From positions 3,909,001 through 3,973,000 of the forward strand of contig NZ_CP017174.1 in the NCBI RefSeq assembly GCF_006402735.1: DNA of 64,000 nucleotides. Reading direction: 5' to 3'. The position numbers and the translations under genes were made by a program. This stretch comes from Myxococcus xanthus. Lineage in GTDB: Bacteria; Myxococcota; Myxococcia; Myxococcales; Myxococcaceae. Under the pieces are notes generated by a model that saw only the letters and a list, made by a program, of their open reading frames with translations, did not search any database and was not told the DNA's origin. Of this stretch, positions 1 to 64,000 are shown in pieces; within the stretch, counting starts at the first letter, position 1, and every line of letters starts with the position of its first letter.

Positions 1-81
1 CACCGCGCGCGCATGCTGCTTCAGCTCGGCGTAGGCTTCGGCCTTGGGCATGCCGCGCAGATCCAGGGTGACTTCCGCCAT
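1..81 (-). CDS. N-terminal fragment of a possible GAF-domain protein (cut by window edge)
   Basis: Only the first 27 codons are present, reading MAEVTLDLRGMPKAEAYAEL and then KQHARAV before the edge. The ATG is at 79-81 on the minus strand. The start resembles the N-terminus of small myxobacterial GAF (free-Met sulfoxide reductase-like) proteins that I remember, but the fragment holds no diagnostic motif. It is divergent from the sirtuin gene, with about 100 bases between the two starts. The family call is a guess; that it is a coding start is more secure because codon bias and reading frame fit. Confidence 0.4.
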   Translation of the reverse strand, partial: MAEVTLDLRGMPKAEAYAELKQHARAV

Positions 82-180
82 GATGGGACCTCGCAAGGCG
101 ACCCCCCGCGAGCGTCAGGCCCCGGTAGGGTCAGCGCCCCATCCATAGCTTGATTCGCTTTCCACCGCACAGGAGCCGAC

Positions 181-918
181 ATGGATTCGCTCATCCTCGA
201 TTCGAATACCTGGCTGCTCGTTCTCACGGGCGCGGGAGTCTCCGCTGAAAGCGGAGTTCCCACCTTCCGCGGGATGAGCGGACTCTGGGAGGACCAGCCC
301 GTGGAGGCCGTGGCGTCGCCCGAGGGCTTCCGGAAGGACCCGGCGCTGGTGTGGCGCTTCTACTCGGAGCGCCGCAAGGCCGCCGCCGCCGTCCACCCCA
401 ACCCGGGCCACGAGGCGCTCGTCGCCTGGGAGCGCCATCTGGGGGACCGCTTCCTGCTCGCCACCCAGAACGTCGACGGCCTGCACACGCGCGCCGGAAG
501 TCAGCGGGTGGTGGAGATGCACGGCAACCTCTTCAAGACGCGCTGCAGCGGCTGCGAGCGGCCCCCGTTTGAGGACACCACCGTGTACCCCACGGGGTCG
601 GTGCCCGAGTGCGACGCGTGTGGAAAGCGGCTGCGGCCCCACATCGTCTGGTTCGGCGAATACCTGGACCCGGCGGACATCCAGCGCATCGAGGACTTCT
701 CGCTGCGGGCCGCCACCTCGGGTGGACGCTTCGTCTTCCTGGCGGCGGGGACTTCTGGCGCTGTGTACCCGGCCGCTGGAATCGTGGACCAGGTGCGCAA
801 GGCGGGCGGGAAGACGTGGCTCGTCAACCTGGACCCGGCGGAGAACTCCAACCGCTTCGAGCACCGCGTCGTAGGCAAGAGCGGGGAAGTCCTCCCGACA
901 CTCGCGAAGCTCGCCTGA
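181..918 (+). CDS. cobB: NAD-dependent sirtuin deacylase (CobB/SIRT5-like)
   Basis: This 245-residue protein is the usual length for bacterial sirtuins, which remove acyl groups from lysine using NAD+. The NAD-binding GAGVSAESGVPTFRG lies near residues 17-31, TQNVDGLH near 95-102 and the catalytic His is H114 in EMHG. Zinc ligands are C122/C125 and C144/C147. FYSER at 60-64 gives Y61-x-x-R64, the pair that in CobB and SIRT5 binds succinyl- or malonyl-lysine carboxylates, so desuccinylase activity is likely as well as deacetylation. The ATG at 181 is the only sensible start before the Rossmann fold. The gene is convergent with the downstream kinase gene. Substrates cannot be read from the context. 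Confidence 0.93.
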   Translation: MDSLILDSNTWLLVLTGAGVSAESGVPTFRGMSGLWEDQPVEAVASPEGFRKDPALVWRFYSERRKAAAAVHPNPGHEALVAWERHLGDRFLLATQNVDGLHTRAGSQRVVEMHGNLFKTRCSGCERPPFEDTTVYPTGSVPECDACGKRLRPHIVWFGEYLDPADIQRIEDFSLRAATSGGRFVFLAAGTSGAVYPAAGIVDQVRKAGGKTWLVNLDPAENSNRFEHRVVGKSGEVLPTLAKLA

Positions 919-978
919 CGCGGGTGGCGGAAGGACAGGCGGGCACTGCGGCGCTTCCGCGTGCCGCCCGTGGGGGGA

Positions 979-2670
979 CTACTCGAAGACGGAGATGTCC
1001 GGACCGGACGGGCTCGACGGCTTCGGCGGGGGGCGAGGCGAACGCCCAGGGGCCGCGGCTCGCACGGGCTCCAGCACCACGTTTGCCGTCTGCGTATCCC
1101 CGGCCACCCGGCGCAGGTTGAGCGTGAGCTCCTTGTCCTGGTGCCCCGGCATGCGGAAGCTGAAGGAATGCACCTTGTCGCGGCGGAGCTGGAGCTTCGT
1201 GGGCGTGGTGCCCACCATCTCTTCGCCTTCGTAGATGGATGCGCCGGACGGCGTCGAGTCGAGGCTCACCGTGAGGACGGACGACTCCTCGGGCGTTCCC
1301 GTCGTGCCGGTCGCGACCTGTGTCGTGGTCGGTGACGCATCGCGGGGGACGTTCACCACCACCGGCGTCGCGGGTGCGCTGCCGCCACCCTGGTTGCCGA
1401 GGACCACGGCCGCGCCAATACCCAGCAGGACCAGCGGCACGGCGATCAGGGCCACCTTCTTGCCGGTGGACATGCCCTCCGGCTCGGGAGGCGGGGGAGG
1501 CGGCGCGGACCGCGACGTCTGTGAGCGGACGCGGCTGGGAGAGGACGAGGTGGCGCCACCGCCGCCCTGGGCCCTGGCGACGACGACGTTGGACGGCGTG
1601 GAGCCCCGGCCCAGGGTCGGCGAGGCGCCCACCCGCGAGGAGCGGATGCCGCTCTGGCTGCCCTGACGGCTGGAACGGCTGCGGCTGTTGCTGCCGCGCT
1701 CGCTGGCGCTGGCGACGCCGCCGCTCGGCATCGCGTCGAGCTCCTCGGAGGAGAGGTCCGCCACGGTGTCCAGCATCGCGTCGATGAACTCCTGCGCGTT
1801 CTGGTACCGGTCCTCCTTCTCCGGGGCGAGCGCCTTCTTGAAGAAGGCATCCAGCGTGGCCGGCACGGGGGCGCCCTGGCGCTTGGTGTTGACGGAGGGC
1901 ACCGCCTGGGTGAGCGACGCCGTCAGCGCCTTGCGCACCGTGTTCGCGCCGAAGGGCGAGCTGCCGGTGAGGCAGAAGTAGAGAACGCCCGCCATGGAGT
2001 AGAGGTCGGAGCGCTGGTCCACGGACTCGCCGCCGGCCTGCTCGGGCGGCATGTACTGGGGCGTGCCCAGCACCTGTCCGGTCGAGGTGAGCTGCTCCTC
2101 CTCCTCGGACTCCATGGCCTTCACCAGCCCGAAGTCCAGCACCTTGACGAAGTCCTGGCCGCTGAGCTGCTGCACCATGATGTTGTGCGGCTTCAGGTCG
2201 CGGTGGACACAACCTTCCGCGTGCGCGTGCGCCAGGCCCTGCGACGCCTGCTCCACGAGGCTCAATGCCCGGCGCAGGGACATGGGGCCCTGGCGCTTCA
2301 CCGTCTCCTTCAGGCTTTCGCCTTCCAGGAGCTCCATCACGTAGTAGCAGGTGCCGTCCGGCGACCGGCCGAAGTCGAAGATGGTGATGACGTTGGGGTG
2401 CCGCAGTCGGCTGGCGAGCTCCGCCTCCCGGCGAAAGCGCTCGAAGAACTGGGGGGCGGCGGCCAGCGACGGGTTGAGCGTCTTCACCGCCACCGGTCGT
2501 TGCACGGACGTCTGGGTGGCGCGGAACACCATGCCCATGCCGCCCTGGCCCAGGACGCTTTCGATTTTATAACGGCCGTCGAGCACCTGGCCGAGGAGCT
2601 GGAGGCTCTGGCCTGAGCAGAGGTGGTCGACGCCGTCGGTGCTTCCACAATGGGGACAGGGGGCAGCCAT
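979..2670 (-). CDS. Membrane Ser/Thr protein kinase with N-terminal zinc ribbon and C-terminal PEGA domain
   Basis: The protein has 563 residues from the start MAAPCPHCG, which I prefer over an upstream extension because CPHCG...HLC (residues 5-18) forms a short zinc-ribbon-like N-terminus. The Hanks-type kinase domain follows: Gly loop LGQGGMG at 40-46, catalytic Lys K63 in AVK, HRDLKPHN at 156-163, DFG at 179-181 and the GTPQYMPPEQ activation segment. All key catalytic residues are present. A Ser/Arg/Pro-rich juxtamembrane stretch, one transmembrane helix (KVALIAVPLVLLGIGAAVVL) and a PEGA domain (STPSGASIYEGEEMVGTTP) then place the C-terminus outside the inner membrane. PEGA domains often bind envelope components, so an envelope-sensing kinase is inferred. 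Such kinases are abundant in myxobacteria; the target is unknown. Confidence 0.92.
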   Translation of the reverse strand: MAAPCPHCGSTDGVDHLCSGQSLQLLGQVLDGRYKIESVLGQGGMGMVFRATQTSVQRPVAVKTLNPSLAAAPQFFERFRREAELASRLRHPNVITIFDFGRSPDGTCYYVMELLEGESLKETVKRQGPMSLRRALSLVEQASQGLAHAHAEGCVHRDLKPHNIMVQQLSGQDFVKVLDFGLVKAMESEEEEQLTSTGQVLGTPQYMPPEQAGGESVDQRSDLYSMAGVLYFCLTGSSPFGANTVRKALTASLTQAVPSVNTKRQGAPVPATLDAFFKKALAPEKEDRYQNAQEFIDAMLDTVADLSSEELDAMPSGGVASASERGSNSRSRSSRQGSQSGIRSSRVGASPTLGRGSTPSNVVVARAQGGGGATSSSPSRVRSQTSRSAPPPPPPEPEGMSTGKKVALIAVPLVLLGIGAAVVLGNQGGGSAPATPVVVNVPRDASPTTTQVATGTTGTPEESSVLTVSLDSTPSGASIYEGEEMVGTTPTKLQLRRDKVHSFSFRMPGHQDKELTLNLRRVAGDTQTANVVLEPVRAAAPGRSPRPPPKPSSPSGPDISVFE

Positions 2671-2792
2671 GTGGGGCCGGAGTATAGACAGGCCCCGGCC
2701 CAACCCGGAAAGCCCCTGTAGGGCCCCAGAGCGAACGGGCAGGCACATCCGACATTCCCGAGGGGCTCGCGGGCTGTTACATCCCCGGCGCC

Positions 2793-4760
2793 ATGAGCCT
2801 CGTCATCGCCCAGGACCTCAGTCTCTCCTACGGAAAGAAGGTCCTCTTCGATCAGGACAGTTTCACGCTGGGTCCCAGGGACCGGGTGGGCCTCGTAGGG
2901 GCCAACGGGACGGGCAAGAGCTCGCTGATGAAAATCCTGGCGGGCGTGGCCCAGCCCGACTCCGGGACGGTGCAGTACAGCCGCAAGGCCCGGGCGGGCT
3001 ACCTGCCGCAGGAAATCGCCGGCCTGCCGGATGGCACCGTGGTGGAGGCGGTGATGAGCACCGTGCCCGGCCGCGATGCCATGGAGGCGCGCCTCAAGGA
3101 GACCGAGGAGGCGCTCGCCGCCGCCACGGACGAGGAGGACCAGCTGGAGCTGTCCCAGTCCCTGGCGGACCTGCACGCGGAGCTGGACGACTTCGAGAAC
3201 CGCTACGGCCGCCACCACGCCGAGCGCATCCTCAAGGGCCTGGGCTTCCGCGACGCGGATCTGGCCAAGCCCACCTCCGCGCTGTCCGGCGGCTGGCGGA
3301 TGCGCGCGGCCCTGGCGGGACTGCTGCTCCAGGACCCGGACCTGCTGCTGTTGGACGAGCCCACCAACCACCTGGACGTGCCCACGCTCACGTGGTTCGA
3401 CGACTTCATGCGCCGCTCCAACAAGGCGCTGGTGCTCATCTCCCACGACAAGGACTTCCTCAACCGGCAGATCAACCGGGTGGTGTCCCTGGAAGTGGAG
3501 GGTGTGCGCGAGTACGCGGGGAACTACGACGAGTACAAGCGCCTGCGCGCCGAGGAGAAGGAACTGTTGAGGGCCCGCGCGGAGAAGGTGGAGTCGCGCC
3601 GCGCGGAGCTGCAGGGCTTCATCGACCGCTTCGGCGCCAAGGCCACCAAGGCGCGTCAGGCCCAGAGCCGCGCCAAGATGTTGGAGAAGCTGGAGAAGGT
3701 GCAGGTCCTGGAGGAGCGGACGTCGATGAAGTTCCGCTTCCCCGAGGTCGAGCGGAGCGGACGCGACGTGGTGACGCTGGAGGCCATCACCAAGCGGTAC
3801 GGCGCGCAGACCATCTACGACGGCCTCACCGGGCGCGTGGAGCGTGGGCAGCGCATCGCCGTGGTGGGCGCGAATGGCGCGGGCAAGACGACGCTCCTGA
3901 AGATGGTCGCTGGCGAGCTGGCGCCGGACACCGGGACGGTGACGCTGGGGCACAACGTGGTGGTGGGCTATTACGCGCAGCACCACGCGGACAAGCTGAA
4001 CCGGCAGAACACCATCATCGAAGAGGTGCGCCCGCTGGCCGCGGACAAGCCGGAGAGCTACGTGCGCGGCGTGCTGGGCGCGTTCCTCTTCAGTGGCGAC
4101 GATGTGGAGAAACCCATCGGCGTGCTGAGTGGTGGTGAGCGCGCGCGGGTGGCGCTGGCCAAGCTGTTGCTGGTGCCGTCCAACTTCCTGCTGATGGACG
4201 AGCCCACCAACCACCTGGACCTGGACTCGGCAGAGATGCTGATTGACGCGCTGAAGGGCTACGGCGGCACGTTGCTGTTCGTCAGCCACAGCCGGAGCTT
4301 CATCAACGGCCTGGCGTCGCACGTGTGGGAGGTGGCAGACGGGAAGCTCACGCCGCACCCGGGCAACCTGGACGACTACCTGTACCACCAGCAGAAGCTC
4401 CAGCAGGCGGAGGCCTCGGCCATCGCGGCGGGCCAGGCGCGGGGCGAGAAGGTGGCCTCCGGGCCGATGACGGAGAAGGACCGCAAGCGGCTGGAGGCGG
4501 AGGCGCGCCAGCGCCGCAGCGTGGTGGAAGGGCCCCTCAAGAAGGAGATCGCGAAGCTGGAGGCGCGCATCGCCGAGGTGGAGGCCGGACAGAAGGAGCG
4601 CGAGGAGCAGCTCGCGGACCCGGCCCTCTACAACGACTTCGCGCGCGCCAAGCCGCTGATGGAAACGCACCGCGCGGGCAAGGAGGAGCTGGAAGACCTC
4701 TATGCCCGCTGGGAGGCCGCGCAGGAGAAGCTGGCCGAGGCGTCCGCGTCACTGGGGTGA
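2793..4760 (+). CDS. ABC-F family ATPase (translation factor/ribosome-associated)
   Basis: 655 residues with two ABC ATPase domains and no membrane segment, the ABC-F layout (EttA/Uup/YheS class). Walker A motifs GANGTGKS (about 37-44) and GANGAGKT (about 359-366), signatures LSGGWRMR and LSGGERAR, and DEPTNHLD at about 188 and 469 are all intact. The charged inter-domain linker (about 240-310) is the P-site tRNA interaction motif region. The C-terminal 120 residues are Lys/Glu/Arg-rich coiled coil as in Uup and YheS. Family members act on ribosomes, some as antibiotic-protection factors; which subgroup this is cannot be told by eye. The gene is convergent with the zinc-ribbon gene, 23 bases apart. 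Confidence 0.92.
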   Translation: MSLVIAQDLSLSYGKKVLFDQDSFTLGPRDRVGLVGANGTGKSSLMKILAGVAQPDSGTVQYSRKARAGYLPQEIAGLPDGTVVEAVMSTVPGRDAMEARLKETEEALAAATDEEDQLELSQSLADLHAELDDFENRYGRHHAERILKGLGFRDADLAKPTSALSGGWRMRAALAGLLLQDPDLLLLDEPTNHLDVPTLTWFDDFMRRSNKALVLISHDKDFLNRQINRVVSLEVEGVREYAGNYDEYKRLRAEEKELLRARAEKVESRRAELQGFIDRFGAKATKARQAQSRAKMLEKLEKVQVLEERTSMKFRFPEVERSGRDVVTLEAITKRYGAQTIYDGLTGRVERGQRIAVVGANGAGKTTLLKMVAGELAPDTGTVTLGHNVVVGYYAQHHADKLNRQNTIIEEVRPLAADKPESYVRGVLGAFLFSGDDVEKPIGVLSGGERARVALAKLLLVPSNFLLMDEPTNHLDLDSAEMLIDALKGYGGTLLFVSHSRSFINGLASHVWEVADGKLTPHPGNLDDYLYHQQKLQQAEASAIAAGQARGEKVASGPMTEKDRKRLEAEARQRRSVVEGPLKKEIAKLEARIAEVEAGQKEREEQLADPALYNDFARAKPLMETHRAGKEELEDLYARWEAAQEKLAEASASLG

Positions 4761-4783
4761 GGGCCGCGTGGCGCTCGCCCGGC

Positions 4784-5446
4784 TCATTGGGTGAACATCC
4801 GGTGGAGCAGCCACATCAAGCCCTGGGAGGCATACCCGCCCAGGTTGAAGGCCTGGCCTCCACGCCGGGTGGGGACGAACATCGGCATGTCGTGGCTGCT
4901 GAACCTTTCCCGGTAGGGGGTGGCGCCACTGGGCGCGCAACTCCCGCAGTAGAGGCGCTCCTCCGCGACGAAGCCGTGCTCCAGCCGTAGCTTGCGTCGG
5001 CACGCGGCACAGCAGGGGGGCCCTTCGAGCCGCACCGTGGCGCGGGCATCCAGCGGCTCGTTGCGGTACGTCTCCACAGCGTCTTGCAGTTGCTGGAGCT
5101 CGCCCGCGTCCAGGGCCACGCCCGCGCAGCCCGAGCACACCTCCATGGGGACCCCGAACACCTCCACTACGGGCAGGGGCGCGCAGCCACAGCGTGGACA
5201 GGTAGGGGCGCGGGTTCCGCAGTGTGTGCACTCCGGGACGAACTGGAGCTCGCCCTGACAGCCCTTGCAGCATCCTGGGCGGTTCTTCGCGCGTCGCAGG
5301 AGCGCATCCGACACGGAGCCTCCCATGACTTTCGTGAGCGCTTCGCCCTCGAACCACACCGCGCCACAGGCGCCACAGGTCTCCAAGGGAAGCTCACCGC
5401 TGGGCGTGAGCTGCATCGAGTTCTGGCAGAAGGGGCATGCGCTCAT
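4784..5446 (-). CDS. TFIIB-type zinc-ribbon protein with several CxxC knuckles
   Basis: A 220-residue soluble protein that begins MSACPFC and ETCGACGAVWF, the zf-TFIIB signature (CPxC, then CxxCGxxW[FL]). More Cys pairs follow: GCCKGC, CTHCGTRAPTCPRCGC, VCSGCAGVALD, CCAAC and YCGSC. The second half repeats the zf-TFIIB plan, with CSGCAGVALDAGEL as the paired knuckle. It ends with a short hydrophobic tail without a clear membrane helix. Such proteins occur widely in myxobacteria without assigned function; zinc binding is a safe inference, DNA binding is not. It lies downstream of the histidine kinase on the same strand with an 85-base gap, so co-transcription is possible. Confidence 0.75.
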   Translation of the reverse strand: MSACPFCQNSMQLTPSGELPLETCGACGAVWFEGEALTKVMGGSVSDALLRRAKNRPGCCKGCQGELQFVPECTHCGTRAPTCPRCGCAPLPVVEVFGVPMEVCSGCAGVALDAGELQQLQDAVETYRNEPLDARATVRLEGPPCCAACRRKLRLEHGFVAEERLYCGSCAPSGATPYRERFSSHDMPMFVPTRRGGQAFNLGGYASQGLMWLLHRMFTQ

Positions 5447-5531
5447 GGGGATGATCTATAGGCGCTCGCCCCCAGGGGCGAAAGCAGCAATGTCCGGAAG
5501 GTGCGTTCCCCAGGCTCGCCGCCCGGTGTCG

Positions 5532-7775
5532 TCAAGCGCGGAGCCGCTTGCGGCGCTCCCGCTTGGCGCGAGCTTCCGCGTGCGATGGCTTGCCCGCGTC
5601 GCGCAGTTCGTCGGACACGGGCAATGACTGCGACGGCCGCTTCCCGTCAGGCAGGCCGTCCACGGAGGTGGCCTCCGCGGGTGGTTGCTCGGAGGGGAGG
5701 GCGGGGAGGCGGATGACGAACATGGTGCCTTCGCCCACCTTGCTCTGCACGGAGATGCTGCCGCCGTGGTTCTTCACGATGCGTTGGCAGATGGCCAGCC
5801 CCAGGCCGGTGCCTTTCTGCTTCGTCGTGTAGAAGGGCACGAAGATGTGCGGGTGCTGGTCCGGAGGAATGCCGGGCCCGTTGTCGGACACCTGTACCTC
5901 CACGAACTCGGCGCCGGCGCTGCGCAGCTCACCGAAGCGCTCCGGCTTCTCCGTGCGCACGCTGATGCGGCCCTCGCGCGTCTCGAGCGCCTGCACCGCG
6001 TTCTGCACCAGGTTGATGAGCACCTGTTTGAGCTGTTCCGCGTCGCCGTCCACGCGCGGCAACATCAAGTCCAGCTCCACGGCCAGGTGGAGGTTGGGCG
6101 GCACGTCGTTCTGGATGAGCCGCATGGTGCGCGTGACCACCTCGTTGAGGTCGGTGGTGCCGAAGCTCTGCTTCAGCGGGCGCGCATAGTCGAGGAACGC
6201 CGTCACCACGCCGTTGAGCCGGTTGACCTCCTCGACGATGACTTCGAGGAACTCGGCGTCTTCGCCCTGGAAGTGCGCCGGGTCCAGGCACTGCGCCGCG
6301 CCCTTGATGGCGCCCAGCGGATTGCGAATCTCATGCGCGAGACCCGCCGCCATCTCACCCAGCGCGGCCAGGCGGTCCCGCTCGCGAATCTTCTCGTAGA
6401 GCTTGGAGTTCTCCAGCACCGTCGCCAGCCGCTCCGCCACCTCCAGGATGATGGCGATTTCGTCGGACGCGAAGGCCTCCGGCACCCGTTCGTCCCACAG
6501 GTTGAGGAACCCGATGACGCGGTCATTGCCCATCAGCGGCACGGCGATGCCGGCCTTCACCTGCACCAGCGCCGTGCGCGTGTCGTTGAGCCGCTTGAGC
6601 TCGTCCCGGTAGCGCTTGCCCTCCACCGCCTGCAGCCGCATGGTGGCCATGCGGCGCTCCACGTTCTCCCGCAGCACCGCCTTCTGTCCGCTGGCCGCCG
6701 CGAAGAGCAGGCCGCGCGCCGCCGCCGTGTCCAGGAAGGCCACCGGCAGCGGGCCGCGCGAATCCAGCAGCCGGTATCCGGGCCGGTCCTCCGCCAGCAG
6801 GTACACGGAGGCGTGCGTGACGCGGCCCGTCTCGTGGAGCGTGTCCAGCACCAGCCGGGCCAGCTCGGAAATCTCGATGACGTTCGCCATGCGCGCGCGC
6901 AGCGAGCCCAGCGAGTCCAGGAGGGCGAAGCGCTCGCGGAAGAAGATGCGCACCACCATCTCCTCCACCTTCACCTTCAGCGGCTCCAGGAGGATGAGGA
7001 TGACGAACGCGGCCACCACCGTGTTGAAGAGGAAGAGGCCGGTGTTCTCCTTCCCCCACGCAGTCAGCACCGTGAAGACGGCGGCCAGGATGCTGGCCAG
7101 CACCGTCTGCGAGGCGATCTTGCCCAGCAGCTCGTGCAGGTCCATGAGCCGCAGACGCAGCAGCGTGTGGGCCAGGAAGAACAGGTACAGCGTGGAGAAG
7201 ACCGACCCCAGCGTGGGGAAGGGGATGCCGAAGCTGACCAGGAAATCCAGCGCGGAGAAGAGGATGGCCGCGCCCGCGCCAATGGCCAGGTACGCCAGCC
7301 GGAACTTCTCGATGCGTGACTCTGTGGTGCGGACCCGGTGGAGCAGCAATGAACCGTAGGTCAGCAACGTGCCCAGCACCCACACGCCCATGCCCACCCG
7401 GGCCCAGAGCTTGTCGGCCAGGGGGGTGACAGCCACGGTCAGCCCCAGGACGGCGGACAGCAGGGCGAGCCGGCGGCCCACCAGGTTTGTCCCCTTGCTG
7501 ACGCCCAGGAACTCCAGGAAGAAGGCAACGGCCGCGCCCGGCACCAGTGAGCCCACCAGGATGGTGGCGCCCACGAAGATGCGGGATGTCCACGGGTAGT
7601 CGCCGGCCGGGAAGACGCTGTGAAAGAAGAGCGAAAGGTAGTAGCCGGCCACCGTCAGCGCGAAGACGGAGTACAGCGTCAGTACCCTGGGCCTGCCGGG
7701 CCGCAGCAACATGGACACGCCCAGGGCGAGCCCGATGATGGATGCCAGCAGCGCGCTCTGTGTCCGGATGTCCAT
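5532..7775 (-). CDS. Membrane-bound sensor histidine kinase with multi-TM N-terminus and GAF domain
   Basis: 747 residues. The first about 260 hold seven or more hydrophobic helices (for example ASIIGLALGVSMLL and TILVGSLVPGAAVAFFLEF), like 7TM-type sensory modules. A GAF domain spans about 290-450, followed by a HisKA dimerisation helix with the phospho-acceptor H481 in LAHEIRNPLGAIKG. The HATPase domain has the N box NLVQNAVQALE, G1 DNGPGIPPD and G2 GTGLGLAICQRIVKNHGG. All catalytic boxes are intact and there is no receiver domain. The tail after about 690 is charged and low complexity. No response regulator lies beside it, so it is an orphan kinase in this window. The gene diverges from the lytic transglycosylase with about 107 bases between starts. 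Confidence 0.92.
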   Translation of the reverse strand: MDIRTQSALLASIIGLALGVSMLLRPGRPRVLTLYSVFALTVAGYYLSLFFHSVFPAGDYPWTSRIFVGATILVGSLVPGAAVAFFLEFLGVSKGTNLVGRRLALLSAVLGLTVAVTPLADKLWARVGMGVWVLGTLLTYGSLLLHRVRTTESRIEKFRLAYLAIGAGAAILFSALDFLVSFGIPFPTLGSVFSTLYLFFLAHTLLRLRLMDLHELLGKIASQTVLASILAAVFTVLTAWGKENTGLFLFNTVVAAFVILILLEPLKVKVEEMVVRIFFRERFALLDSLGSLRARMANVIEISELARLVLDTLHETGRVTHASVYLLAEDRPGYRLLDSRGPLPVAFLDTAAARGLLFAAASGQKAVLRENVERRMATMRLQAVEGKRYRDELKRLNDTRTALVQVKAGIAVPLMGNDRVIGFLNLWDERVPEAFASDEIAIILEVAERLATVLENSKLYEKIRERDRLAALGEMAAGLAHEIRNPLGAIKGAAQCLDPAHFQGEDAEFLEVIVEEVNRLNGVVTAFLDYARPLKQSFGTTDLNEVVTRTMRLIQNDVPPNLHLAVELDLMLPRVDGDAEQLKQVLINLVQNAVQALETREGRISVRTEKPERFGELRSAGAEFVEVQVSDNGPGIPPDQHPHIFVPFYTTKQKGTGLGLAICQRIVKNHGGSISVQSKVGEGTMFVIRLPALPSEQPPAEATSVDGLPDGKRPSQSLPVSDELRDAGKPSHAEARAKRERRKRLRA

Positions 7776-7882
7776 GAGGAGGCGGACAGTCTAACCTGTG
7801 TCAGCCTCCGGAAATTTTCCATGACCTGCCGGTTGTCCTGGGGCGAGCCCGCGCGCATTTCCCTGGGACCCAGCCCCCGCGT

Positions 7883-10288
7883 ATGAAGCCCTTCCTTTCC
7901 AAGCTCGCCGTCGCCGCCTCCGCGCTCCTGATGACCGCGCAGGCACCCGCCCCGAAGGCGGTTTCGTCCACCCCGGCCGAGCCCGAGGCGTCCGAAGCGC
8001 CGGCCCAGCACCCCAGCAACGCGCCTCCAGAGGCGCAGCTGTCGCCCCCTCCCGACTCGGAGAAGGCGCCGCTGCCGGTGGGCTACGTGGAGGTGCTCAA
8101 CCCCGCCTTCCCCAATGCCGCGCCGCCCACGCCGGTGGTGCACCGGGGCCGCCGCTACGCGCTGGAGGACCTGGCGCCGTACTTCGGCGAGGGCAAGAAG
8201 AAGGAGGCCCGTGACGCGTTCGACCGTGGACAGTACACGCGCGCCCGCGAGCTGCTGAAGGACGAGGGCGACAGCCCGCCGGTGCGCTACCTGCGCGCCC
8301 TGGCCGCCGTCCGCGCCGGAGATGACGCGTCCGCCGCCAAGGAGTTCGCCGAACTGGCCCCGGACTACCCCGCGCTGAAGGACCGCTGCCTGACGCATGG
8401 CGGCGTGGCGCTGGAGAGCCTGCGCCGCTTCGATGAGGCCGCGGTCCTGCTGGAGCAGGTGCCACCCGAGTCCAAGCTGTACGTGGACGCGCGGCTGGCC
8501 CTGTCGCGCGTGCTGCGCAAGAAGAAGGACGCGGCGGGCGCCATGGCCGCGCTGGAGCCGCTCACGTCGCGCGCGGCGCCCAGCTGGGGCCGCAACGTGG
8601 GCGCCGAGGCGCTGATGGCCATCGCCGACATCGCCGCGGAGAAGAAGGACAAGGCCGCCGAGCGCGCCGCGCTGTGGCGCCTGTGGGCCGCGCACCCGCT
8701 GTCCGCCTTGTCGAAGCAGGCCGAGAAGCGCCTCAAGGGGCAGACGCCGCCCGTCGATGCGAGGGTGGGGCGTGGCGAGGCGCTGGTGGAGTTGCACCGG
8801 AACAAGGCCGGCCTGGAGCAGTTGGAGCCGCTGCTGCCGAAGCTGGAGCTTCCGGACCCGCTGGCCTGCCGCGCGCACTTCGCCTTCGGCAAGGGCATGC
8901 GCAAGGAGCGCCAGCACACGCGCGCCATCCAGGTGCTGACGCCCGTGGCGGAGAAGTGCCAGGACCGGGACCTGCTGGCGCGCGTGCTGTACGTGCTCGG
9001 CTCGTCGCGCTCCATCGTCGACCAGGCGCGGGGCACGGAGACCTACGAGCGGCTGGCGCGCGAGTTCCCGGACCACTCGTTCGCGGATGATGGCCTCTTC
9101 TACGCGGCCGACCTGTACCTGAAGACGGGCCGTCCGAAGGAGGCCATGGCCCGCCTGGACACGCTGGCCCGGCTGTACCCGCAGGGGGACTTCCTGGGCG
9201 AGGCGCTCTTCAAGGCGTTCTGGATTGCCCGCACCACGGGCGTGGAGGACTCCGGCCTGTCGTTCCTGGACCGCATCGAGGCGCAGTTCGCCAAGGCGGA
9301 CGAGAGCTACGACGTGGAGCGCGCGCGCTACTGGCGGGCGCGGACGATGCAGGAGAAGGGCAACATCCAGGGCGCGGCGGAGCTGTTCGAGAAGCTCTCC
9401 GTGGACCACCCGGCGACCTACTACGGGCTGATGGCGCGCTCGCAGCTGGCGAAGGTGGATCCGCCTCGGCTGGAGAAGGTGTCCGCCGAAATCTTCACCG
9501 TGCCCGAGGCCGCCAGCCCCTGGCCGCTGTTCGCCGGCCCCATGGGCGAGGACCCGCACTTCCGCGCGGGCGTGGAGCTGTACCGCCTGGGCTTCAAGGA
9601 AGCCGTGTCGTCCGAGATGCTGGCCGTCAACCGGACCAATCTGCCCGCAGAGTCCGTGCGCCTGCTGGTGCTGGTGCTGCACGAGGCCGGGGACGAGCGC
9701 TCCGCCCACGCGGTGGCGCGGCTGGCGCTGCGGAAGGACTTGAGCGGGCGCATCACGCCGGAGACGCGCGTGGTGTGGGAGGTGGCCTATCCCAACGCCT
9801 TCCGCGACAGCATCGAGAAGCACACCGCGGACGTGGGCGTGGAGCCGGACCTGCTCCAGGCGTTGATGCGGGAGGAGAGCGCGCTGGACCCCAAGGCGCT
9901 CTCGTGGGCGGGCGCGATGGGCCTCACCCAGTTGATGCCGTCCACCGCGAAGGGCGTGGCGCGCGAGCTGAAGCTCAAGCGCTTCAGCGTGGACCAGTTG
10001 CTCCAGCCCGACCTCAACATCCGCATGGGGGCCCACTACCTGGGCGGCTTGCTCAAGCGCTTCAACGGGCACACGCCCTATGCGGTGGGCAGCTACAACG
10101 CCGGACCTGGCGCGGTGAATCGTTGGAGGTCCGACAGGCCGGACCTGGCGCTGGACGCATGGGTGGAGGAAATCCCCATCTCCGAGACGCGCGGCTACAT
10201 CAAGCGCGTGCTGCGCTCGTTCAACACGTACCAACTGCTGTACGGACGGGCGCCCAAGCTGCCGGTGCTCAAGAGCGCCGCGAAGTAG
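7883..10288 (+). CDS. Slt70-like soluble lytic transglycosylase
   Basis: 801 residues. The N-terminus MKPFLSKLAVAASALLMTAQA is a Sec signal peptide, followed by a Pro/Ala linker. Residues about 90-630 are helical TPR-like repeats like the Slt70 superhelix. The C-terminal catalytic domain has the general-acid Glu in REESALDP (E665), GAMGLTQLMPSTA, NIRMGAHYLGGLL and SYNAGPGAVNRW, the full SLT-domain signature. It should cleave peptidoglycan glycan strands with 1,6-anhydroMurNAc formation in the periplasm. It is longer than E. coli Slt70 (about 620 residues), mostly in the repeat part. The gene diverges from the histidine kinase; whether the two are linked in function is unknown. Confidence 0.93.
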   Translation: MKPFLSKLAVAASALLMTAQAPAPKAVSSTPAEPEASEAPAQHPSNAPPEAQLSPPPDSEKAPLPVGYVEVLNPAFPNAAPPTPVVHRGRRYALEDLAPYFGEGKKKEARDAFDRGQYTRARELLKDEGDSPPVRYLRALAAVRAGDDASAAKEFAELAPDYPALKDRCLTHGGVALESLRRFDEAAVLLEQVPPESKLYVDARLALSRVLRKKKDAAGAMAALEPLTSRAAPSWGRNVGAEALMAIADIAAEKKDKAAERAALWRLWAAHPLSALSKQAEKRLKGQTPPVDARVGRGEALVELHRNKAGLEQLEPLLPKLELPDPLACRAHFAFGKGMRKERQHTRAIQVLTPVAEKCQDRDLLARVLYVLGSSRSIVDQARGTETYERLAREFPDHSFADDGLFYAADLYLKTGRPKEAMARLDTLARLYPQGDFLGEALFKAFWIARTTGVEDSGLSFLDRIEAQFAKADESYDVERARYWRARTMQEKGNIQGAAELFEKLSVDHPATYYGLMARSQLAKVDPPRLEKVSAEIFTVPEAASPWPLFAGPMGEDPHFRAGVELYRLGFKEAVSSEMLAVNRTNLPAESVRLLVLVLHEAGDERSAHAVARLALRKDLSGRITPETRVVWEVAYPNAFRDSIEKHTADVGVEPDLLQALMREESALDPKALSWAGAMGLTQLMPSTAKGVARELKLKRFSVDQLLQPDLNIRMGAHYLGGLLKRFNGHTPYAVGSYNAGPGAVNRWRSDRPDLALDAWVEEIPISETRGYIKRVLRSFNTYQLLYGRAPKLPVLKSAAK

Positions 10289-10517
10289 GTGCGCTGCCGC
10301 CATCCGGCCGCCTGCTGGGTGGTGTCGGTGGAGAATTCGTGCGGAATGGGGCGCGGATGCCGCGGGTTATGTCCACGCCCGGAAAAAGGGTGCCTGCGTG
10401 TGGGGGACCCCTATGCAACTGGCCGGAAACGTGACACATGGCCAAGGCCGCACCCTCACACGGCGTGGCAACCAGCTCAATTCATGAAGCTGGCAGAGAA
10501 AGACGAAGAGAAGCGTA

Positions 10518-10721
10518 ATGGCGACTGGTACCGTGAAGTGGTTCAACGACGCGAAGGGCTTTGGGTTCATCATGCAGGACGGCGGGGGCGAGGATCTCTT
10601 CTGCCACCACACTGCGATTCAGACCCAGGGCTTCCGCACGCTGCAGGAAGGCCAGAAGGTCGAGTTCGATGTGGCCCGTGGCCCCAAGGGCCTGCAGGCT
10701 CAGAACGTTCGCCCGGTCTGA
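10518..10721 (+). CDS. Cold-shock family RNA chaperone
   Basis: 67 residues, the standard length for CspA-type proteins. RNP1 reads KGFGFI and RNP2 is DLFCHH, with a Cys-His in place of the usual VHF-type sequence. The opening [18 protein letters not shown] is typical. It binds single-stranded RNA/DNA and melts secondary structure. It is monocistronic, with a clear intrinsic terminator about 35 bases after the stop and a long leader upstream, as cold-shock genes often have. The ATG at 10518 is preceded by only a weak GAAGAG ribosome-binding site. Confidence 0.96.
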
Positions 10722-10755
10722 GTACCTACTGAGCGCTCATAGCGCTTAGTCCGAA

Positions 10756-10784
10756 GGCTCAGTCTCCCCGAGGGAGGCTGGGCC
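10756..10784 (+). terminator. Intrinsic terminator of the cold-shock gene
   Basis: Arms GGCTCAGTCTCC (10756-10767) and GGAGGCTGGGCC (10773-10784) pair over 12 positions with two G-U pairs and a 5-base loop. TTTTCCTTTTT follows directly. Confidence 0.9.
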
Positions 10785-10856
10785 TTTTCCTTTTTGTCAC
10801 CCCGATGTTCCAGGGCTCGCCTGGAACTTGCCCGGCGGCTCCCCTAGACTCCGGGC

Positions 10857-12254
10857 GTGGGCGCCCCGTCGAACAGTGGAGACGGTGGGAAGAATGCGCT
10901 CTTGCGCGCGCTCCCCTCCGTCGAGCAACTCCTTCGGCGCCCGTCGCTGGAACCCCTGTTGAGTGGAGTCCCCAGGGCCCGTGCTGTGGCCGCGCTCCGG
11001 CTGGCGGTCGACCGGGCCCGGGGCCGGTTGGTGGCCTCAGGCGGGCCAGGCTTCGAGGATGCGGACGTCCAGCACGCCCTGGACACGCTGGCCACACCGG
11101 GGCTGCGGCCCGTGCTCAACGCCACCGGGGTGGTGCTGCACACCAACCTGGGACGCGCACCCTTGGCGGCCTCGGCCGTGGCGCGCGTGGCCGAGGTGGC
11201 ACGGGGATACTCCAACCTCGAGTACGACCTGGATGAGGGAGAGCGGGGCAGTCGCTACGCTCCGTTGGTGGGCCTGCTGTGCTCACTGACGGGCGCGGAG
11301 GACGCGGTCGTCGTCAACAACTGCGCGGGCGCGGTGCTGCTGGTGCTGGCGGCGCTGGCGTCCGGCCGCGAGTGCGTGGTGTCGCGCGGTGAGCTGGTGG
11401 AGATTGGCGGCGGCTTCCGTGTCCCGGAGGTGATGCGGCAGTCGGGCGCGAAGCTGGTGGAGGTGGGCACCACCAACCGGACGCGGCTGTCGGATTACTC
11501 GGCGGCGCTGGGCCCGGAGTCGGCGCTGCTGGTGAAGGTGCACCGCTCCAACTTCGCGTTGGTGGGCTTCACGGAAGAGGTAGAGGTCGCGGAGCTCTCG
11601 GCGTTGGGCCGCGCGCGCGGCGTGCCGGTGTTCCAGGACCTGGGCGCGGGCGCGCTGGTGCCGCTGCAGGGCGAGGGCCTGAGCCAGGAGCTCACGGTGG
11701 CCCAGGCCGTGGCGGCGGGCGCGGACGTGGTCGCCTTTTCGGGAGACAAGCTGCTGGGAGGACCCCAGGCGGGAGTCGTGGTGGGCCGGTCCGTGCTGCT
11801 GGCACGCATCAAGGCCCACCCGCTCATGCGGGCCCTGCGGGTGGACAAGCTGACGGTCGCCGCGCTCGAAGCCACCCTGGTGCTGTACCGGGATGGCCGG
11901 GCGGAAGAGGTTCCGGTGCATCGCCTGCTTGCCCAGTCGCCGGAGGACCTTCGCGCCCGGGCGGTACGGCTGCAGGGCCTGCTGACGGGGCGGGGTGTGC
12001 GTGCGCGTGTGGCCAGCGTGGTGGGGCAGGTGGGTGGGGGTGCCATGCCGCTGGCCAGGTTGCCGTCCTCCGCGTGCATCCTCACCCTAGAAAAGCCGGA
12101 AACATTCCTGGACTGCCTGCGCGGGGGAATGTCGCCGGTTATTGGCAGGATCGCGGATGGCGAGGTGCTCCTCGACGTCCGGTGTCTCAAGGAGGAGGAG
12201 CTCCAGGCTGTCGCGGATGCCGTCGCGGCCGCCATTCCAGGGAACCCGCCATGA
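10857..12254 (+). CDS. selA: L-seryl-tRNA(Sec) selenium transferase
   Basis: 465 residues, the usual SelA length, starting at a GTG. The pyridoxal-phosphate Lys is K298 within FSGDKLLGGPQAG, the strongly conserved SelA motif. Other family blocks are NATGVVLHTNLGRAPL near 83-98, EYDLDEGERGSR and RVDKLTVAALEATL. The enzyme converts Ser-tRNA(Sec) to Sec-tRNA(Sec) with selenophosphate. selB, selC and selD are not in the window, and I see no obvious selenoprotein here. The stop codon overlaps the start of the HNH gene (ATGA), so the two are translationally coupled. Confidence 0.95.
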   Translation: MGAPSNSGDGGKNALLRALPSVEQLLRRPSLEPLLSGVPRARAVAALRLAVDRARGRLVASGGPGFEDADVQHALDTLATPGLRPVLNATGVVLHTNLGRAPLAASAVARVAEVARGYSNLEYDLDEGERGSRYAPLVGLLCSLTGAEDAVVVNNCAGAVLLVLAALASGRECVVSRGELVEIGGGFRVPEVMRQSGAKLVEVGTTNRTRLSDYSAALGPESALLVKVHRSNFALVGFTEEVEVAELSALGRARGVPVFQDLGAGALVPLQGEGLSQELTVAQAVAAGADVVAFSGDKLLGGPQAGVVVGRSVLLARIKAHPLMRALRVDKLTVAALEATLVLYRDGRAEEVPVHRLLAQSPEDLRARAVRLQGLLTGRGVRARVASVVGQVGGGAMPLARLPSSACILTLEKPETFLDCLRGGMSPVIGRIADGEVLLDVRCLKEEELQAVADAVAAAIPGNPP

Positions 12255-12844
12255 TCAACAGCGCCGTGCTTGTCCTCAACCGGTACTACCAGCCGGTGCA
12301 TGTCACCTCGGTGAAGCGGGCGTTCTCGCTCCTGTACCTGGGGGTGGCCAAGGCCATCGACTCGCAGTACCGGCTCTACGAGTTCGCGGATTGGGCGGAG
12401 CTGAGCGCGACGCAGGACTGCATCACCACCATCGAGCGCACCATCCGCGTTCCCCGTGTCCTGGTGCTCAGCGCGTATGACCATCTGCCCCGAGGGCGGG
12501 TGCGCTTCTCCCGGCTCAACATCTACGCGCGCGACAACGACACCTGTCAGTACTGCGGCAAGAACCTGCCGCGCAGCGAGCTGAACCTGGACCACGTCAT
12601 GCCGCGCACGCAGGGCGGCAAGACGACGTGGGAGAACGTCGTGTGCTCCTGCGTGCCCTGCAACCTGAGGAAGGGTGGGCGGACGCCTGAGCAGGCCCAC
12701 ATGAAGCTGCTCAAGAAGCCCGTGCGTCCGCGCTGGACGCCGCTGTTCCGCGGCGCCTCCCGCAAGGTGACGTACCGGGAGTGGCTGCCGTTCCTGCACC
12801 TGGCGGATGCGTCGTACTGGAACGTCGAGCTGCTCGACGAGTAG
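12251..12844 (+). CDS. HNH endonuclease family protein
   Basis: 197 residues from MINSAVLVLNRYYQPVHV, a start shared by many bacterial HNH proteins of this type; an in-frame extension into selA is rejected. The HNH/zinc fold has CQYC (C99, C102), LDHVMPR with H115, WENVV, and VPCNLRKGG (C134/C137 as the second Cys pair). The first 90 residues carry the strand-rich N-terminal part typical of this subfamily. The overlap with the selA stop (ATGA) implies coupling. These proteins are common outside phages in proteobacteria and actinobacteria and their cell role is unclear; nuclease activity is a family inference. Confidence 0.9.
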   Translation: MINSAVLVLNRYYQPVHVTSVKRAFSLLYLGVAKAIDSQYRLYEFADWAELSATQDCITTIERTIRVPRVLVLSAYDHLPRGRVRFSRLNIYARDNDTCQYCGKNLPRSELNLDHVMPRTQGGKTTWENVVCSCVPCNLRKGGRTPEQAHMKLLKKPVRPRWTPLFRGASRKVTYREWLPFLHLADASYWNVELLDE

Positions 12845-12998
12845 CGCCTGCCTGGTGGGCATCCGGGCTCGCCGCAGGGGCTGGAAACACCGGGAGTGAC
12901 GGGTTTCCGGCGCATGCGCGGGCCAGGATGTTCCACTGAACGGATGCAGAAGGTCGGGGAGTCGACGCGACCCCGGGTTCGGGATTTGATGGGGGGGC

Positions 12999-14018
12999 AT
13001 GTCCCAACCCTCGCGAGCGCCCCGGACCGAATCCCGTGTCCTGGGCCCCACGGAACCAAGCCCCATGGTCTCCGGTCCTCCTGGTCTGTCACGCCGTCCT
13101 CGCCCCCGGCGCATCATCGCCGTAGGAGGCGGGAAGGGCGGTATTGGCAAGTCCATGGTGTCCGCCAACCTGGGCGTGGCCCTGGCCCAATCCGGGGCCA
13201 ACGTGCTGCTCGTGGACGTGGACCTGGGCGGTGCCAATCTCCACACATGCCTGGGGGTGGGGCAACCCAACGCGACGCTGTCCGACTTCCTGCGGCGGAA
13301 CAAGGCGCAGCTGGAAGAGGTCATCGTTCCGACGGGCGTGCCCCGGCTGTCGCTGATCGCCGGCGCGCAGGATGCGCTGGACGCGGCCAACCTCAAGTAC
13401 GCGCAGAAGCAGAAGCTGCTGCGGACGTTGATGGGCACGTCGGCGGACTACCTCATCCTGGACCTGGGCGCGGGGACGAGCTTCAACACCATCGACTTCT
13501 TCATCCTCGCCGACCACGGCGTGCTGGTGATGCTGCCCGAGCCCACGTCGGTGGAGAACGCCTACCGCTTCGCGAAGGCGGCCTTCTTCCGCAAGCTCCA
13601 GCAGGTGGAGTCGCAGTACGGCATCGAGGACCTGGTGGAGGATGCGCTCACCACCCGCGAGGGGGCGCTGCGCACCCTGCATGACGTGCTGGCGCAGGCC
13701 CGGCGCAAGGACCCGGTCATCGCGGACCGCCTGGAGCGCGAGCTCTCCGCGTTCCGCATCCGGCTGATCGTGAATCAGGCGCGTACGGACGCGGACCTGT
13801 CGGTGGGCGCCTCGGTGGCCGCCGCATGGAAGAAGTTCTTTGGCATCGAAATGGATGTCCTGGGTGCCATTCGCTACGACGACGAGGCGTGGCGAGCGGT
13901 GCGCAAGCGCAAGCCCGTCCTCATCGAGCGACCGGATTCCGCGGCGGCCACTGCCATTCAGGTCATCGCAACGCGTATCCTCACACTCGACGGCTCCCCC
14001 CAGCGCTCCACACCATGA
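12999..14018 (+). CDS. MinD/ParA-family P-loop ATPase
   Basis: 339 residues. After a Pro/Arg-rich 38-residue leader comes the deviant Walker A GGGKGGIGKS (43-52), with the signature Lys in KGG, then LLVDVDLGGANLHTCLG and Walker B YLILDLGAG. This is closest in feel to the FlhG/FleN and orphan MinD group rather than chromosomal ParA, because no ParB gene follows. The gene overlaps the next by four bases (ATGA at 14015-14018). A role in positioning of cell-pole or surface machinery is a context-free guess. Confidence 0.88.
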   Translation: MSQPSRAPRTESRVLGPTEPSPMVSGPPGLSRRPRPRRIIAVGGGKGGIGKSMVSANLGVALAQSGANVLLVDVDLGGANLHTCLGVGQPNATLSDFLRRNKAQLEEVIVPTGVPRLSLIAGAQDALDAANLKYAQKQKLLRTLMGTSADYLILDLGAGTSFNTIDFFILADHGVLVMLPEPTSVENAYRFAKAAFFRKLQQVESQYGIEDLVEDALTTREGALRTLHDVLAQARRKDPVIADRLERELSAFRIRLIVNQARTDADLSVGASVAAAWKKFFGIEMDVLGAIRYDDEAWRAVRKRKPVLIERPDSAAATAIQVIATRILTLDGSPQRSTP

Positions 14019-15841
14019 AGCCCTTCGAGCAGCAGACCTATTACGAGATTCTCGAAGTCCCCGTCACCGCTCCGATGGAGGAGATTCGGGCGGCATACGA
14101 ACGGCTGATGGAGCTGTATTCGCCGGACTCCATCGCCGTCTATGCGCTCGTGGACGAGGGCCAGGTGGATGGGCTCCGCACTCGGATGGCCGAGGCGCTG
14201 GAGATTCTCTCCGACGAAGAGCTGCGCGCCGAGTACGACAAGGATCTGGGGCTCCCGGCCCGCCGGTTGATGGACGCGGTGTCGACCGGGGGCGAGGTGG
14301 CCCACGCCGAGGCGCCGGTGGAAAAGCGTGCGGAGCCGGAGCTTGTTGGGGTTGCCGCATCCGGCGCGGAAGATCAGACTGGCGGCCTTTTGACACAGGT
14401 CCCCGAAACGGGGACGAACGGGAGGCCAGGAGCAGTGCGAGACGTGCCGGTGGAGGACTCGGAGACCGCGATGACGGGGCGGGACGGGGAAGGGGAGGCC
14501 GCGGCCAATGCGACGGAGCCTCGAGTGGAGCCGGTGCCGGCGTCCTCGGGGCAGGCGGACTTCCGGGCGTCGTTCTTCCGTGGGTTCTCGTTCGCGTATG
14601 TGTCCAGCTCGTTGCAGGACACGCAGCGGCTGGGGAGCGCGGTGGATGTTCCCGCTTCGTCGATTCAGCCCCAGGTTTCCGGTGGTGGGACGGGCACGAT
14701 GGCTGCGAGCGCTGAGTCGCAGCGCGAGGCCTCCGGGGCGGTGCCTGCGGCGTCGGTGGGTGAGACGGCTGTGACCCAGGGGGCTGCTGCGGTGGCGCCT
14801 GGTACTGTTCCGGCCAGCGAGGCTGCTTCGGTTTCCCCGAGCGCCCCTTCGGTAACGGGCAGCGCGCCGATTCCGGCGACGTCTCCGCAGGTCAACGTCA
14901 GCGTCCCTGCTTCGGGCAGTGATGCCTCGGTGACTGCTTCTGCCGCTGTGCCGACGCCTGCTACGGCAGCCACTGTCAGCGCGCCGGCTTCGGTCAGCGA
15001 TGCACAGGTGACTGCTTCTGCCGTGCCGCCGCCTGCATCGGGAGCGGCCGTCAGCGCGCCGGCTTCAGTCAGTGATGCCCCGGCGACGGCTTCGGCCGTC
15101 GCACCGACTCCCGCCTCGGCCGCTCCCGTCAGTGCCCCGGCGTCGGAAAGCAGTGCCACGGTGATTGCCCCGGCAGCTCCGGCCAGTGGCCCAGCCGCCG
15201 CGTCGGTTCCCACGCAAAGTGCCACGGTCAGCGCCGTGGCGGCGCCATCCCCCTCGGCGCCTGCTACCGCCGCGCCTGGCGCCCCGACATCGGAAGCCAG
15301 CGCGGAGCCCCTCCCGCCGGTTCTAGCGAGCGCCAGCCCGGTACCTCCGGCCCCCCAGGCACCCGAGGCCGACTCGACCGCCCTCGTCCCTGTCCGTCCG
15401 TCGCCCGCCTCGGCGGCTCCGTCCGAGCCGGGCCGGGCTGGGGCGCGTCCCGGGCGGCCCCTGGAAGACGCGCCGCAGATCGCCCAGGACTCCGCCATCG
15501 CCACGGCGGAGGCGGCGCTGGCGCAGGTGTCCCAGGCCGCGTCGAGGGCCCGTGAGCCCCGGCCTCGCGTCCCGGACATCCCATCCGACGCCGAGTTCAA
15601 CGGCGAGCTGCTCCGCCAGGTCCGAGAGGCCCGGGGGATGACCCTCCAGCAGGTGGCCGACCGCACCCGCATCACGCGCATGCACCTGGAGAACGTCGAG
15701 GCGGACCGCTACAACCTGCTCCCGCCCTCGGTCTACCTGCGAGGTATCCTGATGAGCCTCGCCCGCGAGCTGGGGTTGGATCCACTCCGCGTCTCCAAGA
15801 GCTACCTGGCCCTGTCTTCTGAGAAGTCAGGCCGGAAGTAG
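14015..15841 (+). CDS. J-like/HTH fusion protein with a long Ala-Ser-Val-Pro repeat linker
   Basis: 608 residues from MKPFEQQTYYEILEVP, the start overlapping the ATPase stop. Residues 5-85 match a J-domain layout (YYEILEV, AAYERLMELY, EALEILSDEELRAEYDKDLG), but the catalytic HPD loop reads SPD, so it cannot stimulate Hsp70 in the normal way. Residues about 100-500 are low complexity and include four tandem 25-26-residue repeats. Residues about 525-595 form a RodZ-type Cro/HTH domain (RQVREARGMTLQQVADRTRI, then ENVEADRYNLLPPSVYLRGI). RodZ has a membrane helix after its HTH; here the HTH is at the C-terminus and no helix is visible. The coupling to a ParA-like ATPase suggests a joint positioning or cytoskeletal role, which is inference. 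Confidence 0.8.
   Translation: MKPFEQQTYYEILEVPVTAPMEEIRAAYERLMELYSPDSIAVYALVDEGQVDGLRTRMAEALEILSDEELRAEYDKDLGLPARRLMDAVSTGGEVAHAEAPVEKRAEPELVGVAASGAEDQTGGLLTQVPETGTNGRPGAVRDVPVEDSETAMTGRDGEGEAAANATEPRVEPVPASSGQADFRASFFRGFSFAYVSSSLQDTQRLGSAVDVPASSIQPQVSGGGTGTMAASAESQREASGAVPAASVGETAVTQGAAAVAPGTVPASEAASVSPSAPSVTGSAPIPATSPQVNVSVPASGSDASVTASAAVPTPATAATVSAPASVSDAQVTASAVPPPASGAAVSAPASVSDAPATASAVAPTPASAAPVSAPASESSATVIAPAAPASGPAAASVPTQSATVSAVAAPSPSAPATAAPGAPTSEASAEPLPPVLASASPVPPAPQAPEADSTALVPVRPSPASAAPSEPGRAGARPGRPLEDAPQIAQDSAIATAEAALAQVSQAASRAREPRPRVPDIPSDAEFNGELLRQVREARGMTLQQVADRTRITRMHLENVEADRYNLLPPSVYLRGILMSLARELGLDPLRVSKSYLALSSEKSGRK
14897..15205 (+). repeat. Four in-frame tandem repeats of 75-78 bases
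   Basis: Units begin at 14897, 14975, 15050 and 15128 with GTCAGCG or GTCAGTG. Each encodes about 25-26 residues of the pattern VSAPASxSDAxVTASAVxPTPASAA. Units two and three are nearly identical at the DNA level over their first 30 bases. The fourth is degenerate at its 3' side. Confidence 0.85.
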
Positions 15842-15926
15842 GGGAGGCGCCCGGAAGTGCTCGGATGTCACCGGCGTTGCGAGGAAAGTTGACTCGCCTC
15901 CAGCCGCTGCCTAAGTAGGTAGCACG

Positions 15927-16190
15927 ATGACGGACGAGGAAAAGGTCAAGGCGATGCGGCTCGCCCGTGCGATTGCCTCGGATATCTCGCTCTACAACGA
16001 GCAGAAGATCATCAAGGGAATCGAACAGGACAACCTCTTCGAGGTCCTCAAGGAGGAACTGGAAGAGGGCCGCGAGCTCTACAAGAGCCGCGTCAGCCAG
16101 GAGATCTTCACGAAGATGAATTTCTTCGAGCGGGCGATCAACGACATCGTCCTGCGCTCGAAGGCGCATGTGAAGTCGAAGATCTGGTAA
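15927..16190 (+). CDS. Small conserved hypothetical protein upstream of rluD
   Basis: 87 residues, highly charged and mainly alpha-helical, with no signal peptide and no membrane segment. It starts MTDEEKVKAMRLARAIASDI and ends with AHVKSKIW. Its codon use is like its neighbours. I do not recognise a named domain. It ends eight bases before the rluD start, so the two are very probably co-transcribed. The regular helical make-up and Tyr/Phe spacing (SLYNEQ, NLFEVLKEEL) suggest a small helical bundle or partner-binding protein. Confidence 0.75.
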   Translation: MTDEEKVKAMRLARAIASDISLYNEQKIIKGIEQDNLFEVLKEELEEGRELYKSRVSQEIFTKMNFFERAINDIVLRSKAHVKSKIW

Positions 16191-16198
16191 CCCCTCCC

Positions 16199-17236
16199 GT
16201 GGTAGCGCCTGACACGCGAGAGCACCGCGCTCCGCCCGAAGCTCGCGGCGAGCGCGTCGATCAGTACCTCGCGCGCGCGTTCCCGGACCTCACACGCTCT
16301 CGCATCCACGGCCTCATCGAGGCCGGGCATGTGCTCGCGGACGGCCAGCCGGCGAAACCGGCCCGGCGTCTGCGCGGCGGTGAGCTGCTCGTCCTCCACA
16401 TTCCGGCGCCCGTTCCCGCCGTCCCGTTGGCGGAGGAGCTCCCGCTCGCGCTGCTGCACGAGGACCGCGACCTGGTCGTCGTCGACAAGGCGGCGGGCAT
16501 GGTCGTCCACCCCGGCGCGGGCCATGCCTCTGGCACCCTGGTCAACGCGCTGCTGCACCGGGTGAAGGACCTGGCCGGTGTCGGGGGCGAGCTGCGGCCG
16601 GGCATCGTCCACCGGCTCGACAAGGACACCACCGGCTGTCTCGTCGTGGCGAAGAACGAGCAGACGCTGGTGGCGCTCCAGAAGGCCTTCAAGACGCGCG
16701 CGGTGGAGAAGACGTACCTGGCGCTGGTGCACGGCGTGCCGCCCGCGGAAGGGCGCATCGAGACGCTCTATGGCCGTCACCCCGTCCACCGCCAGCGCTT
16801 CACGGGCAAGGTGAAGGAGGGCAAGAACGCCATCACCGTGTTCCGCGTCCTCGAGGCCTTCGATGGTGCCGCGCTGGTGGAGGTGGACCTGCTCACCGGC
16901 CGCACGCACCAGATTCGCGTGCACCTCGCAGAAGCCGGCCACCCCCTGCTGTGCGACGCGCTCTACGGCGCCGGACGCAAGGCGAAGGGCGCCGCGTCGG
17001 AAGCCCAGGAGCGGCTGGGGCGGCAGGCGCTCCATGCGTGGCGCCTGTCCTTCGCGCACCCGCGCTCGGGCAAGGTGCTGAAGCTGGAGGCGCCCATTCC
17101 CGCGGACCTGGAGGCGGCCCTGACGCTGCTCCGGGCCACCGTCCCCGCGCCGGAAGCCCCGCCTGCCACCCGGAAGCAGCCCGCGCCCCGGAAGGCGGCG
17201 GGCGGCTCGAAGCGGACTACAGGCCGGACACGCTGA
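16199..17236 (+). CDS. rluD: RluD-family 23S rRNA pseudouridine synthase
   Basis: 345 residues with a GTG start. The N-terminal S4 RNA-binding domain has VDQYLARAFPDLTRSRIHGLI near 20-40. The catalytic block GIVHRLDKDTTGCLVVAK carries the nucleophile D141, and GRTHQIRVHLAEAGHPLLCD follows. RluD makes pseudouridines in helix 69 of 23S rRNA; RluA/RluC-type relatives are an alternative. The tail after about 310 is basic and Pro-rich, a lineage-specific extension. The last 20 bases overlap the convergent HD gene. Confidence 0.88.
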   Translation: MVAPDTREHRAPPEARGERVDQYLARAFPDLTRSRIHGLIEAGHVLADGQPAKPARRLRGGELLVLHIPAPVPAVPLAEELPLALLHEDRDLVVVDKAAGMVVHPGAGHASGTLVNALLHRVKDLAGVGGELRPGIVHRLDKDTTGCLVVAKNEQTLVALQKAFKTRAVEKTYLALVHGVPPAEGRIETLYGRHPVHRQRFTGKVKEGKNAITVFRVLEAFDGAALVEVDLLTGRTHQIRVHLAEAGHPLLCDALYGAGRKAKGAASEAQERLGRQALHAWRLSFAHPRSGKVLKLEAPIPADLEAALTLLRATVPAPEAPPATRKQPAPRKAAGGSKRTTGRTR

Positions 17237-18527
17237 GCGACTGCTGGCGCTTGGACAGCACCTTCACGGGCTGGATGGCCATCACCCGCATGAAGACGGC
17301 CAGCAGCTCCGGGTCGAACTTGTTCCGCATCTCCGACCACATCAGCATCAGCGCCACCTCTGGGCCGTAGGCATCCCGGTACGGGCGCTTCGAGGTGAGG
17401 GCGTCGTACGCGTCGCAGATGGCGATGATTTTCGCGTACGCCCCGAGGTTCGTCTTCGGGATGATCATCTGGATGTTGCCGCGGGAGTCGCGCACGGCGG
17501 TACCGAAGTCCGTCTTGTGCTCGAACGTCGTCACCACGCGCAGCAGCGTGGAGCGGCTGAAGCCCTTCTCCATCAGGATGTTGCGCACGGAGATGAGCGG
17601 CGCGCGCTGCACCGTCTGCTTCTCCTCGGGCGTCAGCGCGCCTCGCTTCGTCGACAGCTCTTCCGACAGCGTGGCCATGCCGGCGTCGTGGAAGAGGGCG
17701 ATGTAGCCCAGGTCACGCAGTTGCGGCTTCGTCAGCCCCAGCTCCGCGCCGAAGACGACGCTCATGAGGCACACGTTGACCTGGTGGTACACGAGGTAGT
17801 CGTCCTCGCGCCGCATGGTCGTCATGCCCAGGAAGTGTGTCCGCTGCTCGTAGGAGATGTCGACGAAGTCCTGCACCAGGCGCAGCGCCTTGGAGGCGTT
17901 GATGGGCTTTCCGGCGCGCACCGACTGCAGGTACTTCGTGAGGAAGAACACGGCGCGCGCGTAGATGGTCATCGCGTACTTCTTGCGGTCCACCTTCTGG
18001 TCGCCCGGGTTGTCCAGGTCCTTGTTCAGCTTCTCCTTCAGCTTGGAGAACTTGGCCACCCGCATGTTGAGCAGCTTGCGGTTGGACAGGCCGTCCTCTT
18101 CGGACGCGGTCGTCTGCTCCTTGCTGAAGATCCAGATGAAGTTCTTCAGCTCCGGAACGGTGACGGGCTTGGTGAGCGTGAATCCGCCCACGTCCTTCGA
18201 GCGCAGCTCCGTCAGCAGGTATCGCTGGTTCTCGATGGAGTTGAGGTCCACCTTCACCAGCATGCCGTTCAGGTAGAACGACTCCTTGACGCCCGTGAGC
18301 TCCAGGCGGCCTTCCTTGCCGATGATTTGATTGATGATGTCCTGAAGCTGGTGCAGCGGCTTCTGGAAGACCGCGTTCTCCGGGTCATACATCTTCACCG
18401 AGCGCACCAGCATGTACATGCCGGCCACCAACGAGCGCGCCAGGCTCTGGAGCTTCTCGTTGTGCTCGCGGCCGAACTCGCTGGTGTTCTCGTCCTGCGA
18501 CTGGGTGATTTTCAGGTTGTCGGCCAT
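17217..18527 (-). CDS. Degenerate HD-GYP-type protein
   Basis: 436 residues, cytoplasmic. The C-terminal half has an HD-GYP fold: GYIALFHDAGMATL with H280-D281, TPEEK, then TTFEHKTDFG in place of HHE-x-DGxGYP, and the well-kept AICDAYDALTSKRPYRDAYG. The HPxxG His is replaced (RAPLIS) and the GYP motif itself is missing, so cyclic-di-GMP hydrolysis is doubtful. A sensing or scaffold role is more likely. The N-terminal half is a helical region without a domain I recognise. The start follows the HEAT-protein stop by four bases, with GGAGGAGG inside the upstream gene, so the two form an operon. Confidence 0.8.
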   Translation of the reverse strand: MADNLKITQSQDENTSEFGREHNEKLQSLARSLVAGMYMLVRSVKMYDPENAVFQKPLHQLQDIINQIIGKEGRLELTGVKESFYLNGMLVKVDLNSIENQRYLLTELRSKDVGGFTLTKPVTVPELKNFIWIFSKEQTTASEEDGLSNRKLLNMRVAKFSKLKEKLNKDLDNPGDQKVDRKKYAMTIYARAVFFLTKYLQSVRAGKPINASKALRLVQDFVDISYEQRTHFLGMTTMRREDDYLVYHQVNVCLMSVVFGAELGLTKPQLRDLGYIALFHDAGMATLSEELSTKRGALTPEEKQTVQRAPLISVRNILMEKGFSRSTLLRVVTTFEHKTDFGTAVRDSRGNIQMIIPKTNLGAYAKIIAICDAYDALTSKRPYRDAYGPEVALMLMWSEMRNKFDPELLAVFMRVMAIQPVKVLSKRQQSLSVSGL

Positions 18528-18531
18528 ACGC

Positions 18532-20298
18532 CTATGCCTCCTCCGACAGCGCCGAGTCTCCGAAGAGCGCCTTCTTCGTCTGGTACATCGCCTTGCGAGC
18601 CGAGGTGAGGACCTCCAATGGCTGGTTCTTGTCCTCCACCACCGCCTGCAACAGTTTGTAGCCCTGGATGGAGCACGCGCCGCCCAGGCCGTGGATGGCC
18701 AGCAGCTTGTCCTCCAGCACGCGCTTCTTGTTGAGCAGCGAGGGCTTCGTCGCGAGCATCTGCTGCATCATCGACAGGGCTCCCGGGGTGCCCGTGGAGC
18801 CGATGGCCGCGTACACCGCGGCGCGCTCGTCGGGCGTCTTCTTGTCGAAGCCGGGCTCCCGCACCAGGCGCATCAGGTCCGCGTAGCCCTTGTCGCGGTC
18901 GAACTCCGGCAGCAGCTTCGCCGCCAGCATGCGCACCTGGGAGATGGAGTCCGTGAGTGCGTCCATGATGATGCGCCGGGCCTCGCCCGTGCGGCCGCGG
19001 CCGATGATGTTGAGCACCTCCAACTTCACCACCAGGTTGGGGCTCTTGAGCACCTGGCCGAACATCTTCACCCGGTCCGGGTGGTTGCTCTTCTCCAGGA
19101 TGTAGACCATGTCGCGTACTGTCTGCGGCCGCTCTGACATCAGCCGCGCGACGAAGGGCTCGGGCACCTCGCGCGCGAAACCCGCGAGGGCGTCACATAG
19201 CAGGGTGCGGTTGTCGGCGACCTCGATGCTCTCCAGCACCGACAGCAGGGGGATGATGGAGTCCCGGTCCAACACCTGGAGGTAGCGCGACACGTCCGCG
19301 GGGTTCTTCGGTCGCGTCGACTTGAGCGACTCGCCCACCCGCATCAGTCGCTGCTCCTCGCCCATCTTGTGGAGGAAGTTCTCCAACATCTTCGCCAGGT
19401 CCTCGCTGCCTTCGCGCTGGGACAGCGCGCGCAGCTTGAGGACGATCTGGTTGATGGTGCCGAAGTCGTCCTGGAGGAGGAGCATGTCCAGCAACTGCAC
19501 GAAGATTTCCTCGAGCAGGGACGCGTCATCCACGCCGCCTTCCACCACCTGGAACACGGCGCTCACCAGCTTGGGAAACAGCCGGGCGTTCTCCTCCTCG
19601 GAGACTTCGCGCTGCAGCTTCGCCTTCAGCTCGTCCGAGGCATGCCGTCCACCCACCACGAGTCCGCGAATCTGCTCCACGCCGTCCAGCTTGGCGTCCA
19701 GGTCCTCCGCGGACACGCGCGCGAAGCGCAGGTAGTCATCCGAGTTCGTCTGCAGGCGCGAGTAGAGGTAGCCCACCACCTTGTCCACCTCGACCTGCAC
19801 TTCCTCCTCGCTGGCGTTCTCCATGGAGAAGCCTTCCACCACCACGTACTCCACGTGCTCCATGCTCGCGCGCCACAGCTGCGCCAGCACGTCCTCCGCG
19901 CCGCGCTCCGGCTCGGACAGGGCGATGAGCGTGAAGGTGGTCAGCTCCTCCACCGTGAGGCCCGGGCGGAAGATGAGCTGCCGGATGCCGTCGCGGAAGA
20001 ACTTGTAGGGCAGCGGGGTGTCCTCGGAGAAGAGCGACTCACCGAGGAGCAGGAAGTTCTGCTGCTCCACCTTCATCGACAGGGGACCGAACTTGTCGGT
20101 GTAGGAGGCAATCGACTCGAGCGCCTTCCCGAGGAACTCCGGGAAGCGCGACTCGTTGTGGCGATACATCCCGATCTGCTTGATGCCCTTGAGCAGGTGG
20201 AAGGCGAACGTCTTCGCCAATTCAACCTTCTCGCGTGCCTCAGGCGAAAGCTGGGGCTCCGCGCTGGATTCTTGGATGGCTTTAGGGGGGTGGGCCAT
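18532..20298 (-). CDS. HEAT-repeat protein paired with the HD-GYP-like protein
   Basis: 588 residues from MAHPPKAIQESS; a TTG four codons earlier is also open and neither start has a strong ribosome-binding site. The N-terminal 250 residues resemble the N-terminal part of the downstream HD protein in general plan (GIKQIGMYRHNESRFPEF, then a strand-rich MKVEQQNFLLLGE segment). This suggests a shared module in the two proteins. The C-terminal 250 residues are helical HEAT repeats (LVVKLEVLNIIGRGRTGEAR, DSISQVRMLAAKLLPEF). No catalytic motif is seen. It is most likely a scaffold. Confidence 0.75.
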   Translation of the reverse strand: MAHPPKAIQESSAEPQLSPEAREKVELAKTFAFHLLKGIKQIGMYRHNESRFPEFLGKALESIASYTDKFGPLSMKVEQQNFLLLGESLFSEDTPLPYKFFRDGIRQLIFRPGLTVEELTTFTLIALSEPERGAEDVLAQLWRASMEHVEYVVVEGFSMENASEEEVQVEVDKVVGYLYSRLQTNSDDYLRFARVSAEDLDAKLDGVEQIRGLVVGGRHASDELKAKLQREVSEEENARLFPKLVSAVFQVVEGGVDDASLLEEIFVQLLDMLLLQDDFGTINQIVLKLRALSQREGSEDLAKMLENFLHKMGEEQRLMRVGESLKSTRPKNPADVSRYLQVLDRDSIIPLLSVLESIEVADNRTLLCDALAGFAREVPEPFVARLMSERPQTVRDMVYILEKSNHPDRVKMFGQVLKSPNLVVKLEVLNIIGRGRTGEARRIIMDALTDSISQVRMLAAKLLPEFDRDKGYADLMRLVREPGFDKKTPDERAAVYAAIGSTGTPGALSMMQQMLATKPSLLNKKRVLEDKLLAIHGLGGACSIQGYKLLQAVVEDKNQPLEVLTSARKAMYQTKKALFGDSALSEEA

Positions 20299-20456
20299 GC
20301 TGTCACCCAAGCCTAACCCGATTTTGGACGGCGACCCAGGAGACGGCCCGTAGCAGTCTCATGGCTTGGGTGTCGTCCCCGTGACGGGGCATGAGAATGA
20401 CGGGGATTCCCGGTTGTGTTGCCACATGCGTCATCCGCCGGAACGGGGCGACGTCC

Positions 20457-20792
20457 ATGGCGCGGTTGCTGACGTGCTCGCTGCTGCTGCTTTCGTTGAC
20501 GGGGTGTTTCCGGATGAGCCTCCGTTCCGGCGCGCCGCGCGGAGGCGCGCCCGAAGAGCAGACCGGCGTGAGCCTGGTCGCCGGGCTGACGACCTCGAAT
20601 GTGGTGACGCCGGAGTGCCAGCACGGCTTCTCCCGCGTGGATGTGTATTGGCCGTGGTGGGGCCCCGTCGTCTTCGCGGCGACCTTCGGCATCGTCACGC
20701 CGCTGCGCACGGAGTACGTGTGCGCGGAGGCCGCGGAGGCCGCTGGCCTCGTGCCGCCGGAGCCCGTGCCGTCCTCCCACTCGCCGCTCTGA
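20457..20792 (+). CDS. Small Bor-like outer-membrane lipoprotein
   Basis: 111 residues from MARLLTCSLLLLSLTGC, a lipoprotein signal with lipobox LTGC. The C-terminal part (WWGPVVFAATFGIVTPLRTEYVC) recalls the end of lambda Bor/Iss proteins, where a short hydrophobic stretch is followed by GIYTPLEARVYC. The two Cys at PECQHG and YVCAE may pair. Bor/Iss proteins are surface lipoproteins linked to serum resistance in enterobacteria; here the role is unknown. The call rests on remembered similarity and needs a profile search. Confidence 0.6.
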   Translation: MARLLTCSLLLLSLTGCFRMSLRSGAPRGGAPEEQTGVSLVAGLTTSNVVTPECQHGFSRVDVYWPWWGPVVFAATFGIVTPLRTEYVCAEAAEAAGLVPPEPVPSSHSPL

Positions 20793-20873
20793 GCGTGACG
20801 GCCCGGGTGGGTGCTCGCCGCCTCCTGGACGGGGTTTCAGGAGGCACGCCGCACCCGCCCCGGAAATGAGCGA

Positions 20874-20899
20874 GGCGGCGAGGATTGCGCCTCGCCGCC
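20874..20899. terminator. Hairpin between convergent Bor-like and OPT genes
   Basis: GGCGGCGAGG (20874-20883) and CCTCGCCGCC (20890-20899) form a perfect 10-bp stem with a 6-base loop. There is no T-run on either side, so its efficiency is uncertain. Its place between convergent genes supports a two-way terminator. Confidence 0.6.
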
Positions 20900-20955
20900 C
20901 CGGGTGTCTCAGCGGTGTTTCACCCGGCCTCCAGGAGGAGGCCCGGGCACGTGGC

Positions 20956-23418
20956 CTACGCCTCCTTCTGCGGCGGGGACACGGCGGCGCTCGGGCCCTT
21001 GAGGGCGGAGCGCAGCAGGAACAGCGTCAGGCCGGCGAAGAAGAGCAGGCCCCAGAGGTTGGACCACAGCGGGTGGGCGTGCTCGCTCTCGCCTACCATG
21101 TTGAGGAAGCTGCCCAGGCCGCCCTGGTTGCCCAGCAGGGCCGGCAGGTTCAGCGCGCGGGTGCCTGCTCCGTCGGTGACGATTTCCAGGAAGGCGATGA
21201 GCACGCCCGCGATGGAGCCACCGGCGATGAAGCCGGAGGAGAGCAGGGTGCCCGGCGAGAAGTCGGACTCGCCGCCGCGGATGCGGTCCACGAAGTAGCG
21301 CACCATGCCGCCCACGAAGAGCGGCGCGCTGCTGCTGATGGGCAGGTACACGCCCACCGCGAAGGGCAGGGAGGACACGCCGCACAGCTCCAGCATCAGC
21401 GCGATGAAGACGCCCAGGAGCACCAAATCCCACGGCAGCTTCTGGGTGAGGATGCCGTCGATGATGAGCGAGAACAGCTGCGCCTTGGGCGCCGCGTAGC
21501 GCGTCAGTTGCTGGCCTTCGTAGACGCTGATGCGGCCGCCGATGCCCGGGTCCACCACGTACTGGATGGTGTCGGACTCATCGAGCAGGTACTTGCCCGC
21601 GGGCACCGGCGTTTCCGCGCCGCGCACGTAACCTTCCTTGTACGTGCGCTCCGGTCCGTCCGTGACGGCGCCCAGGTCCGCCACCTTGATGGGGGCGCCG
21701 CTGGGAACGTTGAGCGTCACCGCGCCCACGTCCTGCGAGGACACGTCGCGCCAGCTGCGCAGCTCCATCGCGCCGCTCTGCGTGTTCAGCTCGTAGCCCT
21801 TCGCCCAGACGGCCTTGCGCAGCGCCGCCTCGTCCAGGCCGCGGGCCGCCATCGTGTCGGCGGAGACGGCCCAGGGGAAGGTGTGCTGGACGCGCGTCTC
21901 GTTGGAGAACTCCGTCACCTTCACGCCCGGGTGGGGCTCGGGGATGGTGACGGTGGCGCCGCGGTTGAGCGTCACCAGCACCAGGCCGATGAACATCGCG
22001 CTGGTGAGCACACCGACGAACAGCGCCATCTGCTGGCGCCGGGGCGTGCCGCCCACCAGGAAGGCCGTCTTGAGGTCCTGCGCGGTGGTGCCACCGTTGG
22101 ACGCGGCGATGCCGACGATGGCCGCCGTGGTGAGGGCCATGAAGCGGTCCTCGGACGACGTCCAGCCCATGAGCAGGTACACGAGGCAGGTGATGAGCAG
22201 CGTGGCCACCACCATGCCGGAGATGGGGTTGGACGAGCTGCCAATCTCACCGGTGATGCGCGCGCTCACCGTGACGAAGAAGAAGCCGAAGATGACGATG
22301 AGGATGGCGGAGATGAAGTTCACCTCCAGCGGCGGCGCAAGCCAGATGGCCAGCACCAGCAGCGCGCTGCCACCCAGCACCACGGTGATGGGCAGGTCCT
22401 GCTCCGTGCGCAGCAACTGTGGCATGGCGCCCTGGCCCCGCGACGCCTTCAGCGACTCCAGGCTGCGCTTGAAGGCCCCGATGATGGTGGGCAGCGAGCG
22501 GATGAGGCTGATGAGACCGCCCGTCGCCACGGCGCCCGCGCCGATGTAGAGCACGTACGCATTGCGAATCTGGTCCGGCGACATGTCCCGGATGAGCTGG
22601 CCGTTGTGCATCAGCAGCGGCGTCTCCAGCCCGCTGCCGAAGAACGAGATGGCCGGGATGAGGATGAGGTAGCTCAGCACACCACCGGCGAAGGTGATGG
22701 CCGCCACGCGGGGGCCGATGATGTAGCCCACGCCCAGGAGCTCCGGGCTCACCTCGGTGGAGAGGGTGGCGCTCTTGAGCCCCTGCAGCGGCGTGCTCAG
22801 CACCTCGCGGAACAACTTCATGCCGGAGTAGGCGAGCTTGTAGACGCCGCCCACCACGAAGCCGGTGATGACGGTGCGGGCGTTGGTGCCGCCCTGCTCG
22901 CCGACGATGAGCACGTCCGCGCTGGCGGTGCCCTCCGGGTAGGGCAGCTTGCCGTGCTCCTGGACGATGAGGCCCTGGCGCAGCGGAATCATCATCAGCA
23001 CGCCGAGCACGCCGCCCAGCGCCGCCGTGAGGAATGCGTGGGTGAGGCTGATGTCGTAGCCCAGCAGCAGCAGGGCGGGGAGCGCGGCGGCCACACCGAA
23101 GGAGATCGACTCACCGGCCGAGCCCGTCGTCTGGACGATGGTGTTCTCCAGGATGCTGGAGTTGCCCAGGGCCCGGAAGATGGCGATGGAGAGCACCGCG
23201 ACGGGAATGGACGCGGAGACCGTGAGGCCCACCTTGACGGCCAGGTATACGGACGAGGCGGCGAACACGATGCCCAGCACCGAGCCGAGCACCAGGGCTC
23301 GTATCGTCATCTCCGCCGGAGACTTGTCGGGGGGGACGTACGGGGTATGGGCGACTGTCGCGAGCATTTGCGCGATCGGGACGCGATCCTCGGAGATCGG
23401 CGGCGAACCGTGGGCCAA
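20956..23418 (-). CDS. OPT-family oligopeptide transporter
   Basis: 820 residues with about 14-16 hydrophobic helices and a TTG start that has GAAGGAG nine bases upstream; a later ATG is 17 codons in. Family features are MTIRALVLGSVLGIVFAASS near the N-terminus, YPEGTASADVLIVGEQGG (the conserved PxGT region) and a large periplasmic loop at about 510-640 between two membrane blocks. The bacterial OPT group moves peptides or metal chelates with protons; the substrate cannot be told from sequence. It follows the rpoH-like gene on the same strand after a terminator, so it is a separate unit. Confidence 0.92.
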   Translation of the reverse strand: MAHGSPPISEDRVPIAQMLATVAHTPYVPPDKSPAEMTIRALVLGSVLGIVFAASSVYLAVKVGLTVSASIPVAVLSIAIFRALGNSSILENTIVQTTGSAGESISFGVAAALPALLLLGYDISLTHAFLTAALGGVLGVLMMIPLRQGLIVQEHGKLPYPEGTASADVLIVGEQGGTNARTVITGFVVGGVYKLAYSGMKLFREVLSTPLQGLKSATLSTEVSPELLGVGYIIGPRVAAITFAGGVLSYLILIPAISFFGSGLETPLLMHNGQLIRDMSPDQIRNAYVLYIGAGAVATGGLISLIRSLPTIIGAFKRSLESLKASRGQGAMPQLLRTEQDLPITVVLGGSALLVLAIWLAPPLEVNFISAILIVIFGFFFVTVSARITGEIGSSSNPISGMVVATLLITCLVYLLMGWTSSEDRFMALTTAAIVGIAASNGGTTAQDLKTAFLVGGTPRRQQMALFVGVLTSAMFIGLVLVTLNRGATVTIPEPHPGVKVTEFSNETRVQHTFPWAVSADTMAARGLDEAALRKAVWAKGYELNTQSGAMELRSWRDVSSQDVGAVTLNVPSGAPIKVADLGAVTDGPERTYKEGYVRGAETPVPAGKYLLDESDTIQYVVDPGIGGRISVYEGQQLTRYAAPKAQLFSLIIDGILTQKLPWDLVLLGVFIALMLELCGVSSLPFAVGVYLPISSSAPLFVGGMVRYFVDRIRGGESDFSPGTLLSSGFIAGGSIAGVLIAFLEIVTDGAGTRALNLPALLGNQGGLGSFLNMVGESEHAHPLWSNLWGLLFFAGLTLFLLRSALKGPSAAVSPPQKEA

Positions 23419-23490
23419 GCAGGGGGCTCCTTCGAAGGGAAACCGGCTCTTTCTAGCAGGCCCCCGGCTGGCCGTGAAACAACGCCCTCA

Positions 23491-23528
23491 AAAGGCAAGC
23501 GCCCCCGCCGGTAGGGCGGAGGCGCCTT
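23491..23528 (-). terminator. Terminator of the rpoH-family gene
   Basis: On the minus strand AAGGCGCCTCCGCC pairs with GGCGGGGGCGCTT (one bulged G, one G-U), then GCCTTTTGAG follows. It starts about 50 bases past the sigma-factor stop. Confidence 0.75.
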
Positions 23529-23579
23529 GATGCGGGCCTGCCCCGGAATGCCGGGACAACTGGCCGGGTCAATCCAGGC

Positions 23580-24467
23580 TCACTGCTGGGCGGCGACGGC
23601 CTCCGGGTCCACCTCGGCCATGAGCGCGGCCAGCTCCGATTTGAGCTTGTCCTTGGCGCGAATCTCCAGCTGGCGGGCGCGCTCGCGCGAGAAGCCGAAG
23701 TGCTCACCCAGCTCCTTGAGCGTCATGGGGCGCTCGTTCATGACGCGTTGCTCGATGATGAAGCGCTCACGCGGGTCCAGGCGCATCAGCGCGGTACGGA
23801 CGCGGGCGTTGATGAGGCCCGCCTCCTCCTTGTCCGCGAACTCGTCGTCCTGCGGGGCCGCGGCGCTCACCACGAAGTCCACGTGGCTGTTGCCGCCGTC
23901 CTCGCCCATGGGCGCGTCCAGCGACAGGTCACGGCCACCCATGCGCTGCTCCATCTCCCGCACCTCGCCCGGCTTCACGTGGAGCCTGCGGGCGATGTCA
24001 TCCACGTTCACCGCCGCGTCACCGCTGCCGAACTTCTCCAGTTCGCGGCGCGTGCGGGCCAGACTGAAGAACAGCTTCCGCTGCGCCTGGGTGGTCCCCA
24101 GCTTCACGAGCGACCAGCTCTTGAGGATGTAGTTCTGGATGTACGCGCGAATCCACCACACCGCGTAGGAGATGAGGCGGATGCCCTTGTCCGGATCGAA
24201 CTTCTGCACGGCCTTCATCAGGCCGATGTTCCCCTCCTGGATGAGGTCGGACATCTTGATGCCGTAGGAGCGGTACTCATAGGCGACCTTCACCACGAAG
24301 CGCAGGTTGGCCGTCACCATCCGGTGCCCGGCCGCCAGGTCGCCCTTGAGGAAGCGGCGAGCGAGCTCCTGCTCCTCCTCCACCTTGAGGAGGGAGTAGT
24401 GGTTGATCTCCGAGAGGTACATCGCCAGGGAGCCGGAGTTGGACGACTGCTCGGTGGATGCCTGCAT
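23580..24467 (-). CDS. rpoH: RpoH-family (sigma-32 group) RNA polymerase sigma factor
   Basis: 295 residues from [18 protein letters not shown], the right length for RpoH. Regions 2.1-2.4 are clear: [33 protein letters not shown] and [19 protein letters not shown]. The RpoH box region [18 protein letters not shown] follows, and region 4 ends with an HTH ([28 protein letters not shown]). Myxobacteria have several sigma-32 relatives (for example developmental SigB and SigC of M. xanthus), so heat shock versus development cannot be settled here. The gene stands alone with a 433-base leader gap upstream and a terminator after it. Confidence 0.85.
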
Positions 24468-24899
24468 GAATGATTTCTCCGACGGTGAGCCTCGCGGTGA
24501 GGCTGGGATGGATGGATTTCGTCTGACGACGTGACGAAGGGAGCTTGAGCAACAGAAATGCCAACCTGCCCCGAAGGGCCATTCCCAATGTCTGCGAGGG
24601 GTTGGCGTGCTCCAGCGGCGTGTACAGCGCCGCAATCCTGTAACCGTTACGTTGCACCGGCATGAATCGCCGGATGCGCTAGCTGTAGGAGATTCAGAAC
24701 TGTTCGCATTCAAGCCTCCCGGGGGCTGCGCAGGGCCGTGCTCCCAGTGAGGGCGCGGCCATTGGAGCGATGCCCGTCACACGACGTGGCCGCCCCGCGG
24801 GAAAAGGCGTAACGACGCCTCAGGCCGCTGACACACCCGGGCCGCCGGCACGCGCGGTGGGCGGCCTGGCGGTCAGGCGCGAGGACCGAGGTCTGGGTG
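24468..24899. other. 432-base gap: leader of the sigma gene and tail of the transglutaminase operon
   Basis: No convincing gene is present. It holds the operon terminator near 24801-24820 and presumably the sigma-factor promoter. I found no clean -35/-10 or -24/-12 pair by eye. Confidence 0.6.
24801..24820 (-). terminator. Terminator of the moxR-DUF58-transglutaminase operon
   Basis: On the minus strand AGGCGT-cgtt-ACGCCT is a perfect 6-bp stem followed by TTTTCCC. It is 80 bases past the last stop. Confidence 0.7.
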
Positions 24900-26954
24900 T
24901 CAGGAAGCGCGCGCTTGGGGCGGGCGAGTGCCCTCGCTGGCGACGCGCTGGGACTCCGTGAGAACAGCGCGTCTCAAGTCCGTCAACAGCCGCGCAGCCT
25001 CTCCCTGCTGGAGCGGACGACCGCCGAAGCGGGCTTCCAGGTAGCGTCGGGCGACGGGCGCCAGGGCGGGGGACAGCGGGTGCCGCTCCCGGGCAAGCCG
25101 AGCGTCCAGTGCTTCCAGTGTCTCCCCGTCGACACGTGTGATTCGCGCGGAGGCGAGCTGCGCCTCCACCGCGTCCGCGAAGCGCGTGGCCTCCAACGGC
25201 CGCTCACGCGACAGGAACTGCGTCAGCAACCGCCAGGCGGTATAGGCCGCGGCGGCGGCGAGCAGCGCGGCACCAAAGGCCCGGGGGGGCGGCGCGCGGC
25301 TGGGCGGCTCGTCCTTCTTCGGGACCTCGTGCGAGCGAGTGAGCGAGCGGACGACCGTCAGCTGATCGCGGAAGTTGTAGTCCAGGACGACGTCACGCCA
25401 CTGCGACTCCACGACTTCATAGAAGTTGATGAGCTGCTCCAGCAGGCGAGGGGACTGGCTCGCGCGGTGGGCCGGCGGCGTCGCGTCCACGGTGATGAAG
25501 CCGCGCCCCGGCACCAGCACGTGCGTCCAGGCATGCGCATCACCCGCGCGGACCACGTAGCCGCCCGTCACGCGCTCGCCGCCGAAGAAGCCGGTGGCCA
25601 GCCTCGCCCGCATGCCCTGGGTGCGCAGCATCAACGTGAGCGCGGTGGCGAAGTGCTCGCAGTGGCCCTGCTTGCGCTGGAAGAGGAAGTCGGCGACCGG
25701 GTCCGGCACGTCGCCGCTCAACTCCAGCGTGTAGCTGTATTCGCGTTGCAGCCACGCGGACAGCTTCCGCGCGGCGGCCAGCGGGTCGCGTTCGCCATTC
25801 AGCACCCGCGCGGCGGTCTGGCCAACGCGGACGTCCAGTCCCTCCGGCAGCGACAGCAGCGCATCCTGCTCCTCCGGGGGCAGGTCCTGGATGTCGTCGC
25901 CGCTGGCGCCGGGCGGGAGGCTGTAGGCCTCATAGGAATACGAGATGCCGGAGTCGCGGAAGCGCACCTCGCCGCCGCCCAGTTCGTGGATTTGCGTGCG
26001 CCGGGAGCCCACCTGCGTATTGGCCACGGCGTTGCCCAGCCGCGAGGGCGTCTCCAGCGCCACCAGCGTGCGCGCGCCGTACGCGGGCATCAGCTCCACG
26101 CGCTGATGGATCAGGTTCTCCCGGCCCGGCCGCAGCGTCGTCATGGACTCGGAGCCGTCGCTGGTGGCGCGCGCGTTGGACCACTCCATGCCGTCGAAGA
26201 CGTCATAGGTGCGGCCCACCCAGTACGCGTCGAGCGCTTCCTTCTCCGGGTCCGGGGACAGGGTGGCGCGCAGCACGATGCGGGGGTTGCCCTTGATGGT
26301 GCCCGCGCCGCCCAGGCGCACGGTGTTGGAGAAGCCCGCGGTGGCCACGCCCAGGCCGGGCGAGGCGCTGGGGCCAATCATGTTCCAGTTGAGGCGAGGG
26401 AAGAGGATGAAGAAGGCCACCGCGCCCAGCACGGCGAAGCCCACGCCCGTGGCCAGCGGGCCCATCACCGCGCGCACCGGCACCGGCTCGCCTTCGGGGA
26501 CCGCGGACTCCACCACGCCCAGCGCCAGGGCGATGCTGGCCAGCACGCCGAAGGCAATCAGGAAGAGGCCGTAGACGAGCTCGCCAGAGAGCGCCGCGCC
26601 GCCCGCCACCATCAACAGGCCGGACAGGTGGACCTGGCCGTCGGTGGCCGCGTCCGGCGTGGACAGCAGCCGCTGCGCGGAGATGAGGCCCGCGAAGGCA
26701 CAGGCCGCCACCACCAGGTTGAGCGAGCCCGCGAGCACGTTCGTGCCCAGTGTCAGCGCCACGGCCAGCAGCAGCAGCGCGGTGAGCGTCACCCGGTTGG
26801 CGAAGGGCCGCCGCCCCGCAAGCGCGACCACCAGGGCCACGCCGTAGAGGACCAGCGACCAGATGGGGAGCTGGCCCGACACCGCCATGGAAGCGAAGGC
26901 GAACCCGGAGCCCAGGTCTCGCAGCACCAGCCTCAGCCGCGTGCCCTTCCTCAT
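24900..26954 (-). CDS. TgpA-type membrane transglutaminase-like protein
   Basis: 684 residues. The N-terminal about 190 contain six or so membrane helices; the central part is extracytoplasmic with a transglutaminase fold. The catalytic triad is visible: C432 in QGHCEHFATAL, His in GDAHAWTHV and Asp in ITVDATPP. A further membrane helix near 570 (AFGAALLAAAAAYTAWRLL) and a cytoplasmic DUF4129-like tail (VEAQLASARITR) complete the TgpA plan. The ATG overlaps the DUF58 stop. The set of MoxR ATPase, DUF58 and transglutaminase is a common envelope-linked operon; the reaction in vivo is not known. Confidence 0.9.
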   Translation of the reverse strand: MRKGTRLRLVLRDLGSGFAFASMAVSGQLPIWSLVLYGVALVVALAGRRPFANRVTLTALLLLAVALTLGTNVLAGSLNLVVAACAFAGLISAQRLLSTPDAATDGQVHLSGLLMVAGGAALSGELVYGLFLIAFGVLASIALALGVVESAVPEGEPVPVRAVMGPLATGVGFAVLGAVAFFILFPRLNWNMIGPSASPGLGVATAGFSNTVRLGGAGTIKGNPRIVLRATLSPDPEKEALDAYWVGRTYDVFDGMEWSNARATSDGSESMTTLRPGRENLIHQRVELMPAYGARTLVALETPSRLGNAVANTQVGSRRTQIHELGGGEVRFRDSGISYSYEAYSLPPGASGDDIQDLPPEEQDALLSLPEGLDVRVGQTAARVLNGERDPLAAARKLSAWLQREYSYTLELSGDVPDPVADFLFQRKQGHCEHFATALTLMLRTQGMRARLATGFFGGERVTGGYVVRAGDAHAWTHVLVPGRGFITVDATPPAHRASQSPRLLEQLINFYEVVESQWRDVVLDYNFRDQLTVVRSLTRSHEVPKKDEPPSRAPPPRAFGAALLAAAAAYTAWRLLTQFLSRERPLEATRFADAVEAQLASARITRVDGETLEALDARLARERHPLSPALAPVARRYLEARFGGRPLQQGEAARLLTDLRRAVLTESQRVASEGTRPPQARAS

Positions 26955-27919
26955 GCCGCCTCCTCGTCACCGCGAGGGCGCTCGTGCCCCAGCCACGCCA
27001 GCGCCCGCAGCAGGCGCCGCTCCTGGGCCATGCCCGCGGCGGGCCGGATGCGCTCCTCCGGCGTGTCCAGGCCCACCTCGTGACCTTCCTCGATGAGCCG
27101 GCGGGCAAGCGCTGCCACTTCCTCGCAGCGGCGCTCGAGCGCCTCCGCGTCGAGCCCGTCCGCCACCTTCAGCACGAAGGTGCGCCGCTCCTCGCGTTCT
27201 CGCTCCACCCGCAGCAACTTCCCGGCGGAGGCGCTCTTGAGCCAGTGGATGCGCCGCGCGTCCTCACCCGGCGCAAGCTCCCGCAGGCCGCTCAGGTCCC
27301 CGTTGCCGTCATTGCGGCGGGGATTGCCCGCGTCGCCCACGGGGCCTTGCTCCGGCGCGCCCGGGTCCTGACAGGCGTAGGTCCGCCGCGGGTAGATGAG
27401 CAGCGTGCTCTCCAGCGGAAAGGTGCGTGTCTTGGCGAACAGCCCCAGCGGCCAGGTGGTGGTGACGCGCACGCCTGTGAGCCGCACGGGACCTCGCTGA
27501 GGCGCGGAGAGGTCCGCTCGCACGACGTGGTCCACACCCGTGGGCAGGTAACCCACGCCGCCCGCACCGGTGAGCGGCGAGTCCGCCTCCGACAGCGTGA
27601 GGGCGAAGGCGTGGCCCTGTCCGCGGGAGATGGCCCACCGGAAGGTGAAGGGCTCCTGGGCGAAGGCCGCGTCCGCGCCCACGCGCCGCACCGACAGGTA
27701 GCGCAGGCAGCGCTCGGACAGGACGCCCGACACCACCACCATGCTCAGCAGCAGGCCCAGCAGCAGGTAGAGGAGGTTGTTGCCGGTGTTGAGGGCGCCC
27801 AGGCCCACGCCGAACGTCACCACCAGATAGGTGCGTCCGATGCGCGTCACCTTGAGGGTGCGCGGCGGGCGGAGCCGCGAGCGAGCCCGGGCCCACCATG
27901 ACGGCAGCCGGGGCTTCAC
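26951..27919 (-). CDS. DUF58 membrane protein of the MoxR system
   Basis: 322 residues from a GTG that overlaps the moxR stop (GTGA). Two N-terminal membrane helices (TYLVVTFGVGLGALNTGNNL, LYLLLGLLLSMVVVSGVL) carry the NNLLY motif usual in this family. The C-terminal part has the DUF58 signature GDEDARRIHW-like segment, here LRELAPGEDARRIHWLKSA. DUF58 proteins are related to von Willebrand A folds and accompany MoxR ATPases. They act at the inner membrane, role uncertain. Confidence 0.88.
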   Translation of the reverse strand: MKPRLPSWWARARSRLRPPRTLKVTRIGRTYLVVTFGVGLGALNTGNNLLYLLLGLLLSMVVVSGVLSERCLRYLSVRRVGADAAFAQEPFTFRWAISRGQGHAFALTLSEADSPLTGAGGVGYLPTGVDHVVRADLSAPQRGPVRLTGVRVTTTWPLGLFAKTRTFPLESTLLIYPRRTYACQDPGAPEQGPVGDAGNPRRNDGNGDLSGLRELAPGEDARRIHWLKSASAGKLLRVEREREERRTFVLKVADGLDAEALERRCEEVAALARRLIEEGHEVGLDTPEERIRPAAGMAQERRLLRALAWLGHERPRGDEEAA

Positions 27920-28896
27920 CGGGGTGCCGGAACCTTTCGGGCAATCTCCTCCAGCAGGTGCGCCGCCTCGTCGCGCGCGGACACGCCCTGCACGGCGCTG
28001 CGCAGCAGGATGCGGTGGGCCCAGCAGGGCACCAGCACCGCGTGGACGTCGCCGGGCGTGGCGAAGTCCCGGGCGTCCCACAGCGCGTTGGCCCGTGCGG
28101 CCGCGCCCAGCGCCAGCACCGCGCGGGTGGAGGCGCCTCGCTCCAGGTCTCCGTGCGAGCGCGTGGCCGTGGCCAGCCGCACCACGTAGTCCGCCACCGA
28201 CGCGTCCAACCGCAGCGCCGCGGCGAACGAGCGCAGCGACGCCAGCTCCTCGGGCCCGGAGACAGTCTCCACCGCGTCCAGGGGCGGCGTGCCGTCGCGG
28301 GTGACGAGCAGCCCGGCCTCCACCTCCGGCGTCGGGTGGCCCAGGGACATGCGCACCATGAAGCGGTCCAGCTGCGAGTCCGGCAGCGGGTAGGTGCCGG
28401 AGAAGTCCACCGGGTTCTGCGTGGCCACCACCGTGAAGGGCGCGGGCAGCGCGTGCGTGGCGCCGTCCAGGGAGACCTGCCCCTGGGCCATGGCCTCCAG
28501 CAGCGCGGACTGGGTGCGCGGCGGGGCGCGGTTCAGCTCATCCGCCAGCACCAGCTGCCGGAAGAGGGGACCGGGACGGAACTGGAAGGTGGCCGTCTGC
28601 GCGTGGAAGACCTGGGCGCCCAGCACATCGGCGGGCATCAGGTCCGCGGTGAACTGGACGCGGGCGAAGCTCAGGCCGCAGGCCTTGGCCATGGCCTCGG
28701 CGAGCGTCGTCTTGCCCACGCCCGGGACGTCCTCCAGCAGCACATGGCCGCCGGCGACCAGGGACGTCACCACGAGCTGGAGTTGGGAGGATTTTCCCTG
28801 CACCGCGCGGCCCAGCTGGGTGGCGATGCGTTCCATCGCCGAGCGCGCGTTTGCGAGGGAAGGCACCGGGGAGAGGGCGCGGGCAGGCTGGTTCAT
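27916..28896 (-). CDS. MoxR-family AAA+ ATPase
   Basis: 326 residues. Walker A is LLEDVPGVGKTT (K62), Walker B LVLADELNRAPP, and VVATQNPVDFSGTYPLPDSQLDRF is the sensor 1 region of the MoxR group. It is the first gene of a tight three-gene operon with DUF58 and transglutaminase partners. MoxR proteins act as chaperones for assembly or metal loading of partner proteins. The start MNQPARALSP gives normal length. Confidence 0.92.
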   Translation of the reverse strand: MNQPARALSPVPSLANARSAMERIATQLGRAVQGKSSQLQLVVTSLVAGGHVLLEDVPGVGKTTLAEAMAKACGLSFARVQFTADLMPADVLGAQVFHAQTATFQFRPGPLFRQLVLADELNRAPPRTQSALLEAMAQGQVSLDGATHALPAPFTVVATQNPVDFSGTYPLPDSQLDRFMVRMSLGHPTPEVEAGLLVTRDGTPPLDAVETVSGPEELASLRSFAAALRLDASVADYVVRLATATRSHGDLERGASTRAVLALGAAARANALWDARDFATPGDVHAVLVPCWAHRILLRSAVQGVSARDEAAHLLEEIARKVPAPR

Positions 28897-28991
28897 CTGC
28901 CGCCACTGTAGCCGACTCCCTCGATTGCCAACACGCCTCGCGTCCGAGCTTGCACCGCGGACGCTCCCTCCCTCCCGAGGCGGCGAAGCGC

Positions 28992-29315
28992 CTACGCCAG
29001 GAAGACGTCCTCGGGCGTGTAGTAGGCAGGGCGCGGCGACGTCCCTGTGCCCACACCGAAGTACCGGAACATCCGCTCGTGGTGGGTGGCCAGGCCGCGC
29101 AGTTGGACGGGGCGCTCCACCAGGCCTCGTGTCAGGACTCCCACGGCGCTGTCCTTGAACTCCCGCAGGTGGGCGAAGTCCAGGACGACCTCACACCCAC
29201 TCAGGGCGCTCAGCGAGGTCCGGACCTCTTCTGCCGTCTTGCCGTCCAGCGTGCCTTCCAGTCGCAGCGTCACGGAACCTGCGGACTCCTCACGATGGAT
29301 TTGTAGCCCCGACAT
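28992..29315 (-). CDS. STAS-domain protein (anti-sigma-antagonist-like)
   Basis: 107 residues from MSGLQIHREES, chosen because GGAGAG lies eight bases upstream; a longer in-frame start at 29360 is less likely. The fold fits STAS: LRLEGTLDGKTAEEVRTSL, VVLDFAHLREFKDSAVGVL. The Ser in KDSAVG sits at the usual phosphorylation site of SpoIIAA-type proteins. No anti-sigma kinase is nearby. It probably relays a signal by partner switching. Confidence 0.8.
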   Translation of the reverse strand: MSGLQIHREESAGSVTLRLEGTLDGKTAEEVRTSLSALSGCEVVLDFAHLREFKDSAVGVLTRGLVERPVQLRGLATHHERMFRYFGVGTGTSPRPAYYTPEDVFLA

Positions 29316-29500
29316 TGCTGTGCTCTCCAAGTTGGCGCGGAGCCCTGGTTGGAGCGTCATCGCTCCAGTCCTTCCACGGAGGACCCGTGGGGTTCTCCCG
29401 CCCGGCGCACAGTGCACATGGTCCGCGGGTTTGGTTACCCCCCACATCGCAACTTTCTCGCGACTGTCGTGCAGCCGTCGCAAGGCTTGTTGCTCAGCGC

Positions 29501-30241
29501 TCAGCTCTTCTGGCCATGCGCCTTCTGGGCCTCTCGCAGTGTGAGCTGCTTCTCCTGCGCGGCCTTCAGCTTGCGGAATTCCTTCACGACCTTGGCGGGG
29601 TAGCCGGCCATGAACTTCGTGCGCGCTTCCTTCTTGGCCAGGATGCGGCGGGCCAGCCCGGGGCCGGCGTTGTAGGCGACCAGGGCCTTCTCCACGGTGC
29701 CGAAGCGCTGGATGAGGTCCGCCAGGTACGCGGTCCCCAGCTCCACGTTGGTCTCCGAGTCGAAGAGGTTGCTGGTGCGGCCCAGCCGCAGGCCGGCCTT
29801 GTCCGCCAGCCAGGTTCCAGTGTCCGGCATCACCTGCATCAGGCCCATGGCCCCTACGTGGGACACCGCGTAGTTGTTGAAGGAGCTCTCGCAGCGGATC
29901 ACCGCCACCACCAGGAGCGGGTCGATGTTGTTGCGAGCCGCCTCGCGGACGATGGCCACCGCCAGCCGGCGCTGCTGCCGGGCGGGGAGGCCAGAGGCCT
30001 TCACCATCTCCGTGATACCCAGGGCTTCGGCCTCGGCGTAGTGGGCCTCATCCTCGTAGAGGTGCAGCTTCGCCAGGGTCGCCTTCAGCTCGGCGTCGCG
30101 CTCGGCCAGCTTCGCGCGCAGCTCCGTCACCTCCGGCCCCTCGCCCTGGGCACCTTCCGGCACCTGCACCGGAAACGCGACCGCCGCCGTCCCCATCCCC
30201 ACCCACCAAGCCGCCGCCACCGCCACCGTCCAGCCCCTCAT
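29501..30241 (-). CDS. Small lytic transglycosylase with coiled-coil N-terminus
   Basis: 246 residues from MRGWTVAVAAAWWVGMG, a signal peptide; longer in-frame upstream codons lack one. Residues 36-66 form a short coiled coil. The SLT domain has catalytic E118 in IRCESSFNN, GAMGLMQVMPDTG, NVELGTAYLADLI and VAYNAGPGLARR. It should act on peptidoglycan in the periplasm. This is the second transglycosylase in the window and unlike the first it has no TPR superhelix. Confidence 0.9.
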   Translation of the reverse strand: MRGWTVAVAAAWWVGMGTAAVAFPVQVPEGAQGEGPEVTELRAKLAERDAELKATLAKLHLYEDEAHYAEAEALGITEMVKASGLPARQQRRLAVAIVREAARNNIDPLLVVAVIRCESSFNNYAVSHVGAMGLMQVMPDTGTWLADKAGLRLGRTSNLFDSETNVELGTAYLADLIQRFGTVEKALVAYNAGPGLARRILAKKEARTKFMAGYPAKVVKEFRKLKAAQEKQLTLREAQKAHGQKS

Positions 30242-30544
30242 CCCACCCCTCCCGGCGCCGCCGTGCCGCTCGCGCCCCGTGCGCTCATACGGATGTACAG
30301 ACCTGCCGACGGAGCAACGCCTAAGCAGCCCGCGTGCCAGAGGTTGCACGCGGCGTGTCTCTCCTTAAGAGCGCCAACGAATTTGCCGTTACTGGCGCGC
30401 TGGATTCCCCGGCGGATCTGAAAAAATGCCCGGGTGGAGAAGTGCCGTTCCCAACGGGAGACTGTGAAAAGGACCGGGTTGCCCGTCCGGGTTCCTGTTC
30501 CTAGGTTTGCCCGCGCCAGGCTGTGGTGCGTGTGGAGGTGCGGC
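30242..30544. other. 303-base divergent gap
   Basis: Lies between the transglycosylase (minus) and the small membrane protein (plus), so it should hold two promoters. It has locally lower GC (AAAAAATG, CTTAAGAG near 30360-30430). I see no clear consensus promoter and no gene. Confidence 0.5.
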
Positions 30545-30703
30545 GTGTACTGGACGATGGGAATCATCCTGTTGGTGTTGTGGGGGCTGGGGCTGACCAC
30601 CGGCTCCACCGAGGGTTACTGGGTCCACCTGCTGCTGCTGTTCGCGATGGTGGCGCTCCTGCTGGCGGTGGTGTCTCAGGGCCGTCGGGCGGCCTCGGCG
30701 TGA
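30545..30703 (+). CDS. Tiny two-helix membrane protein (lmo0937-like)
   Basis: 52 residues from GTG (read MYWTMGIILLVLWGLGLTTG), with GGAGG about six bases upstream. Two hydrophobic helices (about 4-18 and 26-44) are joined by a short turn, ending QGRRAASA. The pattern of WxxxIILLVLWxLGL, then H-x-LLLxxM and a basic end fits the short lmo0937-type family of unknown role. The stop overlaps the GTG of the next gene (GTGA). Confidence 0.7.
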   Translation: MYWTMGIILLVLWGLGLTTGSTEGYWVHLLLLFAMVALLLAVVSQGRRAASA

Positions 30704-31266
30704 GGCGCGGGGCGCCGGAGGTGACGGGGGTAGAGCTGCCCCGGGACTCCGTGGGCTTCACGCGCCGCGAGTGCCCGGAGTGTCAGCGGCCGTTCAAGAC
30801 GCGTCCGGGGCCCATGGACTCGCGCGCGGTGCTGCACAAGCTCCTGGGCTTCTTCCCCTTCGAGAATGCCCACGAGTGCGTGGAGGGCATTCCCGTCTGG
30901 GGCTGCCCGTACTGCGGCTACCGCGCGGAAGCGGACGCCTTTCTCACGCCTGCCCAGCAGGGGCACCTGGAGGCCGTGGCGCGCGCCTGGGCCAACCACG
31001 TGCGGTACGAGCAGCTGGCGCACGTGGCGCGCACGCTGTCCGTCAACCCCAGGCCGACGTTCGTGGCGGTGGAGCCGGAGGCCCTGCCGGGCCCCATGGA
31101 GCCGGAGCCGGACGAGCTGCTGCGCGTCATGCCCATGCTCTGCTGTGGCGAAGAGGTGAAGGTGGTCTGGGAGTGGGACCAGGCACTCCACTGCTTCTCC
31201 TGCGGCGCGCGGCATGATCCGATGAGCGGCCGCCAGCAGGTGGAGCTGCGCTTCGTCTCGGAGTAG
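30700..31266 (+). CDS. Hypothetical protein with three zinc-knuckle-like Cys pairs
   Basis: 188 residues from the GTG overlapping the previous stop; GTG at 30721 is an alternative. It has CPECQRPF, WGCPYCGYR and FSCGARHD with LCCGEE, so one or two zinc ribbons are likely. The central part is helical. I do not recognise the family. No signal peptide. Confidence 0.65.
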   Translation: MRRGAPEVTGVELPRDSVGFTRRECPECQRPFKTRPGPMDSRAVLHKLLGFFPFENAHECVEGIPVWGCPYCGYRAEADAFLTPAQQGHLEAVARAWANHVRYEQLAHVARTLSVNPRPTFVAVEPEALPGPMEPEPDELLRVMPMLCCGEEVKVVWEWDQALHCFSCGARHDPMSGRQQVELRFVSE

Positions 31267-31313
31267 CGCCCGGGGTGGACGCGGGCGGGCGGTGACGGCA
31301 GGCTGGAGGGGAC

Positions 31314-32384
31314 ATGACGTGGGTCTCCCCCCGGGCCATGCTCGCGTGCCTGCTCTTGGCCGCGGGCTCCGCCGCCGCGCACGACGCCGACATCCTTTAT
31401 GTAGAAGCGCACCGCGCCCGGCCCGAGGCGCCCGAGGTCCGTCAGATTCTGACGATGACGCCGGAGACGCTGGCCTTGCTCCTGGCCGACGCGGATGGGG
31501 GCTCGCTCCTTACGCGGAATGGACTGGACGCGCGGCGTGACGCCATCGCCACGGGCATCTGGGATGCGATGCCGCTGGTTTCCGGAGGCTTGCCGTGCGT
31601 GCGGACCGCGCACGCCGCGGCGCCGAGGCAGTCCTTCGTGGAGCTGTCCGCCACCTTCACGTGCCCGCCGGGTGGAATGCGCCAGCGCTTCCTGGTGCTG
31701 ACGCGGCTGCCGCCGGAGTACCGGGTGATCCTGGGCAGCGTGAGGGAAGGGGAGGTTCCAGGCGCCGTGTTCGCGGATGCCACGCGGCCGGAAGTGGACG
31801 TCCCGGAAGGCGGACGCGGCACGCCGCTGCTGAGCCGCTTCGCGGGCTGGGTGGGCCTGGGCATGCGCCACATCTTCGAGGGCGTGGACCACCTGGCCTT
31901 CCTGCTGGCCGTGCTGCTGGTGGGGGGCGGCTGGAAGCGGGTGTTGTTGCTGGTGACGTCCTTCACGGTGGCGCACTCGCTGACGCTGGGGGCCGCCGCG
32001 CTGGGCTGGGTGGTGTTGGACGGAGCCCAGGCCCGGTGGGTGGAGGCCGCCATCGCCGCGTCCATCATCTATGTGGCGGTGGAGAACCTGGTGCTGCGCG
32101 AGCACCGGCACCGGGTGCTCGTCACCTTCCTCTTCGGGCTGATCCACGGCTTCGGCTTCGCGGGCGTGCTGGCCGGCTACGGCCTGGGCGAGTCCGTGGT
32201 GACGGCGCTGCTGGGCTTCAACGTCGGCGTGGAATTGGGCCAGGCGGTGGTGGTGGCGGTGCTGCTGCCCGTCCTCCGCATGGTCCAGCGCCGTCCGGCT
32301 TTGCACACGAGGGCCGTGAGGGGACTGTCCATCGGAATCCTCGCGGCTGGTGGGTACTGGATGGTTGAACGCGCCCTCGGTTGA
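31314..32384 (+). CDS. HupE/UreJ-type membrane protein with secreted N-terminal domain
   Basis: 356 residues. The N-terminus has a signal peptide ending SAAAHDADI, then a 150-residue extracytoplasmic domain. The C-terminal half has six helices with the HupE/UreJ motifs HIFEGVDHLAFLLAV, TSFTVAHSLTL and LIHGFGFAGVL, rich in conserved His and Asp. Relatives in hydrogenase and urease operons move nickel or cobalt; no such genes are near, so the metal and role are open. Confidence 0.85.
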   Translation: MTWVSPRAMLACLLLAAGSAAAHDADILYVEAHRARPEAPEVRQILTMTPETLALLLADADGGSLLTRNGLDARRDAIATGIWDAMPLVSGGLPCVRTAHAAAPRQSFVELSATFTCPPGGMRQRFLVLTRLPPEYRVILGSVREGEVPGAVFADATRPEVDVPEGGRGTPLLSRFAGWVGLGMRHIFEGVDHLAFLLAVLLVGGGWKRVLLLVTSFTVAHSLTLGAAALGWVVLDGAQARWVEAAIAASIIYVAVENLVLREHRHRVLVTFLFGLIHGFGFAGVLAGYGLGESVVTALLGFNVGVELGQAVVVAVLLPVLRMVQRRPALHTRAVRGLSIGILAAGGYWMVERALG

Positions 32385-32442
32385 ATCCCGCGCGAGGCGT
32401 TCCTACGTTGGCGGATTGAAGGTAGGGAACAGGGGGACGTCA

Positions 32443-32916
32443 ATGGGTGCGAGGCATACCCGGTTGGCCGCGGCGCTGGCCGCCGCGTGGGAGGCGGAGG
32501 TCGTCTCCGCCCGGCGGATGACGGCGCTGGCGGAGCGAATCGCGGATGCGAGGGTCCGGGCACGGCTGATGGTGTTGGCCGCGTTCTGCCGGGCTCACGC
32601 GTCGCGATTGCTCGCACGGCTGGCCGCGCTGGGCCGAGGTCCACTGCCGGTTCCTCCCGAGGACATCGAGCTGGATTCGGATACGTTGCTGGAACTGCGC
32701 CGGGAGGGGGCCTTCGCCCGCGCGTCGGCCGCCCGCTACGAGACGACCGCGGAGCTGGCCCGTCAGCAGGCGGACCTCTCCTCCGCGTGGGTCTGCGAGC
32801 TGAACCGCACCGAGGAGCAGGACCGCTCCCGGGAGCTGCTGTCCCTGGCCGAAGGGGCCCTGGGGCCCGTGGTCCACGCCGACGCGCCGGCCAGCGCCGT
32901 CCCGGGTGACTCCTGA
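32443..32916 (+). CDS. Helical hypothetical protein, ferritin-like in look
   Basis: 157 residues, Ala/Arg/Leu/Glu-rich and helical throughout, starting MGARHTRLAAALAAAWEAE with AGGGGG upstream. Repeated helices with Glu and His at intervals (EAEVVSARRM, FCRAHASRLL) recall four-helix bundle proteins, but no ExxH pair is convincing. No signal or membrane helix. Function unknown. Confidence 0.6.
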   Translation: MGARHTRLAAALAAAWEAEVVSARRMTALAERIADARVRARLMVLAAFCRAHASRLLARLAALGRGPLPVPPEDIELDSDTLLELRREGAFARASAARYETTAELARQQADLSSAWVCELNRTEEQDRSRELLSLAEGALGPVVHADAPASAVPGDS

Positions 32917-32982
32917 GGGAATGACACGGGTTTCTCGCTCTGCCGGTGACAGTTACCGAGCATTGGGCGTAGAAATCCGTTC

Positions 32983-33753
32983 ATGGCGAAGGAGAGCTAC
33001 AACGATCTCATCTTCCAGCTGGGCGATCTGGCTCGGGACAGGTTGCCGGGCAAGCCCACCTGTCCTCGTTCCATGGACCGCGTCTACCGCGCCGAAGAGG
33101 CCGTGGTGGCGCGCCGGGATGAACTGGCGGCGCTCGAGCAGGAGATGAACGACGAGGACGCGGCGTATTCGGACTTTCTCGCCGTGCAGGACGAGGAGCG
33201 GGCGAAGCACGCCGTCATCGTCAAGAAGTGGAAGAAGGCGGTGGACGCCATCGACGGCAAGGTGAAGGAGCTGCGCAAGACGCTCGCGTCTCGCAAGGCC
33301 GAACAGCGCTACGCCGAGGATGGTCTGGTCAAGCTCGAGAAGAAGATCAGCGACATGGAGCTGACCGGCGAGCCGCCCGACAAGATCGAACTGGCCCGCG
33401 GCAACCTCAAGAAGAACCGGCTCCAGCAGATGCGGCTCGGCCGGCAACTGGAGGATCTGGAGTCCAACCTGGCCACCGCCCTCACGCCCGTGCCCGGTCA
33501 GCCCGGCGCGGCCGGCATCCTGGCGCACAAGCGCATGCTGGAGATGGAGGACGAGGCGGAGGAGCGGAAGCTCGACCACGAGCACCGCATGGCGGAGATC
33601 GACCAGGCAATCGCCGCCAAGGAGGAACAGGTCCAGGCCTCGGAGGATTATCTGGATCAGGCACTGTTCCTTCTGGGCGAAGACGTGTATGCACAGCGCA
33701 TCAACGATGCGCAGCTCGCACCGTTCTACCCGCGGTTGGATCGCGCGCAGTGA
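32983..33753 (+). CDS. Coiled-coil hypothetical protein
   Basis: 256 residues. Residues about 30-150 and 175-225 are strongly charged heptad-like coiled coil (DELAALEQEMNDEDAAYSDF, KKISDMELTGEPPDK). No signal peptide or enzyme motif. It precedes the rplC promoter by only about 20 bases. Function unknown; a structural or scaffold protein is likely. Confidence 0.7.
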   Translation: MAKESYNDLIFQLGDLARDRLPGKPTCPRSMDRVYRAEEAVVARRDELAALEQEMNDEDAAYSDFLAVQDEERAKHAVIVKKWKKAVDAIDGKVKELRKTLASRKAEQRYAEDGLVKLEKKISDMELTGEPPDKIELARGNLKKNRLQQMRLGRQLEDLESNLATALTPVPGQPGAAGILAHKRMLEMEDEAEERKLDHEHRMAEIDQAIAAKEEQVQASEDYLDQALFLLGEDVYAQRINDAQLAPFYPRLDRAQ

Positions 33754-33775
33754 GAGAGGCACCCGCCCGTAGTGC

Positions 33776-33803
33776 TTGACGGCGGGGACCTGTCTGCTAC
33801 ATT
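33776..33803 (+). promoter_or_regulatory. Sigma70-type promoter of rplC
   Basis: TTGACG (33776-33781), 16-base spacer, TACATT (33798-33803). It leaves a leader of about 90 bases before the GTG, with an imperfect GC-rich hairpin near 33868-33890. Confidence 0.7.
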
Positions 33804-33899
33804 GCGCCGCTTCCTGGCGACCGCGGGGACGCGTGCAGTCCAGGTCATTGAACTTATTGGGTTTTTCCGCGCCACCAGCGCGCTGGCAGTGAGGACGAC

Positions 33900-34574
33900 G
33901 TGAAGGGTCTGATTGGCAAGAAGATCGGCATGACCCAGGTGTTCAACGATGAGGGCAACCTCATCCCGGTCACGGTGATCGACGTGGGCACCTGCCAGGT
34001 CGTTGGCAAGCGCACCCCGGAGAAGGACAGCTACTCCGCGGTGACTCTGGGCTTTGGTGAGATCCGCGAGAAGATTCTCAACCTGGCCGAGCGCGGCTTC
34101 TTCAAGAAGGCCAACGCGCCTTACCGCCGCCACCTGAAGGAGTTCCGCGTTACGCCGGAGGAGGCTGCCTCCTTCAACGTGGGCGACGCCGTCAAGGCGG
34201 ACATGTTCACCAAGGGCGAGCTGGTCGACGTGACCGGCATTACCAAGGGCCGCGGTTTCGCCGGCGTCATGCGCCGCTGGAACTTCAAGGGTTCGCAGAC
34301 GAAGACGCACGGTACGCACGAGTACCAGCGTCACCCGGGCGCCATCGGTCAGCGTAAGACGCCGGGCCGCGTGTACCCGAACAAGAAGATGCCCGGTCAC
34401 TACGGCGTGGATCAGGTCACCACCCAGAACCTGACCGTGGTGGACGTGGACGTGGAGAAGGGCCTGGTGCTCGTGAAGGGTGCCGTCGCCGGCCACAACG
34501 ACGGCGTCGTCTACATCCGCCCCAGCATCAAGGTGGCCATGCGCGCGCAGCACAAGGCCGCGCGCGGCGCGTAG
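33900..34574 (+). CDS. rplC: 50S ribosomal protein L3
   Basis: 224 residues with a GTG start (MKGLIGKKIGMTQVF). Family blocks are GITKGRGFAGVMRRWNFKG, HPGAIGQRKTPGRVYPNKK, MPGHYGVDQVTTQNL and LVLVKGAVAGHNDG. L3 binds 23S rRNA near the peptidyl transferase centre and starts assembly. It is normally second in the S10 operon, but here neither rpsJ nor rplD is next to it. It has its own promoter and terminator, so it is either a relocated single gene or a second copy. Confidence 0.97.
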   Translation: MKGLIGKKIGMTQVFNDEGNLIPVTVIDVGTCQVVGKRTPEKDSYSAVTLGFGEIREKILNLAERGFFKKANAPYRRHLKEFRVTPEEAASFNVGDAVKADMFTKGELVDVTGITKGRGFAGVMRRWNFKGSQTKTHGTHEYQRHPGAIGQRKTPGRVYPNKKMPGHYGVDQVTTQNLTVVDVDVEKGLVLVKGAVAGHNDGVVYIRPSIKVAMRAQHKAARGA

Positions 34575-34600
34575 TTCGCTGCTGAGCGTCTGAACGCTCG

Positions 34601-34650
34601 AAACGCCCCGCTTCCGGGCCCGATTCGTCGGGCATCCGGGCGGGGCGTTT
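34601..34650 (+). terminator. Terminator of rplC
   Basis: AAACGCCCCGC (34601-34611) and GCGGGGCGTTT (34640-34650) pair perfectly. Inside is a second hairpin, GCCCGA-ttcg-TCGGGC (34618-34633). GTTTGTCTTG ends the element. Confidence 0.92.
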
Positions 34651-34960
34651 GTCTTGCGGGGCAGGGTGCGTGCGGTTTCCGCGGGTGGGCAGGTGTCTGC
34701 CCCGCGTGACGACCCGCCTGCCTGCTTCATCACGTCCCGTGCCGCGGGATGCCCCGGAAACGTTGACCGGTGGGCGTCCGGTGGGGACGACCGTGAAAAG
34801 AATTCCGACTCCAGGCCATCTCGGCTTGTCGGTCGTGGAAGCCGTGCGCACATCCAGGCCCCACGAAGGAGTCTGAGCGTCAGGTGACGCGGACTCCGTG
34901 GCTCGGGGAGTTCCTTGCACTCCCGCTCATGGCGGCCCACCCCACGGGCCGGGCAGGATT
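34651..34960. other. 310-base region upstream of the nfs-type locus
   Basis: Should contain the promoter of the first beta-barrel gene. It holds a direct repeat CCGGTGGG twice (around 34770-34790) and an AT-richer spot (GTGAAAAGAATTCC, 34792-34805). No clean sigma70 or sigma54 core promoter is visible. No gene is convincing. Confidence 0.5.
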
Positions 34961-35782
34961 ATGATCGCACGCACGCTCTGCGTCTTTGCTTCGTTGGCCG
35001 TCTCGCTGGCGGCACCGGTTGCCGCGGCACAGGACGACGAGAACGTCCTGGACAACGTCGTCGTCCGCAACCGGCTGTACGAGCCGGGCGGCAAGTTGGA
35101 GGTGTCCTTCGGGGTCGGTCTGCCGCTGCAGACGCACCTGACGGCGCACTACGTCTTCAACGCCGGCGTGGCCTACAACCTCTTCGACACCTTCGCGGTG
35201 GAGGCACGGGCCGGCTACGCGGCCAGCCGTCACACGGGCCTGGCGCGTTCCATCTCCGAAAGCTTCCTCAACCGCGAGGACAAGCGCGTCACCGACGAGC
35301 TGGAAGACCTCTGGCAGATGAACGTGCACGGGGTGGCGGGTGTCCGCTGGGCGCCCATCTACGGGAAGCTCAGCCTGCTGTCGGACCTGCCAGCCCACTT
35401 CCAGGCCTACGTCTGGGCGGGCGGGGGCCTCGCCTCGCTCAAGCGCAACTCCGTGATCCAGTGCGCGCAGGTGGTGAACCGCGAGCTGGGCATCTGCGAC
35501 AACCGCACGTCGGTGGATGATCGCGGGTCGGCCACCCAGAACTTCTGGGTGAGTGAGTCGCGGGTCGCCCCGGTGGTGTCGGCGGCGGTGGGCTTCCGCT
35601 TCTTCATCCTGGACAAGCACGGCGTGCGCCTGGAGCTGCGCGACTGGGTCTTCCGGGACAACTACCGCGTCAACCTGGTGCGCGATGCGTGGGAGGCGGG
35701 GCAGGCGACGGGTGATCCCGCGCGCAGCCCTGGCCTCACGCACCTGGTGCAGTTCGACCTTGGCTACACCTTCTCCTTCTAG
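34961..35782 (+). CDS. nfsA: NfsA-like outer-membrane beta-barrel protein
   Basis: 273 residues from MIARTLCVFASLAVSLAAPVAAAQ, a signal peptide; an upstream extension is rejected. The rest alternates polar and hydrophobic residues in amphipathic strands (KLEVSFGVGLPLQTHLTAHY, HVRLELRDWVFRDNYRVNLV-like) and ends LVQFDLGYTFSF, with the C-terminal aromatic that BamA recognises. It fits the myxobacterial OM beta-barrel family that includes GltA/GltB and NfsA/NfsB. It is first of eight genes in nfsA-H order. In M. xanthus Nfs proteins form an envelope machine that rides on the AglRQS motor and shapes the polysaccharide spore coat. The symbol is given by gene order, so the Glt paralogue remains a possibility. 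Confidence 0.78.
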   Translation: MIARTLCVFASLAVSLAAPVAAAQDDENVLDNVVVRNRLYEPGGKLEVSFGVGLPLQTHLTAHYVFNAGVAYNLFDTFAVEARAGYAASRHTGLARSISESFLNREDKRVTDELEDLWQMNVHGVAGVRWAPIYGKLSLLSDLPAHFQAYVWAGGGLASLKRNSVIQCAQVVNRELGICDNRTSVDDRGSATQNFWVSESRVAPVVSAAVGFRFFILDKHGVRLELRDWVFRDNYRVNLVRDAWEAGQATGDPARSPGLTHLVQFDLGYTFSF

Positions 35783-35794
35783 GTCCACCTGACT

Positions 35795-37123
35795 ATGCGA
35801 CCGTTCCTGTCCCTCGCGCTCCTTGTCGCCACGGCCACGCAGGCCGCGCCACGCGTCCCGGCTCCGGCCTTCGCGCTGGCGCAGGTCCAGCAAGTGCCCG
35901 CGCCCGGTGCGGAGACGTCCGTGCCGCCACCATCCACGCAGTCCCAGTCGCTTCCGGAGGCCCCTGTCGGGCCCTCGTCCCGGCCCGAGCCGCTGGTGCC
36001 CGCCGAAGCCACGGAAGCGTCCGCGCCGCCCGCGGGTGTCCGCCCCAACTCGGCCCCGGCGCATGGCACCGACGAGGTGCCCGCGAGCGAGCCTTCCCGT
36101 GTTGACGACACCGCGCCGGTGCCCGCCGCCGAGCCCACGCCCACCGTGGAGACGGACTCTGCTCCCGCGACGACGGGCATGGCCGGGCAGGAGGCGCCGC
36201 CGGCTCCCGATGATGCGCCGGTGCTGGCGTCCGACCTGGGCTCCGATGCGCCGCGCACCACGGATGCGCAGCAGCAGCGACTGGTGAACGGAGCGCCGCT
36301 CTACAACCCCAACGTGTCGGTGCACATCGTCCAGAAGAAGCGCTTCGCGGACGAGGGCCGTCACGAGCTGACGGTGTACCCGGCCACGGTGCAGGTGAAC
36401 GGGAAGTACACCCACCACGTGGGCACGGCGGCGCACTACACCTATCACCTGCAGGAGAACTTCGCCCTCCAGGTGATGGGCCAGTACAACTGGTACTCGA
36501 ACGAGAGCGCCTTCAACATGGAGCTCATCGACAAGGTCCGTGAGCAGGCGCAGGCGGCCTCGTCGCTGCTCCTGGTGTGGGGCGCCCATGCGGGCGTGGA
36601 GGTGACGCCGCTCTACGGCAAGTTCGCCTTCCTCAACAACTCGCTCGCGCAGTTCAGCGTGGTGCTCAGTGGCGGCGCGGGCATCGGCTCCACGCGCCAC
36701 CTCATCCGCCCTGAGGTGACGAACGATGTAGAGGGCGAGTCGTTCCGGGTGCCCGCGCGCTTCGGTGACACGGGCACCAAGTTCATGGGCTCGGTGGGTG
36801 GCGGCTTCCGGCTCCAGTTCGGCGAGTCGTACGCGCTGCGCGTGGAGGTGAGGGACCTCATCTACACCGCGCGCGTGGACCGGGTGGATGGCTGCAACCT
36901 GGCGGACTTCGAGGCGCTCGAGGCGGCGCGTTCCACCAACCAGTCCTTCGCCTCGCTGAACCTGAGCGGCGGCTGCCGCTACGAGAAGTTCGACGGCATC
37001 GACCCGAAGACGAAGAAGAACTACCGCGAGGACATCATCCTGGGCCGCGACCTGGTGGCCGAGCCGTCCTCGGACGTCCTCAACAACGTGAGCTTCTACG
37101 CCGGCTTCTCTGTCCTCTTCTGA
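35795..37123 (+). CDS. nfsB: NfsB-like outer-membrane beta-barrel protein with Pro/Ala-rich linker
   Basis: 442 residues, 12 bases after nfsA. Signal peptide 1-18 (ends ATQAAP). Residues about 20-160 are Pro/Ala/Ser/Glu low complexity. The barrel covers about 170-442 (KFAFLNNSLAQFSVVLSGGAG, ALRVEVRDLIYTARVD, ending FYAGFSVLF). It repeats the layout of the first gene, including the conserved LRVEVRDL/LRLELRDW strand, so the two are paralogues. The linker may reach through the periplasm to partner proteins. The next gene starts 23 bases on. Confidence 0.78.
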   Translation: MRPFLSLALLVATATQAAPRVPAPAFALAQVQQVPAPGAETSVPPPSTQSQSLPEAPVGPSSRPEPLVPAEATEASAPPAGVRPNSAPAHGTDEVPASEPSRVDDTAPVPAAEPTPTVETDSAPATTGMAGQEAPPAPDDAPVLASDLGSDAPRTTDAQQQRLVNGAPLYNPNVSVHIVQKKRFADEGRHELTVYPATVQVNGKYTHHVGTAAHYTYHLQENFALQVMGQYNWYSNESAFNMELIDKVREQAQAASSLLLVWGAHAGVEVTPLYGKFAFLNNSLAQFSVVLSGGAGIGSTRHLIRPEVTNDVEGESFRVPARFGDTGTKFMGSVGGGFRLQFGESYALRVEVRDLIYTARVDRVDGCNLADFEALEAARSTNQSFASLNLSGGCRYEKFDGIDPKTKKNYREDIILGRDLVAEPSSDVLNNVSFYAGFSVLF

Positions 37124-37146
37124 TGCGCAGGAAGGCCCGAACCGCC

Positions 37147-38685
37147 ATGAAACGACTGCTCAGCCTCTTCGTCGCCCTGGCGCCGCTCGCGGTGTCCGCC
37201 CAGCCTGATTCGGGTGGCTACAACCGCGCGCTGGCCGCCTTCAACGCCGGTGACATGGACACCGCCGCGCCCCTCTTCTTCGAACTCGCGGAGAGCGCCT
37301 CCGACGCGGAGGTGAAGGGCAAGGCGGAGTACTTCCTCGGACAGGCCCTGGCCCAGAAGGGCCTGCCCGTGGCCGCCTTTATCGCCTATGCGGCCATCGT
37401 CAACGCCGGGCCCTCGCACCCCTCGTATCTCAAGGCGGTGGAGGGGCTGGTGGACATGCAGCAGCAACTGGATGAGCACAACCTCATCCCCAGCATCCTC
37501 AACCAGGCCTACACCGACGAGGTGCGCGACCGCTGGGTGACGCTGCCCAAGGAAGTGCTCGCGCGCATCAACTACCTGGTGGGCACGGTGAGCCAGCGCA
37601 AGAGCCGCTTCGAGGAAGCGCGCTCGCTGCTGGAGGCGGTCCCCCAGGACAGCCGCGTGTACGCGAAGTCGCGCTACCTGCTCGGCGTGGTGCTGGCGGA
37701 CCCGCGCTTCCCGGGCCGTCCCGGCGAGTCCACCGGGTTGGACAAGGACGCGCTGGCCGCCTTCAACGCGGTGCTGGCCGCGAAGGAGGGGCAGCTGGAC
37801 CTGCGCGCCACGCAGCACCTGGCGCTCCTCGCCCTGGGCCGGCTCCACTACCGCCGCGGCGAGTACGCCAACGCTAGCGCCGCCTATGAGCGAGTGCCGC
37901 GCTACTCGCGCTACTGGGACCAGGCCCTCTTCGAGAACGGCTTCGCGCGCTTCCAGAACGAGGACTTCGGTGGCGCGCTCGGCAGCCTCCAGGCGCTGCA
38001 CGCGCCGCAGTTCGCCGGGGCCTTCCAGCCCGAGTCGTGGATCCTGAAATCGACTGTCTATTACTACTCGTGTCTCTACGACGAGGTGAAGACGACGCTG
38101 GCGGCCTTCGACGAACTCTACGGCCCCATGGAGAAGCAGCTGGAGCCCTTCACCGGGGAGGACGTGCCGCTGGTGCAGTCCTTCAACCTGGTGGCGGCGG
38201 AGAACCGCCGGCTGCCGCGCCCGGTGTACCTGTGGCTGCGCAACAACGAGCGCATCCGCGAGGTGATGCGGATGCTGGAGCGCGTGGACAACGAGAAGCG
38301 TGCGCTGACGAACGGACGCTGGCGCGGCACGCCGCTGGCGGCGCAGTCCACCGCGTCGCTCGAGGAGGTGCGCGGGACGCTGCTGCAGGTGGGCGGCACG
38401 CTGGCGCAGAGCCGCATCCGTGAGGCAGCGGACAATCTGCGGACCTTCTCCGACCAGGCGGAAATCATCCGCGTGCAGACGGCATTGGATGAGAAGGATT
38501 TACTGCAGGCCGGCGTGGACCAGAAGGCGCTGCTGACGCGGCAGTCGCTGTATCGCCCGAAGATGCCAGGCGCGGCCTGGAACTACTGGAAGTTCCAGGG
38601 CGAGTTCTGGATCGACGAGATTGGTTATTACCAATACACGCTGAAGCGCGGCTGTCCGACGAAGACCGCTGAACAGCAGCCGTAG
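37147..38685 (+). CDS. nfsC: NfsC-like periplasmic TPR protein
   Basis: 512 residues from MKRLLSLFVALAPLAVSAQ, a signal peptide. TPR-like helix pairs cover about 25-300 (ALAAFNAGDMDTAAPLFFELA, KAEYFLGQALAQKGLPVAAF, LGRLHYRRGEYANASAAYE). The C-terminal 200 residues are helical and charged. GltC, the Glt counterpart, is a soluble periplasmic TPR protein, so a periplasmic adaptor role under the two barrels is inferred. A strong hairpin follows about 40 bases after the stop, so transcription may end or drop here. Confidence 0.75.
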   Translation: MKRLLSLFVALAPLAVSAQPDSGGYNRALAAFNAGDMDTAAPLFFELAESASDAEVKGKAEYFLGQALAQKGLPVAAFIAYAAIVNAGPSHPSYLKAVEGLVDMQQQLDEHNLIPSILNQAYTDEVRDRWVTLPKEVLARINYLVGTVSQRKSRFEEARSLLEAVPQDSRVYAKSRYLLGVVLADPRFPGRPGESTGLDKDALAAFNAVLAAKEGQLDLRATQHLALLALGRLHYRRGEYANASAAYERVPRYSRYWDQALFENGFARFQNEDFGGALGSLQALHAPQFAGAFQPESWILKSTVYYYSCLYDEVKTTLAAFDELYGPMEKQLEPFTGEDVPLVQSFNLVAAENRRLPRPVYLWLRNNERIREVMRMLERVDNEKRALTNGRWRGTPLAAQSTASLEEVRGTLLQVGGTLAQSRIREAADNLRTFSDQAEIIRVQTALDEKDLLQAGVDQKALLTRQSLYRPKMPGAAWNYWKFQGEFWIDEIGYYQYTLKRGCPTKTAEQQP

Positions 38686-38722
38686 GTTCACGAGCGCCGC
38701 TGTCACGCATGCACGTACCTTG

Positions 38723-38762
38723 AGGGGCCGGCTCCACGCGACACCGCGTGGAAGCGGCCCCT
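38723..38762 (+). terminator. Strong terminator-like hairpin between nfsC and nfsD
   Basis: Outer arms AGGGGCCG/CGGCCCCT and inner arms TCCACGCG/CGCGTGGA are both perfect 8-bp stems, separated by a 2x2 mismatch, with loop ACAC. The tail TCGTCGTTGTTG is only moderately T-rich. A perfect TTGACA lies just after (38772-38777) without a clear -10. Confidence 0.75.
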
Positions 38763-38899
38763 TCGTCGTTGTTGACAGTGCGCAAGCACCGTTCCACCGC
38801 CACTTCTCAATCCAGAAGTGCGCATCTACTTTCCGTCGTCCCTCGTCAGTGGGTGCTGGATTGCCCGCATGCCGGGTCGGCTTCACGGCAGGAGCTCGC

Positions 38900-41800
38900 A
38901 TGAAGGTGGTTCTTCGTTTCGGTGCGCTGGCGGTGGGCGCGGTGCTCATCACTGGCGGGGTGGGAGAGGCGGCGGAAACGCAGGCCCGCAAGGGGGGGAA
39001 GAAGCCCGCCGCGGCGTCCGCGTCGAAGACCTCCGGTGCGTCCAGCAAGGCGGGCGGGAAGAAGAAGTCCGCGAAGGCCCAGGTCGACCGCAAGGCAGGG
39101 GAGAAGGCGCCGCCGCCGGGTGTCGCGCCGGAGGACGTGCGGCAGGGGCCCGCGCGTGTTCAGCCCGCGTCGGCGAAGTTCGCGGAGCTGCCCCGCATCC
39201 CGGACGCCAAGCGGGACGCGCTGGCGGACAAGAAGCGCGACGAGGCCATCGCCGCCTTCAAGCGCCTCATCCCCAAGCTGCGGGACGGCAATCCGCAGAA
39301 GGCGGAGATGCTCTACCGCCTGTCGGAGCTCTACTGGGAGAAGTCCAAGTACCTCTACCAACTGGAGATGACGCGCTTCCTCGCGGCGGAGAAGGAATAC
39401 GACGCGGCCGTGGCGCGCGGCGAGAAGGTGGAGCCGCCCCAGAAGAACCACGCGGACAGCGAGCGCTACCGCACCGAGACAATGGACATCTACGAGGACA
39501 TCCTCCGCGCGTACCCGGACTATCCGCAGCGCGACGAGGTCCTCTTCTCCATGGGGTACAACTACTACGAGCTGGGACGCCGCGAGGACGCGGTGGCCCG
39601 CTACGAGGAGTTGATCCGCGACTTCCCCAAGTCGCAGTTCGTGCCGGACGCGTACATCCAGCTCGGCAACCACTACTTCGAGAACAACAAGCTCATCCCC
39701 GCCAAGGCGAACTACGAGAAGGCGCGGGACTCGCGCGTGCCGAAGATCTACGGCTACGCCGTCTACAAGCTGTCCTGGTGTGACTTCAACACCGGCGACT
39801 ACGAGCCCGGCCTGAAGAAGCTCCACGAGGTGGTGGACTACGCCGCGAAGAGCCCCGAGCTGGGTGACCTGCGCACCGAGGCGCTCAACGACCTGACGGT
39901 CTTCTACGTCCAGCTGGATCAGCCGAAGGAAGCCATCGCCTACTTCAAGGAGAAGGCGCCGGCGCAGCGCGTGGGCCGCCTGCTGGCCAAGACGGCCGCG
40001 GGCCTGGTGGACGCGGGCCACTTCGACAGCGCCATCCTCACGTACCGCACGCTCGTGGACGACGCGCCCATGGGCGCCAACGCGCCGGAGTACCAGCAGG
40101 CCATCGTCCGCGCCCACGAGGGCCTCCGCCAGCGCCAGCTGGTCCGCAAGGAAATGAAGCGGATGGTGGACCTCTACAGCCCCGGTGGCGAGTGGTGGAA
40201 GGCCAACGAGGGCAAGACGACCGTCCTGCGCAATGCCTTCAACGTCACCGAAGAGGCCATGCGCGTCATGGTCACCGAGTACCACCAGGAGGCGCAGAAG
40301 ACGCGCCAGGTGGAGACCTACCGGCTGGCGCGTGACATCTACAAGCAGTACGTGGAGGCGTTCGCCTCCAACGCGAACCCGGACTTCGTGGCGGACTCCG
40401 CCTTCAACCTCCGCTTCTTCTACGCGGAAATCCTCTGGGCCCTGGAGGAGTGGGAAGCGGCCGCGGCCGAGTACGACGCCGTGGTGGCCTTCAAGATTCC
40501 GGACCGCGACACAGCGCGCGAGGTCTCCAACGAGACGTACCGCAAGAGCGCTGCGTACAACGCCATCCTCGCCTACGACAAGCTGGTGAAGATCGAGCGC
40601 GGCCAGCTCGCCAGGAGCGACCTGCGTGACGGCCAGAAGGTCGACGAGAAGAAGGACAAGGGCGACGTCACCAAGCAGAAGATCGTCAAGCGCGACGCGA
40701 AGGACCGCCAGGAGGAGGCGCTCACGAAGTTCGAGGACCGGCTGGTCGCCGCGTGCGACGTCTACGTGAAGCTGTATCCGAACACGCAGGACGAAATCGA
40801 CCTGCGCTACCAGGCCGCCGTCACCCTCTATGACCGCAGCCACTTCGTGGACGCGGCCCGGCGCTTTGGCGAAATCATCGAGAAGTTCCCAGAGGAGCGC
40901 CGCTCGCGCGACGCGGCCGACCTCACCATGTACGTGCTGGAGAGCCGCGAGGAGTGGCTCGAGCTGAACACGCTGTCGAAGAAGTTCCTGGAGAACAAGA
41001 AGCTGTCCAAGCCCGGAACGGACTTCGCCGTGCGCGTCAGCCGCGTCGTCGAAGGCAGCCAGTACAAGTGGGTGGACGAAGTCGTCTACAAGAAGGAGAA
41101 GAACCCGAAGAAGGCCGCCGAGGAGTTCCTCCGCTTCGTGTCGGACTTCCCCAAGTCGGAGAACGCGGACCGCGCGCTCACCTACGCGATGGTCATCGCG
41201 CAGGAGGCGGGCGAAATCGACAAGGGCCTGGCCGCGGGCGAGCGGTTCCTCAAGGAGTACCCGCGCAGCCCCTTCGAGCTGAAGGCGCGTTACTCGCTGG
41301 CGGGCCTCTACGAGAAGGTCGCTGAGTACCGAAAGGCCGCCGTCATGGCGGAGTCCTTCGTGGCCAGCTACGACGCCGCGATGAAGGTGGACGACGCCAA
41401 CGGCAAGCGCAAGGCGACGAAGACGGCCGCCAAGGCGGCTGTCGCTCCGGGCGCCGAGGACGCGGAGTCCAAGCGCGAGCGGAAGGCCGCCGAGCGCAAG
41501 GCGCTGCTGGAGGAGGCCGACGCCTGGGTGGCGGATGCGCAGTTCAACGCGGGCGTCTGGTGGGAAGGCGCGGGCGAGCCACAGAAGGCCGTGGCCGCCT
41601 ACAACACCTACGTGTCCCGCTTCAAGGACCGCAAGGACGTGCCGCAGGTGGCCTTCGCGGCGGCGCTCGCGTGGGAGAAGGAGAAGCGGTGGAGCGAGGC
41701 GGCCCGGGCCTTCGGCGTCTTCGCGGAGACGTACGGCCGTGACTCGCGCTCCAGCTCCGCGCAGGTGTACCAGGCCCGCTACCACGAGCTGCTGGCGTAC

Positions 41801-42508
41801 GAGCAATTGAAGAACGCGCGCGAACAGGAGCGCGTGCAGGGCGAACTGGTGCGGGCCTGGAACCGGTTGCCGGAGAGCGCGCGCAAGGACACGGCGGTCC
41901 TCAATGCCTACGGCCATGCGCGCTTCCTGTCGCTGGAGCCGGCGTGGAAGCGCTACACGGGCATCCGCTTCTCGCGGGTGAGCACCATCCGCCGGGACCT
42001 GGCGGCGAAGCAGAAGGAGATCCAGCGGCTGGAGAAGGAGTACCTCGCGGTGCTGTCCACCGGCTCCGGTGACTGGGGCATCGCGGCGCTCACGCGCATC
42101 GGACTGGCCTATGCCGACTTCGCGCGCAACATCATGGACTCGCCGGACCCGTCCGGGCTCGATGAGGAGCAGCTCGCCATGTACCGCGGCGAGCTGGAGA
42201 ACCTGGCGCTGCCGCTGGAGGACAAGGCCTCCGAGGCCCTGGAGAAGGCGCTGGAGAAGGCCTACGAGCTGGGCGTCTACAGTCCGTGGACCCTGGCCGC
42301 GCAGGACCAGGTGAACCGCCTGCGTCCGGGGGCCTACGCGCAGGTGCGGCAGGTGAACTACCGCGGCAGCGACACGCTCGTCCGGTCGGACCTGGTGCGC
42401 GTGCTGGAAGGCGCCACCGCGACGACGCCGGTCCCGGCGGATTCCTCGAAGCCCTCGGATGACGAGGCGCAGACACCCACGGCGGCGCGCGGGGAGGTGC
42501 TGCGATGA
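38900..42508 (+). CDS. nfsD: NfsD-like giant TPR protein of the envelope machine
   Basis: 1202 residues from MKVVLRFGALAVGAVLITGG, chosen for the signal peptide and GGAG six bases upstream. A Lys/Ala-rich stretch (35-85) precedes a long array of TPR/helical repeats: IYEDILRAYPDYPQRDEVLF, SMGYNYYELGRREDAVARYE, AAEEFLRFVSDFPKSENADR and many more up to about 1050. A charged segment rich in Lys/Glu sits at about 855-900. GltD (AgmU) has the same plan. The stop overlaps the next gene start (ATGA). No enzyme motif; a periplasmic scaffold is likely. Confidence 0.78.
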   Translation: MKVVLRFGALAVGAVLITGGVGEAAETQARKGGKKPAAASASKTSGASSKAGGKKKSAKAQVDRKAGEKAPPPGVAPEDVRQGPARVQPASAKFAELPRIPDAKRDALADKKRDEAIAAFKRLIPKLRDGNPQKAEMLYRLSELYWEKSKYLYQLEMTRFLAAEKEYDAAVARGEKVEPPQKNHADSERYRTETMDIYEDILRAYPDYPQRDEVLFSMGYNYYELGRREDAVARYEELIRDFPKSQFVPDAYIQLGNHYFENNKLIPAKANYEKARDSRVPKIYGYAVYKLSWCDFNTGDYEPGLKKLHEVVDYAAKSPELGDLRTEALNDLTVFYVQLDQPKEAIAYFKEKAPAQRVGRLLAKTAAGLVDAGHFDSAILTYRTLVDDAPMGANAPEYQQAIVRAHEGLRQRQLVRKEMKRMVDLYSPGGEWWKANEGKTTVLRNAFNVTEEAMRVMVTEYHQEAQKTRQVETYRLARDIYKQYVEAFASNANPDFVADSAFNLRFFYAEILWALEEWEAAAAEYDAVVAFKIPDRDTAREVSNETYRKSAAYNAILAYDKLVKIERGQLARSDLRDGQKVDEKKDKGDVTKQKIVKRDAKDRQEEALTKFEDRLVAACDVYVKLYPNTQDEIDLRYQAAVTLYDRSHFVDAARRFGEIIEKFPEERRSRDAADLTMYVLESREEWLELNTLSKKFLENKKLSKPGTDFAVRVSRVVEGSQYKWVDEVVYKKEKNPKKAAEEFLRFVSDFPKSENADRALTYAMVIAQEAGEIDKGLAAGERFLKEYPRSPFELKARYSLAGLYEKVAEYRKAAVMAESFVASYDAAMKVDDANGKRKATKTAAKAAVAPGAEDAESKRERKAAERKALLEEADAWVADAQFNAGVWWEGAGEPQKAVAAYNTYVSRFKDRKDVPQVAFAAALAWEKEKRWSEAARAFGVFAETYGRDSRSSSAQVYQARYHELLAYEQLKNAREQERVQGELVRAWNRLPESARKDTAVLNAYGHARFLSLEPAWKRYTGIRFSRVSTIRRDLAAKQKEIQRLEKEYLAVLSTGSGDWGIAALTRIGLAYADFARNIMDSPDPSGLDEEQLAMYRGELENLALPLEDKASEALEKALEKAYELGVYSPWTLAAQDQVNRLRPGAYAQVRQVNYRGSDTLVRSDLVRVLEGATATTPVPADSSKPSDDEAQTPTAARGEVLR

Positions 42509-43950
42509 AGCCGTTTCGCATCGATTCCTTTCAGGTTGGGGCGGGGAAGACGCAGATGACCTGGTTCCGTTCGCTCCTCGTCGGCTCGCTGGCCTTCACG
42601 GCGGCGTGCGCGTCGGGGCCTCAGAAGAAGCAGACCGCCGTGCCGGAGGTGCCTCCGCCCGCGGCGCAGCAGCCCGCGCCCGAGCAGAAGCCGGTGCCGC
42701 CTCCCGCGCAGAAGTCCGGCAGCGCGAAGTCCGCCTTCGCGGCGGCGCTCCAGTCCTATGAAGCGGGGGACCTGGACGGTGCGCGCAAGGGCTTCGAGGC
42801 GGTGGTGGATGAACTGCCGCAGAGCCTCAACGCGCAGTTCAACCTGGGCGTCATCGCGGAGCGCCAGGGCCGTCCGGATGACGCGCGCGTGGCCTACGAG
42901 AAGGTCCTCCTGCTGGACCCGGCGCACGTGCCCGCGGTGGTCAACCTGGGCGTCATGTACCGGGAGCAGGGGCGGCTGGACGAAGCCATCGCGTTGTTCG
43001 AGCGGGCGCTGAAGATGCCTGGTCGCGAGTACGACGCGTCGCTGCTCAACAGCCTGTCCATCACCTATCGCGTCGCCGGAAAGCTGGACGAGTCCGAGGC
43101 CGCCGCGCGCCGCGTGCTGGTGCGCAACAAGGACAACCCGGGGGCGTACAAGAACCTGGCGCACGTGGCCTACGCACGGGAGAAGTACCGGCTGGCGGAG
43201 CTGCTGGCCGGCAACGCGCGCAAGCACTCGGAGAACGACCCGGCGCTCTACAACCTGCTGGGCATGGTCTACCTGAAGCTGGACGACCGGGCGCGCGCGC
43301 TGGTGCAGTTCCAGAAGGCCATCTCCCTGGATGCGAAGTTCACCCCGGGCTACCTCAACCTGGGCGCCCTGGCGCTGAGCTTCCGCGACTACGTGGGCGC
43401 CGAGCGCTCCTTCGGCAAGGCTGCGGAGCTGGAGCCGGGCTCGCCGGACGTGACGCTGTACCTGGCCTGGGCGCTGGACGGGCAGAAGGGGCGCGACCCG
43501 AAGAAGGGCCTGGCCGCGGGTGAGGCGTTCGAGAAGGTGCTGGCCACGCGCTCGGACCTGCCAGAGGCCGTGTGCGGCGCGGGCTGGGCGTATGCGTCGG
43601 ACCGCGCGGGCTGGCAGAAGGCCATCGCGTTCCTCGACCGCTGCAAGGGGTTGGAGACGACGACCGACAATGACAAGCAGATGATCACCGCCAAGGTCCA
43701 GGGCCTGCAGAACATGCTCAAGGCTCCACCGCCCGCCACCGCGCCCGCCACCGCGGAAGGCGAAGGCGATGGCGCTCCGGCGGATGAGGCCATTGGCGGC
43801 GGCGGTGCGCAGCCCGCGCAGGGCGCCGAGGGTGTGGCGCCTGGTCAGGGCTCGGATGTTGCGCCGAAAGGCGATGCCACGGGCGGCGCGGGCGCACAGC
43901 CTGGGCAGGGCGCGGGCACCCAGCCCGAGCAAGGCACCACGGGCGAGTGA
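42505..43950 (+). CDS. nfsE: NfsE-like TPR lipoprotein
   Basis: 481 residues from the ATG overlapping the nfsD stop. A second ATG at 42556 (MTWFRSLLVGSLAFTAAC) gives a neater lipoprotein signal and may be the true start. The lipobox FTAAC is not ideal but a Cys follows the hydrophobic core. Eight or so TPRs run about 75-400 (SYEAGDLDGARKGFEAVVDE, NLGVMYREQGRLDEAIALFE). The tail after about 415 is Gly/Ala/Gln/Pro low complexity. GltE (AglT) in M. xanthus is the matching TPR lipoprotein. Confidence 0.77.
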   Translation: MKPFRIDSFQVGAGKTQMTWFRSLLVGSLAFTAACASGPQKKQTAVPEVPPPAAQQPAPEQKPVPPPAQKSGSAKSAFAAALQSYEAGDLDGARKGFEAVVDELPQSLNAQFNLGVIAERQGRPDDARVAYEKVLLLDPAHVPAVVNLGVMYREQGRLDEAIALFERALKMPGREYDASLLNSLSITYRVAGKLDESEAAARRVLVRNKDNPGAYKNLAHVAYAREKYRLAELLAGNARKHSENDPALYNLLGMVYLKLDDRARALVQFQKAISLDAKFTPGYLNLGALALSFRDYVGAERSFGKAAELEPGSPDVTLYLAWALDGQKGRDPKKGLAAGEAFEKVLATRSDLPEAVCGAGWAYASDRAGWQKAIAFLDRCKGLETTTDNDKQMITAKVQGLQNMLKAPPPATAPATAEGEGDGAPADEAIGGGGAQPAQGAEGVAPGQGSDVAPKGDATGGAGAQPGQGAGTQPEQGTTGE

Positions 43951-44024
43951 AGCGGCTGCCCTTGGGGAGCGGCGTGCGTCGCTAGCAGCGGGGGCTGGGT
44001 TGGACAGGCACCCGTGGCATCACC

Positions 44025-44046
44025 CCAGCAGGCAAGCTGGAGTTTT
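44025..44046 (+). terminator. Weak terminator-like hairpin between nfsE and nfsF
   Basis: CCAGC-aggcaa-GCTGG then AGTTTT. The stem is only 5 bp, so function is doubtful. It sits in the 214-base gap that separates nfsE from nfsF. Confidence 0.35.
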
Positions 44047-44164
44047 GACGAAGAGGGACGGAACTTTTTTCCTCTCTCCAGGCTGCAACACCCGGATGAG
44101 CAGGCGAGCTCCTCTGGATTCAAGGACTTGAGGTTGGATCGCGCTGTGCATTGGGAGGTTGAGC

Positions 44165-44449
44165 ATGAGGCGACTGGTATCAGCGGTGGTGGTGCTGGGC
44201 CTGTGGGCGGCACCCTCGGTGGCGATGGCACAGGCGTCGAAAGATACGGTGAAGGTCGTCCAGGAGGAGGACCGCACTGTCTTCCAGAAGAAGACGGTCA
44301 TCGACTTCACGGATGTCGCGGTGGAAGGCGAGCTCACGAAGCCTGAGGGCTCGTACGTCCTCCACCGGAAGAAGACGGACTTCCAGAGCCTCATCAAGGT
44401 CCGGGACAACTTCGATCCAGAGTTACAGAAGTCAGTCGACAACCTCTAG
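44165..44449 (+). CDS. nfsF: NfsF-like small secreted protein
   Basis: 94 residues from MRRLVSAVVVLGLWAAPSVAMAQ, a signal peptide, with GGGAGG six bases upstream; an in-frame TTG two codons before is rejected. The mature part is about 70 residues, charged and strand-rich (TVKVVQEEDRTVFQKKTVID, TDVAVEGELTKPEGSYVLHR). No known domain. Its place and size fit the sixth nfs gene. Such a protein could be a periplasmic linker. Confidence 0.65.
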   Translation: MRRLVSAVVVLGLWAAPSVAMAQASKDTVKVVQEEDRTVFQKKTVIDFTDVAVEGELTKPEGSYVLHRKKTDFQSLIKVRDNFDPELQKSVDNL

Positions 44450-44504
44450 CGGCAGCGGGCGGCGGCAGTCGTTCTAAGGGCGGAAGGGAAGAGGGAAAAT
44501 CCTC

Positions 44505-46556
44505 ATGGCGGCGGCGAAGAACAACGGCTTGACGCTTCGGATCACCGGGCCGGATGGCTCCACGGCGGAAGCCGTGTCGGAGGCCGAGAGCGTCATTGTG
44601 GGGTCGGGCGCTCAGGCGGCAGTGAAGATTCAGGACCCGGGGGTCTCGAATCTCCATGTGATGCTGAAGGTGGACAAGGATGGCTCGGTCACGGCCATCG
44701 ACCTGGGGAGTGAGGGTGGCACGGAGGTGCGTGGACAGCGGCTCGTCCTCCCCACGGCGCTCAATCCCGGGGATGTGTTGTTGGTGGGCGGCAGCCGGGT
44801 GGAGGTGCTCTTCGGAGCGACCCAGCCCGAGCGTCCGCTTCCCGCGGGTGCGCGGGTGGCGGGGCCGGTGTTCCAGGGGCCGGTGGCCACGCCACCGCCG
44901 CCGCCGCGTGCCATGCAGATGCAGACGCAGGCGCGCGCGGATCTACCGAACCTGGTTCCCACGCCGCCGCCGCCCATGCGCCAGGTGTCCACGGCGCTGG
45001 GCAACCGCGTGGAGCGGGTGGCCTCTCCCGGTGTGATTCCGGTCGAGCCGCCCCGGCAGGTGCCTCCGGGGCTCCAGCCTCGCACGACACCCTCCACGGC
45101 GCGGACGTCCACGCCGAACGCGGCGAACACGGCCACGACGCGGCGGACGGTGGCGCCGCACCTCCAGGAGCCGCTGCCTCCCGAGGCCATGCCCACGCCC
45201 GAGGCGCGCGTCCTCCAGGTCGCGCTGCTGTGGGGCGACACCATGCTGGAGGTCCAGCACTTCAAGGACGGCGTGCCCGTCACCATCGGCGAGGCGAAGA
45301 AGAACTTCTTCAACGTCTTCGCGCCGTCGGTGGGCAAGAGCCATGTGCTGGCCGTCAGCGAGAAGGACGTGCTGGAGGTGCGCGCTCCCGCGGGCTCGCG
45401 CGCCTTCGTCACCAACCAGGGCAACGTGCGCACCAAGGACGCGCTGCGGGCCGCGGGCGCGCTCTCCGGCCAGGCCGGTGACGACGCCGAGCAGCGCTTC
45501 ACCCTGGGGCTGCACGACCGGGTGGAGGTGTCGCTGGGCACGGTGTCCTTCGTCGCGCGCTACGTGAAGCCGTCTCCGGTCATCACCGCCGCGTCGCTGA
45601 AGGACTCCGACTTCACGTTCTTCAAGATCACCAGCATCTGCATGCTGACGGGCCTGGCGGTGGTGCTGGCCATGGTGCTGACGCCGCGCCAGGAGCTGCC
45701 GCAGAGCGCGGACATCTTCGAGTCCCAGCAGCGCGTGGCGAAGTTCCTCATCACCCCGGAGAAGAAGCTGGAGGCGAAGAAGCTCCAGCTGTCCGCGCCG
45801 GAAGAGGGCGCCAAGGCGAAGGACGAGGAAGGCAAGTTCGGCAAGGAGGAGGCGAAGCAGCAGGAAGCGGCGCCCTCCAAGCCCGGCACGCCCGTGGTGG
45901 ACAAGAGCAAGAAGGAGAAGGACCGTCAGGCGGTGGGCAAGGCCGGCCTGCTGGGCGCCTTCAAGGGCATGAAGGGTGGGGCATCGGACGTGTTCGGTCC
46001 CGGCGGCTTCGGCACCGGCATCAACGACGCGCTGGGCGGCCTCAAGGGCGGCGCGGCCATGGGTGACGCGCAGGGCGTGGGCGGCCTGGGCTCGCGTGGC
46101 ACTGGCAAGGGCGCTGGTGGCACCGCGCTGGGCATCGGTGGTCTCGGGACGCAGGGCACCGGCCGTGGCACGGGCGGGTCGGGCGGCATCGACCTGGGCG
46201 GCCGTGGCAAGTCCATCACCAAGGTCATCCCTGGCAAGACGACGGTGGTGGGCGGCCTGGACAAGGACGTCATCGCCAAGGTCATCCGGCGGCACCAGGG
46301 GGAGATCAAGTACTGCTACGAGTCGGAGCTGAACAAGGACCCGAGCCTCGCTGGCAAGGTGGCGGTGGCCTTCGTCATCGACCCCACGGGCGCGGTGTCC
46401 GACGCGAGTGTCTCCGAGACGACGCTGAACAACGCCGCGGCGGAGCGCTGCATGCTGTCGCGAATCCGCCGCTGGAAGTTCCCGGAGCCCAAGGGCGGCG
46501 GCGTGGTGTCGGTGACGTACCCCTGGCTCTTCTCGCCCGCGGGCGCGGGAGGGTGA
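44505..46556 (+). CDS. nfsG: NfsG-like FHA, transmembrane and AgmX/PglI C-terminal domain protein
   Basis: 683 residues. Residues 8-103 form an FHA-like domain (SVIVGSGAQAAVKIQDPGVS, NLHVML, GDVLLVG), but the phosphopeptide-binding Arg of the GR motif is Ser (GS), so binding may differ. A Pro-rich linker (105-230) and a second strand-rich, FHA-like region (about 235-355) follow. One transmembrane helix lies near 370-392 (ITSICMLTGLAVVLAMVL), then Lys/Glu-rich and Gly-rich (GLGSRGTGKGAGG) stretches. The AgmX/PglI-TonB-like C-terminal domain with IKYCYE...CMLSRIRRWKFP covers about 580-680. This matches GltG and would bridge cytoplasm, inner membrane and periplasm. Confidence 0.8.
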   Translation: MAAAKNNGLTLRITGPDGSTAEAVSEAESVIVGSGAQAAVKIQDPGVSNLHVMLKVDKDGSVTAIDLGSEGGTEVRGQRLVLPTALNPGDVLLVGGSRVEVLFGATQPERPLPAGARVAGPVFQGPVATPPPPPRAMQMQTQARADLPNLVPTPPPPMRQVSTALGNRVERVASPGVIPVEPPRQVPPGLQPRTTPSTARTSTPNAANTATTRRTVAPHLQEPLPPEAMPTPEARVLQVALLWGDTMLEVQHFKDGVPVTIGEAKKNFFNVFAPSVGKSHVLAVSEKDVLEVRAPAGSRAFVTNQGNVRTKDALRAAGALSGQAGDDAEQRFTLGLHDRVEVSLGTVSFVARYVKPSPVITAASLKDSDFTFFKITSICMLTGLAVVLAMVLTPRQELPQSADIFESQQRVAKFLITPEKKLEAKKLQLSAPEEGAKAKDEEGKFGKEEAKQQEAAPSKPGTPVVDKSKKEKDRQAVGKAGLLGAFKGMKGGASDVFGPGGFGTGINDALGGLKGGAAMGDAQGVGGLGSRGTGKGAGGTALGIGGLGTQGTGRGTGGSGGIDLGGRGKSITKVIPGKTTVVGGLDKDVIAKVIRRHQGEIKYCYESELNKDPSLAGKVAVAFVIDPTGAVSDASVSETTLNNAAAERCMLSRIRRWKFPEPKGGGVVSVTYPWLFSPAGAGG

Positions 46557-46584
46557 GCGGCGGTAGCGGCCCGTGAAGCATTCG

Positions 46585-46621
46585 AGTGGCGTGGACGAAA
46601 CGGTCCACGCCACTTTCGTTT
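46585..46621 (+). terminator. Perfect 12-bp terminator hairpin between nfsG and nfsH
   Basis: AGTGGCGTGGAC (46585-46596), loop GAAACG, GTCCACGCCACT (46603-46614), then TTCGTTTTCCCC. It lies about 30 bases past the nfsG stop and about 90 before nfsH. Confidence 0.88.
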
Positions 46622-46708
46622 TCCCCCACTGCCGGTTCCGGGGGGGCGTCATTAACGTCTGCGGCGCTCCCGCGTTGCGCTGGGAGGGCACGTCTGTCGG
46701 GAGGACCC

Positions 46709-47311
46709 GTGAAGAAGTCTCAGTTGATTGCCGCGCTCGCGCTGCTGTCGTCTCCGGTTCTTGCGGCCACACCGCCGGAAGGGGTGGCGTTCGAGCCGCG
46801 CCGTGGTTTCTTCACCGAGACGGACATCGGCGTGTTCTTCACCGTGGGCGGGGAGAACGTCTACTCCAACGCCCAGACGTATCTTCAGCTCGGCGTGGGG
46901 TACGACCTCACGGAGAAGCTGTCGCTGGGGGCGCACTTCGGGCTCGGCTCGTCCGCGCAGAACTGCTTCGCGGGCTACCTGCCTGGCACGGAGACGTGCG
47001 CGCTGTCGGACAACTTCACCATGGCCTTCTTCAACGCGTCGGCGGCCTACCACGTGCGTGTCATGGACCGGCTGTTCCTCACGCCCAAGGTCGTGGCGGG
47101 CTACACGCGGCTGGATCCGGCGCCCGTGGACCCAGGCGAGGGCGACCCGGGACGCGCCGTCAGCGCGCCCAACGCGGGCCTGGGCTTCGGCGTGGAGTAC
47201 GCCACGGGCATGGACCACTTCTCCGTCGGCGCGGACCTGCTGGCCCGCTACATCATCGGGCCCAACATCACCTCCTTCGCCATCTTCCCGAAGGTGAAGT
47301 ACACGTTCTGA
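46709..47311 (+). CDS. nfsH: NfsH-like outer-membrane beta-barrel protein
   Basis: 200 residues from a GTG (read MKKSQLIAALALLSSPVLAA) with GGGAGG just upstream. Signal peptide then about eight amphipathic strands (GFFTETDIGVFFTVGGENVY, LGVGYDLTEKLSLGAHFGLG), ending AIFPKVKYTF with the BamA aromatic. One Cys pair (NCFAG, TCALS) may form a disulfide in a loop. GltH is the Glt counterpart. A terminator separates it from nfsG, so it may have its own promoter. Confidence 0.75.
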   Translation: MKKSQLIAALALLSSPVLAATPPEGVAFEPRRGFFTETDIGVFFTVGGENVYSNAQTYLQLGVGYDLTEKLSLGAHFGLGSSAQNCFAGYLPGTETCALSDNFTMAFFNASAAYHVRVMDRLFLTPKVVAGYTRLDPAPVDPGEGDPGRAVSAPNAGLGFGVEYATGMDHFSVGADLLARYIIGPNITSFAIFPKVKYTF

Positions 47312-47326
47312 AGCCCGAATACACGA

Positions 47327-47389
47327 AGGGCCCGCCCCCAACGCAGTGGGACCGGGCCCTGGTGATGCGGGGCGCCCAGTGAGCGCCCC
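47327..47389. terminator. Two hairpins between convergent nfsH and typA
   Basis: AGGGCCCG (47327-47334)/CGGGCCCT (47353-47360) and GGGGCGC (47369-47375)/GCGCCCC (47383-47389) are both perfect stems. Likely a two-way terminator. Confidence 0.7.
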
Positions 47390-47400
47390 TGAGCGAAGGC

Positions 47401-49248
47401 TTACTCGCCTTCGGCCGCGCGCTCCTCGCGCTTGCGGTCACGCTCGGCGCGGTAGCGCTCGCCCACCGCCAGCGCCTTCTTGCGCATGCGGATGGACTTG
47501 GGCGTCACCTCGACCAGCTCGTCGTCGGCGATCCACTCCAGCGCCTTCTCCAGGCTGATTTCCCGCGGCGGGGTGAGGATGACGTTCTCGTCGCGGCCGG
47601 CGGCGCGGATGTTGGTGAGCTTCTTCTCACGGCAGCAGTTCACGTTCAGCTCGGACGCGTGCGAGTGCTCGCCGATGATCATGCCCTCGTACACCGTGGT
47701 GCCGGCGCCGATGAAGAGCGAGCCACGCTCCTGGATGCTGAAGAGCGCGTAGGGCACGGTGTCGCCCAGGCGGTCGGAGACGATGGCGCCATTCTGCCGC
47801 TTGGGGATGTAGCCGAACCACGGCTCGTAGCCGTCGAACTGGCTGCTCATGATGCCCTCGCCACGGGTGATGGTGAGGAACTCCGAGCGGAAGCCGATGA
47901 GGCCGCGCGCGGGGATGCGGAACTGGAGCCGGGTGCGGCCCGAGCCCAGGGTGCCCATGTCCACCATGCGGCCCTTGCGGGGCCCCAGGCGCTCCGTCAC
48001 CGCGCCCACGCTGTTCTCCGGCACGTCGCAGAAGAGCAGCTCCATGGGCTCGTGGACCTGCCCGTCGATCTCCTTAGTGATCGGCTCCGGGTTGGAGGCC
48101 GTCAGCTCGTAGCCCTCGCGGCGCATGTTCTCGATGATGACGGCCAGGGCGAGCTCGCCGCGGCCCACCACGCGGAACGCGTCCGGCGTGTCGGTGTCCT
48201 CCACGCGGACGCCCACGTTGCGGTAGGCCTCGCGGTAGAGGCGCTCGCGCAGGTTGCGGGAGGTGACGAACTTGCCTTCCTTGCCCGCCAGCGGCCCGTC
48301 ATTGACCTTGAAGACCATCATCATCGTGGGCTCGTCCACGGTGATGCGGGGCAGGGGCACCGGCTTCTCCGCGTCGGCGATGGTGTCGCCGATGGAGATC
48401 TCCTCGATGCCGGCGATGGAGACGATTTCACCCGGACCCGCGTCCGGGATCTCCACGCGCTTCAGGCCGGAGAAGCCGTACAGCTTGACGATCTTGCCCG
48501 GCTGCACCTTCCCACCCTCGCGGCAGACGGCCACGGGCATGTTGGCGGTGATGCGGCCGGCCTGCACGCGGCCCACGGCCAGACGGCCGACGTAGTCGTC
48601 GTAGTCCAGGTTGGCGACCAGCAGCTGCAGCGACGTCTCGTCCGACTTCGGCGGAGGCGGGATGTGGTTGATGATGGCGTCGTACAGGGGCTCCAGCGTC
48701 TTGCCGGGGACCTCCAGCTGCGTGGACGCCTGACCCTGGCGGGCGATGGTGTAGAGGACGGGCATCTCCAACTGCTGCTCGTCCGCGCCCAGGTCGATGT
48801 AGAGCGAGTACACCAGGTCCAGCACGTCCTTCGCGCGGGCGTCCTGGCGGTCGATCTTGTTGATGACCAGCACCGTCTTCAGGCCCATGGCCAGGGCCTT
48901 GCTGAGCACGAAGCGCGTCTGGGGCAGGGGGCCTTCGGCGGCGTCCACCAGCAGGATGACGCCCTCAACGAGGCGCAGACCACGCTCCACCTCACCACCA
49001 AAGTCGGCGTGACCCGGGGTGTCGATGATGTTGATCTGCATGCCCTTGTAATTGACCGCGGTGTTCTTCGCGAGAATGGTGATGCCCTTCTCGCGCTCGA
49101 GGTCGTTCGAGTCCATCACCCGTTCGGCGACGTGCTCGTTGCTACGGAAGGTGCCCGCCTGGCGAAGCAGGTGATCGACGAGCGTGGTCTTGCCATGGTC
49201 GACGTGAGCGACAATGGCGACGTTACGAATATTTTCGCGAGGAATCAT
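47401..49248 (-). CDS. typA: Ribosome-associated GTPase TypA/BipA
   Basis: 615 residues from [21 protein letters not shown]1 AHVDHGKTT (14-22), G2 GITI, G3 [13 protein letters not shown]4 NKIDR. The C-terminal TypA-specific part ([47 protein letters not shown]) is present, so it is not EF-G or LepA. It is a 50S assembly and stress factor. An upstream extension of the frame is rejected as noncoding. Confidence 0.97.
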
Positions 49249-49447
49249 ACGAACCGAACTGTGATGGCTGGTGGGGAACGCCCGAGGAGGCCGGGGCTTC
49301 CGAACCCCACCGGAACCCGGGAGGTCGGCGCTTATATGCCGCGAGTGCGTCCCCTGCAATGCAGCCGGAAGCCCAGCGTCCGTGCGGGCGGGTTTTCACT
49401 CCTGTCACCCATGAACAACGCCAGGGGGCCGGCCTCTTCCGGAGGGC

Positions 49448-50385
49448 TCAGGGGCCAGCGGGAGGGCTCACCGCCGGTGTAGGCGTGGGCGAGGGGGGGC
49501 CGGTACGCACGTTCAGTCGCTCCCGGAGGAAGCGCTCGACGCGGGCCTCCACCCGCCCGGGGGCTTCGAGTGGGGTGGTGTGGGTGCCGTCGGGGATGAG
49601 CTCCAGCTCGGCGCCGGGGATCCGGTCGGCCATCTCCTCGGAGATCCAACCCGGCGTGAACTTGTCCTGGCCGCCCGCCACCACCAGGGTGGGGACGTCC
49701 ACGTGGGGCAGGTGGTCCCACGCGTTGTGCTCCGCCATGGACTCCAGGGTGCGCACGAAGACGACGGGGTCCATCCGGGCCAGGTGGTCGAAGTAGGGCG
49801 CCAGGTCGTTGCGGGCGATGCGCTCCCGGTTCATCTCCAGGGTGATGGCCAGCTGCACGGCCAGCTCCGTGCGCAGCACCGTGTGGATGATGCGGGCGGA
49901 CTGCCCAGGGTAGCGCTCCACCACGCGGCGGATGAGCGGGAACGCCCGCTTGAGCACGGTGGAGTCGTGGAAGGTGTCCAGCGGGTTGCCGTAGCTGCCG
50001 CACACCAGGACGAGCCCGCACACGCGCTGGGCGTAGCGGCGCTGGAACTCCAGCGCCACCTGGACGCCCATGGAGTGGCCGAAGAGGACGGCGCGCTCCA
50101 TCCCCACGGCGTCGAGCATCCGCCGCAGGTCATCGCAGGTGTACAGCATGCCGATGCGAGAGCGGTCCTCGGGGACGGTGGAGCGGCCGTGGCCCCGGTA
50201 GTGCCAGCGCAGCACGCGGTGGTTCCGGACCAGGTAGGGCGCCAGGTACTTCCAGGCGAAGCCGTCACAGCCCAGGCCGTCGCAGAAGACGATGCCCGGA
50301 AGGCCGTCTCCCTGGACCTGGTAATACAGCTCCGCGCCGTCCGGGACGCGCAGGCGGTCCTGGTGGAAGTACCGCGCGCCGGGAC

Positions 50386-50389
<4 letters not shown>
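49448..50389 (-). CDS. Alpha/beta hydrolase coupled to a sigma54 activator
   Basis: 313 residues. Nucleophile S106 in FGHSMGVQ, oxyanion region CDGLGCDGFAW, catalytic His in DGTHTTPLE, and the acid likely Asp in GGQDKFTPG. Tail is Pro/Thr-rich. The ATG overlaps the stop of the upstream regulator (ATGA), so they form one transcript. Substrate unknown; ester or epoxide-type hydrolysis is a family inference. Confidence 0.88.
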
Positions 50390-51972
<1,583 letters not shown>

Positions 51973-52088
51973 CCCCACCTCCGTCGCGTCTCCCCACGCT
52001 CCGGAGCAGGGGACGCCGGGCCTGGCGGCAGCCAGATTCCCGGCCTCTCATACCTCATGAACGGGCATTATCCGCACCCCCCTCTCCC

Positions 52089-53093
52089 GTGACTACTTCC
52101 CCTTACACCCGCGGTGAATCCGGGCATGGCCACGAGCATGACCACGGCGACGGCCATGGCCACCACCATCATCATGGCCATGGGCACGGCCATGGGCACG
52201 GTCCCCGGAAGGGCGGACTGGCGGAGGAGCGGAAGAAGGACAAGCGCCGGCTCATCTTCGCCCTGGTGCTGACGGCCACCATCGCGCTGGCGGAGGCGGT
52301 GGGCGGCTGGCTGACGAACTCGCTGGCCCTGATGTCCGACGCGGGCCACATGCTGACGGACGTGTCCGCGCTGGCGCTGAGCCTGGTGGCGCTGTGGTTC
52401 GCGGGCAAGCCGGCGGACGTGAAGAAGACGTACGGCTACTACCGGATGGAGATCCTCAGCGCGCTGCTCAACGGCGTGCTGCTGATGGGCATCACCGGCT
52501 TCATCCTCTATGAGGCATGGGAGCGGGTGCGAACGCCGGCGCCGGTGGACATCGGGCCCATGGCCATCGTGGCCTCGGTGGGCTTGTTGGCCAACCTGGG
52601 CGCGCTGGGGTTCCTGCACCGTTCCCACTCCATGAACGTGCGCGGGGCCTTCCTGCACGTGCTGGGAGACACGCTGTCATCGGTGGGCGTGCTCGTGGGC
52701 GCGGGCATCATGGCGTACACGGGCTGGTACGTCGTGGACCCCATCATCTCGGTGGTCATCTCCATCGTCATCGTCATCGGCGCGGTGCGGCTGGTGCGCG
52801 ACGCGGTGGACGTGCTGATGGAGGCGGTGCCGGCGCACGTGGACCTGGCGCAAATCAAGGAGCTGATGCTCCGCGCGCAGGGCGTCACGGCGGTGCATGA
52901 CCTGCACGTGTGGACCATCTCCAGCGGCGTGTATGCGCTGTCCGCGCACCTGGTGGTGCAGGACCCCATGGTCTGCAACAACGACGAGATTCTCTCCGCG
53001 GTGAAGCACGACCTGTACGACCGCTTCGGAATCGACCACACCACGATTCAAATCGAGAGCGAGACCTACGCCCACCTGGGCGAGGTCCACTGA
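52089..53093 (+). CDS. Cation-diffusion-facilitator (zinc-type) exporter with His-rich N-terminus
   Basis: 334 residues with a GTG start. Residues 13-38 are alternating His/Gly (HGHEHDHGDGHGHHHHHG), a metal buffer. Six membrane helices follow, with the metal site SDAGHMLTD (D84, H87, D91) in TM2 and HVLGDTLSS in TM5. A cytoplasmic C-terminal domain of about 85 residues follows. It should export Zn2+, perhaps Co2+ or Cd2+, by proton antiport. No regulator is next to it. Confidence 0.94.
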   Translation: MTTSPYTRGESGHGHEHDHGDGHGHHHHHGHGHGHGHGPRKGGLAEERKKDKRRLIFALVLTATIALAEAVGGWLTNSLALMSDAGHMLTDVSALALSLVALWFAGKPADVKKTYGYYRMEILSALLNGVLLMGITGFILYEAWERVRTPAPVDIGPMAIVASVGLLANLGALGFLHRSHSMNVRGAFLHVLGDTLSSVGVLVGAGIMAYTGWYVVDPIISVVISIVIVIGAVRLVRDAVDVLMEAVPAHVDLAQIKELMLRAQGVTAVHDLHVWTISSGVYALSAHLVVQDPMVCNNDEILSAVKHDLYDRFGIDHTTIQIESETYAHLGEVH

Positions 53094-53183
53094 CGGCCCG
53101 CGGCCGGGGGGCGTGCCCCAGCGGACGCTCCCAGCAGCTTCGCCTTGCCTCGGGCGGCGCGGGCGGATGATTCTCCTCGCTCC

Positions 53184-54218
53184 ATGAACGTGTTGGACAA
53201 GGTGCTGACGTTACGGCCGGGGAACACGGTGGCGCGGGTGGGCGCGGGTTCGCGCGTTCCGCTGCTCAATCCCCGGGAGCTGCTGCGTGCCCTGGCGGAG
53301 GCGCCGGTGGCGCTGCCGTGTCTGCCGGTACAAGCGAAGGGCGCCTTGCCGGGCCTGCTGCGCGCGGCCCGGTCGGAGGACGCCCTGCTGGGGCTGGCCT
53401 GCCCACACCCTTTGTCGGACCGGGGGGCGCCCGAGCGCTTCGTCGTGGCCGCGCACCAGGCGGCCGCCGAGGCCGAACACGCGCGGCCCCTGTTCCTCCA
53501 GGCTGGGCCCATTCGGGTGGCCCGGGCGGACGCGGACACGCTGGACGCCTTGAAGGACGGCATCTACCGCGTGGTGGACGCCGGCTTCTCGCTGGTGTCG
53601 CTGGATCTGTCCCGGCTGGACTCCTACGAGGCCGTGGAGGCCGTGAATGCCCTGGTGGCGCCGGTGACCGAGCGCGAGCTGGCGCTGGAGCTGACGGGGC
53701 CGGCCGCTTCTGGCGGGTTCGTGGACGCGTACCGGACGCTGCTGGAGGGCCTCAGGCAGTGGAAGGTGCCGGTGGACTTCGTCCGCGTGCCGGAGTCCGC
53801 GCTGGGCGAGGGAGAGCCGGATGTGCGGCTGCTGCGGAGCCTGGTGGAGCTGGCCGCGGAGTACGACGCCGTGCTGTCGGTGGGCGAGGCGGGCGCGACG
53901 CTGGCCGGCGGACTGCCCACGTATGTGGCGGCGGGCGTGCGCAAGGTGGACTGCGTGGGCGGCTTCGAGCGGCTCTCGTTGGGGGCGTGGCCCCTGGATG
54001 TCCGCGCCAGCGTGGAGGAGAAGGCCGCGGCCGCCGGCCTGCCCGCAGGACAGCTGCTCAGCGTGCTGGAGGAGCAGCTGCCACCGCTGGATGACGCCGC
54101 GCGGGAGAAGCTGGAGGCCCTGTCCTTCATGGAGGCCACCGAAGTCCTGGCCGCGCTGGGCGCCACGCGCACGGGTCAGGCGTCACTGCGCTTCCTGGCG
54201 GAGAAGCGGGGCGACTGA
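53184..54218 (+). CDS. TIM-barrel-like protein, possibly related to class II aldolases
   Basis: 344 residues from MNVLDKVLTLRPGNTVARVG. The layout of strands (FLQAGPIRVARADADTLDAL, YRVVDAGFSLVSLDLSRLDS, ELALELTGPAASGGFVDAY) recalls class II fructose/tagatose-bisphosphate aldolases. The zinc-binding His triad of that family is not visible, so catalysis is doubtful. The N-terminal 110 residues lack clear similarity. It ends 25 bases before rsmD and may share its transcript. Function unknown. Confidence 0.5.
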   Translation: MNVLDKVLTLRPGNTVARVGAGSRVPLLNPRELLRALAEAPVALPCLPVQAKGALPGLLRAARSEDALLGLACPHPLSDRGAPERFVVAAHQAAAEAEHARPLFLQAGPIRVARADADTLDALKDGIYRVVDAGFSLVSLDLSRLDSYEAVEAVNALVAPVTERELALELTGPAASGGFVDAYRTLLEGLRQWKVPVDFVRVPESALGEGEPDVRLLRSLVELAAEYDAVLSVGEAGATLAGGLPTYVAAGVRKVDCVGGFERLSLGAWPLDVRASVEEKAAAAGLPAGQLLSVLEEQLPPLDDAAREKLEALSFMEATEVLAALGATRTGQASLRFLAEKRGD

Positions 54219-54243
54219 GCCCGGAGCGGTGTAGAAGGGGCCC

Positions 54244-54801
54244 ATGCGAATCGTCGCAGGCACCGCCAAGGGCCGCGCCCTGGCCGGCCCCAAGTCCTCG
54301 TCCCTTCACATCCGTCCCACGGCCGACCGCGTCCGGGAGACGCTCTTCAACGTGCTGGGCCAGTTCCTGGACGGCCAGCGGGTGCTGGACCTCTACGCCG
54401 GCACCGGCGCGCTGGGCCTGGAGGCCGTGTCTCGCGGCGCGGGGCATGCGGTGCTGGTGGACCAGGACCGCGAGGCGCTCACGCTCTGCCGTGAGAATGC
54501 GCGGGCCGTGGGGCTCGCCGGGCAGGTGGAGGTGCTGTCCGCGCCGGTGGCCCGGGCGCTGGAGACGCTGAAACGGCGGGGCGACCGCTTCGAGCTCATC
54601 TTCGCGGACCCGCCGTACGCCGCGCGCGTGGTGGAGACGGTGCTGGACGGCATCGTGGCCGCCGGGCTGCTGACGCCCTCCGGCATGGTGGTGGTGGAGC
54701 ACGACAAGCGCGAGGCGGCGCCGGACACACATGCCGGGCTTGACCGGGAAGACCAGCGCCGCTTCGGGGACACGTTGGTGAGCTTCTATCGGGCGCCGTG
54801 A
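54244..54801 (+). CDS. rsmD: 16S rRNA (guanine966-N2)-methyltransferase
   Basis: 185 residues, the right size. SAM loop [18 protein letters not shown] and catalytic DPPYA, with [16 protein letters not shown] at the start, are the RsmD hallmarks. It lies just before coaD, the usual partner in bacteria. Confidence 0.96.
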
Positions 54802-54847
54802 GCAGTCCTTGACCGGCTCCCGGGGGGCATCCGAGACTTCCAGGCAC

Positions 54848-55330
54848 ATGCTGGTCGCCATCTATCCTGGTTCTTTTGATCCGCTCACCAACGGGCACCT
54901 GAGCCTCATTCAGCGCAGCCTGAAGATGTTCGATCGTCTCATCGTGGCCATCGCGGTGAACCCGAAGAAGACACCGCTCTTCTCCGAGGACGAGCGGCGC
55001 ACGTTGATTCGCGAGGCCATCCAGGACGACCGGGTGGAGGTCGACGCCTTCCACGGCCTGCTGGTGGACTACGTGCGGCGCCGCAACGCGGGCGTCATCG
55101 TCCGCGGGCTGCGGGCGGTGTCGGACTTCGAGTACGAGTTCCAGCTCGCGAACATGAACCGCAAGCTGGCGCCCGACGTGGAGACCGTCTTCATGATGAC
55201 GGGGGAGGACTACTTCTACATCTCCTCCAACCTCGTCCGGGAGGTGGCCTCTTTCGGTGGGGACGTCACCGGGCTGGTGCCGCCCAACGTGCACGAAGGT
55301 TTGAAGGCGAAGTTCGCTGGAAGGAAGTAA
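54848..55330 (+). CDS. coaD: Phosphopantetheine adenylyltransferase
   Basis: 160 residues from [18 protein letters not shown]; the frame is open 13 codons earlier but the family start is clear. Nucleotidyl-transferase HxGH-type site TNGHL (H17) and [16 protein letters not shown] are present. It makes dephospho-CoA in coenzyme A synthesis. Confidence 0.97.
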
Positions 55331-55377
55331 CAGGAAGGCCCCTTGTCCCGCGTGGTCCTCCGCGTTAGGCAGGGGAC

Positions 55378-56568
55378 ATGAAACTCGCTCGCCGGCTCCA
55401 GGCCATCAAGCCGTCTCCGACGCTCGCTCTCAACTCGCGCGCCAAGGCGCTCGCCGCCAAGGGTGTGGATGTGGTGGTCCTGGCCGCGGGAGAGCCGGAC
55501 TTCGACACACCGGACTACGTGAAGCAGGCCGCGGTGGACGCGCTGCGAGCGGGCTTCACCAAGTACACCGCCACCAACGGCATCCCGGAGCTGCGCGAGG
55601 CCATCTGCGCCAAGCTCGAGCGGGACAACGGGCTGCGCTACATGCCGGACCAGGTGCTCGTCACCTCCGGTGGCAAGCAGGCCCTCTACAACTTCTGCCA
55701 GGCGGCGCTGGAGGAGGGTGACGAGGTCATCATCTTCGCGCCCTTCTGGGTCAGCTACCCGGACATGGTGCGGCTGGCGGGCGCCACGCCCGTCATCGTC
55801 CCCACGCGTGAGGAGGACGGCTTCGCGCCGGACCCGGACGCCATCCGCCGCGCGCTCACGCCGCGCACGCGCGCCGTCATCATCAACAGCCCGGGCAATC
55901 CCACCGGCGCCGTCTATTCGCGCGCGGCGCTGGAGCGCATCGCGGAGGTGCTGCGGCCCCACGACTGCCTCATCGTCACGGATGACATCTACGAGAAGCT
56001 GCTCTACACCGATGAACGCCTGGGCATCAGCGACGTGGCGCCGGACCTGGTGCCGCGGCTGGTGGTCGTGAACGGCATGAGCAAGGCGTACTCCATGACG
56101 GGCTGGCGCCTGGGCTACATCGCCGGGCCCAAGCCGTTGGTGGCCGCCATGCAGATGGTGCAGGACCAGTCCACCTCCAACGCCTCGTCCATTGGCCAGA
56201 AGGCGGCGTTGGCGGCGTTGCAGGGACCGCCGGACACCATCACCAACATGGTGAAGGAGTACCGCGAGCGCCGTGACTTCTTCGTCGCGGGACTGAACGC
56301 GCTGGACGGCGTGCGCTGCCGGATGCCCGAGGGCGCCTTCTACGCCTTCGCGGACGTGCGGGGCCTGCTGGGCCGGTCGTACAAGGGCAAGCCGGTGACG
56401 TCCGCGATGCAGCTGTCGGAAATCCTCCTCGACGACTTCCGCGTCGCCGCCGTGCCCGGCGAGCCGTTCGGCGCGGACGGCTACGTGCGCATGAGCTTCG
56501 TCACCTCGCGTGAGGTGCTGCAGAAGGGCCTTGCCCGCCTGGGTGAGCTGGTCAAGGCCCTGAGCTGA
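55378..56568 (+). CDS. aspC: Class I/II pyridoxal-phosphate aminotransferase (aspartate type)
   Basis: 396 residues. Schiff-base Lys is K236 in NGMSKAYSMTGWRLGY. Other blocks are SPGNPTGAVYS and a C-terminal YVRMSFVTS. This is the Ib-type AspAT group; prephenate or other substrates are possible. It ends four bases before the convergent gene's stop. Confidence 0.93.
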   Translation: MKLARRLQAIKPSPTLALNSRAKALAAKGVDVVVLAAGEPDFDTPDYVKQAAVDALRAGFTKYTATNGIPELREAICAKLERDNGLRYMPDQVLVTSGGKQALYNFCQAALEEGDEVIIFAPFWVSYPDMVRLAGATPVIVPTREEDGFAPDPDAIRRALTPRTRAVIINSPGNPTGAVYSRAALERIAEVLRPHDCLIVTDDIYEKLLYTDERLGISDVAPDLVPRLVVVNGMSKAYSMTGWRLGYIAGPKPLVAAMQMVQDQSTSNASSIGQKAALAALQGPPDTITNMVKEYRERRDFFVAGLNALDGVRCRMPEGAFYAFADVRGLLGRSYKGKPVTSAMQLSEILLDDFRVAAVPGEPFGADGYVRMSFVTSREVLQKGLARLGELVKALS

Positions 56569-56572
56569 CCGC

Positions 56573-57343
56573 TCAGTCCGTGTAGGCGAAGGCGCGGAAC
56601 TCGTCGCGGTACTGGCGGTAGACGAGGACGGCGGGGCGGCCGGAGAGGTTGCCCACGGCCGTCCACACGTCCTTGGGGTTGCGCAGGTCCAACCCCAGCC
56701 GCGCCGGCGCCTTGCCGTACTTCTTCTCCATGGCCTCCAGCGGCATCACCTCCACGTCATAGAGGGTGATGAGGTCCGTGCGCTTCAGCCGCAGCTGCTT
56801 CACCCACGCCGAAACCAGCTCCTCCGGCGTGGCGTAGCGCTCCGCCTCCAGGCTGAACGGGTAGAGCAGCTCGTTCGAGGCGGTGCGTACGTCCCCCGTC
56901 AGCAGGGACTGGAAGAGGAAGCGAGCGTCCGCCTGGATGTCCCTGCGGATCTGCTCCTCGGGCGACAGCGGCGGCGCGTCCGGGATGGGGTCGCGCTTGA
57001 AGTCGGCAAGCCCGGGGGGCAGGTCGACCGGCGGTGCGTCCGCAGGGGGCGGTGTGGGCGCCGCGCGGGTCGGCTGGGCGGCGGCTGCCGACTTCTTGGC
57101 GGCGGTGCTTGCCTTCTTGGCGGGTGCCTCAGAGGGAGCCGGCACAGCGGGCGCTTCTGCGGCCGGAGGCGTCGCGGGGGCCTCGGTCTTCTTGGGCTCC
57201 GCCTCGGGCGTGGGCTCCGCGGGTGTGGGGGCCTTCACCTCGGGTGGTGGGGGCTGGGCGCTTTCGGGCGCGGGGGCGGCGGCATCCTGGGCGAGGGCGG
57301 GTGACGCGAGCGAAACGAGCAGTGCCAGGGACCAGTGGCGCAT
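56573..57343 (-). CDS. Secreted hypothetical protein with long Pro/Ala/Lys linker
   Basis: 256 residues. Signal peptide [19 protein letters not shown]. Residues 20-115 are Ala/Pro/Glu/Lys low complexity, then a 130-residue compact domain ([40 protein letters not shown]). I do not recognise the domain. It is divergent from carB. Confidence 0.65.
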
Positions 57344-57465
57344 GGAACCTCCGTGGGCCGCCGAGCCTAGCAGAGGACAGCGGGTGGGGCCCGGCGTCCG
57401 TGCGAGCGGGCGGCTTCAACACAGTCCTCGCATGTGGGGGCGGAGGTTGGTATGGGGGCGCCCCG

Positions 57466-60717
<3,252 letters not shown>

Positions 60718-60746
60718 ACCGCAGCGCTCATTTGACGTGAGTCATG

Positions 60747-60775
60747 CGGCCCCGCTCCTCCTGGGAGTGGGGCCG
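60747..60775 (+). terminator. Terminator of carB
   Basis: CGGCCCCGCTCC (60747-60758) pairs with GGAGTGGGGCCG over 12 positions with one G-U, loop TCCTG; TCTGCGTTT follows. It lies 30 bases after carB and close to the convergent oxidoreductase stop. Confidence 0.88.
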
Positions 60776-60794
60776 TCTGCGTTTCGGGGCCGCC

Positions 60795-61880
60795 TCAGGC
60801 CGGTTGGTCCGTCACGAAGCCGCGCCAGTTGCGCATGTAGTTCACGAAGACGTCGGACAGTCCCTCGGCGTTGAGCGCGGTAGGGGACAGCGGCGGCACC
60901 TGGAGCGCGTCGCCTCGCTGCACGCGGCGCGGCCAGTCATGATTCGCGATGGCCGCTCGGCCCACGGCCACGGCATCCGCGCCGCGCGCGAGCTGGGCCT
61001 CTGCCTCCTCGCGCGTGCGCACCTCGCCCGCGACCACGATGCGAACTCCGGCGCCCACGGCCTGCCGGAAGAGTGGCGTCGCGTGCTGGTCCGGCCGCTT
61101 CTGGGTGTTGAGGGCCGCCTTCCACAGGGACAGGTGGAGGATGTCCACGCCCTCGCGCGTGAGCATGCGCGCGACCTCCAGCGACTCGTCCAGGTCCAGG
61201 CCCTTGGCCTGCCCCGCGTCCTCCGGTGACAGGCGCACGGAGAGGACCAGGGAGGGCGCCGCGCGCCGCACCGCGCGGACTGTCTCCTGAAGCAGACGCC
61301 AGCGGTTCTCCAGCGAGCCGCCCCATCGGTCCTTCCGGCGGTTGAAGACGGTGCTCAGGAACTGCGAGAACAGGTAGCCGTGCGCCCCATGGAGTTCCAC
61401 GGCGTCGAACCCCGCCTCCGCGCAGCGGCGAGCTGCGTTCGCGAAGGCCGCGATGACGCCCTCGATGTCGGCCTCGGTGGCTTCGCTGCAGCGGAGGCCG
61501 TCCGCGTCATACGCGCTGGCGCTCCACACCTCTCGCTGGCTGACCTCGGCGTTGGCGCGAAGTCCTCCGTGGAAGAGCTGCGCGGAGAGCAGGGCGCCCC
61601 CTTCGTGGATGCGCGCGGCCATGCGCTTCAGTCCGGGCAGCATCGCGTCGTCGTGAACGCCCAGCTCGCCCGGCCACGTCTTGCCGTCCTGCGAGACGTA
61701 GGCGGCGCACGTCTCCACCATGCCGAACCCGCCGTCGGCGCGCATCGCGAGGAAGCGGAGCTCCGCATCGGAGAGCGTGCCATCGGGATGGCTCTGGGTG
61801 TTCGTCAGCGGCGCCAGCCAGATGCGGTTGGGCGCGATGACACTCTTTCGGAGCTCGAGGGGAGCGAACAGGTCCGTCAT
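60795..61880 (-). CDS. NADH:flavin oxidoreductase (Old Yellow Enzyme family)
   Basis: 361 residues, single FMN TIM barrel. FDAVELHGAHGYLFSQFLS and RRKDRWGGSLENRWRL are family signatures; the proton-donor region is SAQLFHGGLRAN. It reduces activated C=C bonds with NAD(P)H. It diverges from the desaturase with about 250 bases between. No thioredoxin-like second domain, so it is a short OYE type. Confidence 0.93.
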   Translation of the reverse strand: MTDLFAPLELRKSVIAPNRIWLAPLTNTQSHPDGTLSDAELRFLAMRADGGFGMVETCAAYVSQDGKTWPGELGVHDDAMLPGLKRMAARIHEGGALLSAQLFHGGLRANAEVSQREVWSASAYDADGLRCSEATEADIEGVIAAFANAARRCAEAGFDAVELHGAHGYLFSQFLSTVFNRRKDRWGGSLENRWRLLQETVRAVRRAAPSLVLSVRLSPEDAGQAKGLDLDESLEVARMLTREGVDILHLSLWKAALNTQKRPDQHATPLFRQAVGAGVRIVVAGEVRTREEAEAQLARGADAVAVGRAAIANHDWPRRVQRGDALQVPPLSPTALNAEGLSDVFVNYMRNWRGFVTDQPA

Positions 61881-62134
61881 GTCGGCATCTCGCTTTCGAA
61901 GTGGGTGCGTCCGTCACGGCGGCCTGCTTCCTCTTGACGTCGGAGCCACCCCGTGGGCCGGAATCAGGACGCGGGGTATAACCTGTGCCTCGTGCCTCCG
62001 CATGGCCTCGTTCGAAAGCAGGGGCCGAGGGAAAAGCGTGGCTGGACGCCCGCGGACCCTGGCGGCTACCGTTCGCGCCGAGCCGTTGCCCCCCCTTTCC
62101 CCCGCGCCACCACCGTGACCGAGGAGAGCCCTTG

Positions 62135-63286
62135 ATGCCGTCCCAGGCCGCCCCCGACTTCGACATTTCTTCCGTGGACGTGGAGGGGTTTCACCGTGAG
62201 TTGAAGGCGTTGCGTGAGCAACTGGACGCATCGCTGGGCGAGGCGGATGCGGCGCACCTCCGGAAGATTGAGCGTTGGGGCAGGGCGGCGACCGCGCTGG
62301 GCGCGGCGACCTGTTGGCTGGCGCCGAACCCGCTCAGCGCGGCGGCGCTCAGTGTGGGGCGTTCCACGCGCTGGCTGCTGATGCACCACGTGGGGCACCG
62401 GGGCTATGACCGGGTGCCGGGGCTTCCGGCGTCTCGCACGGGTAAGGGCTTCGCGAAGGGGAGCCGCCGCTATCTGGACTGGCTCGACTGGATGCTTCCG
62501 GAGGCCTGGGTGTACGAGCACAACGTGCTCCACCACTCGCACACTGGAGAGGATGCGGACCCCGACCTCCTGGAGCGCAACGCGGAGGGGACGCTGCGCA
62601 ACCCGGAGCGCTCGCTGGCGCTGCGGTACGTGCAGCTCGCGCTGCTCGCGCTGACGTGGCGGGCCAGCTACTACGCGCCGGAGACGCTCAGCTCGCTGCG
62701 CCGGAAGGGCCGGCGCAAGGGTGGGGAGCTGACGCGCGAGGAGCTGAAGGAGCTGCTGCTGAGCTGCTATCTGCCGTATTCGGCCGTGCAGTTCGGGCTC
62801 TTCCCGGCGCTCTACCTGGTGTTGGGGCCGTGGGCGTCGTTCAGCGCGTTCTGCAACTCCGTGATGGCGGACATCCTCACCAGCCTGCACACGTTCCTGG
62901 TGGTGGGGCCGAACCACACGGGCGAGGACCTGTACCGGTTCGACTCGAAGCCGGAGAGCCGTGGCGAGCGCTACGTGCAGCAGGTGATTGGCAGCGCGAA
63001 CTACCGCACGGGCGGGGACCTGAACGACTTCGCCCACCTGTGGTTGAACTACCAGATTGAGCACCACATCTGGCCGGACCTGCCGATGCTGAAGTACCGC
63101 GAGGTGCAGCCGCAGGTGAAGGCGCTCTGCGAGAAGTACGGCATCCCCTACGTGCAGGAGAGCGTCTGGACCCGCGCGAAGAAGATGGTGGACGTCGTGG
63201 TGGGCAAGACGTCCATGCGGAAGCTCGCGCCGAAGCGCCAGGCCAGTGATGCCGGAGTGGCCGCAGCGCCTGCTCCCGCGGCGTGA
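62135..63286 (+). CDS. Membrane fatty-acid desaturase
   Basis: 383 residues from MPSQAAPDFDISSVD. Three His boxes: HHVGH (84-88), HNVLHH (129-134) and QIEHH (307-311). Hydrophobic segments lie between (AVQFGLFPALYLVLGPWASF). The di-iron site would insert a double bond in fatty acyl chains, using oxygen. The Q in the third box is seen in front-end type desaturases, but no cytochrome b5 domain is fused here. Myxobacteria make many unsaturated and branched lipids; the position is not known. Confidence 0.88.
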   Translation: MPSQAAPDFDISSVDVEGFHRELKALREQLDASLGEADAAHLRKIERWGRAATALGAATCWLAPNPLSAAALSVGRSTRWLLMHHVGHRGYDRVPGLPASRTGKGFAKGSRRYLDWLDWMLPEAWVYEHNVLHHSHTGEDADPDLLERNAEGTLRNPERSLALRYVQLALLALTWRASYYAPETLSSLRRKGRRKGGELTREELKELLLSCYLPYSAVQFGLFPALYLVLGPWASFSAFCNSVMADILTSLHTFLVVGPNHTGEDLYRFDSKPESRGERYVQQVIGSANYRTGGDLNDFAHLWLNYQIEHHIWPDLPMLKYREVQPQVKALCEKYGIPYVQESVWTRAKKMVDVVVGKTSMRKLAPKRQASDAGVAAAPAPAA

Positions 63287-63301
63287 GGGAGGGACGTTCG
63301 G

Positions 63302-63784
63302 CTACTCGGTGTAGGCCGCGAGGTTCGCCAGGGTCGAGGTCAGTCCCTCGATGTGGTCTTCCTGGCGAATGCCTTCGGGCACGTCTACACAGATGATGGT
63401 GACGCGCGTGCCCCCGGCGACGGGCGTCAGCGTCCAGGTCATGGTCATCGTGCCCGCGTAGGCGGGGTCGTCCGATTCGAACTCGAATCGCTGCACGACG
63501 CGTTCGTTGGGGACGAGCTCCACGAAGAGGCCCTCGACGACGTCCTCGTGCGCGGAGGTCTTCCCGGGCGCGGTGTGGTCCGCGTTGTCGTAGGAGAGTG
63601 TCATCCGGTACGTCCCGCCCGCGCGTGGCTCGAACGCGTGGATGTGGCCTTTCATGCCTTCCGGTGGGAGCCAGGTCGCCACGGCCGCGGGCTCGACGAA
63701 GGCCCGGTAGAGGGCTTCTGGCGAGGCCGCGATGACTCGCGAAGCCGTGTCGGTTCTCTTCCCGGGGCCTGTCGTGTTCGTCAC
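63302..63784 (-). CDS. SRPBCC/AHSA1-family protein
   Basis: 160 residues. Start ASRVIAASPEALYRAFVEPA, ATWLPPEGMKGHIHAFEPRA and GGTYRMTLSY are typical of AHSA1-like START-fold proteins; TMTWTLTPVAGGTRVTI closes the fold. Ligand unknown. It is convergent with the desaturase, 15 bases apart. Confidence 0.88.
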   Translation of the reverse strand: MTNTTGPGKRTDTASRVIAASPEALYRAFVEPAAVATWLPPEGMKGHIHAFEPRAGGTYRMTLSYDNADHTAPGKTSAHEDVVEGLFVELVPNERVVQRFEFESDDPAYAGTMTMTWTLTPVAGGTRVTIICVDVPEGIRQEDHIEGLTSTLANLAAYTE

Positions 63785-63813
63785 GGGGGCATCCTGTTCG
63801 TGAGCGGTGCGGC

Positions 63814-64000
63814 TTACGCGCGCCGCGTGGTGCGTGTCAGCGTCTTCCGCGGCGGCGCTTCGGCGGCGTCGTGCCGGACGGCCTCGACATCCACCACGCG
63901 CGAGCCATCTGGCGGAACCGGTGGGCCCAGCGTCACCACGAGCACGCGGTAGGACTCCTCCAGCCGCTTGTGCAGCTTGGAGAAGATCACCTGGGCGGTG
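63814..64000 (-). CDS. C-terminal fragment of an unrecognised protein (cut by window edge)
   Basis: The last 61 codons, reading through VIFSKLHKRLEESYRVLVVT to a basic tail ending TRTTRRA and TAA (63814-63816). No motif names the family. Its codon bias matches the neighbours, and it lies upstream of the SRPBCC gene on the same strand. Confidence 0.55.
   Translation of the reverse strand, partial: TAQVIFSKLHKRLEESYRVLVVTLGPPVPPDGSRVVDVEAVRHDAAEAPPRKTLTRTTRRA

Follow-up and report, generated by a model that had tools for sequence, protein, structure and literature searches.

A gene pair of Myxococcus xanthus joins a MinD-type ATPase to a protein of unusual architecture, in which a J-like domain that has lost the HPD motif is linked to a C-terminal RodZ-type helix-turn-helix (HTH) domain, and the pairing of the two genes is conserved in three phyla. 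The first-pass annotation of this DNA had put the two genes forward as a candidate new positioning pair, and the proposal of a new pair is supported by the three-phylum co-occurrence, by the J-like fold and by natural fusions of J domain and ATPase (J-ATPase fusions). The fusions are newly found and add a link that was absent from the earlier reading. The interpretation preferred here, held tentatively and with something close to evenly balanced confidence, is that an orphan MinD/FlhG-type ATPase has a repurposed J domain as its partner, and that this J domain is tethered to a RodZ-like module.

Many ATPases of the MinD/ParA type count as orphans, their partners being still unidentified (PMC10241942). 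The J-HTH protein would offer an ATPase of this orphan type a conserved partner candidate whose fold is defined, the group has genetically tractable members, and the natural fusions point to the domain that would meet the ATPase. No prior description of the ATPase/J-HTH pair was found in the open-access literature, subscription papers being outside the scope of the search.

Gene pair and neighbourhood

The window is the whole stretch of 64,000 nucleotides that was analysed, and it comes from a genome assembled as a single contig of 9.3 Mb; coordinates are given as window positions, and the features described are on the + strand. The ATPase (P0002, 339 aa), a relative of FlhG and FleN, is encoded at 12999..14018, as supported by Pfam ParA/CbiA, PDB sequences and an AlphaFold model. 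The J-HTH protein (608 aa, ATG to stop) occupies 14015..15841 by translation and Pfam. The overlap of the two genes that had been claimed earlier consists of the four bases ATGA (14015..14018, from the sequence), with the ATPase ending at 14018, and an overlap of four bases was found in 27 of the 37 loci for which it was computed. A start of the J-HTH gene at 13826, given by the ORF tool, was ruled out; the MKPF start at 14015 is preferred because it is the one conserved in the family and gives the ATGA overlap.

Pfam identified genes for a transglycosylase SLT protein, SelA and an HNH protein upstream of the pair. Downstream lie a gene for a conserved 87-aa protein (15927..16190, present in 16 loci and taken as a neighbour only) and then a pseudouridine synthase gene. 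Searches of Pfam and NCBIfam with E-values up to 0.1 gave no match for the 87-aa protein.

J-like domain and loss of HPD

Residues 8-75 of the J-HTH protein (14036..14239) match Pfam DnaJ with 41.7 bits (cut-off 27.8), and the PDB sequences matched by the N-terminus are J-domain proteins. An AlphaFold model built from alignment A1 (18 rows) reached a pLDDT of 80.9, and its best Foldseek match had an E-value of 8.8e-4 and a TM-score of ~0.6 by query length. J-domain proteins, complexes or chimeras are named in 40 of the 50 Foldseek matches listed, the other 10 being chains of large complexes in which the chain is not named in the title. A chance J-like match is ruled out by the Pfam score, the model and the Foldseek matches, and the N-terminus that had been described as resembling a J domain does have a J-like fold.

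The HPD site reads SPD (14120..14128; sequence, alignment A1 and family counts), just as the first-pass annotation had it. Across the family the site is SPD, APD, DAD, GPG and others, and the residue after it is mostly Ser. Among the distinct J domains of the family that score 62 bits or more, a threshold that was our own choice, HPD was found in 0/78; counts made without this threshold gave 0/88 for distinct J domains that share a frame with the HTH and 0/91 after later loci had been added. Conversely, all 12 of the lower-scoring canonical J domains that were caught by the same family model possess HPD. The aligned site begins with His in 11 of the 88 domains, never as HPD.

J-domain proteins without HPD exist, for example Tim16/Pam16, and the J-HTH family has in common with them a J fold that lacks the motif. 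It differs from Tim16/Pam16-like proteins by its RodZ-type HTH and by its pairing with a MinD-type ATPase. The J-domain co-chaperones of Hsp70 likewise have the J fold in common with the J-HTH protein, whereas the HPD motif is missing in the latter. The available part of PMC10313047 reports 16 J-domain proteins for M. xanthus and does not discuss the J-HTH protein.

The MinD/FlhG-type ATPase

FleN and FlhG are the closest solved relatives of the window ATPase both by sequence, being its nearest PDB sequences, and by fold, being the best matches of its AlphaFold model. The protein has the deviant Walker A KGGIGKS, and the hallmark of A/D ATPases, a MinD/ParA-type ATPase with a deviant Walker A, is present by sequence, Pfam and fold; where FleN has DTAAG, P0002 has DLGAG. 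The earlier label of ParA/MinD-like ATPase stands in its MinD part, whereas the ParA part does not, as the nearest proteins are FleN/FlhG and MinD, not chromosomal ParA.

Despite this kinship, the window ATPase differs from FlhG/FleN in having its own insert of ~50 residues, in lacking the motif DQAxxLR and in branching apart from three FlhGs of the same phylum. The insert (13578..13730, borders approximate; profile alignment and model) sets the whole ATPase family apart from FleN and is mostly helical in the model, with helices at 182-207, 210-217, 227-237 and 239-250, and the profile alignment to FleN skips positions 159-210. Only nine residues follow the last modelled helix of the ATPase, which bears on the presence of a C-terminal membrane-targeting helix. 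DQAxxLR is an N-terminal motif of FlhG; it is absent from the N-terminus of P0002 and appears as DQAESLR or DQADSLR at the start of all three FlhG genes read beside flhF in Myxococcota.

A quick tree of 74 rows was computed with SH-aLRT support and no bootstrap, with long branches flagged and with 'noJ' marking rows where no J was found nearby; locus L223 and the SAR324 loci, save L113, were left out. In this tree, 71 family ATPase rows stood apart from three FlhG rows, these taken from Myxococcota only (SH-aLRT 100). The paired ATPases formed one group of 37 rows (SH-aLRT 95), made up of 35 paired members, the relocated L156 and L049, which has no partner. The N-terminally fused ATPases formed a separate group of eight rows (SH-aLRT 94); the two groups were not joined with support, and the deep order was not settled.

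FlhF was over its cut-off in 28 of 146 Myxococcota genomes, and the paired ATPase occurs in genomes without FlhF over the cut-off, including G000, where the best match reached 72 bits against 174. The neighbours of the window ATPase are SelA, HNH, the 87-aa gene and the pseudouridine synthase gene rather than flhF or flagellar genes. Identification of the ATPase as the true FlhG of a flagellar system was rejected on the lack of an FlhF match over the cut-off, the missing DQAxxLR and the separate branch in the tree.

Co-occurrence of the two genes

In the 146 Myxococcota genomes, at least 119 ATPase matches of at least 200 bits were listed, in 111 genomes. A J-like match lies directly downstream on the same strand in 103 of these 119 listed matches, when J rows are counted down to 55.9 bits together with two weaker ones that adjoin an ATPase match. 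Re-reading of 10 of the 16 other loci revealed a J domain and HTH downstream in G057 and G060 and a fusion in G007, which brings the total to 106 of the 119 listed matches. The remainder of the re-read loci comprised G017, with an HTH alone in the ATPase frame, and six loci with neither J nor HTH. In the last six of the 16 (G117, G067, G070, G128, G088 and G119), no J-HTH gene was seen beside the ATPase.

The pair was also found in 13 of the 30 loci read in Desulfobacterota (the phylum of the Desulfobacula genome; 118 genomes), where the 17 other family ATPase loci have no J neighbour, one of these being a fusion. In the SAR324 phylum (52 genomes), 23 of the 30 loci read have the pair; of the remaining seven, six are unpaired and one is truncated where its contig stops. 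Co-occurrence of the two genes across genomes, which the first-pass annotation had raised as a check, thus extends to three phyla. The locus set comprised 69 loci found, of which 48 were worked on and 21 weak or partial ones (L057-L077) were left out. The pair persists in loci where the HNH gene, the 87-aa gene and the pseudouridine synthase gene were not seen adjoining (L043, L044, L170-L178).

Either gene may also be found alone. A Desulfobacteraceae group keeps the ATPase while the HTH is gone in L047 and L055 and the whole J-HTH gene is gone in L049. J-HTH genes without an adjoining ATPase occur in five genomes (G043, G096, G117, G088 and G138), and all five adjoin the 87-aa and pseudouridine synthase genes, families that were assigned by similarity to the window genes; on the other side stands HNH in G117, G088 and G138 and the SLT gene in G043 and G096. 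In G117, an ATPase that belongs to the paired group is encoded at another place in the genome (L156), and G088 has an ATPase of a second group. The other three genomes (G043, G096 and G138; 98-99% complete) had no ATPase match at E 1e-20 among the matches listed, for which 15 of 19-23 first-look candidates were scored. The J-HTH protein may therefore exist without the ATPase, which argues against an obligate pair.

J-ATPase fusions

A 737-residue open frame in one Myxococcota genome (G007, locus L223) contains the ATPase (204.9 bits), the J domain (38.4 bits) and the HTH (62.2 bits), in that order. In L218 (G017), the ATPase and HTH share one frame in which the J domain is not detectable; this joined frame is possibly a frameshift. 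Fusions of the opposite order were detected in a scan of ten family ATPases chosen for their long frames, six of which carry a Pfam DnaJ match ahead of the ATPase part; the match exceeds the cut-off in four (L051, L052, L167, L168) and falls short of it in two (L050, L166). As L051/L052 and L167/L168 are close pairs, these amount to about four independent N-terminal fusions. A KSB1 member, L042, has a GYF_2 domain in place of the N-terminal J domain.

The N-terminal fusions are found in Desulfobacterota, belong to the same ATPase family and mostly keep HPD, which is visible in seven of the eight members of the fused group (L053, on the minus strand, was read by eye) and missing in L056. Their J part may therefore still serve Hsp70. 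Because the tree does not join the paired and fused groups with support, one common origin for the link between J domain and ATPase is no more than a candidate.

Linker and RodZ-type HTH

The two ends of the J-HTH protein are joined by a flexible, low-complexity linker of ~430 aa (14300..15589) that is rich in Ala, Ser, Pro and Val, as revealed by composition and domain identities, and is partly built of tandem repeats of 75-78 bases (14896-15146; Tandem Repeats Finder). Its length ranges from 37 to 478 residues across the family. In five comparisons, identity was 24-71% in the linker, 51-94% in the J domain and 70-95% in the HTH. Of 117 HTH-bearing frames from a set of 231 loci, many of them redundant and all reached through ATPase or J matches, 116 also contain the J domain; the union of the two domains in one frame is more than chance.

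Residues 532-590 (15608..15784) match Pfam HTH_25 with 66.5 bits, which places a RodZ-type HTH at the C-terminus, the opposite end from RodZ, as had been noticed before. An HTH profile built from the J-HTH proteins matched, among PDB sequences, CT009 (4gqm) with 57.2 bits, 3fym with 51.1 bits and Thermotoga maritima RodZ (2wus) with 46.9 bits, and XRE-type regulators with at most 22.6 bits. The HTH_25 domain is thus common to RodZ and the J-HTH protein, and solved RodZ homologues match its profile. However, RodZ has an N-terminal HTH followed by a transmembrane segment, whereas the J-HTH protein has its HTH at the C-terminus, a J domain in front and no likely transmembrane segment, the highest 19-residue hydropathy being 1.0.

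According to the available part of PMC4047632, the binding of RodZ to MreB depends critically on residues F60 and Y64, to which Y66 and F70 correspond in CT009. When these contact positions were placed by family alignment to CT009 and 2wus, the first was Tyr in 82 of 84 family HTHs, and the second was Ile in 33, Phe in 30, Tyr in 15 and Met in 4 of 82 (aromatic in 45/82), the window protein having Ile. The start of the recognition helix is among the least conserved positions of the HTH (entropy 1.96, 3.22 and 3.10 bits), and the fourth helix is conserved. This pattern favours a protein as the partner of the HTH, though it may suit any HTH_25 domain.

The same pattern bears on the alternative of a regulatory pair similar to FleN-FleQ, in which the HTH would attach the J-HTH protein to DNA and the FlhG-like ATPase would turn this protein on or off. 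In its favour, the ATPase is nearest FleN, which works on the regulator FleQ (by structure titles), HTH_25 belongs to the XRE-type folds, the HTH end of the protein has a net charge of +4, and the gene order resembles parA-parB, where the ATPase gene is followed by that of an HTH protein. The poorly conserved start of the recognition helix beside a conserved fourth helix speaks against DNA binding, as does the HTH of RodZ itself, reported as not binding DNA in the available part of PMC6946637, and we consider a regulatory pair of this kind unlikely.

More doubtful still is that the J-HTH protein works independently of the ATPase as a cytoskeletal adaptor of the RodZ kind, bound to MreB, the pairing being an inherited neighbourhood. 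The matches of its HTH profile to CT009 and T. maritima RodZ would agree with such a role, as would the three genomes with a J-HTH gene and no strong ATPase match among the matches listed. MreB is over its cut-off in 139 of 146 Myxococcota, but its presence says little because it is nearly universal, and it was set aside as an uninformative marker of co-occurrence; of the seven genomes without MreB over the cut-off, three have the pair (G131, G071 and G045), all of them assemblies of at least 330 contigs. The adaptor reading is opposed by the position of the HTH at the other end, by the lack of a likely transmembrane segment, by a pairing kept in three phyla with different neighbours, and by the fusions that link J domain and ATPase.

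Proposed module

A repurposed J domain that serves the orphan ATPase as partner and is tethered to a RodZ-like module thus remains the preferred reading. The ATPase, to judge from its family, would cycle between a monomer and an ATP dimer. The operon pairing and the fusions suggest that the J-like domain docks on the ATPase rather than on Hsp70, the usual partner of J domains, and governs the ATPase cycle, and a direct J-ATPase partnership is likely from the genomic evidence. The flexible tether would connect the J domain to the RodZ-type HTH, which would hold a second partner, perhaps a protein such as MreB sooner than a DNA site. Such a module may set the place of an assembly of the envelope or of motility, or restrict its number; a positioning role of this kind is suggested by the ATPase family alone.

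With the loss of HPD, the Hsp70-activating motif, the J-HTH protein should not be a DnaK co-chaperone. The reading that it recruits Hsp70 for the ATPase or for the cargo of the ATPase is in line with the J fold and with the HPD that most N-terminally fused members keep, from which Hsp70 recruitment may be the older state. It is very improbable, however, given that none of the 91 distinct HTH-linked J domains has HPD and all 12 canonical ones do.

If the preferred reading of a J domain partnered with a MinD-type ATPase is true, a J domain acts on an ATPase other than Hsp70. A broader and somewhat more tentative possibility is that J domains were recruited as regulators of MinD/FlhG-type ATPases in three arrangements: in trans, as the J-HTH proteins without HPD of three phyla; in cis, following the ATPase, as in the one three-domain fusion; and in cis, preceding the ATPase, where HPD is mostly kept. 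Two unrelated ATPases, Hsp70 and a MinD-type switch, would then be governed by the J fold, with the RodZ-type HTH as the link between this switch and the cytoskeleton.

ParA-ParB and McdA-McdB have a two-gene layout of ATPase and partner, and both this layout and the ATPase family are common to them and the window pair. A/D ATPases form ATP-sandwich dimers, and their partners act through a positively charged, disordered N-terminus, as stated in the available part of PMC10241942. The window partner differs from the partners described there in having an acidic, J-like N-terminus (net charge -3 over the first 30 residues) that is folded in the AlphaFold model, not basic and disordered. By analogy, the nearest functional precedent for the J-HTH protein is SflA, a DnaJ-domain protein that acts genetically with FlhF/FlhG in Vibrio; unlike the J-HTH protein, SflA is a membrane protein that has a TPR/Sel1-like part in the periplasm and its DnaJ domain at the C-terminus, and it is described as Vibrio-specific (available part of PMC7226244).

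Type IV pili were considered as a cargo through the co-occurrence of PilT and were rejected. PilT is over its cut-off in 135 of the 146 Myxococcota genomes, and all 106 pair genomes are among these, while none of the 11 PilT-less genomes has the pair; kinship explains this match equally well, because eight of the 11 come from a single family and are small.

ATPase family members without a J partner

A second member of the ATPase family without a J partner sits between motB and motA in L150 and L151. A FliJ-like ORF follows in L150-L152, with 31.8 bits in L152 (cut-off 28.4) and with scores under the cut-off in L150 (26.8) and L151 (20.9). The ATPase family therefore includes a flagellar branch. 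Another member without a J domain, from Desulfobacterota, follows a PilZ gene (L162).

Gene architecture and genomic context

The ATPase, the J domain and the HTH are joined in a single open frame of 737 residues in one of the surveyed Myxococcota genomes (locus L223, G007:C8:89000-93500). In Desulfobacteraceae, the J-HTH gene is cut down to its J domain at two loci (L047:2967-3239 and L055:6876-7151) and is absent from a third (L049:6840-7171), with the ATPase retained in each case. A KSB1 member of the ATPase family carries a GYF_2 domain fused in front (L042:5767-7041). At another locus, a PilZ gene lies directly upstream of a family ATPase that has no J-domain gene found beside it, and an HDOD gene lies downstream (L162:3550-5138).

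A second member of the ATPase family is encoded in flagellar clusters of Myxococcota (L150:14431-15390, L151:12062-13009 and L152:4201-5217). This gene is flanked by motB and motA in L150 and L151, and is followed by a FliJ-like ORF in all three loci.

An 87-aa protein is encoded at window:15927-16190. It is conserved in 16 loci, where its gene has the J-HTH gene on one side and a pseudouridine-synthase gene on the other. A search of this protein against Pfam and NCBIfam gave no match; it is also present in a Desulfobacterota genome (L039).

The Myxococcus locus of the window was also present, at 96% identity, in a record labelled Comamonas sp. KCTC 72670 (BNCN01000021.1; L011). Mislabelling or contamination of that record may account for this.
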